DNA from: Chitinophaga pinensis
GTDB lineage: Bacteria; Bacteroidota; Bacteroidia; Flavobacteriales_D; Crocinitomicaceae
DNA length: 35,043 nt
Direction: 5' to 3'
Assembly (NCBI GenBank): GCA_943327315.2
Contig: CALPWQ020000017.1
Span: 1-35,043 of the forward strand
Shown here: piece after piece, positions 1 through 35,043 of the stretch
How positions within the stretch are numbered: the stretch's first letter is position 1
Layout of the letters: each line of letters begins with the position of its first letter
The notes under the pieces: generated by a model
What the model saw: the letters and a program-made list of their open reading frames with translations, nothing else
Database searches by the model: none
Told to the model about the DNA's origin: nothing
Program-made: the position numbers and the translations under genes

Positions 1-877
1 ATTGGATCAAAACACGCGCGGATACCGACTGTTCACGATGTTGTTCCCTGCCTATTTGCAAGGCGATATGGCGGTGGCATCCATCCAAGAGCAATTGAGA
101 AAAATCGAACGGGTGAAGCAGCACTTCGACGTGGTAGTCATCGTTCGTGGAGGCGGTGGTGAAGTGGGCATGTCGTGCTACAACAATTTTTCGCTCTGCA
201 AGGCGATTGCGACCTTTCCACTGCCAATTTTAACAGGCATTGGACACTCCACCAACATGACGGTAGCAGAAATGGTGGCCTTTCGCAATGCGATCACACC
301 GACCGAACTGGCCGATTTTCTCCTTGAGGCGTTTGACGCCTTTGCAATTCCTGTTTTGAATGCGCAAGATCAAATTTCCTCTGGTGCACGACAACTCATG
401 GAAACAACGGGCCTGCACTTTACCAATGAAACACGACTTTTCCGCAATGCAGTGAGGCGCTGTGGTGAAGCCAATAAAAACCAGCTGCACAAGATCAGTG
501 ATGCCTACCGTTCGAATGCGCAAGGCATGGTGCGGCGTCACCGTCAACTGATGGAATTTAGCAGCAAGGAGCTCACCCGTGCTGCCAGACTAGTCATTGA
601 ACAAGGAAAAGAGGGGGTCAAACGTGTACCCGAGATCTTGAAACAACGCAGCAACCTCACCTTAGCGAACGCGCTCAATCTGGTCATTCAAAAAGAAAAC
701 TTGGTTCGGCTTATGGATCCAGTGAATGTGCTACAAAGAGGCTATTCCATCACCACAGTAAATGGACATACAGTGAATGCTGCATCGGAATTGGCAGAAG
801 GAACAGTAATCAAGACACAGGCCTTTGATGTGGAAATAGAATCAACAGTGATAAAAAAGAAGACATATGGAAAATGA
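1..877 (+). CDS. xseA: Exodeoxyribonuclease VII large subunit, 5'-truncated by window edge
   Basis: This is the C-terminal two thirds of the catalytic subunit of exonuclease VII, which with XseB degrades single-stranded DNA from both ends. The reading frame is open from the window edge, so the true start lies outside. Visible family features are the glycine-rich catalytic stretch VIVRGGGGE, the segment LTGIGHSTNMTVAEM (family form GHETD), and the A-T-PTELA-type motif. A long helical region follows, and then the typical C-terminal signature DPVNVLQRGYSI. The gene overlaps xseB by 11 bases, so the two are almost certainly co-transcribed and translationally coupled. Nothing looks degraded. The identification rests on motif recognition and on the paired small subunit downstream. 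Confidence 0.95.
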   Translation, partial: LDQNTRGYRLFTMLFPAYLQGDMAVASIQEQLRKIERVKQHFDVVVIVRGGGGEVGMSCYNNFSLCKAIATFPLPILTGIGHSTNMTVAEMVAFRNAITPTELADFLLEAFDAFAIPVLNAQDQISSGARQLMETTGLHFTNETRLFRNAVRRCGEANKNQLHKISDAYRSNAQGMVRRHRQLMEFSSKELTRAARLVIEQGKEGVKRVPEILKQRSNLTLANALNLVIQKENLVRLMDPVNVLQRGYSITTVNGHTVNAASELAEGTVIKTQAFDVEIESTVIKKKTYGK

Positions 878-1064
878 GGTGACCTACACGGCAGCTTTTG
901 ATGAATTGCAGCAGATTGTCGCAGACATGGAAGATGGAGAAATTACGGTTGACGACTTGGCGGTGAAGGTCAAGCGTGCTGCCGAATTAATCAAGATCTG
1001 TAAACAAAAACTTACCTCCACGGAGGAAGATGTGAATACGATTTTGAAAGAATTGGAAGGATAA
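867..1064 (+). CDS. xseB: Exodeoxyribonuclease VII small subunit
   Basis: This 65-residue protein has the XseB pattern: a start with YTAAFDELQQIVADME, an internal G(D/E)I-VDDLA-type turn, and a second helix rich in Lys and Glu ending in the LKELEG-type tail. XseB subunits assemble along the extended helices of XseA and are needed for exonuclease VII activity. The ATG lies inside the 3' end of xseA (11-base overlap), which fixes the start and implies coupled translation. The length is normal for the family (about 60-80 residues). It is the last gene of its unit, since the next gene is convergent. Confidence 0.93.
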   Translation: MENEVTYTAAFDELQQIVADMEDGEITVDDLAVKVKRAAELIKICKQKLTSTEEDVNTILKELEG

Positions 1065-1065
1065 A

Positions 1066-1130
1066 CGAGTGGGTAAACAGTTTGGCGTGGATATGAGCGC
1101 AGATGAAATTATACTGTTTTCCCATTCTCG
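1066..1130. other. Imperfect stem-loop between convergent genes
   Basis: The arm at 1066-1081 (CGAGTGGGTAAACAGT) is nearly complementary to 1113-1130; the second arm carries two extra bases and one mismatch. The loop is about 31 nt. It fills the gap between xseB and the convergent persulfide dioxygenase gene. A bidirectional transcription end is possible, but neither side has a clear T tract. Confidence 0.3.
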
Positions 1131-1142
1131 TCATTAAAGATC

Positions 1143-2555
1143 TTAAAGCAATGTTGTTGGACACACATAGTTCGTTTTTGGGACTGTAGTTTTCGCAATC
1201 GCCGTCATTCCTCCTTCTACATCCACAAAATCATGATACCCTCTCGACTTTAAAATCGATGCGGCGATCATGCTTCGGTATCCTCCAGCACAATGTAGAA
1301 TGAATGGTTCTTCCTGTGGCAATTCATAAAATCGAATGTTCAACTCATTCAGCGGAAGATTAATGGCATTGACTACATGTTCTGAATCAAACTCACTCTT
1401 TTTTCGCACATCAATGATGATGGGTTGTGTGGTGTACTCCTTCGCAAATTGATCGGCCGAGAGGCGTTGTACCGTATCCACTTCGTACCCTGAGTTTTTC
1501 CAGGCATTAAACCCTCCTTTCAAATAACCAATGGCATGATCATAACCGACACGCGACAACCGAATAATCGCTTCCTCCTCTTTGTCATTATCCGTTACCA
1601 ACAGTATTTCTTGCATGATATCAGGAATCATTTCACCCACCCACATGGCAAAGTTTCCCTCCAAGCCGATATTAATGGAGTTGGGAATAAAGCCCTTGGC
1701 AAAAACTTCAGGTGCACGTGTGTCGAGAATGAGCGCCTTACTTTCATTGGCCATCAATTCAAATTCACTTGGACTCAATGGGTGATTTCCCCGTTCCATG
1801 ACGGTATCCAAACTGTCGTAACCCTGAATATTCATCAATACATTTTTTGGGAAATACCCCGGAGGATTGGTCAATCCCGTCAAGAGCTCATCGACGAATT
1901 CTTCACGTGTCATGTCTTCCCGCAATGCATAATTCGTTCTCTTCTGATTTCCCAGCGTGTCCGTCGTTTCCTTGCTCATCTTCTTCCCACAAGCACTTCC
2001 AGCTCCGTGGTTGGGATAAACGATCAGATCATCCGACAAAGGCATTATTTTCTTTCTTAAGGAGTCAAAAAGAAGATTCGCTAGTTTTTCTTGGGTTAGG
2101 TCGGCAATGACATGTTGTGCTAAATCAGGTCTCCCCACATCGCCAATGAAGAGCGTGTCTCCAGTGATGATGCCATGCTCCTTGCCGTTTTCGTCAATGA
2201 GAAGATAGGTCGTACTCTCCATGGTATGTCCCGGCGTATGAATGACCTTCACCGTATAAGCACCAACTGAAAACGATTGATTGTCTTCGGCTACAATGGC
2301 TTCAAACCTTGGTTTTGCTGTTGGACCATACACGATTTTCGCACCTGTTTTCTTCGCCAAGTCGAGATGGCCCGAAACGAAGTCGGCATGGAAGTGCGTT
2401 TCAAAGACATATTTGATCTTCGCTTGATCGGATGTCGCACGCTCAATGTAGGGCTGAACTTCTCTCAATGGATCGAAAATAGCGGCTTCGCCATTGCTTT
2501 CTAAATAGTACGCTGCATGCGCGATGCAACCTGTGTAAATTTGTTCGATTTTCAT
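1143..2555 (-). CDS. CstB-like persulfide dioxygenase: MBL fold fused to a pseudo-rhodanese and a rhodanese domain
   Basis: This 470-residue cytoplasmic protein probably oxidises glutathione or low-molecular-weight persulfide sulfur to sulfite or thiosulfate. Residues 1-250 are a metallo-beta-lactamase fold of the ETHE1/persulfide dioxygenase type: THFHADFVSGH (His54, His56, Asp58, His63), TPGH (His110), TGDTLF (Asp133) and PNHG (His183). These fit a mononuclear iron site. A first rhodanese fold (about 263-360) has VTDND where the catalytic Cys loop should be, so it is probably non-catalytic. The second (about 362-455) has an intact loop HCAGGYRS with Cys422. This order (dioxygenase, dead rhodanese, live rhodanese) matches the known CstB architecture. 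A second rhodanese gene lies immediately upstream on the same strand. The ATG at 2555 is preceded by a good -7 element. The fold call is firm; the exact substrate is inferred. Confidence 0.87.
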   Translation of the reverse strand: MKIEQIYTGCIAHAAYYLESNGEAAIFDPLREVQPYIERATSDQAKIKYVFETHFHADFVSGHLDLAKKTGAKIVYGPTAKPRFEAIVAEDNQSFSVGAYTVKVIHTPGHTMESTTYLLIDENGKEHGIITGDTLFIGDVGRPDLAQHVIADLTQEKLANLLFDSLRKKIMPLSDDLIVYPNHGAGSACGKKMSKETTDTLGNQKRTNYALREDMTREEFVDELLTGLTNPPGYFPKNVLMNIQGYDSLDTVMERGNHPLSPSEFELMANESKALILDTRAPEVFAKGFIPNSINIGLEGNFAMWVGEMIPDIMQEILLVTDNDKEEEAIIRLSRVGYDHAIGYLKGGFNAWKNSGYEVDTVQRLSADQFAKEYTTQPIIIDVRKKSEFDSEHVVNAINLPLNELNIRFYELPQEEPFILHCAGGYRSMIAASILKSRGYHDFVDVEGGMTAIAKTTVPKTNYVCPTTLL

Positions 2556-2579
2556 AACTAGTGCACTGAATTAATTCAT

Positions 2580-2607
2580 CAAAATTATATGGTTTAAACT
2601 TTTCAAA
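2580..2607 (-). promoter_or_regulatory. Bacteroidota-type promoter for the persulfide dioxygenase gene
   Basis: On the minus strand TAATTTTG (2587-2580) is a perfect match to TAnnTTTG. A TTTG -33 element lies at 2607-2604, with a 16-nt spacer that is slightly short. The -7 element is 24 nt upstream of the ATG. The rest of the gap 2556-2703 shows no gene. Confidence 0.5.
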
Positions 2608-2703
2608 ATCTGACTTTGATCACGTTTTTACAGGCAATTCTCTGCTAGGGAAGACCTAGAAAGTCATCCAATTCAACCATTTAATTTTATGCTTACAGGG
2701 AAT

Positions 2704-3099
2704 TTATCGCTTCACCTTTCCAGTCCACCCAGAAAATCCTCCTTCGAGGTTATAGACATGCTTGAAACCCTTTTTGATCATGATTTCTGCAGCTTCAGCA
2801 CTACGCCCGCCGGCATGGCAATAGACAATGTATTTTTTTGATTTGTCCAAAGCAGCCACCTTTGCTTTGAAATCACTTGCATAAAAATCAATAAATAAGG
2901 TTGTTCCGTCGATGTAACCACCTTGCACTTCCATGTCAGTTCGCACATCAATGATGATGGTGTTTGGATCCTTGGCCATTTTTTGAAGTTGCGCTTGATC
3001 GATATCTTGAACCGCTGCAGCAGATTGAGAGTTTGAATTGCACGATTGAAAGAATGCAACGAAGAGGATGATTGTGCTTAGAAAATGTACTTTTTTCAT
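2704..3099 (-). CDS. Rhodanese-domain lipoprotein
   Basis: This is a 131-residue exported single-domain sulfurtransferase. The N-terminus is a lipoprotein signal: MKK, a hydrophobic run, then FFQSC with the lipid-attachment Cys at residue 20. The mature part is one rhodanese fold: IIIDVRT near 48-54, GYIDG near 61-65, and the active loop YCHAGGRS with Cys94. It ends with the usual NLEGGFSGW. It probably sits in the periplasm on the inner or outer membrane and moves sulfane sulfur or acts in redox or sulfide handling. It lies upstream of, and on the same strand as, the CstB-like gene, so a joint role in sulfide or persulfide metabolism is likely. The 148-bp gap carries a separate promoter for the downstream gene. 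The donor and acceptor cannot be read from the sequence. Confidence 0.85.
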   Translation of the reverse strand: MKKVHFLSTIILFVAFFQSCNSNSQSAAAVQDIDQAQLQKMAKDPNTIIIDVRTDMEVQGGYIDGTTLFIDFYASDFKAKVAALDKSKKYIVYCHAGGRSAEAAEIMIKKGFKHVYNLEGGFSGWTGKVKR

Positions 3100-3119
3100 G
3101 ATGCTTTAATTTTGTTGGA

Positions 3120-3149
3120 CGAAAGTAAGGACTTCGTAGGAGTGGCAAG
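3120..3149 (-). promoter_or_regulatory. Candidate promoter for the rhodanese lipoprotein
   Basis: On the minus strand TACTTTCG (3127-3120) differs by one base from TAnnTTTG. CTTG (3149-3146) differs by one base from TTTG. The spacer is 18 nt and the -7 element is 20 nt upstream of the ATG. Confidence 0.3.
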
Positions 3150-3172
3150 GTGACTTTTGTTACAGAAACGGA

Positions 3173-3420
3173 GACTTAAAGATTTTAAGACTTGTTCTTA
3201 CTTCGGCGGAGCCATCTAGTTCCCCAACTCGCAATTCGTAATTCGTAACGCACTGCCCCAACTCGTAATTCGTGGCTTCGAGTCTACTATCGCACCTCAG
3301 CCACCAAAGTTCGTAACTCATAATTTGATGCTTCGCAATTCACGATTTGATTGCTTCGCAAATTGCCGCAGGCATCAAATTGCCCTTGGCATCAAATTCC
3401 GCCAGGATCAAATTCTTAAT
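3173..3420 (+). repeat. Intergenic repeat cluster (heptamers, conserved hairpin, mini-hairpins)
   Basis: This gap of about 360 bp between divergent genes holds no convincing gene. It contains, in order: a short TTAAGA-type stretch (3174-3191); AAYTCGT-like heptamers at 3226-3246 and 3260-3273; a conserved hairpin at 3272-3304; two more degenerate heptamers (3308-3321); and several AATTTGAT-GCTTCGC-type mini-palindromes (about 3320-3415). Related elements recur at 11707-11997, 15351-15434 and 23135-23215. An in-frame extension of cysS through this block would be translated repeat, not conserved protein. Confidence 0.7.
3272..3304 (+). repeat. REP-like hairpin element, copy 1
   Basis: The stem is GTGGCT (3272-3277) plus GAG (3280-3282), pairing with CTC (3296-3298) and AGCCAC (3299-3304). 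A 2-nt TC bulge sits on the left arm and the loop is 13 nt. Near-identical elements occur at 11965-11997 and 23147-23178 in the same orientation, and the loop sequence is also largely conserved. Confidence 0.7.
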
Positions 3421-3435
3421 TCCCATTCTAAACAC

Positions 3436-3443
3436 TACTTTTG
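3436..3443 (+). promoter_or_regulatory. -7 element for cysS
   Basis: TACTTTTG is a perfect TAnnTTTG match, 16 nt before the cysS ATG. No convincing TTTG -33 element is visible, because the upstream sequence is repeat-derived. Confidence 0.45.
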
Positions 3444-3459
3444 TCTAAAATCTAACACA

Positions 3460-4926
3460 ATGAACAGCCGGCAGGGTAAACTCAGTATTTACAATAGCCT
3501 TTCAGGTCAAAAAGAGCACTTTGAACCCATTCACGATGGACGCGTTGGCATGTACGTCTGTGGTCCGACATTGTACAGTGAGCCACATATGGGGAACATG
3601 CGCACGTTCATGAATTTTGACATGATCTACCGTTACCTTCTGCATGTGGGCTACCAGGTGAAGTACGTGCGCAACATCACCGATGCGGGACACATCACGA
3701 ATAGCGCAGGAAATACCGAAGACAACATTGGAAAAGCCGCGCGACTTGAACAAGTACAGTCCTTGGAAATTGTATACAAGTTCAACGTGAAGTTTCAGGA
3801 ATTGCAGCGTTTATACAATTTATTGTCCCCAAGCATTGAGCCGACCGCAACACAACACATTCAGGAACAAATCGAACATATAGAACAGATTATCGCCAAT
3901 GGTTTTGCTTATGTGGTGAATGGATCGGTCTATTTTGATGTAAGAAAGTACAGCGAGAAATTCGAATACGGGATTTTAAGTGGACGTAAGGTCGATGAAT
4001 TGGCTGAAGAAACGCGCTCCTTGAACGCACAGGATGATAAACGTTTTTTCGCGGACTTCGCACTTTGGAAAAAAGCAAATTCTGACGATATGCAGGTTTG
4101 GCGTTCACCTTGGGGTGATGGAAATCCGGGGTGGCACATTGAATGCACTGCGATGAGTACCAAATACCTTGGTTCACATTTCGACATTCACGGTGGTGGA
4201 ATGGATCTCAAATTCCCGCACCACGAAGACGAAATCGCACAAAACTGTGGGTCACTGGGGTGCAATCCCGCAAAATATTGGATGCATGCAAACATGCTCA
4301 ATGTAAATGGTCAGAAGATGAGCAAGTCCTTGGGGAACTATTTCTTACCAAAAGAAATCGTGGAAGGAACAACTACGCTTTTCACCAAACCATTTAGTCC
4401 TGATGTGATCCGTTTTTGCATGATGCAAGCCCACTACCGCAGCAATCTTGATCTTTCCGAAGATTCATTGAGTGCCGCAGAAAAAGGATTTGCCCGTCTG
4501 AGTGATGCACTAGACCTCACCGAAAAAATTAACGTAGGAACAATCTCCTCTTTCGATGTTCACGCGCTTGTTGATTCCTTCTATGTCGCCATGGATGATG
4601 ATTTCAACACTCCGATCTTGATTGCTGCTTTGTTTGATGCCGTGCGCTTTGTAAACCTGATCAACGACGGAAAGGAAACAATCACAACAAGCGACTTGAC
4701 CTTTCTTTGCAATGAAATGAATGGCTTTGTGCAGGATGTCCTTGGTCTCAATACACGCAGTGGAAATAGCGATTCAAAACTTGCTCCTGTGATGGGCCTT
4801 GTGCTTGAATTGCGTCAACATGCGCGCGAAAACAAGGATTGGACAACTTCAGATCGAATTCGTGATGGTTTAGCTGCAGCTGGCATTGTGGTCAAAGACG
4901 GAAAAGACGGCACAAGTTGGAGCTGA
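3460..4926 (+). CDS. cysS: Cysteinyl-tRNA synthetase
   Basis: This 488-residue class I aminoacyl-tRNA synthetase charges tRNA-Cys. The HIGH-type motif is in CGPTLYSEPHMGNMRTF and the KMSKS loop is in GQKMSKSLGN. The zinc-binding Cys/His set is represented by MYVCGPT, WHIECTAMS and FPHHEDEIAQ, and FDIHGGGMDL is the typical synthetase core signature. The frame is open for 45 codons upstream of the chosen ATG. That stretch is intergenic repeat, and the -7 element TACTTTTG lies inside it, so the start at 3460 (MNSRQGKLSIYN) is strongly preferred. The C-terminus has the usual anticodon-binding helical region. Length and motifs are normal. It is likely a single-gene unit followed by a small four-helix-bundle gene. 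Confidence 0.96.
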   Translation: MNSRQGKLSIYNSLSGQKEHFEPIHDGRVGMYVCGPTLYSEPHMGNMRTFMNFDMIYRYLLHVGYQVKYVRNITDAGHITNSAGNTEDNIGKAARLEQVQSLEIVYKFNVKFQELQRLYNLLSPSIEPTATQHIQEQIEHIEQIIANGFAYVVNGSVYFDVRKYSEKFEYGILSGRKVDELAEETRSLNAQDDKRFFADFALWKKANSDDMQVWRSPWGDGNPGWHIECTAMSTKYLGSHFDIHGGGMDLKFPHHEDEIAQNCGSLGCNPAKYWMHANMLNVNGQKMSKSLGNYFLPKEIVEGTTTLFTKPFSPDVIRFCMMQAHYRSNLDLSEDSLSAAEKGFARLSDALDLTEKINVGTISSFDVHALVDSFYVAMDDDFNTPILIAALFDAVRFVNLINDGKETITTSDLTFLCNEMNGFVQDVLGLNTRSGNSDSKLAPVMGLVLELRQHARENKDWTTSDRIRDGLAAAGIVVKDGKDGTSWS

Positions 4927-5005
4927 TCTTCGATTAATTCAGTTTTCTTCTTGATTTTTAGGATAAAAGTCTTAACTTGATGTGAAATAATGAAACCACT
5001 TCACC

Positions 5006-5404
5006 ATGAAAGACACACCCCTTATTGCCAAGTCATTTGAATTTTCTGTTGGCATCATTAACCTCTGTAAGGTCTTGCATTACCGCAACGAATACACACT
5101 AAGTCAACAACTCATGCATGCTGGGACTTCGGTAGGAACCAAATTGCGTGAGTCGAGTAATTCCCAGTCAAAAGCAGAATCCATTCGTAAACTGTATGAA
5201 GCACAGAAAGAATGTGTCGAAACAAACTATTGGCTTGAATTACTTATTGAAACGGATTACCTCAGAGAGAATGAGTGCGACGACATCAAAGCTCGCTCAA
5301 GTGAGTTATCCCAGCTCATTCGTGACATCATCACGAATGCACAACGCGAGTCAAAAACAGCAGCCACAAACCACGCCGAATTCAAAGCAGACCCAGAAAA
5401 GTGA
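5006..5404 (+). CDS. Four-helix-bundle protein of the 23S rRNA intervening-sequence family
   Basis: This 132-residue, mostly helical protein fits the family first found inside 23S rRNA intervening sequences. Recognisable segments are the N-terminal KSFEFSVGII, the central SQQLMHAGTSVGTKLRES (family form QLLRSGTSIGANYREA), and KLYEAQKECVETNYWLELL. Many Bacteroidota carry stand-alone copies like this one, here between cysS and polA, with no rRNA nearby. Molecular function is unknown; family members with known structure form pentameric assemblies of four-helix bundles and are suspected to bind nucleic acid. The C-terminal 20 residues are polar and probably disordered. The start ATG at 5006 gives the family's usual N-terminus. 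The family call is firm, the role is not. Confidence 0.85.
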   Translation: MKDTPLIAKSFEFSVGIINLCKVLHYRNEYTLSQQLMHAGTSVGTKLRESSNSQSKAESIRKLYEAQKECVETNYWLELLIETDYLRENECDDIKARSSELSQLIRDIITNAQRESKTAATNHAEFKADPEK

Positions 5405-5455
5405 AAACTTCATGACCTTTCCCGTACATTCATGCGGCAAACAGAAATTTTAAAA

Positions 5456-5463
5456 TAGTTTTG
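5456..5463 (+). promoter_or_regulatory. -7 element for polA
   Basis: TAGTTTTG is a perfect TAnnTTTG match, 31 nt upstream of the polA ATG. No clear TTTG -33 element is present. Confidence 0.4.
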
Positions 5464-5494
5464 TACTCTGCAATCCAATTAATTCGGGAAAACA

Positions 5495-8317
5495 ATGATT
5501 TCAAAATCTGTTGACAAAAAACTCTTCTTGCTCGATGCCTTTGCGTTGATCTATCGCGCATACTTTGCATTCGCAAAAAATCCCCGAATCAACTCAAAAG
5601 GTCAGAATACTTCCGCAGCATTTGGCTTTACCAATGTGCTGATTGACATCATAAAAACAGAGAAGCCAACGCACCTTGCCGTCGTTTTCGATCCACCTGG
5701 TGGTTCGGTGCACCGTATCGCAGATTTTGAAGCATATAAAGCGCATCGCGAAGAAATGCCTGAAGACATTCGCAACATGATTCAGCCGATCAAGCGCATC
5801 GTTGAAGCCTTTAACGTACCTATTTTGGAAGTCAACGGGTACGAAGCTGATGATGTAATCGGTACGATAGCAAAAATTGCAGAAACAAAAGGATATACGA
5901 CCTACATGATGACCCCTGACAAAGATTATGGTCAGTTGGTGACTGAAAAGACCTTTATTTATAAGCCCGGAAGGATGGGCAATCCACCGGAAATTCTTGG
6001 AGTGAAGGAGGTTTGTGAAAAGTTTGAGGTTGAAAACCCAATGCAGGTCATCGATATTCTTGGGTTGTGGGGAGACTCAGCCGATAACATACCCGGTATT
6101 CCTGGTATTGGTGAAAAAACTGCCAAAGCACTGATTCAAAAGTACGGTTCAATGGAATCCTTGTTGGAGAATGCACACGAATTGAAAGGCAAGCAACAAG
6201 AAAATGTCATCAACTTCGCAGATCAAGGACGCGTTTCTAAAATGTTGGCCACCATCATCACTGACCTTGAAGTAGATTTCGATGAAGATGCTTTAATCAT
6301 GTGCGATGCAGATGCTGAAAAGGTGAAGGATGTCTTTACAGACCTTGAGTTTCGAAATCTTGCACGTCGCGTAATCGGTGAAGAAATTGTTGTCACCGCT
6401 TCAGCAGCACCAACAAGCAAAAGCAAGGGCGATAGTGCACAACTTGATTTATTTGGCGTGCAAAGCATGCTTGTTGATCAAGACCCAATGCCTACCGCAG
6501 ACTATAAAACTATTGTCACCGAGAAGCCCAGTTATCATCTGATTACCTCTCCAGAAGAGCGCAAAGAACTTTTGGAAATCCTCCTTCAGCAAAAAGAGGT
6601 ATGTTTCGATACCGAAACTACTGGCCTTGATGCCTTGCACGCTGATCTGGTTGGCATGTCATTTTCCTACAAGGCGCGTGAAGGATTTTATGTCGCTGTA
6701 CCTTTAGACTTTGAGGAAGCAAAATCCATCGTTAAAGAATTTGAATCCTTCTTTCATTCAACAGCCATTGAGAAAATTGCGCACAACATCAAGTACGATT
6801 TAAAGGTACTCAACCGCTACGGGATGCACGTTACTGCACCGACTTTCGACACCATGATTGCACACTACCTCATCAATCCTGAGTCAAAACAGAACATGGA
6901 CTTCTTGGCGGAATTCTACTTGAAATATAAACCTGTTTCCATCGAAACATTGATCGGAAAAAAGGGGAAAGGCCAAGGAAACATGGGAGACTTGAAACCC
7001 GAAGAAATTTCTGATTACGCCTGCGAGGATGCCGACATTACCCTTCAATTGAAAAAAGTATTTGAGCCAGAAATTCAAAAAGAACACCTAAAGGAGTTGT
7101 TTTACAACATTGAAATGCCTCTTGTAGAGGTGTTGAAAGACATGGAGCAAGAGGGGATTGCAATTGATGTGAAAGCGCTGAACAACTATTCAGCAGATTT
7201 GGAAAAACACTTGTTCATATTGGAAAAATCAATCCGTGAAGCCGCTGGAACAGACTTCAATGTCGATTCTCCAAAGCAGCTTGGCGAAGTGCTCTTCGAT
7301 TACCTAAAGATTGACCCCAAGGCGAAGAAAACCAAAACGGGTCAATATGCAACCGCTGAAGATGTATTGGTAAAGTTGGAGAAAGCCCATCCCATCATAC
7401 CGATGATTTTGGAATACCGTCAGTTGCGCAAGTTGAAAAGCACCTATGTGGATCCATTGCCAACATTGACCGACCGGGTTGATGGGCGAATTCACACGAA
7501 CTTCATGCAGACCGTGACAGCAACAGGACGACTAAGTTCAAACAACCCAAACCTTCAGAACATTCCAATTCGCTCAGAAAAGGGGCGTGAAATTCGAAAG
7601 ACTTTTATTCCACGAGATGCGGATCATGTGCTAATTTCAGCCGATTACTCCCAAATTGAATTGCGTATTATTGCGGCCTTGAGTGGCGATGTGCAAATGA
7701 TTGAGGCCTTCAGAAATGGACACGACATCCATACGGCGACTGCTTCCAAGGTATTCAATATTCCAATGGAAGATGTTACACGTGAGCAACGAAGCGCCGC
7801 AAAAGCGGTCAACTTTGGAATCATCTACGGACAGTCGGCCTTTGGCTTGGCGCAGAGTTTAACTATTTCCAGAACAGAAGCAAAGTCAATCATTGACAGC
7901 TATTTTGAGCAGTTCGGCGCATTGAAATCCTACATGGATCGTGTGATGGTGGATGCCCGCGACGATGGGTATGTAGAAACAATCATGAAACGCAGACGCT
8001 ACCTGCCAGATATCAATTCAGCCAATGCTGTTGTTCGGGGATTTGCTGAACGAAATGCCGTCAATGCACCAATTCAAGGTTCAGCTGCCGACATCATCAA
8101 AATGGCCATGATTCGTGTGCACAATGCACTAAAAAATCACCATTTAAAGACACGCATGATTCTACAGGTTCATGATGAATTGGTGTTTGATGTGCCTTCT
8201 GATGAAGTGGAAGTGGTAAAAACATTGGTAAAGGAAAGCATGGAACATGCCGTTGAAGTCGGTGTGCCTTTGGAGGTTGAAGTTGGATGTGGTGCAAACT
8301 GGCTCGATGCCCATTAA
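5495..8317 (+). CDS. polA: DNA polymerase I with all three domains
   Basis: This 940-residue repair and Okazaki-fragment polymerase has three domains. The N-terminal 5'-3' exonuclease (about 1-290) has FLLDAFALIYRAYFAF, EADDVIG and GIPGIGEKTA. The 3'-5' proofreading domain (about 340-520) has an intact metal site in CFDTETTGLDA, followed by AHNIKYDLKVL and CEDADITLQL. The polymerase domain (about 560-940) has motif A SADYSQIELRI, motif B REQRSAAKAVNFGIIYG and motif C LQVHDELVFD. The retained DxE of the exonuclease site suggests proofreading is active, unlike in Bacillus-type enzymes. The gene starts at an ATG 31 nt after a -7 element. Its TAA overlaps the stop of the convergent helicase gene, so there is no space for a terminator between them. 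Confidence 0.97.
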   Translation: MISKSVDKKLFLLDAFALIYRAYFAFAKNPRINSKGQNTSAAFGFTNVLIDIIKTEKPTHLAVVFDPPGGSVHRIADFEAYKAHREEMPEDIRNMIQPIKRIVEAFNVPILEVNGYEADDVIGTIAKIAETKGYTTYMMTPDKDYGQLVTEKTFIYKPGRMGNPPEILGVKEVCEKFEVENPMQVIDILGLWGDSADNIPGIPGIGEKTAKALIQKYGSMESLLENAHELKGKQQENVINFADQGRVSKMLATIITDLEVDFDEDALIMCDADAEKVKDVFTDLEFRNLARRVIGEEIVVTASAAPTSKSKGDSAQLDLFGVQSMLVDQDPMPTADYKTIVTEKPSYHLITSPEERKELLEILLQQKEVCFDTETTGLDALHADLVGMSFSYKAREGFYVAVPLDFEEAKSIVKEFESFFHSTAIEKIAHNIKYDLKVLNRYGMHVTAPTFDTMIAHYLINPESKQNMDFLAEFYLKYKPVSIETLIGKKGKGQGNMGDLKPEEISDYACEDADITLQLKKVFEPEIQKEHLKELFYNIEMPLVEVLKDMEQEGIAIDVKALNNYSADLEKHLFILEKSIREAAGTDFNVDSPKQLGEVLFDYLKIDPKAKKTKTGQYATAEDVLVKLEKAHPIIPMILEYRQLRKLKSTYVDPLPTLTDRVDGRIHTNFMQTVTATGRLSSNNPNLQNIPIRSEKGREIRKTFIPRDADHVLISADYSQIELRIIAALSGDVQMIEAFRNGHDIHTATASKVFNIPMEDVTREQRSAAKAVNFGIIYGQSAFGLAQSLTISRTEAKSIIDSYFEQFGALKSYMDRVMVDARDDGYVETIMKRRRYLPDINSANAVVRGFAERNAVNAPIQGSAADIIKMAMIRVHNALKNHHLKTRMILQVHDELVFDVPSDEVEVVKTLVKESMEHAVEVGVPLEVEVGCGANWLDAH

Positions 8318-11300
8318 TCCATAAAACGGACCTTCCATCCCCTATTTTCGAGCACACGCACTAGGGTAACCAATTCCTGCGCGTCTGAAATCTGCTGATA
8401 GATTTGACTGAAAGACAATGCATTTTGTTTTACTTCGGGCCTCAAATTCAGAGGGAATTCCAAAGAAGACTCTGGAAGAAATTCCATTTCGATATGGGCT
8501 AAAAATCGGCGCAATAAATCTACTGCTTCGTTGTCCGATATTTTAAAATCCGAGGACTTCACAGAAGAAAAGAAGTCGATCCGTCTTTTCGCACGTGTGA
8601 GCAAAACATTTAAACGCTTTGATCCATTTTTCGTGTTTAGCGGACCAAAGCGCATGTGAAATTCACCATCCGAGTTTCGCCCGTAGCCTAGACTAATAAT
8701 CAAACGATCACATTCCTCCCCTTGAACATTTTCCAAAGCTTTGAAGAAGGCTGTGCCCTCCATGATGCGTTGTTCCAAAGCCGCCACACATTGGATAGAT
8801 AAAGACGTAAAAATAGCAGACACTTGTGTTTCCGAAAATGCAACTACCCCAAGGTGATCTTCTTCAAAAACCGCTACCTCCACTAGCTTAGCGACTTCTT
8901 GAGCCTCAACATGATTTTGACGCTCATCAAAAATACCTTCTGAACAATAATGCAAACGAGTTGGTGACTGCGATGCCTGAGCTGAAGGAAAAGCGATTAA
9001 CTCATTTTTGTAGAAATTTCGATTCGAAAAACGAATCAACTCTGGATGCTCACTGCGGTAGTGGTGACGCAAAAGCACATTTTTCCAATGAAAAGAGGCC
9101 TGATGCAAAAGATCGATGGTCTCTTCAGATTGGGATTTAAAATAAGTCGAAGGTCCCATTTGTTGGTCGTCACCTGCAACGAGAATTCTACCCGAACGTT
9201 GGATTGTTCCTACGGCATTCTGCAATGGAATCTGACTGGCTTCATCGAAAATCGCGACATCAAATAAGCCTTGTTGCAGAGGAAAACACTTCGCAACTTG
9301 AGCAGGATTACTCAACCATAAGGGTTTGATCAACTGAATCCAAATGCGTGCTTCAGATGCAAACAACTCCCGCATTGATGGATAGTTTCTTGACTTCCCA
9401 AACTCCTTCACCAAGATGGCCTTCCCTTTTTTCAATTGGGTTTTCAAGGCCTTTTCTTCCGCGCATAATTTAGAAGAAGAGGTTTGAAGGATGCGTTGGT
9501 AATGCAGAAACATCTCGAACTGTTTTCGTTCAATTAATTGCGCAAACTGAACAGCTTCTGTGTCTTGTTCAGCGATAATTGTTGCACATTTCTGAAGCAT
9601 TCTATCCTGAGAAAAATTCGCAAATTGTGGAAACTGAGTTACCAACCGTGTATAATTGCTTTTGCACATGGCCGCTTCGTAGGCATCAAAAGTGGGGTAA
9701 CTTTTCAGGTTTCTCAACAAGGCTTCAGAGATGTTTTTTAGGACATTTTGCTGGGCAAGGATTCCTGAAAGTTGTCCGGAAATATCGGACAATACCGTAG
9801 CAATCTGTGAACTATCCGTCCAACGAATGTGGGTGCGCAAATCACTGAATAATGCATGAAGTGCAGAATTTTCTTGCGCGAATACGTGACGTTCCTCTGC
9901 CGGTATTTTCATCCATTCCGACAACGATGCTTCCGTAAATTGTTGGATTTGTAGGTGAATTAACTCCAACTCATTGTCCACATCAAACACTCCTATTTCG
10001 CAGAATTCAAATTTTATCTGCGCTATAGATGCCTCATGATGCAAAAATTGGCGCCATTTGTTCAATGCGTCAACAGCTCCTTCAACAGGAATTGTTGCTA
10101 CTTTTTTCCATTGTGAACGGAAGCGATTTCGTGCAAAAAAAGAACGTTCCTTTGCCATCTCAAGTAAGCGCTCCGTTTCTGTCAGCGTAGGCAGTACCAT
10201 CCAATTCACCTTCTCACTAGCCATCGACGCATGGGTAATTTTCAGTTGCAAATAGTTCTTCCGCAACTTTAAAAAACGCTTTTGTTCTTTCGATCCTGCA
10301 CTCAAAAGAGGTGCATGTTTTCGGAACGATTCACTTTCGAAGTGTTGACACAGTGCTGCCTTTTTCATGGCATTATGCAAATCGGTCCACTGAACAATCG
10401 AAAAGATTTTATTGAGCCGTGTCAATTCCTTAAACCACTTTTCAATGTGTTGATCCAAGGAGTGCAACACAGAACCATTTAACACAATGCGCTGAAGTAA
10501 AGCCACTGAGTTGGTCAAATCGTGGAGATACAAATCTTCAATCGTTTGCTTGTGCTCTATCCACTCATCCATTGTTGGCAAATCGCTCACATAGGGCAAA
10601 TGTTCAAACTCGTGCTTAGATGCTATCGCTTGAAAAGTGGCATAATTTACACCGCCAACCAATGTTTCTGAATTCAACAAATCCAGTTGCATCTGCAGTT
10701 GATGCAGGTATTGTTCAGAAAGGAAAAGCGGATTTTCGGTATTAGGCGTAAACGATTCTAATCGAAGCCAAGCCGCTTTCAATTCAGCGAGTACATCTTT
10801 CGAAATGGTTTCGGAGGTGGAGATAAAACAGAGGTGTCCAAGTCCAAAGGCATTCAATTTTCGTTGAATTACTTCGAGCGCAACCCGTTTTTCTGATACC
10901 ACAAGCACGGAATATTTATCCAAGAGAAGCTTCGCTACCAGATTTGACAAGACCTGTGATTTTCCCGTTCCTGGCGGACCTTGAACTACAACATGGTCCG
11001 TCTCAATGGCTGTTAGCACCTTCAACTGATCTGGGTCTGCAGGGAAAAGAAGTGCTTTATTCAACTCAAAGGATGAGAGTGAATCTTGGGCCGAATCCCC
11101 CAATAAATGTTTCAAGGCATCATGCAATGGCAATGAAGCTAGTTCCTCCAATTCACGAATGATATCGAAGCGGTGGTGGTGAAAATTTCCTAGGAATAGT
11201 GGGGCAGTATGCACCTCATCGAAGCCAGCAGTGCGCAGCAGTTCAGCCAAGGACGCCAAAGTAGAGCAAACATCTGCATCCAACTGAAAAACATTAGTCA

Positions 11301-11673
11301 AGCGAATTTTCACAAATGGATTGACAAAGCCATTTTCAACATCCATTTGAAGACGAACAGATTCATTGACTTTGTTGATTGTAACACCAACAGGCACAAT
11401 CCACAACGGTGAATTCACCACGGTTTCATTGACCTTCCAAGAAATATGACCTTGCGCAATGCTTAGCGGAAAAATCCCTTGTTCACGCTGTGTTTTCGTT
11501 GCCTGTTGCACAAGCGACTTAAGGGTTCCAGTGAAAGAGAAATCTTGTGAAAGTACAGATTCATCCAATTCTAGTGCTACACCCCGCTCAAGGTTCACCA
11601 ACAAATCAGACGCATTGAATTGACTCGCATCCGCGAGTAGTTGAAGAATTCGTTCGTTGCTGATTTGCGTCAC
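8314..11673 (-). CDS. Large SF1 helicase (UPF1-like/DUF4011-type AAA helicase), orphan
   Basis: This is a protein of about 1119 residues with two RecA-like lobes split by a long helical insertion. Walker A is GPPGTGKS (about 232-239), directly followed by SVLVVSEKRVALEVIQ. The Walker B region is IFDEASQIPLQNA (about 805), then GDDQQMGPS, and LLRHHYRSEHPELI is motif IV-like. The last motifs are VQGEECDRLIISLGYG and NVLLTRAKRRIDFF (about 1024). This is the SF1B layout seen in UPF1-like and DUF4011 helicases. The open frame reaches a TTG at 11724, but that stretch is intergenic repeat. The GTG at 11673 is the first plausible start, and no ATG occurs near the N-terminus. The substrate (DNA or RNA) and role are unknown, and no nuclease or defence partner lies nearby. 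Confidence 0.8.
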   Translation of the reverse strand: MTQISNERILQLLADASQFNASDLLVNLERGVALELDESVLSQDFSFTGTLKSLVQQATKTQREQGIFPLSIAQGHISWKVNETVVNSPLWIVPVGVTINKVNESVRLQMDVENGFVNPFVKIRLTNVFQLDADVCSTLASLAELLRTAGFDEVHTAPLFLGNFHHHRFDIIRELEELASLPLHDALKHLLGDSAQDSLSSFELNKALLFPADPDQLKVLTAIETDHVVVQGPPGTGKSQVLSNLVAKLLLDKYSVLVVSEKRVALEVIQRKLNAFGLGHLCFISTSETISKDVLAELKAAWLRLESFTPNTENPLFLSEQYLHQLQMQLDLLNSETLVGGVNYATFQAIASKHEFEHLPYVSDLPTMDEWIEHKQTIEDLYLHDLTNSVALLQRIVLNGSVLHSLDQHIEKWFKELTRLNKIFSIVQWTDLHNAMKKAALCQHFESESFRKHAPLLSAGSKEQKRFLKLRKNYLQLKITHASMASEKVNWMVLPTLTETERLLEMAKERSFFARNRFRSQWKKVATIPVEGAVDALNKWRQFLHHEASIAQIKFEFCEIGVFDVDNELELIHLQIQQFTEASLSEWMKIPAEERHVFAQENSALHALFSDLRTHIRWTDSSQIATVLSDISGQLSGILAQQNVLKNISEALLRNLKSYPTFDAYEAAMCKSNYTRLVTQFPQFANFSQDRMLQKCATIIAEQDTEAVQFAQLIERKQFEMFLHYQRILQTSSSKLCAEEKALKTQLKKGKAILVKEFGKSRNYPSMRELFASEARIWIQLIKPLWLSNPAQVAKCFPLQQGLFDVAIFDEASQIPLQNAVGTIQRSGRILVAGDDQQMGPSTYFKSQSEETIDLLHQASFHWKNVLLRHHYRSEHPELIRFSNRNFYKNELIAFPSAQASQSPTRLHYCSEGIFDERQNHVEAQEVAKLVEVAVFEEDHLGVVAFSETQVSAIFTSLSIQCVAALEQRIMEGTAFFKALENVQGEECDRLIISLGYGRNSDGEFHMRFGPLNTKNGSKRLNVLLTRAKRRIDFFSSVKSSDFKISDNEAVDLLRRFLAHIEMEFLPESSLEFPLNLRPEVKQNALSFSQIYQQISDAQELVTLVRVLENRGWKVRFMD

Positions 11674-11677
11674 TCTG

Positions 11678-11685
11678 CGAATGTA
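11678..11685 (-). promoter_or_regulatory. Weak -7 candidate for the SF1 helicase
   Basis: On the minus strand TACATTCG has one mismatch to TAnnTTTG and ends 4 nt before the proposed GTG start. It is weak alone. Its spacing resembles that seen before gatC and the serine hydrolase gene. Confidence 0.25.
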
Positions 11686-11706
11686 CGATGAGAATTTAAG
11701 AATTAA

Positions 11707-11879
11707 GAATTTGTTGCTTCGCAAATGAAAATTTGATCCCTTCGGGAATTTGACGCCATAGGCGATTCAGAATTTGTTGCTTCGCAAATGAAAATTTGAT
11801 CCCTTCGGGAATTTAACACCATAAGCGATTCAGAATTTGTTGCTGCGCAATTGAAAATTTGATCCCTTCGGGAATTTCA
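11707..11879 (+). repeat. 63-bp tandem repeat, about 2.7 copies
   Basis: Units start at 11707, 11770 and 11833, so the period is exactly 63 bp, with few substitutions. Each unit carries up to three tiny palindromes: TTGCTTCGCAA, TCCCTTCGGGA and GCCATAGGC. The units contain in-frame stops and are not coding. Related sequence occurs at about 3320-3415. The repeat occupies most of the gap of about 380 bp between the divergent helicase and serine hydrolase genes. Confidence 0.85.
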
Positions 11880-11902
11880 GAGCATCGAAGCTAAAATCCA
11901 AC

Positions 11903-11997
11903 AACTCGTAACTCGTAACTCGTAACTTTAAAAAGTCTTTCAGCGAAGCGGTCCAATGACCTTTGTGGCTTCGAGACTGCTGGCGCACCTCAGCCAC
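11903..11997 (+). repeat. Heptamer array plus REP-like hairpin, copy 2
   Basis: Three perfect AACTCGT units (11903-11923) are followed about 40 nt later by the conserved hairpin (11965-11997). The stem GTGGCT..GAG / CTC..AGCCAC is identical to the copies at 3272 and 23147. No coding potential is seen. Confidence 0.7.
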
Positions 11998-12045
11998 CGA
12001 AGAATACTCTAGTCTAGAGTCCTTGCGTCCTTTGTCCTAATATCC

Positions 12046-12053
12046 TACCTTTG
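12046..12053 (+). promoter_or_regulatory. -7 element very close to the serine hydrolase start
   Basis: TACCTTTG is a perfect TAnnTTTG match ending only 4 nt before the ATG at 12058. A weak -33-like CTTG lies at 12022-12025 (spacer 20). The usual distance to the transcription start would put +1 at or next to the start codon, so the mRNA may be leaderless. Confidence 0.45.
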
Positions 12054-12057
12054 TTCC

Positions 12058-13350
12058 ATGATTAAACGAGGTATCCTTTCTTTTTTGATCTTGTTGACAT
12101 TCCAAGTCAAGGCTCAAGGATTGTATTTTCCGCCAACTACTGGAGATCAATGGGATACGATTCATCCGCTATCATTGGGATGGTGTCAGCCGCAAATTGA
12201 TAGTCTTTACGCTTTTTTGGACACGAACAACGCCAAGGCTTTTATCCTGTTGAAGGATGGAAAAATTGTCCTGGAAAAATACTTTGGAACACACACAGCC
12301 TCAACACCATGGTATTGGGCATCCGCGGGAAAAACAATCACGTCCTTTATGGTAGGAATGGCACAGCAAGATGGGTACTTGTCCATCGATGATACCACCT
12401 CAAACATTCTTGGTCCAGGCTGGACAAACTGCAGTCCTGCACAGGAGGAAAAAATCACCATTCGCAATCAATTGACGATGACGAGTGGACTTGACGATGC
12501 TGGTATCGATCCCTATTGCACTTTGAATACGTGTTTGGATTACATGGCTGATGCTGGAGACCGCTGGGCATACCACAATGGCCCTTATACCCTACTCGAT
12601 AGCGTTATTCAGATCTCTACCGGTCAAACGCTAAATGCTTATACCACTCAAGGTCTAAAAATTCCAACCGGGATGACAGGCTCTTTTTACACAGTCGATT
12701 ACAACCATGTATTTTTCAGTACAGCCCGCAGCATGGCGCGTTTTGGCTTGCTCATTCAGAACCAAGGAAACTGGAATGGGAATCAAATCATGTCGGACCA
12801 AACGTACTTCAATGACATGGTGAATACATCGCAGAGTTTGAATGAATCGTATGGTTATCTCTGGTGGCTCAATGGAAAACAAAGCTTTATGGTGCCGCAA
12901 TCTCAATTGGTTTTTCCGGGTAGCTGGAGTCCAAACGCGCCAAGTGATATGTATGCCGCCCTTGGGAAAAATGGTCAATTCATCAATGTAGTGCCCTCGC
13001 AAGGTATGACATGGATTCGTATGGGTGACGCGCCTGATAGTTCTTTTGTTCCATTCCTGCTCAACGACGGTATCTGGCAATACATCAATGACTTGTCCTG
13101 TTCAAGCGAGACCATTGAGTTAAAAGAAACTAAGCTCAACATACACCCCAATCCCTCAAATGGAAGTTTTTCAATTTCCTGTTTTGAGCCTTTGCGTATT
13201 TTCATAACAAATGCGTTTGGACAAGAAGTGATGCATGCACATATTTCTGCTGGAGAATCGAATTTCGAATTAAAGGAATCAGGTATTTATTTCCTTCAAT
13301 CAACAGATAGCAATGGGCAACGATTCATCCAACGCTTCATCATTCAATGA
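12058..13350 (+). CDS. T9SS-secreted serine hydrolase (beta-lactamase/class C family)
   Basis: This 430-residue protein has a Sec signal peptide (MIKRG..FQVKAQ, cleavage near residue 20). A serine hydrolase domain of the penicillin-binding-protein/AmpC type follows. The catalytic SxxK is Ser89-Ala-Gly-Lys92 (ASAGKTITSF), TSGLDD matches the family segment after it, and the second-motif Tyr-x-Asn is Tyr172-His-Asn174. The third motif may be in GKNGQFINVVP. About residues 355-430 form a type IX sorting domain (LNIHPNPSNGSFSIS ... GIYFLQ), so the protein is probably carried across the outer membrane and anchored or released. The substrate is unknown; esterase or D-amino-acid amidase activity is as likely as beta-lactamase. 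It overlaps the next gene by 4 bases. Confidence 0.88.
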   Translation: MIKRGILSFLILLTFQVKAQGLYFPPTTGDQWDTIHPLSLGWCQPQIDSLYAFLDTNNAKAFILLKDGKIVLEKYFGTHTASTPWYWASAGKTITSFMVGMAQQDGYLSIDDTTSNILGPGWTNCSPAQEEKITIRNQLTMTSGLDDAGIDPYCTLNTCLDYMADAGDRWAYHNGPYTLLDSVIQISTGQTLNAYTTQGLKIPTGMTGSFYTVDYNHVFFSTARSMARFGLLIQNQGNWNGNQIMSDQTYFNDMVNTSQSLNESYGYLWWLNGKQSFMVPQSQLVFPGSWSPNAPSDMYAALGKNGQFINVVPSQGMTWIRMGDAPDSSFVPFLLNDGIWQYINDLSCSSETIELKETKLNIHPNPSNGSFSISCFEPLRIFITNAFGQEVMHAHISAGESNFELKESGIYFLQSTDSNGQRFIQRFIIQ

Positions 13351-14603
13351 TGACCTCAGTTTTTCACCATCGCTTTATCCTCATAGGAATTTGTGTCCTA
13401 TTGAGCACCTATGCCCAACAAAGCTTAGCGCAGATTCTCGGTTGCACAGATCCTGTAGCGAACAATTTTTCAGCCACGGCCACACAAAATGACGGGAGTT
13501 GTACCTATGCAAATGCGACGATTTCACCACTTACAAGCGTTTTGTTGGGCAGCGCATTGGTGGAAACATCTGGGTTGATCTTCTGGAATTCAAGTTTATG
13601 GACGCACAATGACAACAGCGATTTGAATGTCTACAGCATCGATACACTTACAGGCGCCATTCTTCAAACCACATCAATAACAGGCACGCTCAACACCGAT
13701 TGGGAAGAAATTTCGCAAGATGCAAACTATGTTTATCTCGGTGATTTTGGAAATAACGGAAATGGCAATCGAACAGATTTACATATTTTGCGCATCGAGA
13801 AATCATCGTTAATCTCAGGTGCACTTCTGATCGATACCATCTATTTTTCCTATTCCAACCAAATAGACTTTACAGGAACAGGTGCCAACAGCACCGATTT
13901 TGATTGCGAGGCCTTCATTGTTTCGCAAGACAGCATCTTTCTATTTACCAAGCAATGGGTAAGCACGAAAACCAGCATCTACTCCTTGCCTAAAATTCCT
14001 GGAAGCTATTCGGCTACCCTTCGCGGAACCCTGGATGTTCAAGGATTAATCACTGGAGCGACGTACTTGGAAGACAAAGGTCTAATTACCTTGTGTGGAT
14101 ACACTGCTGTTTTACAACCCTTTTTATTTCTTCTTTACGATTTCACGGGAACGGAATTTACATCAGGAAATAAACGCCGAATGGGATTGAATCTTTCCTT
14201 TCATCAAGTAGAAGGCATCGCGACAAACAACGGCTTAAAGTACTATGTATCAAATGAACATTTTTCCCAATCGATCATTGATATTCCTCAAAAACTCCAC
14301 ACCATTGATTTAAGTGCGCAGTTGGGAAACTATCTTCTTGATCCACAAAATGCCATAGAAGTCATTGCGGGTGAACCCTGCATCATTTATCCCAATCCAA
14401 CGCAAGGCGAAGTCTATTTTATTTCGTCTACTCCACCTCGTCGCTATCAATGGATCAATGCACAGGGAAAAATTGTTGATCAAGGGAACATTATGCCTCA
14501 AGAAACAGCCATTGGAACCGAGAAACTGCAGCCAGGAACTTACTTGTTAAAACTGCAGAATGTGAATGGGCAATTTCAAACCTTTCAGGTCATTGTGCGT
14601 TGA
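13347..14603 (+). CDS. T9SS-secreted propeller-like protein with a GCTDP motif
   Basis: This 418-residue exported protein of unknown function has a signal peptide that probably ends around AQQSLAQ. The mature part opens with one copy of the Cys-containing motif GCTDPVANNFSATATQNDG, which is common in extracellular Bacteroidota proteins. A beta-rich middle follows with repeated strand-turn units such as TDWEEISQDANYVYLGDFG, suggesting a beta-propeller. The C-terminal 75 residues are a type IX sorting domain (IIYPNPTQGEVYF ... LQPGTYLLKL). The start overlaps the stop of the serine hydrolase gene (ATGA), so the two are translated as a pair and may act on the same extracellular material. A second Met follows directly and is an equally good start. 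Confidence 0.8.
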   Translation: MMTSVFHHRFILIGICVLLSTYAQQSLAQILGCTDPVANNFSATATQNDGSCTYANATISPLTSVLLGSALVETSGLIFWNSSLWTHNDNSDLNVYSIDTLTGAILQTTSITGTLNTDWEEISQDANYVYLGDFGNNGNGNRTDLHILRIEKSSLISGALLIDTIYFSYSNQIDFTGTGANSTDFDCEAFIVSQDSIFLFTKQWVSTKTSIYSLPKIPGSYSATLRGTLDVQGLITGATYLEDKGLITLCGYTAVLQPFLFLLYDFTGTEFTSGNKRRMGLNLSFHQVEGIATNNGLKYYVSNEHFSQSIIDIPQKLHTIDLSAQLGNYLLDPQNAIEVIAGEPCIIYPNPTQGEVYFISSTPPRRYQWINAQGKIVDQGNIMPQETAIGTEKLQPGTYLLKLQNVNGQFQTFQVIVR

Positions 14604-15266
14604 TTACTCTTCCAGTACAAGACCAATGTCGTGAATCAATTTTGATACCTCTTTTGGAGATGTCCCATCGTAATAACCCCGAATTCGCATCCGTTGATCA
14701 ATAAGCACAAAATTATTGGTGTGAATAAAATCACTTCCCACATCTCCTTGATTAATTGCTTCGGCAGGTTTAAGCACGAAGAATGATTTTCGAGCCAATT
14801 GATACAGCTCCACTTTTTTTCCGGTTAAAAAAATCCATCGGTCAGCTTTGGCTCCATGACCATCTGCATAGCGCTTTAGTTGAGCCACTGTATCCGTTTC
14901 TGGATCGACTGTAAAACTCAAAATACGAAAACGATTGTCCTGCTTAAATTTACGGTGTACACGTTGCATTTGACGGTTCATTTTCGGGCAAATTGTTCCG
15001 CAGGTAGTGAAGAAATATTCCGCAACAAAGACTTTCCCTTTCACCTCCTCTTGAGTTACCGTGTTGCCATTTTGATCGAGAAAGGAGAAATTCCCAATCG
15101 TATGACCGAGACCCAACCGTTGCAGCTCCGGGTCCACCATTTCCTCGTTCAATTCAGCAGGATTGATGATCGGTAATTTCTCTTTTTCCGGCACCGGACG
15201 ATTGTTGATGTAGATCACCAGAATTCCGAGGAAACTAAAAATGACGAGGAAAAGAATGCGTTTCAT
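14604..15266 (-). CDS. SCO1/SenC-family copper protein
   Basis: This 220-residue membrane-anchored thioredoxin-fold protein probably helps build the CuA centre of cytochrome c oxidase. One N-terminal hydrophobic segment (about 4-20) acts as an uncleaved anchor. The copper ligands are Cys89 and Cys93 in TTCGTICPKM plus His181 in DFIHTNNFVLID, all intact. The fold also shows FSFLDQNGNTVT and the TVDPETDT strand-loop typical of the family. It is convergent with the preceding secreted-protein gene with no gap, and on the same strand as the DEAD-box helicase upstream, separated by a repeat-filled gap. No oxidase genes are in the window. Confidence 0.92.
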   Translation of the reverse strand: MKRILFLVIFSFLGILVIYINNRPVPEKEKLPIINPAELNEEMVDPELQRLGLGHTIGNFSFLDQNGNTVTQEEVKGKVFVAEYFFTTCGTICPKMNRQMQRVHRKFKQDNRFRILSFTVDPETDTVAQLKRYADGHGAKADRWIFLTGKKVELYQLARKSFFVLKPAEAINQGDVGSDFIHTNNFVLIDQRMRIRGYYDGTSPKEVSKLIHDIGLVLEE

Positions 15267-15274
15267 TTTTGGAT

Positions 15275-15306
15275 GTTAAGACTCTAAGATATTAAGATTT
15301 TAGGAC
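15275..15306 (+). repeat. Octamer array (NTTAAGAN type), four units
   Basis: Four consecutive 8-bp units are GTTAAGAC, TCTAAGAT, ATTAAGAT and TTTAGGAC. A near-identical four-unit array lies at 34043-34074, and a partial one at 3174-3191. Here it sits 8 nt upstream of the SCO gene start on the other strand. Confidence 0.6.
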
Positions 15307-15344
15307 TTTTATCGTTCTTCGAAAAATTGTGGTTTAATTGCAAT

Positions 15345-15434
15345 ATTCGTAATTCGTAATTCGTAATTCGTAATTCGTAATTCGTAATTCGTAATTAGTA
15401 ATTAGTAATTAGTAATTAGTAATTAGTAATTAGT
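15345..15434 (+). repeat. Heptanucleotide microsatellite, AATTCGT x6 then AATTAGT x6
   Basis: A partial unit (15345-15350) is followed by six perfect AATTCGT units (15351-15392) and six perfect AATTAGT units (15393-15434). The single C-to-A change is fixed in every unit of the second half. The array lies between the SCO and DEAD-box genes and belongs to the same heptamer family as the arrays at 3226, 11903 and 23181. Confidence 0.9.
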
Positions 15435-15458
15435 AACTAATCACTCTTTCTTCGTGGG

Positions 15459-16652
15459 TCAACGCTTCTTATGAAATGGTTTCTTATTCTTCGGCTTCGA
15501 ATAAATGGCAAACTCCGGTCCTTTGCCCACTGATTCTGGCAATGGCACTTGTTCGATTTCTGCTTCAATCAAGCGTTGAATTTCCGCCAACTTGCGCATG
15601 TCCTTCTCATTCACCAAGGTAATCGCCTCTCCTTTGGTATTCGCGCGGGCTGTTCGTCCAACACGGTGGACATAATCTTCTGCATCGAAAGGCGTATCGA
15701 AATTGATGACCAAGTTGATTTCTTTGATGTCAATCCCGCGGCTCATCACATCCGTTGCGACCAAAATGCGGATGCGCTTTGAACGGAAGCCGCGCAAAAT
15801 CTCTTCTCGTTCTTCTTGATTCAGATTGGAAGAGACACCTTGTGATTTAATGCCATTCTTTCGCAAGCCTTGCACAATTTCACTCACCCGACTTTTCGAC
15901 GAAGTAAAAATGATGATGCTTGTATAGTCTTCTCGCGCAATTAAGATTTCTTTGATCAGCGGAATTTTTTGATTGTCGAAGGTGAGGTAAACCGACTGTT
16001 TTACTCCTGCTGCTGGCTTTGAAATGGATAGGGTTATTTCCTCTGGATTCTTCAATATGCGTTTCGCCAAATCACGAATTTTGGATGGCATTGTGGCGCT
16101 GAACATTAGGGTCTGACGGTCGGTTGGTAACTCGCTGATGATGCGCACTAAATCGTCAGAGAAGCCCATGTCGAGCATTTTATCCGCCTCATCCAACACC
16201 AAGTGTTTTAGCTTCGAAAAGTCAACATACCCTTGCGCGATGTGTGAGAGCAATTTCCCAGGTGTAGCGACAATAATATCCGTTCCTTCTTCCAAGGCCT
16301 CGCGCTGAGAATCCCAATCTTTTCCGCTACCACCTCCGTAAATTGTTTTTGATCCAACCGAAACAAAATAGGCCAAGCCCTGAATTTCTTGCTCAATTTG
16401 AATGGCCAATTCACGCGTCGGCACAATGATCAAGGTGTTGATGGAATTGTCTTCCTTGTTGGTGATCTTATCCAAAATGGGCAAAATAAATGCCGCTGTT
16501 TTTCCTGTTCCTGTTTGCGCACAAGCAATTAAGTCCTTGTTATCAAGGATTTTTGGTATTGCCAATTCCTGTATCGGTGTCGCATTGACAAATCCCATGT
16601 GTTCGATTGCCTCGAGAATCTGGGAGTTGAGAGAGAGTTCTGTAAATTTCAT
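15459..16652 (-). CDS. DEAD-box ATP-dependent RNA helicase
   Basis: This 397-residue RNA helicase has the full motif set: Q motif (FVNATPIQELAIP), Walker A AQTGTGKT, Ia PTREL, II DEAD (VLDEADKMLDMGF), III SAT, IV IIFTSSK, V ATDVMSRGID and VI HRVGRTAR. The short C-terminal tail is basic (PKNKKPFHKKR) and probably binds RNA. The protein belongs to the RhlE/DbpA-like group common in Bacteroidota, which act in ribosome assembly or mRNA turnover; the subgroup cannot be fixed by eye. The ATG at 16652 gives the canonical start just before the Q motif. It is separated from the MFS gene upstream by about 240 bp with no recognisable feature. Confidence 0.95.
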   Translation of the reverse strand: MKFTELSLNSQILEAIEHMGFVNATPIQELAIPKILDNKDLIACAQTGTGKTAAFILPILDKITNKEDNSINTLIIVPTRELAIQIEQEIQGLAYFVSVGSKTIYGGGSGKDWDSQREALEEGTDIIVATPGKLLSHIAQGYVDFSKLKHLVLDEADKMLDMGFSDDLVRIISELPTDRQTLMFSATMPSKIRDLAKRILKNPEEITLSISKPAAGVKQSVYLTFDNQKIPLIKEILIAREDYTSIIIFTSSKSRVSEIVQGLRKNGIKSQGVSSNLNQEEREEILRGFRSKRIRILVATDVMSRGIDIKEINLVINFDTPFDAEDYVHRVGRTARANTKGEAITLVNEKDMRKLAEIQRLIEAEIEQVPLPESVGKGPEFAIYSKPKNKKPFHKKR

Positions 16653-16894
16653 TCCTCGCGAAGTTAGTCAATCTATGCCCTAAAATGCACAATTACCATT
16701 TTTATGGCATTTCGGCTTATTCTAAATACATCATCCCAGCCGCATAGCGAGAGCTCGAGCTTGGCAATTGATGGTGTCCGGAGGTTCAACCTGTTGAGAA
16801 TCGCGTCAAATCTTTCGATATGGGATGTTTGTATCAGGCATTTCCAACAGCAAGGTCAAGTTACCGTGTCGTGTTGATGCTGATTTTGGATTTC
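16653..16894. other. Intergenic region without recognised features
   Basis: This is the gap of about 240 bp between two minus-strand genes (MFS transporter and DEAD-box helicase). I see no gene, no repeat of the families found elsewhere in the window, and no clear terminator. Confidence 0.5.
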
Positions 16895-18166
16895 TTACGC
16901 CGAAGGCTCTTCCAATTCCTTCATATCAAGCTTTCTAAGTTTGGGCGCTAAGCGGGCTGTGCTTGCCACAACAAGTACTGTCATGATTCCACCAAACACG
17001 ATTGCTTTGCGAATACCCATAAAATCGGCTGTCACCCCTGACTCAAAGGCACCTATTTCATTCGATGAACCGATAAAGATTCCATTGACGGCAGACACCC
17101 TGCCCCGCATGTGATTGGGGGTGGATAGTTGCAAGATGGTGTGACGGATGACCACACTGACATTGTCAAAGGCCCCTGTTAACAAGAGACAAACAAAAGC
17201 CGCCACAAAAGAGTCGCTTAAACCAAAAAGTATGGTGGCGCCACCAAATCCAGCTACAGAAATAAATAAGGATCTTCCCGCTTTTTTACCAACGGGACGG
17301 TAAACAATAATCAAGGCTATAATCGTGGCACCCATCGCTGGTGCTGCTCGCAAGAAGCCCAATTCGACAGAGCCCATGTGTAAAATTCGATCAGAAAATG
17401 CCGGCAACAAGGCCACCGCACCGCCAAAAAGAACGGCAAATAAATCCAACGAAAGAGCACCTAAAATCAATTGATTGCTGAACACAAACCGAATTCCTGC
17501 GCGGATACTTTCGTACATCGTTTCAGCCTGCTTTTGCGCTTCCATGGGACGATTTGCGATGAACATGAAAGCGATAAACGATAGCACAATGAAAAATAAA
17601 TCAATGAGGTAGGCCGTTGAGTAACCCAAAGCAATCAACAACCCCGCAATTGCAGGGCCGATTACTGAAGCAATATGCCATACTGAACTGTTCCATGTAG
17701 CCGCATTTCCGTAGGCCTTTCTTGGAACAATTTGCGCAAGAATCGTCGGAAAAGCGGCAGACAAAAATCCACGAATCACACCCACCAAACATACCGCTGC
17801 ATAGATGGGCAAGGTACCATACGATTCAAAGACCGTTTGCGCATGCATGGATAAAAACAACAATCCGGCTGTCATCAGCACAAACAATCCCGTGAACAGC
17901 AAAATGATTTTTTTTCGGTTGTAATTGTCTGCAACATGCCCCGAAAAAAGCGAGGTAACAATGAAGGGGATCGCTTCTGCAAGACCGATTAAACCTAGCG
18001 CCATGACATCATGTGTCCATTCATACACTTGCCAACCAACGATGACATTTTGCATTTGAATGCCAATCGTAAGGAAAAATTTATTCGCTAGGAAGAAGTT
18101 AAACTCGCGGTAGCGCAAGGCCAAAAACGGATCGTGTTCATTCGCTTGATCTTTGAGCGCGCTCAT
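16895..18166 (-). CDS. MFS transporter (EntS-like/MFS_3 group)
   Basis: This 423-residue inner-membrane protein has about 12 hydrophobic segments and no signal peptide. The loop between helices 2 and 3 carries the MFS motif A in SGHVADNYNRKKI. The cytoplasmic N-terminus with ALRYREFNFFLANKFF is typical of the MFS_3 group, which includes the enterobactin exporter EntS and uncharacterised permeases. The transported substrate cannot be deduced, and the neighbours give no hint. It is divergently transcribed from the H-NOX operon with about 150 bp between the starts. Confidence 0.85.
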   Translation of the reverse strand: MSALKDQANEHDPFLALRYREFNFFLANKFFLTIGIQMQNVIVGWQVYEWTHDVMALGLIGLAEAIPFIVTSLFSGHVADNYNRKKIILLFTGLFVLMTAGLLFLSMHAQTVFESYGTLPIYAAVCLVGVIRGFLSAAFPTILAQIVPRKAYGNAATWNSSVWHIASVIGPAIAGLLIALGYSTAYLIDLFFIVLSFIAFMFIANRPMEAQKQAETMYESIRAGIRFVFSNQLILGALSLDLFAVLFGGAVALLPAFSDRILHMGSVELGFLRAAPAMGATIIALIIVYRPVGKKAGRSLFISVAGFGGATILFGLSDSFVAAFVCLLLTGAFDNVSVVIRHTILQLSTPNHMRGRVSAVNGIFIGSSNEIGAFESGVTADFMGIRKAIVFGGIMTVLVVASTARLAPKLRKLDMKELEEPSA

Positions 18167-18250
18167 ATCCTTGATTTAAGTTCTTCTGGTAAAATGTATG
18201 ACTGGACAGTGGTACAAAAATACAGAAACGCGTTTGGATTGCGCGAAATG

Positions 18251-18282
18251 TTTGGCTGTAGCGATATTTCATTGTAATTTCG
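18251..18282 (+). promoter_or_regulatory. Candidate promoter of the H-NOX operon
   Basis: TTTG at 18251-18254 and TAATTTCG at 18275-18282 (one mismatch to TAnnTTTG) are separated by 20 nt. The -7 element is 32 nt upstream of the H-NOX ATG. No operator palindrome was recognised nearby. Confidence 0.35.
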
Positions 18283-18314
18283 AGTGCTTTTGGCAAAAAT
18301 AAAGATGCGCGCAC

Positions 18315-18869
18315 ATGTACGGACTAGTAAACAAAGCAATAAAAGACTTGGTAGTAACCAATCACGGAGAAGAAATCTGGAAAGAGATTTGTCACAGGGC
18401 AGACTTTTACGATGAGGATTTCGTTGGAATGAATCCCTATCCAGACGCCCTTACCTATTCATTGGTCCGCCATGCCTCCGAAATTCTAAAGGCCGATGCG
18501 GCCGATATTCTTGAGGCTTTTGGTGAATACTGGATCCTCTACACGGCAGATGAGGGCTACGGTGACTTGATGTCCTTAACGGGAGACACCTTTGTAGAGT
18601 TCTTGGACAATCTCGACATGTTGCATTACCGCATCAACAACTTGATGCCTGGATTGATGCCGCCACAATTTTCTACGCGCAACGAAACAGCCAACTCCAT
18701 CGAACTGGAATACCGATCGCACCGCGAAGGAATGGTCCCAATGGTTTTTGGTCTCATTAAAGGATTGGCAAAACGATTTAATCTATCAGTGACCATTCAA
18801 CAAATTCATGAACGTGAAAACACGGATGACTGTCATGTCTTCTACATTAAATGGGAAGCCATATCATGA
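18315..18869 (+). CDS. Stand-alone H-NOX heme nitric-oxide sensor
   Basis: This 184-residue soluble heme sensor contains only an H-NOX domain. The proximal heme ligand is His104 in DNLDMLHYRI. The conserved Pro 13 residues later is Pro117. The heme-propionate motif YxSxR is Tyr133-Arg-Ser135-His-Arg137, in YRSHREG. The distal position used by the O2-stabilising Tyr of clostridial or Thermoanaerobacter H-NOX is Met143 here, with the same spacing as Ile145 of guanylate cyclase beta1. That predicts NO selectivity and poor O2 binding. The stop overlaps the kinase start (ATGA), so sensor and kinase are made together. Bacterial H-NOX proteins next to kinases usually inhibit or stimulate the kinase in response to NO. 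The family call is very firm; ligand selectivity is inferred. Confidence 0.93.
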   Translation: MYGLVNKAIKDLVVTNHGEEIWKEICHRADFYDEDFVGMNPYPDALTYSLVRHASEILKADAADILEAFGEYWILYTADEGYGDLMSLTGDTFVEFLDNLDMLHYRINNLMPGLMPPQFSTRNETANSIELEYRSHREGMVPMVFGLIKGLAKRFNLSVTIQQIHERENTDDCHVFYIKWEAIS

Positions 18870-21800
18870 TACCGCCAGAAATACCCTTCAATGAAATAGA
18901 GCGCATTGCTGCGTTGAAAAGTTATCATTTACTTGATACACTTTCGGAGGAGGAATTTGATGAGCTAACTGAATTGGCGGCGCAAATTTGCGGAACGCCC
19001 ATTGCAGCAATTACGCTCATTGATGAGCACAGACAATGGTTCAAGTCAACGCATGGTTTTACTATAAACGAGACGCCACGCGATGTTTCATTTTGTGCAC
19101 ACGCCATCAATACCCCTTCGGAAACCATGATTGTTCCGAATGCCCAAGTTGATGAACGCTTTTTAGACAATCCTTTTGTTACGGGAGAAGCAAATTTTGT
19201 GTTTTATGCAGGAGTCCCCATCGTAGATGCCGATGAATTTGCCTTAGGAACACTTTGTGTTATCGATAACACGCCGCGAGAACTGAGCGAGGCACAACTG
19301 AAATCCTTAAAAATAGTCGCTAAAAATGTTGTTAAACTTATAGAACTGAGACGCAGCAATCGCGATTTAGTGGGGAAATATGATTTGATGCTGCAATCGC
19401 TCGAACTCAACAATCCCTTCTATTTGGTGGTCAACGACGCTGGAACGATTGATTATTTTGGCCGCAGCTTTAAAAAATCGGTACCATCCATGGAACAAGG
19501 AATGGCTTTCGACTCCTTCTTCTTTTTTGAACGACATATTCCGTTAAGTGACTTCAGAGATGCCAAAAGTCGTCGCAACAGAATGGTATTCTTCAACACA
19601 TTGGATGGAAACCAGCGCTACAAATGTTCCATTTCTGAAATAGGAAATCGCTTGGTCATCTCCGCAATGCCGCTGCTCAATGTAAAGTTTCCGCTGGACA
19701 ATTACCATTTGACCATCAACGATTTTGCGCAACACGATTACATCGCTGAATTTCTTTTCCTCCAAAACACCAGTGAACGTTCATTGAAGGAATCGCGTGA
19801 ACTCATGGATCGAATGGTCATAAAGAATAAAAAACTAGAAGCGGCACGAAAAGACATCGACATTCTTTCCCGTTTCCCCATGGAAAATCCGCATCCTGTT
19901 TTGCGATTGACCACAGACGGAGATATATTATTCAACAATGAGTCGGCAAAAAAACACTTTTTGAATGATTTTTCAATAAACGAAAATCGGATTCATGACG
20001 AAGAACTCAATGGCTTGATTCACTTGTTGATTGAGAAAAAAGACAAAAGCCGATTGAAAATGTTTCATCGGAATAACCGCCATTATTCGATCACACTCCG
20101 CTATGTTGAGGAACATCAGTATGTAAATTTATATGCCAATGAGATTACCAGCTTCATTGAAATGGTGCAATCTACAGAAAAGGAACTCATTGGGCTCACC
20201 AAAAAACTAGAGGAACAAAAGAACTTCTACGAACATGTCTTGAACAACATTCCGTCAGACATTGCGGTGTTTGACACAAACCACAAGTATTTGTTCATCA
20301 ATCCTCAAGGCATCAAAAACCCAGAAATCAGGGCTTACATGATTGGGAAAGATGATTTTGATTACTGCAAACTGAAAGGAATTCCCAACGACATCGCCAT
20401 TCAACGACGAGAATTGTACAATAAAATTATTGAAGGGGGAGAATTCGTAGTTTGGGAAGATGACTTTAAATTGCCTGATGGAAGTCGAAATGTTGTTCGA
20501 CGAAAAATGGGTCCCGCATACGACGAGAAAGGAGAGATCCGGTTTTTAATTGGCTATGGTGTTGATGTCACCGACAAAGTCTTGGCCGAGGAGCGCTATC
20601 GTTCATTGTTTGAAAATAACATGGCTGGCGTATTCCGAACGGGGATAAATGGCGAAATTTATGACATTAATCCCGCTTATGCCAAAATACATGGATTTGA
20701 TAGCGTAGACGAACTCAAGAATGTGCGTTCGACCTCATTTTTTAAAAGTGAAAAAACGCGAAATGAATTCATTGCCTTGTTGAAAAAAGAAGGCAACTTA
20801 CGAAACCATATCCTCTTGAATATCGATCGATATGGGAAAGATTTATGGCTATTGATCAACATCAGTTACCGCATTGCACCGACAGGTGAAGAATTTTTAG
20901 AGGGTACATTAATAGACATTACAGAGCAGAAGCTAGCTGAGATAAATCTTCAGCACGAAATGGAAGAAAAGCTGAATGCCGAAAAAGCATTAAACGCAAA
21001 ATCTTTGTTCCAAAACCTGTTGATGGAAATTTCTTCCAAATACATTAACCTTCCTGTAAATCAAATTCAATTTGCCATCAATGAATCCTTGAAGCAAATT
21101 GGACAATATGTAAAGGTGGACCGTGTCTATATTTTCAATTACGATTTTGCTTCTCAAACATCATCCAATACCTATGAGTGGTGCAATGACGGGATTGAAC
21201 CTCAGCTGAAACTGTTTCAGAACATTCCTTTCAGCGATATGCCCATCTGGATTAAAACACATAGCGAAGGGAAACCAATCATTGTGCCGGATGTCAGAGA
21301 GCTTCCCGAAGGGAAATTTAGGGAGTTAATCGAAGTGCAAGACATTTTAAGTTTGTTGACATTGCCGTTGATGGACGGTGATCAATGCCTCGGTTTTGTT
21401 GGATTTGACTCCGTTCGGTCGATCCGTCGATTTACCGAAGATGAACAGCTGCTTCTGCAACTTTATGCGCAAATGCTCGTGAATGTAAAGAGCCGAACCG
21501 AATACATTCAACAAATTGAGACGGGTAAAAAGCAAATCGAGATCATCAATAGTGAACTAGAAACTCGCGTCATTGAAGAGACAAAAAAGAACCTAGAACT
21601 GTCGAAATCCATTACAGACCAAGAAAAACTAGTCACCCTAGGGGAGATTGCTAGTGGCATTGCACATGACTTAAATACACCACTAGGCGCCATAAAAAGT
21701 GGAGCAGAAAGTATACTATATACCTTTGAGCGCTTGTTCAATGATACCATAGAATATTGTTCGGATGACCAAATCCACTTTGCATGGACCAGAGCAGAAA

Positions 21801-22573
21801 ACAAACAAGTGGAACTCTTTATTGGGGGAATGCAGCAACGCCGAGAGGTAATGAATACACTCAACTTTCTGAGTGAAATGTACCCCACTTTGAGCGATGA
21901 CAATCAACACGAAATGGCTGAAGGACTTGTCAAAGCACGTATTTCTGTTGAAGAACCCGAGTTGATCCATCAAATTATCGAAAGTAAAAATTCCACACAC
22001 TTCATCAATCTGATCTATCACACATCGATGATTCGCAATTTCATCAATGCGATTTCAATTTCCAATGAGCGGGCAACAAAAGTGATACAGGGGCTTCGAA
22101 CATTCATTAAAGACCATCAACACGGCACAAAAGGACCAATTAACTTACACCAAAACATTTCAACTGTTTTGAGTGTCTTTGATTACGAGATTCGTCGAAA
22201 TACTGAGTTGCAATTTGAGGTAGATCATAACTTGACCGTCCACGCACATGACATTAAACTGTTTCAGTTGTGGTCCAACATCATAAAAAATGGCTTAGAA
22301 TCCATGGAAGACCGTGAGTACAGAGGATTGCTCCATATCTATTCATCAGAAACAAGCAAAACAATATCCATTCACCTAGAAAACAATGGCCCAATTATTT
22401 CAAAGGAAGTTCAGGCAAGAATCTTTGATAAATTCTACACCACAAAATCCGCAAAAAATGGAACGGGCTTAGGATTGAACATTGTGAAGAACATTCTCGA
22501 CGAGCACGATGCATCCATCTCTTTGGATTCTAATGAATTATTAACTACATTCACAATTACATTTAAGAAATAA
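18866..22573 (+). CDS. Multi-sensor histidine kinase: GAF-HNOBA-coiled coil-PAS x3-GAF-HisKA-HATPase
   Basis: This 1235-residue soluble kinase has no membrane segment. GAF 1 (about 15-165) includes FDELTELAAQICGTPIA and ETPRDVSFCAHAI. Residues 175-311 fit HNOBA, the domain following H-NOX in guanylate cyclases: NNPFYLVVNDAGTIDYFG, then LTINDFAQHDYIAEFLFLQ, and a coiled coil. PAS-like modules lie at about 338-428 (HPVLRLTTDGDILFNN), 455-572 and 577-690. GAF 2 is at about 731-875. The H-box SGIAHDLNTPLGAI carries His934. The ATPase has SNIIKNGLESM and GTGLGLNIV, but the G1 Asp is Asn1173 (ENNGPI). About 130 residues separate the H-box from helix 2 (SNERATKVIQGL). Start at 18866 is chosen for the 4-base overlap with H-NOX and a GGAAG upstream; an in-frame ATG at 18851 is the alternative. 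Confidence 0.88.
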   Translation: MIPPEIPFNEIERIAALKSYHLLDTLSEEEFDELTELAAQICGTPIAAITLIDEHRQWFKSTHGFTINETPRDVSFCAHAINTPSETMIVPNAQVDERFLDNPFVTGEANFVFYAGVPIVDADEFALGTLCVIDNTPRELSEAQLKSLKIVAKNVVKLIELRRSNRDLVGKYDLMLQSLELNNPFYLVVNDAGTIDYFGRSFKKSVPSMEQGMAFDSFFFFERHIPLSDFRDAKSRRNRMVFFNTLDGNQRYKCSISEIGNRLVISAMPLLNVKFPLDNYHLTINDFAQHDYIAEFLFLQNTSERSLKESRELMDRMVIKNKKLEAARKDIDILSRFPMENPHPVLRLTTDGDILFNNESAKKHFLNDFSINENRIHDEELNGLIHLLIEKKDKSRLKMFHRNNRHYSITLRYVEEHQYVNLYANEITSFIEMVQSTEKELIGLTKKLEEQKNFYEHVLNNIPSDIAVFDTNHKYLFINPQGIKNPEIRAYMIGKDDFDYCKLKGIPNDIAIQRRELYNKIIEGGEFVVWEDDFKLPDGSRNVVRRKMGPAYDEKGEIRFLIGYGVDVTDKVLAEERYRSLFENNMAGVFRTGINGEIYDINPAYAKIHGFDSVDELKNVRSTSFFKSEKTRNEFIALLKKEGNLRNHILLNIDRYGKDLWLLINISYRIAPTGEEFLEGTLIDITEQKLAEINLQHEMEEKLNAEKALNAKSLFQNLLMEISSKYINLPVNQIQFAINESLKQIGQYVKVDRVYIFNYDFASQTSSNTYEWCNDGIEPQLKLFQNIPFSDMPIWIKTHSEGKPIIVPDVRELPEGKFRELIEVQDILSLLTLPLMDGDQCLGFVGFDSVRSIRRFTEDEQLLLQLYAQMLVNVKSRTEYIQQIETGKKQIEIINSELETRVIEETKKNLELSKSITDQEKLVTLGEIASGIAHDLNTPLGAIKSGAESILYTFERLFNDTIEYCSDDQIHFAWTRAENKQVELFIGGMQQRREVMNTLNFLSEMYPTLSDDNQHEMAEGLVKARISVEEPELIHQIIESKNSTHFINLIYHTSMIRNFINAISISNERATKVIQGLRTFIKDHQHGTKGPINLHQNISTVLSVFDYEIRRNTELQFEVDHNLTVHAHDIKLFQLWSNIIKNGLESMEDREYRGLLHIYSSETSKTISIHLENNGPIISKEVQARIFDKFYTTKSAKNGTGLGLNIVKNILDEHDASISLDSNELLTTFTITFKK

Positions 22574-22576
22574 AAA

Positions 22577-22987
22577 ATGGATAAACTACGCTACGCGGTC
22601 ATCTGTGTTGATGACGATTCACACATCCTGCAGATGCTCAGTTTCCAATTAGAAAAAATTATTGATGTGAAATGTACGCTGCTCGAGTATTTCACGGATC
22701 CTAAATTGGCCCTTGAAGGGCTTGATGAATTGATCAGCATACCCTTAGATGTGATCTTCATCATCGTTGACTACCAAATGCCAGAGATGAATGGCGCACA
22801 ACTCATCCGCGCCATCAAAGAAAAATACCCCAACTTGGAGTGCATCATGTTGTCTGGACAAGCTAATTCTAGCCAAGTGAATGATTTGCAAAACGAAAAA
22901 ATGCTCTCTCACTTCATCAGTAAACCTTGGGAGGAAGCAACACTTTTTCAGGCCTTGAGACCAATTATTGAGAATAAAGCTTGCTAA
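22577..22987 (+). CDS. Receiver-only response regulator
   Basis: This 136-residue CheY-like protein has no output domain. The acidic pocket is Asp12-Asp13-Asp14 (CVDDD), the phosphoacceptor is Asp65 (IVDYQMPEMNG), the conserved Ser is Ser93 (MLSGQ) and the Lys is Lys116 in SKPWEE. The KPW form is common in receivers linked to GAF/PAS kinases and HD-GYP regulators. It starts 3 nt after the kinase stop, so it is surely part of the H-NOX operon and the probable phosphate acceptor of that kinase. With no DNA-binding or enzymatic domain, the signal must pass on by protein contact or phosphorelay to a partner elsewhere. Confidence 0.92.
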   Translation: MDKLRYAVICVDDDSHILQMLSFQLEKIIDVKCTLLEYFTDPKLALEGLDELISIPLDVIFIIVDYQMPEMNGAQLIRAIKEKYPNLECIMLSGQANSSQVNDLQNEKMLSHFISKPWEEATLFQALRPIIENKAC

Positions 22988-23035
22988 GAGAAATTAGTGA
23001 CGAGTTACTAATGACGAGTTACTTTTTGTTCATTC

Positions 23036-23054
23036 GAGTACTTCGTACTTTTTT
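23036..23054 (+). terminator. Rho-independent terminator after the H-NOX operon
   Basis: GAGTAC (23036-23041), loop TTC, and GTACTT (23045-23050) form a short hairpin with one G-U pair, merging into a six-T run (23049-23054). It lies about 50 nt after the response regulator stop. The stem is short, so the strength is uncertain. Confidence 0.5.
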
Positions 23055-23146
23055 ACCAATGAATGCAGCAAAGTAAGTCTTTCGTTAAGACAATGGACAA
23101 AAGACTTGATCATTCTTCGGTGTGTATTGGGCCAAATTCGCAACTC

Positions 23147-23178
23147 GTGGCTTCGAGACTGCTGCGCACCTCAGCCAC
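23147..23178 (+). repeat. REP-like hairpin element, copy 3
   Basis: The stem arms are the same as at 3272 and 11965 (GTGGCT..GAG with CTC..AGCCAC). The loop is one base shorter and otherwise matches copy 2 (ACTGCTG then CGCAC). Confidence 0.7.
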
Positions 23179-23214
23179 CAAATTCGTAGCTCGTAATTCG
23201 TAACTAATAACTCA

Positions 23215-23505
23215 CTACTTATCCAGTACTTTGGGAATTCTGAAGTAATCTGAATCCTTCTTAGGCGCATTTTTCAATACTTCTTGTTGAGATAGACTTA
23301 CTTCAGACACATCGTCGCGCAGGGAATTGTATTCTTCGGTCATGAAAATCAATGGTTCGACATCATCAGTTGGTACTTGCTGAAGTGTTCCCATCATGTT
23401 CACGATGCGCTCAAGATCCTGAATAATCACTTTTTTGTCCTCACCTTCAAATTCTAGGCGGGATAAATGCGCAATGTGATCAATGATTTCTTCCGTTATT
23501 TTCAT
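23215..23505 (-). CDS. gatC: Glutamyl/aspartyl-tRNA amidotransferase subunit C
   Basis: This 96-residue small subunit of the GatCAB complex belongs to the enzyme that converts Glu-tRNA-Gln or Asp-tRNA-Asn to the amidated forms. Family features are the N-terminal IDHIAHLSRLEFEGED, the middle LERIVNMMGTLQQVPTDDVEPL and the C-terminal LRDDV...APKKDSDYFRIPKVLDK. GatC stabilises GatA by wrapping around its interface with GatB; gatA and gatB are not in the window. The start at 23505 (MKITEE) is chosen over an upstream in-frame alternative at 23520, because the -7 element TATATTTG overlaps that region. Confidence 0.93.
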   Translation of the reverse strand: MKITEEIIDHIAHLSRLEFEGEDKKVIIQDLERIVNMMGTLQQVPTDDVEPLIFMTEEYNSLRDDVSEVSLSQQEVLKNAPKKDSDYFRIPKVLDK

Positions 23506-23509
23506 GAGG

Positions 23510-23517
23510 CAAATATA
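23510..23517 (-). promoter_or_regulatory. -7 element for gatC, 4 nt from the ATG
   Basis: On the minus strand TATATTTG is a perfect TAnnTTTG match, ending 4 nt before the ATG at 23505. Transcription would start at or next to the start codon. No TTTG -33 element was found at the expected spacing. Confidence 0.45.
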
Positions 23518-23524
23518 CACAACC

Positions 23525-23546
23525 GAGTTGAGAATTGAATCAACTC
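23525..23546. other. Inverted repeat at the plsC stop codon
   Basis: GAGTTGA (23525-23531) and TCAACTC (23540-23546) are perfect inverted arms around an 8-nt spacer. The repeat overlaps the acyltransferase stop codon and lies just upstream of the gatC -7 element. It could be a weak terminator or an operator; no T tract follows. Confidence 0.3.
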
Positions 23547-24310
23547 TCCTCAGTTTTCACCCATGGGCACTCCGCCAGCAGGGGTGCATTGATGCGGTTA
23601 AAGCACACTTCTGTCAGTTCCTTTACTGACAATTCAGCCATTTCCTCGACACCAATCGCTGGAAGGATATGTACTCTTGAAATTCCTGGTTGAGCCGGAC
23701 CAAGGATATTGGTTGGGTCGGAAAACAGGCGGTAATTGTTGGTAAATGTGACGGGGACAATTGGAATATTGAGCGACTTTGCCAGCTTGAAAGCACCCTC
23801 CTTAAAAGGAATCATTCTGGGACAATCGTCGTCTGGAATGGTGCCCTCGGGAAAAATAACAATCGACCATCCTTCTTCAACAGCTCTTTTCGCTAAAACA
23901 AATGAGCGTCCAGATTTCATTTTATTGCCGCGGTGCACAGGGATATTTAATCCTTTAAAATAGGTTCGAATGATGGGGTAATTCAAAATCTCACTTTTCC
24001 CAAGAAATAAAAAGGGATGTTTAGGTAGAATGGAATGCATTAAAAAAATATCGAGGTACGAGGAATGATTGGCCACTATGACATAAGGTCCATTTGGCTG
24101 CTGTGCTACATTTACCTTTTTGACTGGATAAAAACAGAATATTCGCATCAACCAACTCCAACATACAAACAGCCGAAAGCTGCGTTTTTTCCATTTCGGA
24201 TTCAATAAAACAATGAAAAAGAAGGGATATAGCACCAGCGCCAGCGTGCAAAACACGATACCGATGTAGCATTTCCATAAAAGGGATAAAATTCCGCTGA
24301 GTACTTTCAT
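23540..24310 (-). CDS. plsC: 1-acyl-sn-glycerol-3-phosphate acyltransferase (PlsC family)
   Basis: This 256-residue membrane-bound acyltransferase makes phosphatidic acid from lysophosphatidic acid in phospholipid synthesis. A hydrophobic N-terminal part (about 10-40 and 48-62) anchors it. The catalytic HX4D is in VANHSSYLDIFLM, the substrate-binding FPEGT is in IVIFPEGTIPDDD, and NIPVHRGN and LNIPIVPVTFTNNYRLF are the other family blocks. The ATG at 24310 (MKVLSG) is preferred over an in-frame GTG 5 codons upstream. The gene lies upstream of gatC on the same strand, but gatC appears to have its own promoter. It is divergent from trpS. Confidence 0.9.
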   Translation of the reverse strand: MKVLSGILSLLWKCYIGIVFCTLALVLYPFFFIVLLNPKWKKRSFRLFVCWSWLMRIFCFYPVKKVNVAQQPNGPYVIVANHSSYLDIFLMHSILPKHPFLFLGKSEILNYPIIRTYFKGLNIPVHRGNKMKSGRSFVLAKRAVEEGWSIVIFPEGTIPDDDCPRMIPFKEGAFKLAKSLNIPIVPVTFTNNYRLFSDPTNILGPAQPGISRVHILPAIGVEEMAELSVKELTEVCFNRINAPLLAECPWVKTEES

Positions 24311-24358
24311 TTTGAGGCTTACCACGCCTATTCGCCGTGGAATTGTTCCGAAAATAGT

Positions 24359-24366
24359 TAAATTCG
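24359..24366 (+). promoter_or_regulatory. Weak -7 candidate for trpS
   Basis: TAAATTCG (one mismatch to TAnnTTTG) lies 15 nt upstream of the trpS ATG. No -33 element is visible. Confidence 0.25.
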
Positions 24367-24381
24367 CTCAAAGTAAAAAAC

Positions 24382-25350
24382 ATGGCAAGGATCCTCACTG
24401 GCGTACAAAGCACTGGAACGCCCCACTTGGGCAACATTCTAGGGGCAATTCTCCCTGCAATTCACATGACCAACACTCCTGAAAATGACTCCTTTTTGTT
24501 CATTGCAGACATGCACTCCTTGACGCAAATCAAGGATGGAAATGTGTTGAGAGAAAACACATACAGTGTTGCCGCTACATGGCTAGCGTGTGGGTTAAAT
24601 ACCGAAAGAACTGTGTTTTACCGTCAGTCCGATGTGCCTGAAACCGCTGAGCTATCTTGGTACCTCAGCTGCTTTTTTCCCTATCAACGATTGACACTTG
24701 CACACTCTTTCAAGGACAAAGCAGACCGATTGGAGGACGTCAACGCTGGTCTCTTCAGCTATCCAATGCTCATGGCTGCAGACATTCTTTTGTACGATGC
24801 CGAGTTGGTGCCTGTTGGGAAAGACCAGTTGCAACACATCGAAATGACTCGGGATGTAGCCTCTCGATTTAACCATCAAATGGGTGAAACCTTCGTGTTG
24901 CCTGAAGCGCGTATTGAAGAGCAAACCATGTATGTCCCAGGTACCGACGGACAAAAAATGAGTAAGTCACGTGACAATTGCATCAATATCTTTTTGCCGG
25001 AAAAACAACTCCGCAAACAAGTGATGGGAATTGTTACTGATAGTAAAGAACTTGAAGATCCCAAAGACCCGAACACCTGCAATGTATTCGCTCTATTCGC
25101 ACTGCTCGCAAATGACGGTCAACGCAATGAGATGCGTGAAAAATACCTTGCTGGTGGGTTTGGTTACGGGCATGCCAAGCAGGCCTTATTCGAATTGATC
25201 ATGACCAGATTTGAACAGGAAAGAAGCACCTACGAACATTTGATGAAGAATAAAGCACTGATAGACTCTGCCTTGGAAAAAGGTGCTGAAAAAGCGAGAA
25301 ATGTCGCCCATAGTGTCATTCGACGTGCCCGAGTGAAGCTCGGTTATTAA
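24382..25350 (+). CDS. trpS: Tryptophanyl-tRNA synthetase
   Basis: This 322-residue class I synthetase charges tRNA-Trp. The HIGH-type motif is TGTPHLGN right after the N-terminal MARILTGVQSTG, and the KMSKS loop is GQKMSKSRDN. The middle has FSYPMLMAADILLYDAELVPVGKDQ, which carries the family's ATP and tryptophan contacts, and QHIEMTRDVASRFN. The length is typical for bacterial TrpRS. The start is the first codon of the conserved N-terminus, just after the divergent promoter region. The downstream lipoprotein gene has its own strong promoter, so trpS is probably transcribed alone or with partial read-through. Confidence 0.96.
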   Translation: MARILTGVQSTGTPHLGNILGAILPAIHMTNTPENDSFLFIADMHSLTQIKDGNVLRENTYSVAATWLACGLNTERTVFYRQSDVPETAELSWYLSCFFPYQRLTLAHSFKDKADRLEDVNAGLFSYPMLMAADILLYDAELVPVGKDQLQHIEMTRDVASRFNHQMGETFVLPEARIEEQTMYVPGTDGQKMSKSRDNCINIFLPEKQLRKQVMGIVTDSKELEDPKDPNTCNVFALFALLANDGQRNEMREKYLAGGFGYGHAKQALFELIMTRFEQERSTYEHLMKNKALIDSALEKGAEKARNVAHSVIRRARVKLGY

Positions 25351-25353
25351 GCA

Positions 25354-25384
25354 TTTGCATAATACCGTGGAACGGCTATCTTTG
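25354..25384 (+). promoter_or_regulatory. Canonical Bacteroidota promoter for the peptide-binding lipoprotein
   Basis: TTTG (25354-25357), a 19-nt spacer, and TATCTTTG (25377-25384) match the Bacteroidota -33/-7 consensus without mismatch. The -7 element is 24 nt upstream of the ATG at 25409. This is the best promoter in the window. Confidence 0.65.
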
Positions 25385-25408
25385 TCAACTACCAATCCGC
25401 TGCAACAC

Positions 25409-27121
25409 ATGCGTGTACTTCAGTTTTCCGTCCTGCTTTTCTCTGTTGCTTTTCTGTTCTCCTGCGAGAATCATTTAGAAACAGCGCGAAAAGAAGGTGT
25501 CGGCGGAAAGTATTATGGTGGAACTTTTCGTTTCATGTCCTCTGAAAAGGTTCAAAAGCTTTTCCCTTTGGCATCAAACGACATCTATGCACAGCGACTA
25601 AACGCTCAACTATTCGAAACCCTACTCAGCCTAGACAGTAAAACCCTTGAGGTAAAACCATGCCTCGCGTCGTCGTATCAAGTCAATGATGATGCAACGT
25701 GCTTTACATTTAAAATTCGAAAAGGTGTACAATTTCATGAAGACGCCTGCTTCAATGGAAAAAAAAGGTTTCTTACGGCAGAGGACATAAAGTTTTCCCT
25801 CGAAATGGCATGCACACCAAGCATGTACAATGACATGACCGATATCTTGGTAACACATATTGTTGGTGGGGACTTATTCTATCGTTTAACAAATAACAAA
25901 CATGAATTAAAGGGGATTCCCGGAATTCGCGTGCTTGATACCTACACCTTAGAAATCCGTTTAAATGAATCCTTTCGCAGTTTCGATAAAATATTAACGA
26001 ACATCACATTAGGGGTTTTTCCAAAGGAGGCTTTTAACCAGTATTCAGGCAATATTGGGCTGCACCCTGTTGGAACGGGTCCATTTATGTATCACTCCAT
26101 GTCGGACAAAGAGATCATTCTAAAACGCAACCCAAATTACTGGCGCACAGATGATCTTGGCAATAAATTACCTTTCTTAGACCAGGTGATCATGAAGTAT
26201 GCGCAAACGAAGCGCAGTGAAATCATGGCTTTTAGGAACAAAGAAATCGACCTTGTTCTCGAGATTCCAGTCGATGAAATTCAAAATATTCTAGGTTCAC
26301 TGAAGGATGCACAAGCAGGAAAAAACGTCACCCATCGCGTAGAGTCGCATCCGGGCATGAAAGTGAGCTTCTTATCCTTCGATTGCAGCAGCAAGGAGTT
26401 CAGCGATGTTCGCGTGCGGCGTGCGTTTCAACTTGTCCTTGACCGCAAGCGTATTGTAGAATCTTGGCTTTCGGGTGAGGGATGGGCTGCACAGAATGGC
26501 TTTGTTCCAAACATCCCAGGTTTTCACGCAGCCAAAGTGAATGGGAATCCGCACAGCACAGCACGCGCGAAAACATTGATGGCGCAAGCAGGGTATACCA
26601 AAACAAAAAAGTTTCCTCCTATCGAATTGTATGTCAATGCCAAAAAGGGATCGGCGCAACATAAAATGTGTTTGGGTATTGTGGCACAATTAAAAAGCTC
26701 GTTGGGTATCTCTCTCCGCATCCGATTGTGCACTTACAAGGAATGGGAAAAAGCAATTTCATCTGGTAAAGCTAAGATTTGGCGCTCCGGATGGGTAGCC
26801 GACTATCCTGGTGCTGATAACTTCCTTGGATTATTTTATAGTGGTAAATTGCGATCTGATAAAAAGTTTGAAAACGAATTTCACTTTCAAAATGAGCAAT
26901 TCAATACACTCTTCGAAGAGGCGGCACGCGAAGGCGATCCAGACAAACGAGAAGCGCTCTTTATTGCTTGTGATCAGTTGATTGTTGACGAAGTACCCGC
27001 CATACCAATTTTAACAGATGACGTACTGATTATGATCAATGCTCGAGTGCGTGATTTTTATACGAATTCGATGGAGGTACTTGATTTTTCTTCTATCTTT
27101 ATCAAAGAGCCACGGCGTTGA
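25409..27121 (+). CDS. Peptide ABC transporter substrate-binding lipoprotein (SBP_bac_5 family)
   Basis: This protein of about 570 residues is an extracytoplasmic solute-binding protein of the DppA/OppA type. The start at 25409 gives a lipoprotein signal MRVLQFSVLLFSVAFLFSC with lipobox LFSC (Cys19); the frame upstream covers the promoter and is not translated. Family blocks are LTAEDIKFSLEMA, GIRVLDTYTLEIRLNESF, HPVGTGPFMYHSM, RNPNYWR, DVRVRRAFQLVLDRKRIVE and the C-terminal GWVADYPGADNFLGLFYS. These fit binding of di- or oligopeptides, though some family members bind other ligands. No permease or ATPase genes lie next to it, so it is an orphan receptor. A strong terminator follows. Confidence 0.9.
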   Translation: MRVLQFSVLLFSVAFLFSCENHLETARKEGVGGKYYGGTFRFMSSEKVQKLFPLASNDIYAQRLNAQLFETLLSLDSKTLEVKPCLASSYQVNDDATCFTFKIRKGVQFHEDACFNGKKRFLTAEDIKFSLEMACTPSMYNDMTDILVTHIVGGDLFYRLTNNKHELKGIPGIRVLDTYTLEIRLNESFRSFDKILTNITLGVFPKEAFNQYSGNIGLHPVGTGPFMYHSMSDKEIILKRNPNYWRTDDLGNKLPFLDQVIMKYAQTKRSEIMAFRNKEIDLVLEIPVDEIQNILGSLKDAQAGKNVTHRVESHPGMKVSFLSFDCSSKEFSDVRVRRAFQLVLDRKRIVESWLSGEGWAAQNGFVPNIPGFHAAKVNGNPHSTARAKTLMAQAGYTKTKKFPPIELYVNAKKGSAQHKMCLGIVAQLKSSLGISLRIRLCTYKEWEKAISSGKAKIWRSGWVADYPGADNFLGLFYSGKLRSDKKFENEFHFQNEQFNTLFEEAAREGDPDKREALFIACDQLIVDEVPAIPILTDDVLIMINARVRDFYTNSMEVLDFSSIFIKEPRR

Positions 27122-27168
27122 TGTGGCCAAATTTATTCTCCAATTTAAAGCTCTCAGCTTGCACTTTT

Positions 27169-27200
27169 AAAGCCATCAGCATTGTCTTGATGGCTTTTTT
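27169..27200. terminator. Rho-independent terminator between convergent genes
   Basis: AAAGCCATCA (27169-27178) pairs perfectly with TGATGGCTTT (27188-27197) around a 9-nt loop. A T run (27195-27200) follows on the plus strand. It ends the lipoprotein gene and abuts the recO stop codon, so it may serve both directions. Confidence 0.8.
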
Positions 27201-27897
27201 AATGGTACAACAGGGCACGAATAATCTCCAACGAAGCATCCACATTGAATCGTGGGATATGTACGCTGTAAAATTGCAACATTGTTTCAAAGGCTTCCTT
27301 GCGCAGCGCCAATAATTCCTCCGTTTGTTCAAGCTCACCGTTAGCCAAGGACCTTAATAAGTGCGCTACCTGACCTTCAGCAGTCAAATGTCCCGCAACC
27401 TGATGATGACTAAAAACACCCTCTTGAAGATCAAAATAGCTTGCGTTGTGTTCATCCACTGAAGGACCAATTCCCAGATGAAACGAAAACTCCATGAGAA
27501 AACGAGTGGGAAATAACCTTAAATCTTCCGTTATGTCGATATCTCGAACCGTTTTTTCTAAAAAGTTAAACAAAGGTTCATCCTCTAAATCCGTTTGAAT
27601 GCACTGTTGAAGTATATCTGCCACGAAGAAAGCAATGGATGAACGAAGTGGATCAAAGCGCAAGCCTGTTGGATTGAAAAGTAGATCTGTTCCCGTGATT
27701 TTTCCTAGTTCGGATGTAGGATGGCGATAAAACGTGATTTCGCAATAAGCCATCGGAAAGAATGGTTGCGACTTTTTTTTCGCGCCTTGAAAGATGAATT
27801 TTTGTATCCCCTTCGCGCGTGTAAAACACGTGAGAATAACGCTGCTTTCGGAATAATTGATCCGCCGAAGAATGAAGGCTTTGTCTGTATTTTTCAA
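27199..27897 (-). CDS. recO: DNA repair protein RecO
   Basis: This 232-residue RecFOR-pathway protein loads RecA at single-stranded gaps. The N-terminus is the RecO OB fold (KAFILRRINYSESSVILTCFT and KGIQKFIFQGAKKK). A helical C-terminal half follows with FLMEFSFHLGIGP and YFDLQEGVF. The Cys residues of the zinc finger found in some RecO proteins are absent, as is usual in Bacteroidota. It starts 7 nt after the stop of the PorZ gene, so the two are an operon; this pairing is widespread in the phylum. A terminator overlaps its 3' end. Confidence 0.93.
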   Translation of the reverse strand: MKNTDKAFILRRINYSESSVILTCFTRAKGIQKFIFQGAKKKSQPFFPMAYCEITFYRHPTSELGKITGTDLLFNPTGLRFDPLRSSIAFFVADILQQCIQTDLEDEPLFNFLEKTVRDIDITEDLRLFPTRFLMEFSFHLGIGPSVDEHNASYFDLQEGVFSHHQVAGHLTAEGQVAHLLRSLANGELEQTEELLALRKEAFETMLQFYSVHIPRFNVDASLEIIRALLYH

Positions 27898-27904
27898 GAT
27901 GTAA

Positions 27905-30220
27905 TCAACGAACTACTAACACCTTTCCAACCTGCCGTCCTTTTCCTTCATTGATTGAGGTCCAAATCAAATAAACACCCGTAGTTACCTTATCCCCACT
28001 CAATGTTCTTCCATTCCATACGGCTGTACCTCCATTTGACGTTGTTTTGTAGACTAGATTCCCAGCCACATCTGTCACTTTAACATCCGAATCATAACGA
28101 ATCCCTTGAATGGTGATTAGTCCGTCATATTCTGGACGCACTGGATTTGGAAACACCTTCACATCACTGTATTCTGGATCTTCGTAAGAGGCATCTGAAC
28201 GGTATGAAATAAGTCCTTTATCGGTGATGATAAACAATTCTCCCGTAGATTGGTCGATTTCCAAATCAATGATGTTGTTTGAGATCAAAGGTGAATTGTC
28301 TGTTGTAAACTGTTTGATGACCTCCAAACCATCCGCCGAAAGCAGGATGATCCCCGAATTGGCTGTCCCAAACCACTTTCTATTCCCTCCATCGACTTCG
28401 ATATCGGTAATGTTGGTTGTTCCAAGCATGAATTCTACAAGTCCATCTACGGGGATTTTAACGCGTTGTGCATTGTAATCCCCTGGTCCCGCATCGAATG
28501 CTGCATCGGAGTTGTAAAGTATGGCAAAGCCATTGTCTGTACCAATCCAAATTTCATTGTCAAAATCAACTGCAAGAGCCGTTACCGTATTCGATGGCAG
28601 TGCACCAGAGTAATCCCCCGTAGTCAAATTGATGACCTGATCGTCTGCAGCATTTACTGGCGTGTTCTTGTGGTTGTATCCAAAAAGACCGGCGGCATCC
28701 AGGGCAAACCATTTGTGCCCATTATAGTCGATGACCATGTTTCCGGAAAACTGATTTTTCGCCGCTCCACCGCAATCAAAGGAGTACCACGCATTGTCAT
28801 GATATAGTTTAAGTGGATTCAGGGAATACCCATTCAATACCCACAAATCTCCGTTGTCGTCATATTCCAAGGCCGTTACGAGTGATTTTGTACTTCCGGG
28901 ACCAGAGAATTCCATGGGGGAATTGAGTGGTGTAAAGGTGTCTGTCACTCCAGTTTCAAAATTGAGAATGGACACCGGATATGATGAAAATGTGCCAACA
29001 GCAGCCTTTTTTGCGTTGTTTGGTTCAATAGACACGGCAAGGAAATCCCAAATGTTTGTTCCATTCCAAAGGTTCATGTTGTCCCGATCATAAAGGTCCC
29101 ACGCCTCATCTTGAAACCGATAAACCCCTGAGCTACTAAAGTTCGAAAGCTTTTCCGACATACCCCCTCCCGCAACAATCATCGTATTTTTTTTCCAGTC
29201 CATGGCATAGAAATCAGACTTTGGTGGGCCACTGAATTCAACACGAGTGAGTAAGTTGTATTCGGTCAATCGTTGCAGCCCACTTTTTCCATCTGCTATC
29301 CAATAGCCCGCATTGCTGTAAATCGAATGCTTCGGTTCAAACCATTTTCCTATATAAAATGCTGAATTGACCAAGTCTGGAGTGAGGTCTGAAAAATAGC
29401 GGTATATCGCACCGTCAGTGTTGACAATCAGACGCTCTTGATCTGAACTCAATGAATTGATTTGCAAACTAAAATTGATATCAGACGCAGCCATATTTCC
29501 TGAATAGTTCAACTGATAAACAGTGTCTTGACCGTAAGCATCCCATTGTAGCAAGGCATATATCTTATCTCCAACCTCTTCAATATCTGTGTATTTGTTA
29601 CTTGAAAGTACGGGTAAACGGGCGTCGATGACCCATTGAAAAGGGTCTGCAACCGCTGGATTACTCAGGCTTGCTTTCAATAAACGGTCCGCAGTCAATG
29701 CGTAAATCGTATCCCCTATAAACGCCACATCAAGAATCGCTTCCCCTTGAGGTGTTGGATAATACGTGTCCTTTACTTCATTGTTGGATGAGTTAAGTCG
29801 CACGATACCAAAGCCCGTAGCAAAGAATACGTCTCCGTCAAAGTTGACAATGCGGTTGATGCGTTTATTCCCTTGGATTTCAGCCAAACGAATTGCTGGA
29901 ATATTGGTAATTGTATTGTTCGCAATCACATCGATATTGCCATTCGCATACCCTACGAATACCTTTTTGTTGGACAATTCACGTCCCAAAGCACTTAGTT
30001 TCACATCCGATAAGCCATTTACATCTGTCCAAACACTCGTTTCACCCGCAGAGGGGTCGTATTCCAACAAGCCGTTGTCAAATGCAGCAAACACCAAATT
30101 ACCGTCTGTTGTAACATCGATGGCCTCACGATTTGGAACATGAATCCGCCATTGGTCCATTCCGATTTGACCGAAGGAATAGAAGGTGCAAGCCAAGAAT
30201 GCAAAAATCAAAAATTTCAT
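27905..30220 (-). CDS. porZ: Type IX secretion system protein PorZ (beta-propeller, A-LPS delivery)
   Basis: This 771-residue exported protein has two propeller-like domains and a C-terminal sorting domain, matching PorZ in length and layout. PorZ belongs to the surface attachment complex (PorU-PorV-PorQ-PorZ) that trims type IX cargo and attaches it to LPS. After the signal peptide (MKFLIFAFLACTFYSFGQ) comes the diagnostic start DQWRIHVPN, then NGLSDVKLSAL and VGYANGNIDVI. Many two-component-regulator-type propeller repeats follow, such as IWIGTDNGFAIL and GNRKWFGTANSGI. The last 85 residues (VKVFPNPVRPEYDG ... TTGVYLIW) are the sorting domain. The ATG at 30220 is chosen over 30241 because it begins the signal peptide. 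It is co-transcribed with recO. Confidence 0.88.
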   Translation of the reverse strand: MKFLIFAFLACTFYSFGQIGMDQWRIHVPNREAIDVTTDGNLVFAAFDNGLLEYDPSAGETSVWTDVNGLSDVKLSALGRELSNKKVFVGYANGNIDVIANNTITNIPAIRLAEIQGNKRINRIVNFDGDVFFATGFGIVRLNSSNNEVKDTYYPTPQGEAILDVAFIGDTIYALTADRLLKASLSNPAVADPFQWVIDARLPVLSSNKYTDIEEVGDKIYALLQWDAYGQDTVYQLNYSGNMAASDINFSLQINSLSSDQERLIVNTDGAIYRYFSDLTPDLVNSAFYIGKWFEPKHSIYSNAGYWIADGKSGLQRLTEYNLLTRVEFSGPPKSDFYAMDWKKNTMIVAGGGMSEKLSNFSSSGVYRFQDEAWDLYDRDNMNLWNGTNIWDFLAVSIEPNNAKKAAVGTFSSYPVSILNFETGVTDTFTPLNSPMEFSGPGSTKSLVTALEYDDNGDLWVLNGYSLNPLKLYHDNAWYSFDCGGAAKNQFSGNMVIDYNGHKWFALDAAGLFGYNHKNTPVNAADDQVINLTTGDYSGALPSNTVTALAVDFDNEIWIGTDNGFAILYNSDAAFDAGPGDYNAQRVKIPVDGLVEFMLGTTNITDIEVDGGNRKWFGTANSGIILLSADGLEVIKQFTTDNSPLISNNIIDLEIDQSTGELFIITDKGLISYRSDASYEDPEYSDVKVFPNPVRPEYDGLITIQGIRYDSDVKVTDVAGNLVYKTTSNGGTAVWNGRTLSGDKVTTGVYLIWTSINEGKGRQVGKVLVVR

Positions 30221-30284
30221 CGTGCTTATTTTTCCATGCAATCAACGCAATAATGACTGATTTATTGAATGCAATAGAACATTT

Positions 30285-30292
30285 CAAAGGTA
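30285..30292 (-). promoter_or_regulatory. -7 element for porZ-recO
   Basis: On the minus strand TACCTTTG is a perfect TAnnTTTG match. GTTG at about 16 nt further upstream could be a weak -33 element. The distance to the porZ ATG is 64 nt, which leaves a 5' leader longer than others in the window. Confidence 0.4.
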
Positions 30293-30329
30293 ATACAATA
30301 CTCAGATTCAACACCAATGTGAATCCTTG

Positions 30330-30337
30330 TATCTTTG
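30330..30337 (+). promoter_or_regulatory. -7 element for the glycosyltransferase gene
   Basis: TATCTTTG is a perfect TAnnTTTG match, 10 nt before the ATG at 30348. It overlaps an in-frame ATG at 30327, which argues against that upstream start. No -33 TTTG is visible. Confidence 0.45.
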
Positions 30338-30347
30338 GATTCAACTC

Positions 30348-32339
30348 ATGATGAACAGCAGCCGCCTTTTCCAATCAAATTTCAAAATTTGGTCTTTCCA
30401 ATCCACATCTTGGCATTGGAATATCCTTTTCATTGCTGTGTTGCTGAGTCATTTGATTCTAAAATTCTCCACACTCTCTTTGATGGAGGTACAAGGAGAT
30501 GAAGCATTTAGCATCTTCTTTTCACAACAAAGCGTTGGTGAACTTTTGGCAAGATTGAACCTGGAAGCCAATCCTCCATTCTTTTATTTATTCTTAAATG
30601 GTTGGATACATTTGTTTGGAATCTCACCTTTTGCTGCCAAGTCGCTGATTGTTTTAATGAGCACAATTACTGCAATTCTGATTTTCCTTCTGGGTAAACA
30701 AGCCAAGTCCTTTGTTTTCACACTGTTTGCATCGGGATGCTATCTTTTTTCCAACCTTCACTTCGATTTTAGCCATGAAATCCGTGCATTTCAACTGGTA
30801 CTCGTTCTTACACTAACGTCTTATTTTTTTCTCATTCGCTATCTAGAATATGATTATCACGGCAATTGGAAAACCCACATCACTTCCCATTTCGGAACAC
30901 TAGCTGTCATTGCCTTATGTACAGCAGCCCTACCATTTACGCACTATAATGCTGTACTTGTGCCACTCAGTCAATTTATTGTTACCCTCTTTTTTATTCA
31001 AAAAAATAAGGAAAAAACACTTATTCTCTGGGGGACATGGGCCGCAGCTGCATTGCTGTTTTTTCCGCAACTCCTCGTGTTTAAATCCGCTGTGCCTGAT
31101 GAGAATTTCTGGTTGGGATTGTCAAGTTGGAGTGATCTCTCCTATGTACATCTAAAGCTTGTTGGTAACGACCCATCGTTTTATTTCGTAATGATTCCGT
31201 TTTACCTATCCCCCTTGTTGGCCATCATTTTCACACGGCTGAATTGGATGAATCCAACATTTTCTTTGCGCACCTTTTTTCTTTTTTGGTGTTTATTCCC
31301 CATTCCTTTGCTTCTGAATTTTTGGATTGCTCAGCACATTCCGTCGTTCCAATTGCGCTATCTTCTTTTTGCCAACTTTGGGATCTACTTAAGTTTAGGG
31401 TATTTTTTTAGCGCCTTTCGTCGAATGAAATTTTTTGGTTGGGCCCTTCTTTTGGGAATATTCATACCATCTTCGCTTGACTTTCTACCGGCGAAAAGAG
31501 AAGGGGAAGGATGGAAAGAAACTGCGGAAACTTTGCATCATTTTAAAAAACGTGACGCACTAATTCTGGTGAATTCAACCTTTAAACTACGCGATCTCAT
31601 GTATTACTTTGATCGCGACATTTTTGCGGATTATAGTCATTTTCATGTAAAAAGTAGTGACAAAAGTGTTGTATCCGTTTACCATGTGAACGAAGTGAAA
31701 TCGCTAGGTAATTTGAATCGCTTCAAAAAAGTAATACTTGTTTTAAGCCACAGCGAAAATGAAGATCCAAACGGTCTAATTCCAAAGTACCTCGACACGA
31801 CATTAAATTTCTGCTATGAAATTGGTGATGCCTGCCGTCCGAGAATCAGGGTATATTCCTCGGCTTCACAGCCATGTGTTGAGTACCGAACCGTCAAGTC
31901 CTCCTCGTGCAAGAAAGAAGATTGGGGATTTTGGCGGTATAGCTCAATCAAAGAAAAATTGTCAGGCACCTTTATTGACCAATATTCGATGGTAAAAACC
32001 GCAAAAAACGCATATATCGTAAGTCCACAAGTGGCATTTTCGCCATCCAGAGAAAGGCCGGTTTCAGCTGTTAGATTGGTCGATTGTTTTTGTTCTTTTA
32101 GTGCCCTAGAAGCACCGAAAGCAGTTTTGGTCGTCTCAGTAGAAAAAAACCAACAGTTTTATAAACGTGCAGAATATCCATTGGCCAAATACTTTCGAAA
32201 TGGCAAAGGAAAATTAGAAATCAAATCAAGTGTTTTGGGTAATTATCCTAGAGGTGCTCGCGTTAAGGTGTATATTTGGAATCCGAGTGGGACGAATGTC
32301 AAAATTGAGGCATTGACCATTGGATTTTGGAAAAAATGA
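30348..32339 (+). CDS. GT-C-fold membrane glycosyltransferase (GT39/GT83-like)
   Basis: This 663-residue inner-membrane protein has at least nine hydrophobic segments in its first 390 residues and a soluble C-terminal part of about 270 residues. The first periplasmic loop has the acidic motif of polyprenyl-phosphate-dependent enzymes in VQGDEAFSIFF, followed by NPPFFYLFLNGWIHLFG (family form HPPLYYLLL-W--LFG). A second loop has the HEIRAFQL segment. Such enzymes transfer a sugar from a polyprenyl carrier to lipid, protein or glycan on the periplasmic side. The C-terminal region has several Cys (FCYEIGDACRPR, VDCFCSF) and matches nothing I recognise; it may bind acceptor. The next gene encodes a secreted protein, but a functional link is only a guess. 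Start 30348 follows the -7 element. Confidence 0.8.
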   Translation: MMNSSRLFQSNFKIWSFQSTSWHWNILFIAVLLSHLILKFSTLSLMEVQGDEAFSIFFSQQSVGELLARLNLEANPPFFYLFLNGWIHLFGISPFAAKSLIVLMSTITAILIFLLGKQAKSFVFTLFASGCYLFSNLHFDFSHEIRAFQLVLVLTLTSYFFLIRYLEYDYHGNWKTHITSHFGTLAVIALCTAALPFTHYNAVLVPLSQFIVTLFFIQKNKEKTLILWGTWAAAALLFFPQLLVFKSAVPDENFWLGLSSWSDLSYVHLKLVGNDPSFYFVMIPFYLSPLLAIIFTRLNWMNPTFSLRTFFLFWCLFPIPLLLNFWIAQHIPSFQLRYLLFANFGIYLSLGYFFSAFRRMKFFGWALLLGIFIPSSLDFLPAKREGEGWKETAETLHHFKKRDALILVNSTFKLRDLMYYFDRDIFADYSHFHVKSSDKSVVSVYHVNEVKSLGNLNRFKKVILVLSHSENEDPNGLIPKYLDTTLNFCYEIGDACRPRIRVYSSASQPCVEYRTVKSSSCKKEDWGFWRYSSIKEKLSGTFIDQYSMVKTAKNAYIVSPQVAFSPSRERPVSAVRLVDCFCSFSALEAPKAVLVVSVEKNQQFYKRAEYPLAKYFRNGKGKLEIKSSVLGNYPRGARVKVYIWNPSGTNVKIEALTIGFWKK

Positions 32340-32393
32340 ATCAACATCAAACGGCATATTTTTTGCTGATGACGGCGGATTAAAAAATAGACT

Positions 32394-34034
32394 ATGAAAA
32401 AAGGCTTTACACAGTTTTTTGTTTGTGCGATCTCCATGTGTGCATATTACACTTCTTTGGGACAACTCGACTTTTCTGCAGAATTCACTCCCGTGAAAAA
32501 GGAATTAACCGCTTGGGATCCGGTTCGTGGTGAATGGTTGGCAAACAGCATGGTGGCTATGGCGCAGCATACAGAAATTCCAACGCGCACCTTTCCTGAG
32601 AATTTAACACCAATGGAAATGCTCCGATTGGTGCCCCCTGTGAATCAAGATGCAATCCGAGAGCAAATCAATGGTGGACAACGAAATGCGACCGAAACGT
32701 CTGCACCCCAATGGGATTTGATGCATACCATGATCAGCCGCACGGGGTGCTCTCCTCGTCAAGGCAGATCATACGGAGACCCACATTTGTCCTCATTTGA
32801 TGGCGCAAGATATTCTTTTCAAACAGTAGGTGAATTCGTGATGGCACGTTCACGTTCGGGTCGCTTCGAGGTGCAATCACGTCAACAAGCACAATCGGAT
32901 GATTTTTCGTTGAACACTGCACTTGCGATGAATGTTGATGGCGATCGAGTAACCCTCTACGCCATGAACAGACCCGATAACAATGCGCAAACGGCATTGC
33001 GCATCAATGGGGAACCGATGATGATGGTACGCGATGTCTATTTCTTGCCTCGTGGAGGAACGGTCCGCTACAGCAACCGAAGTTATGTGATTACGTGGCC
33101 AACAGGAGAAGTGGTGACTGCAGAAATGCGTGGTTCAGGAATGATGAGTTTTATCAATGTCTCTGTTCAGATTTTCCCATGTTCTGGTGAGCAGTACGAT
33201 GGATTATTGGGCAATGCGAATGGCATAGACAGAGATGATTTCGAAACAGGTTCAGGCATGAATCGTCCTGCTTACATGTCATTTTCATCGTTCGGAAACG
33301 ACCAAATGCAGCAGGCCTCCAATGAAATGGAAAAAGAATACCTCGCTTTTCTAGCGCGTGACTTCGCGCAAGTATGGCGCATCACTCCGATGACGTCCTT
33401 GTTTGAATACCTTCCAGGAGAATCTACCTTGACCTATACAGATGAGCGATTTCCTCGTGTACATCGCACCATCAATGACTTGACACCAAACCAACAAGCC
33501 ACAGCCAGAAAATCATGTGAAGAAAACGGTGTCTCACAAGAGGACATGAAAGGCTGTATTTATGACATGGCCTACTTAAGTATTCCTGGAAATCCACGAC
33601 CTGCCATTCATGATCAAACAACAGGATTAACCCTTGGAAGAGTGGATGGTGTTGTTCGAAACGACAACAATGGCGTAGTGATTAACTCTGTGAAACAAGA
33701 GCGCGGAGAAGGCACACCACAGGCACAGCCGCTAGGACAACAGACGGGTGCAGAACGCAATACCCAACAACAACAAAAAGTCGTAACGCCCCAAACACAG
33801 CCAGCGCAAGAGCGTCCAACTCAAGAAAAACCAGTCCAAGAGCGTCCGGTTCAAGAAAAACCAGTACAAGCCCCAATCCAAATCAACAATGGTGGAGGTC
33901 GAGGAAATGGTGGTGGAAATCCAACACAAACCACGCCGACCAACACAACGCCAACTAGAGGTGGTGGTGGAACGCCTCCAGCAGGAACGGCTCCTGTAAG
34001 AACGACACCTACGATTAAACCTGGAAAAGGGTAG
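32394..34034 (+). CDS. Secreted von Willebrand factor D-domain protein with low-complexity tail
   Basis: This 546-residue exported protein has a signal peptide at about 1-23 (ends YYTSLGQ). A vWF type D domain (about 122-285) opens with YGDPHLSSFDGARYSFQTVG. It contains one strong Cys (FPCSGEQYDG) and closes with GLLGNANGIDRDDF, which is the family calcium-site region. A helical region with CEENGV and CIYDMAYL follows. The last 115 residues are rich in Gln, Pro, Thr and Gly with alternating QERP/QEKP units, then Gly-Asn and Thr-Pro runs. No type IX sorting domain is visible, so it may stay periplasmic or leave by another route. D domains usually drive protein assembly or adhesion at surfaces; the bacterial function is unknown. 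Confidence 0.83.
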   Translation: MKKGFTQFFVCAISMCAYYTSLGQLDFSAEFTPVKKELTAWDPVRGEWLANSMVAMAQHTEIPTRTFPENLTPMEMLRLVPPVNQDAIREQINGGQRNATETSAPQWDLMHTMISRTGCSPRQGRSYGDPHLSSFDGARYSFQTVGEFVMARSRSGRFEVQSRQQAQSDDFSLNTALAMNVDGDRVTLYAMNRPDNNAQTALRINGEPMMMVRDVYFLPRGGTVRYSNRSYVITWPTGEVVTAEMRGSGMMSFINVSVQIFPCSGEQYDGLLGNANGIDRDDFETGSGMNRPAYMSFSSFGNDQMQQASNEMEKEYLAFLARDFAQVWRITPMTSLFEYLPGESTLTYTDERFPRVHRTINDLTPNQQATARKSCEENGVSQEDMKGCIYDMAYLSIPGNPRPAIHDQTTGLTLGRVDGVVRNDNNGVVINSVKQERGEGTPQAQPLGQQTGAERNTQQQQKVVTPQTQPAQERPTQEKPVQERPVQEKPVQAPIQINNGGGRGNGGGNPTQTTPTNTTPTRGGGGTPPAGTAPVRTTPTIKPGKG

Positions 34035-34042
34035 ATGTAGAT

Positions 34043-34074
34043 GTTAAGACATTAAGATTTTAAGACATCAAGAC
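34043..34074 (+). repeat. Octamer array (NTTAAGAN type), four units, copy 2
   Basis: GTTAAGAC, ATTAAGAT, TTTAAGAC and ATCAAGAC run in register, 8 nt after the vWD gene stop. The array is nearly identical to 15275-15306. The rest of 34075-34190 holds only a small hairpin (GACCCC-ATC-GGGGTC, 34139-34153) and no gene. Confidence 0.6.
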
Positions 34075-34190
34075 AGAGATTCAAAGACAAAAGACTGGTG
34101 TAATCTTCGTTCGCTCTCACTCTCGCTCTGTTTTAGTAGACCCCATCGGGGTCGAATCTAATTACTTAGAACCTCAAAGGGCACCTTAAC

Positions 34191-34222
34191 ACAAAAGGCG
34201 AAGAGTACTCTTCGCCTTTTGT
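34191..34222. terminator. Bidirectional terminator, perfect 16-bp palindrome
   Basis: ACAAAAGGCGAAGAGT (34191-34206) is followed without spacer by its exact reverse complement (34207-34222). The strong stem, with A-rich and T-rich outer ends, lies between the convergent vWD gene and the last secreted-protein gene and should stop transcription both ways. Confidence 0.8.
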
Positions 34223-34239
34223 TATTCATTGCTGTATGC

Positions 34240-35043
34240 TTATTGCTTTATCACTCTGAACATGGTCACATTCGCTGCTTCGTTCATTCGCAGCATATAC
34301 GCTCCCACTGTTAGTGATGATAAATCTAGAACTTTGGTAGTGCCATTGATTGTTTCGTTTAAAACAACTTTTCCGTCCAACGATATCACTTCAATTGTAG
34401 CACTTACTTCTTGATCAGAAACCAAGTTCAATTTACCTGTTGTTGGATTCGGATACAATGCAATTCCTATCTTGTTTTCAACGATTCCTGAACATGGATC
34501 AACAGTCACAACTACCTCATCACCAGATGAACAACCGTTGAGTGTTACTTGCACGCTATACGTTCCAGCGGCTGAAATGGAGATTTGTGGAGTTGTTTCT
34601 GCAGTGTTCCATAGGTAAGTCACCCCAGGGTTTGGCGACAATGCAGACAACGTTACTGGCAAGGCATTCGCACAAACCGTAGTGTCCAACCCGGCATCAA
34701 CAGTAGGAACGGCATCCACTGTAACAGTGGATGTCGAAGCTGCTGATGTACACCCATTAGAAGTGTACGTTACTGTATATTGGGTTGTGGCTGACGGTGT
34801 GATTGTATTGCTTGAATTTGTTCCTCCATTAGACCACGCATACGTTCCTCCTGCTGGTGATCCCGTTGCTTGAATCGTTGCGGGTGATCCTGCGCAGACT
34901 GTTTGATTGGTGCTTGTTAATGTCGGAATCGCATTCACGGTAACAGTGGATGTCGATGCCGTTGAGGTACAACCACTCGCAGTATACGTCACGGTGTAAG
35001 GCGTTGTTGCTGTTGGGGATACCGTTACGCTTGATCCCGTTCC
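34240..35043 (-). CDS. T9SS-secreted Ig-like repeat protein, N-terminus outside the window
   Basis: This is the C-terminal 267 residues of a large cell-surface or secreted protein; the frame stays open to the window edge, so the start is missing. It contains tandem Ig/PKD-like repeats with a period of 73 residues. Each begins near STSTVTV, contains a Cys pair (TVCAGSPATI ... NGCTS) and has YAWSNGGT with TPSATTQYTVTYT. The next, more divergent repeat has TTVCANALPVTLSA and GVTYLWNTAET. The last 75 residues are a type IX sorting domain (IALYPNPTTGKLNLVS ... LTVGAYMLRM). Such proteins are typical adhesins or matrix components of gliding or biofilm-forming Bacteroidota. Confidence 0.87.
   Translation of the reverse strand, partial: GTGSSVTVSPTATTPYTVTYTASGCTSTASTSTVTVNAIPTLTSTNQTVCAGSPATIQATGSPAGGTYAWSNGGTNSSNTITPSATTQYTVTYTSNGCTSAASTSTVTVDAVPTVDAGLDTTVCANALPVTLSALSPNPGVTYLWNTAETTPQISISAAGTYSVQVTLNGCSSGDEVVVTVDPCSGIVENKIGIALYPNPTTGKLNLVSDQEVSATIEVISLDGKVVLNETINGTTKVLDLSSLTVGAYMLRMNEAANVTMFRVIKQ

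Follow-up and report, generated by a model that had tools for sequence, protein, structure and literature searches.

Three adjacent genes, all on the forward strand, occupy positions 18315 to 22987 of the window, by which is meant the whole stretch of 35,043 nucleotides that was analysed. They encode a stand-alone H-NOX protein, a long multidomain histidine kinase and a receiver-only response regulator, and their features, with the basis of each in brackets, are as follows.

18315–18869, forward strand: stand-alone H-NOX, 184 aa (Pfam HNOB, 163.4 bits)
18615–18617, forward strand: H-NOX Asp101, candidate contact to HNOBA (column of Nostoc Asp102 and sGC beta-1 Asp102)
18866–22573, forward strand: histidine kinase, 1235 aa from the ATG at 18866 (open reading frame, Pfam domains)
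18947–19330, forward strand: GAF1, kinase residues 28–155 (Pfam GAF, 53.5 bits on residues 1–353 alone)
19400–19861, forward strand: HNOBA and the start of a long helix, kinase residues 179–332 (leave-one-out profile, 56.3 bits; fold match)
19613–19624, forward strand: QRYK motif, kinase residues 250–253 (alignment)
19712–19765, forward strand: hinge TINDFAQHDYIAEFLFLQ from the PAS-like core to the helix, kinase residues 283–300
19730–19873, forward strand: long helix (signalling helix or coiled coil), kinase residues 289–336 (AlphaFold secondary structure)
19868–20215, forward strand: PAS-like module, kinase residues about 335–450 (phmmer to relatives L033, L035 and L058)
20240–20578, forward strand: PAS domain (PAS_4), kinase residues 459–571 (Pfam)
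20645–20926, forward strand: PAS domain (PAS_9), kinase residues 594–687 (Pfam)
21017–21484, forward strand: GAF2, kinase residues about 718–873 (second Pfam GAF stretch; edges read off the sequence)
21638–21715, forward strand: HisKA H-box, kinase residues 925–950 (Pfam, 19.9 bits against a cut-off of 26.9)
22253–22567, forward strand: HATPase_c, kinase residues 1130–1234 (Pfam, 54.4 bits)
22577–22987, forward strand: receiver-only response regulator, 136 aa (Pfam Response_reg, 57.2 bits)

The size of the overlap between the first two genes hinges on the start chosen for the kinase, because the ATG at 18866 gives a shared ATGA, i.e., the 4 bases reported in the first-pass annotation, and an alternative in-frame ATG at 18851 gives 19; the receiver gene starts 3 bases 3′ of the kinase gene. 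That the H-NOX is a protein separate from the HNOBA kinase, an arrangement in trans, is borne out by the two distinct open reading frames and by domain homology, and the gene order supports the wiring of the three products as a phosphorelay. This adjacency of H-NOX, kinase and receiver genes, which marks an H-NOX-regulated two-component system, recurs in relatives, where the receiver-only status of the neighbouring genes was assigned from their length and first residues.

Within the kinase, Pfam found both the N-terminal and the second GAF that had been proposed, and the model of GAF1 matches 4zmu_A (Z 27.8) over kinase residues 2–168. As to the three PAS-like modules, Pfam accounts for those at 459–571 and 594–687 and placed no match at about 335–450, where the module is recognized through phmmer to relatives only. 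The output end is that of a histidine kinase, with a HATPase_c above its cut-off and an H-box (GIAHDLNTP, containing the phospho-acceptor His) that was read from the sequence, the HisKA match being partial (residues 925–950 only) and under the cut-off. Pfam found no cyclase domain in the kinase, the HATPase being present instead, and the H-NOX is separate, so that the locus is not a soluble guanylate cyclase (sGC) in the sense of an H-NOX, an HNOBA, a coiled coil and a class III cyclase on one chain. The third protein has Response_reg (57.2 bits over 136 aa) and no further domain, in agreement with its earlier description as a receiver-only regulator; its phospho-acceptor is likely Asp65, and it scores 73.6 bits against the receiver part of the NosR model NF053512, whose cut-off is 400.

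The H-NOX scores 163.4 bits with Pfam HNOB (PF07700, cut-off 25.5), and the residue tables give it the haem ligand His104 and the Tyr133-x-Ser135-x-Arg137 motif. In its distal pocket Trp73 and Met143 align with Nostoc Trp74 and Met144, and it has no distal-pocket tyrosine (Tyr140 in Tt H-NOX), as expected of a NO-selective H-NOX. Its best solved relatives are Alr2278 (182.6 bits) and then sGC beta-1 (92–108 bits). The candidate contact Asp101 corresponds to sGC beta-1 Asp102, on helix alphaF, a residue whose role is taken here from PMC8196705. The genome (G000) contains one H-NOX in total, and the NirK model TIGR02376 had no match in it, so that this test identified no NO source. A plasmid search with the H-NOX returned 8 records, 24–28% identical, and a search with one HNOBA domain returned no records.

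The first-pass annotation had placed on the kinase, at about residues 175–311, an HNOBA domain (a name that reportedly goes back to Iyer in 2003) followed by a coiled coil, and the sequence motifs that it cited are found in the protein. On the full kinase PF07701 gives 14.6 bits (E 0.024), a whole-protein score below the curated cut-off of 23.4, and the search of the segment itself, which had been proposed as a check, comes out at the boundary, as two cuts reach the cut-off (23.5 and 23.4 bits) and a third falls short of it (20.1 bits). A leave-one-out profile, built from nine other H-NOX-linked kinases with the window excluded, gives 56.3 bits over kinase residues 179–332, the best of 2000 shuffled segments reaching 12.9, and homology is thus found by a profile that does not contain the sequence. 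Each of the 10 members of this set, of which the window is one, has a PF07701 match at E ≤ 0.1, the best being 5.7e-24, and as isolated HNOBA segments 34 of 35 loci, the window among them, do so at E ≤ 0.001. When a profile of 16 HNOBA domains from the window's branch was compared with the PDB, Nostoc 2P04/2P08 came top (E 2.8e-4) and were the sole matches below 0.001.

The AlphaFold model of the region (pLDDT 84) has a PAS-like fold that, as predicted, continues into a signalling helix of the sGC beta-1 type: HNOBA and coiled coil together match human sGC beta-1 (8hbh_B 205–396; Z 15.1, 167 residues, rmsd 5.2), and the HNOBA matches 2p08_A (Z 13.3, rmsd 2.4 over 102 residues). Foldseek gives 18 matches with E ≤ 0.001, every one of which is sGC, 2P04/2P08 or 4gj4, and the same set fills the top 12 rows of the VIA fold search (Z 15.1 to 11.0), the next being a generic PAS at Z 9.7. 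The coiled coil expected behind the HNOBA appears in the model as the helix at residues 289–336 and matches that of sGC beta-1; it is modelled as straight, and straightness is not diagnostic of the signalling state. The hinge TINDFAQHDYIAEFLFLQ contains the most constant columns of HNOBA, with Asp in 45/46 and Phe in 46/46 at the columns of sGC 342 and 343. By leave-one-out profile and predicted fold, then, the kinase segment is a divergent HNOBA, and the original assignment holds. The HNOBA scores of N-terminally extended proteins expose a limit of domain names: in a Pfam scan of 11 full-length HNOBA proteins, 4 (L033, L090, L092, L098) are above the HNOBA cut-off and 7 below it, namely all six with an N-terminal extension (the window, L108, L117, L160, L171, L178) plus L109.

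A reading of the arrangement as unique to the window was rejected, as among 101 Bacteroidota H-NOX loci there are 46 in which the gene after H-NOX codes for an HNOBA protein; in named genomes H-NOX lies directly upstream in 38 of 42 HNOBA loci of the window's branch (the other 4 being cut off by a contig start), a figure that is valid for this branch only, because the scan relied on one peptide pattern taken from the branch's hinge and the rows of that branch are all H-NOX neighbours. Three further H-NOX matches (G485, G655, G657) stand outside the 101-locus set. Among 299 genomes of the host's order, 33 have both, 11 a strong HNOBA only, 34 H-NOX only and 221 neither (odds ratio 19.5), the 44 “strong” genomes leaving out by choice five weak-match genomes, none of which has an H-NOX match. 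The pairing is strong and not strict, because HNOBA genes without a detected H-NOX occur (11 of the 44 genomes with a strong match; 16 of 49 with weak matches included); one of these 11 genomes has a broken H-NOX gene, one has its HNOBA gene at a contig end, and nine have a different upstream gene. Several of the H-NOX-less HNOBA genomes are 76–87% complete. The suggestion that GAF1 replaces the H-NOX on the kinase survives as a recurring variant, a Pfam GAF being present in 23 of the 37 N-termini scanned, but not as the rule, since 33 of 46 HNOBA partners begin directly with HNOBA. Within the library covered, the literature search found no paper joining H-NOX, a GAF domain and a histidine kinase in flavobacteria, and, for HNOBA, none on this arrangement, judged by titles and abstract beginnings.

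A second type of partner, which follows H-NOX in 42 of the 101 loci, is a kinase that lacks HNOBA and has a conserved helix at its N-terminus. Partner type requires one change on the H-NOX tree over 88 labelled loci (shuffled mean 29.5; 0/500 as low), the tree being made by a quick method with long-branch warnings, and the labels being an HNOBA profile match for class A and a helix pattern written after viewing the sequences for class B; the split between the halves has an SH-aLRT of 100. This count omits 13 of the 101 loci: (i) seven classed as “other,” comprising L159 (a GAF start cut by the contig, placed within the HNOBA half), L042 and L052 (kinases with a different N-terminal helix), and L050, L055, L056 and L057 (neighbours apparently unrelated to kinases); and (ii) six whose next gene could not be read (L051, L093, L097, L106, L107, L155). 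An HNOBA frame with one stop adjoins the L097 H-NOX, and families f1, f2, f6 and f57 are present in both tree halves.

The HNOBA-linked H-NOX (window, L031) score about 182 bits with Alr2278, 92–118 with sGC beta-1 and 27–41 with other solved types, whereas the helix-linked L137 shows the reverse pattern (6bde 169, Alr2278 38, sGC 22 bits); by these scores the HNOBA-linked H-NOX is of the Nostoc/sGC type. Fourteen H-NOX positions differ between the lineages, several of them in or near the alphaB–alphaC loop and the alphaF–beta1 region, which PMC3212528 names in the propagation of sGC activation. A more general reading, which is tentative and which we would sooner doubt than affirm, is that the Bacteroidota H-NOX form two lineages and that each of these is tied to a transducer of its own: (i) HNOBA, as a trans sGC-type system in which the alphaF–HNOBA contact would be kept across two proteins and where, in the GAF–HNOBA branch, the GAF in the cis H-NOX position would create a two-input gate; and (ii) the short conserved helix at the N-terminus of the kinases, through which the other H-NOX would contact them.

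In comparison with sGC, the scores put the window's H-NOX in the same type, its HNOBA and helix match beta-1 205–396, and the Lys307 and Asp102 columns hold a basic residue and an Asp, respectively, but its H-NOX is separate, a GAF precedes the HNOBA, and a histidine kinase and a receiver, with no cyclase domain, form the output. With the Nostoc punctiforme H-NOXA/HNOBA histidine kinase (2P04, 2P08) it shares an HNOBA within a bacterial histidine kinase, although the Nostoc protein is cyanobacterial and the window's HNOBA departs further from the Pfam model; the H-NOX of the Nostoc kinase is presumably encoded by the neighbouring gene. The HnoX–HnoK pairs of Shewanella and Vibrio, like the window, combine a stand-alone H-NOX and a kinase in one operon with a two-component output, but the solved H-NOX 2kii and 4u99, which we take to be from Shewanella, score with the other lineage, and we know of no HNOBA in the HnoK kinases of Shewanella or Vibrio. 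The Bacteroidota class-B kinases (L113, L139) also have H-NOX immediately 5′, but the conserved helix replaces HNOBA, and their H-NOX belong to the other tree half. The H-NOX/HNOBA kinase kind is known already, and the locus is a recurring trans, sGC-like variant of it.

Gene order, domain homology, lineage and conserved residues, all legible in the sequence, describe a locus that is best explained, with a probability of about 0.62, as a two-protein bacterial version of the sGC sensor–transducer unit, in which the H-NOX docks in trans on HNOBA and drives a phosphorelay. What is inferred is that the H-NOX binds haem and NO and docks on the kinase, that the kinase responds to NO and in which direction, that phosphate passes on to the receiver, and what GAF1 does. 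The H-NOX would bind NO via haem on His104 and, because it has no distal tyrosine, would exclude O2; it would dock in trans on the HNOBA of the neighbouring kinase, and NO binding would shift helix alphaF and alter the contacts with HNOBA Arg251 and Lys253, by analogy with sGC. The altered contacts would make the helix, which emerges from the HNOBA via the constant DF hinge, bend or straighten, and this movement would reach the HisKA/HATPase core by way of the PAS and GAF modules and there set phosphotransfer to the receiver, whose gene lies 3 bases downstream. GAF1, occupying the cis H-NOX position of sGC, would probably be a second input.

As regards the candidate contacts, kinase Arg251 and Lys253 align with sGC beta-1 Arg305 and Lys307, and the Lys307 column is basic in 46/46 HNOBA, as is just one other of the 162 columns. 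In active sGC it is at this column that the H-NOX helix is bound. Where the H-NOX has Asp101, the residue aligned with Arg305 is basic at 21 of 22 loci, against 6 of 24 where Asp101 is absent, a pairing that tracks subclades, so that the loci are not independent. At the Arg258 column no more than 22/46 HNOBA have Arg, and Asp106 is not conserved in the H-NOX, being Tyr in the window. The H-NOX distances correlate with those of HNOBA at 0.72 and with those of the HATPase control at 0.68 (37 loci), or at 0.66 and 0.59 (31 thinned loci); since the control is nearly equal, this is mostly shared operon inheritance, and it was set aside as too weak a proof of contact.

This same result bears on the best placed of the other explanations, an unlikely one on balance, according to which the H-NOX does control the kinase, but from a docking site other than HNOBA, be it GAF1, the helix or the DHp/ATPase core, the HNOBA being a dimerising PAS inherited with the operon. 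Docking on the DHp/ATPase core has reportedly been proposed for Shewanella HnoK, and H-NOX can work without HNOBA, because the 42 partner kinases with the conserved N-terminal helix lack it; besides, the HNOBA correlation is hardly above that of the kinase core, and the sGC PAS dimer is little altered on activation, according to PMC8196705. However, the partner module tracks the H-NOX lineage with a single change on the tree, and several of the 14 lineage-differing positions are in or near the sGC activation regions named by PMC3212528.

Lower in probability would be an H-NOX acting as a shared NO sensor for the neighbouring kinase and for two divergent HNOBA-like kinases elsewhere in the genome, and the operon would therefore be one arm of a branched network. 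The genome has HNOBA matches at C3 49637–49843 (30 bits) and C29 13898–14218 (26.9 bits), without an H-NOX match around either, its H-NOX being single, and one of the two (L219) is followed by a receiver-only gene resembling that of the window; however, these matches are weak and partial, and G569, a genome of the same genus, retains an HNOBA gene and lacks any H-NOX match, so that HNOBA-like kinases may have other inputs. That the “HNOBA” should be merely a generic PAS resembling sGC by chance is very improbable and was rejected, for although the full-kinase PF07701 score is below its cut-off and the close relatives L160 and L178 have no HNOBA match at E 0.01 (full protein), the leave-one-out profile far exceeds the shuffles, the isolated segments match PF07701 in all but one of the 35 loci, and sGC and 2P04/2P08 rank above all other PDB PAS listed, in sequence and in fold.

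The locus bears on a question that also concerns sGC, namely how the NO signal gets from the H-NOX domain to the transducer. In this two-protein sGC-like unit the sensor and the transducer are separate, and the existence of dozens of natural pairs, together with a control lineage that has a different transducer, would make docking, residue swaps and NO dependence directly measurable.

The plus strand of the window carries a three-gene unit, flanked by an MFS transporter gene that diverges from it and a gatC gene that converges on it (both by Pfam). Its parts are:

18315-18869, plus strand: H-NOX gene
18866-22573, plus strand: kinase gene
22577-22987, plus strand: receiver gene, single domain
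Kinase residues 28-155: GAF1
Kinase residues 179 to about 300: HNOBA
Kinase residues 289-336: long helix
Kinase residues about 335-450: PAS-like module
C-terminal remainder of the kinase, in order: two PAS domains, GAF2, H-box, HATPase

The modules that the first-pass annotation had read on the kinase, namely an N-terminal GAF, three PAS-like modules (the first of them at about 335-450) and a second GAF, could all be placed, and the receiver-only regulator that it had named is indeed the product of the third gene. Since about 110 residues (about 951-1060) lie between the H-box and the next kinase-core match, HisKA is matched over 26 residues only. The H-NOX is a full HNOB member (163 bits, Pfam) that carries His104 and the YxSxR motif in its residue columns, and in the distal pocket Trp73 and Met143, which align with Nostoc Trp74 and Met144. 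Among solved structures it scores highest with Nostoc Alr2278 (182.6 bits), followed by sGC beta-1 (92-108 bits), the remaining solved H-NOX among the matches listed giving 27-41 bits. The window also holds three tandem repeats, mostly intergenic: the heptamers ATTCGTA (x13, 15345-15436) and AACTCGT (x3.6, 11903-11927), and a 63-base repeat (x2.8, 11702-11877).

Pfam by itself would not be decisive for the HNOBA domain proposed for this kinase: the expected PF07701 match was at or near the cut-off of 23.4 bits on three cuts of the segment (23.5, 23.4 and 20.1 bits), and fell below it on the whole kinase (14.6 bits), as did all six full-length members of the GAF-HNOBA branch that were scanned, the window's included. 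The assignment is borne out by a profile and by the fold. In a set drawn from the products of genes that follow H-NOX in other Bacteroidota, ten HNOBA domains, the window's among them, reach E <= 0.1 against PF07701 (lowest 5.7e-24), and a profile of the other nine scores 56.3 bits on kinase residues 179-332, compared with 12.9 bits for the highest-scoring of 2000 shuffles. A profile of 16 domains from the window's branch, classical members excluded, finds Nostoc 2P04/2P08 as its only PDB matches below E 0.001 (2.8e-4). With an AlphaFold model of residues 169-340 (36 sequences, pLDDT 84), Foldseek returns 18 matches at E <= 0.001, each of which belongs to sGC, to 2P04/2P08 or to the PAS domain of Manduca sGC; when its 1000 best chains were re-examined with VIA-align, this same set filled the top 12 rows (Z 15.1 to 11.0), the first other PAS following at Z 9.7. 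The match to human sGC beta-1 spans 205-396, that is, HNOBA plus the coiled coil, and together with the long helix it supports the coiled coil that had been placed behind the domain.

According to the review PMC8196705, Asp102 and Asp106 of sGC helix alphaF touch the PAS residues Arg258, Arg305 and Lys307, and the window kinase has all three basic residues at these columns (Arg223, Arg251, Lys253). The Lys307 column is basic in 46/46 HNOBA domains, being one of only 2 among 162 well-filled columns where basic residues make up 95% or more; a basic residue stands at the Arg305 column in 27/46, and Arg at the Arg258 column in 22/46. H-NOX Asp101 occurs in 22/46, and the Arg305 column is basic in 21 of the 22 pairs that have it versus 6 of the 24 that do not; these counts track subclades and are therefore no more than suggestive. 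Asp106 is unconserved in H-NOX. The most constant HNOBA columns lie in the hinge behind the PAS core, with Asp in 45/46 and Phe in 46/46 at 342/343.

HNOB was found in 27 of the 395 phylum genomes sampled and in 67 of the 299 from the order, the window's genome included in each. Of 101 H-NOX loci, counting that of the window, 46 are followed by a gene for an HNOBA protein and 42 by one for a conserved-helix kinase; in 13 the neighbour is of another kind or unreadable. A reverse scan from HNOBA, limited to named genomes and one hinge pattern from the window's branch, gave 42 loci, whose record titles name various groups of Bacteroidetes: H-NOX lies directly upstream in 38, the other four (L164, L168, L200, L201) starting at a contig edge, and a receiver-only gene, judged from length and first residues, follows the kinase in 35. 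Thus the window is one case among many, and the arrangement is not singular to this operon. The claim that a GAF takes the place of H-NOX holds for the window and, at E <= 0.001, for 23 of the 37 N-terminal stretches scanned with Pfam (window included), but not for the 33/46 partners in which HNOBA begins no more than about 15 residues into the protein; in 13/46 it comes after 137-172 residues. At least 130 residues precede HNOBA in 28 of the 42 hinge-pattern loci; in five of the 28 (L175, L185, L187, L191, L196) this stretch is shorter, with GAF absent or sub-threshold (Pfam). The partners are not always kinases: in L090 and L092 the C-terminal domain is a SpoIIE phosphatase.

Two sets of loci have further genes in attendance. 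In genus g2 (L099, L104, L111, L114, L115, L119, L126, L128), the receiver gene is followed in fixed order by genes of 445, 101 and about 300 aa, the first two being saccharopine dehydrogenase and DUF3467 in L099. In family f6 (L031-L034, L049, L053), the H-NOX/HNOBA kinase pair precedes a 376-377-aa protein and more genes, which at L033:5759-10238, the sole f6 locus scanned, comprise FIST, two kinases, Hpt and a LytTR response regulator. The NO sensor NosP belongs to the FIST proteins, and one phosphorelay may be common to two NO sensors in this family.

In a phylogeny of all 101 H-NOX sequences, built quickly, without bootstrap and with long-branch warnings, partner type (46 HNOBA, 42 helix) is explained by one change, a value reached by 0/500 label shuffles (mean 29.5); the dividing branch has an SH-aLRT of 100. 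Families f1, f2, f57 and f6 are represented in both halves, and so the split is more than taxonomy. The HNOBA-linked H-NOX of the window and L031 match Alr2278 and sGC beta-1, whereas L137, the sole helix-linked H-NOX compared, matches 6bde (169 bits), 2kii/4u99 (66-71), Alr2278 (38) and sGC (22). Fourteen H-NOX positions distinguish the lineages, their residues having a frequency of 80% or more in one lineage and 10% or less in the other. Phe36, Asp44, Thr47, Asn99, Leu100, Arg106 and Leu114 fall within or close to two regions that propagate activation in sGC according to PMC3212528, the alphaB-alphaC loop and alphaF-beta1, and Tyr2, Asn6, Ala8, Ile9, Trp22, Gly90 and Leu151 are outside them. 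On one reading, H-NOX and HNOBA would be an ancient pair, fused into a single chain in animals and separate in bacteria. The 42 helix partners (e.g., L038-L041, L043-L048, L113, L139) lack HNOBA and begin with a helix of about 45 residues, with a consensus like REKxARKxAExILExKSxELY (continuing xxN), at which Pfam found no domain in L113 and L139 at E 0.001; it is a candidate minimal H-NOX docking helix.

The H-NOX/HNOBA pairing is not strict. Among 44 strong-HNOBA genomes of the order, an H-NOX match was found in 33 and none in 11 (odds ratio 19.5), and five genomes with weaker HNOBA (E 2e-12 to 3e-4), set aside from the 44, are also without H-NOX, giving a fuller count of 16/49; the distance correlation of H-NOX with HNOBA is barely above that with the kinase core. 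As several assemblies are incomplete, absence is surer for the locus than for the genome. One of the 11 (G630) has a short broken H-NOX frame directly upstream of its HNOBA kinase (L202, contig C14), through decay or assembly error; in another (G617) the locus ends at the contig edge; and nine have another gene upstream, e.g., six genomes of genus g220 and G569, from the window's own genus. The g220 HNOBA proteins (L204-L209, about 490-530 aa) are preceded by a response-regulator-like gene (whole in 4/6) and followed by a receiver-only gene, and are candidates for an input other than a detected H-NOX. The window's genome has two further weak HNOBA-like N-termini without H-NOX nearby (L218 and L219, contigs C3 and C29), one followed by a receiver-only gene similar to the window's.

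Operon pairs of H-NOX and kinase are known, HnoX/HnoK being one. That HNOBA in bacterial kinases is nothing new, as the first-pass annotation had remarked, agrees with PMC2828450 and PMC1592074, where both this and H-NOX/kinase operons are known kinds, and with the titles of 2P04/2P08. Within the literature searched, two things are new: a GAF-HNOBA branch that recurs and has a three-gene operon, and the clean division of H-NOX according to the type of transducer.

In the sGC model, as given in PMC8196705, NO breaks the His bond, alphaF moves and the coiled coil becomes straight upon activation. The H-NOX of sGC acts in cis, whereas that of the window is separate; the parts required for a mechanism of the sGC type are found here on two proteins, with a kinase as the output, and the H-NOX would dock on the kinase and pass the signal to it. 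Finally, since GAF1 occupies the place before HNOBA in which sGC has its H-NOX, a second input to the kinase is suggested.
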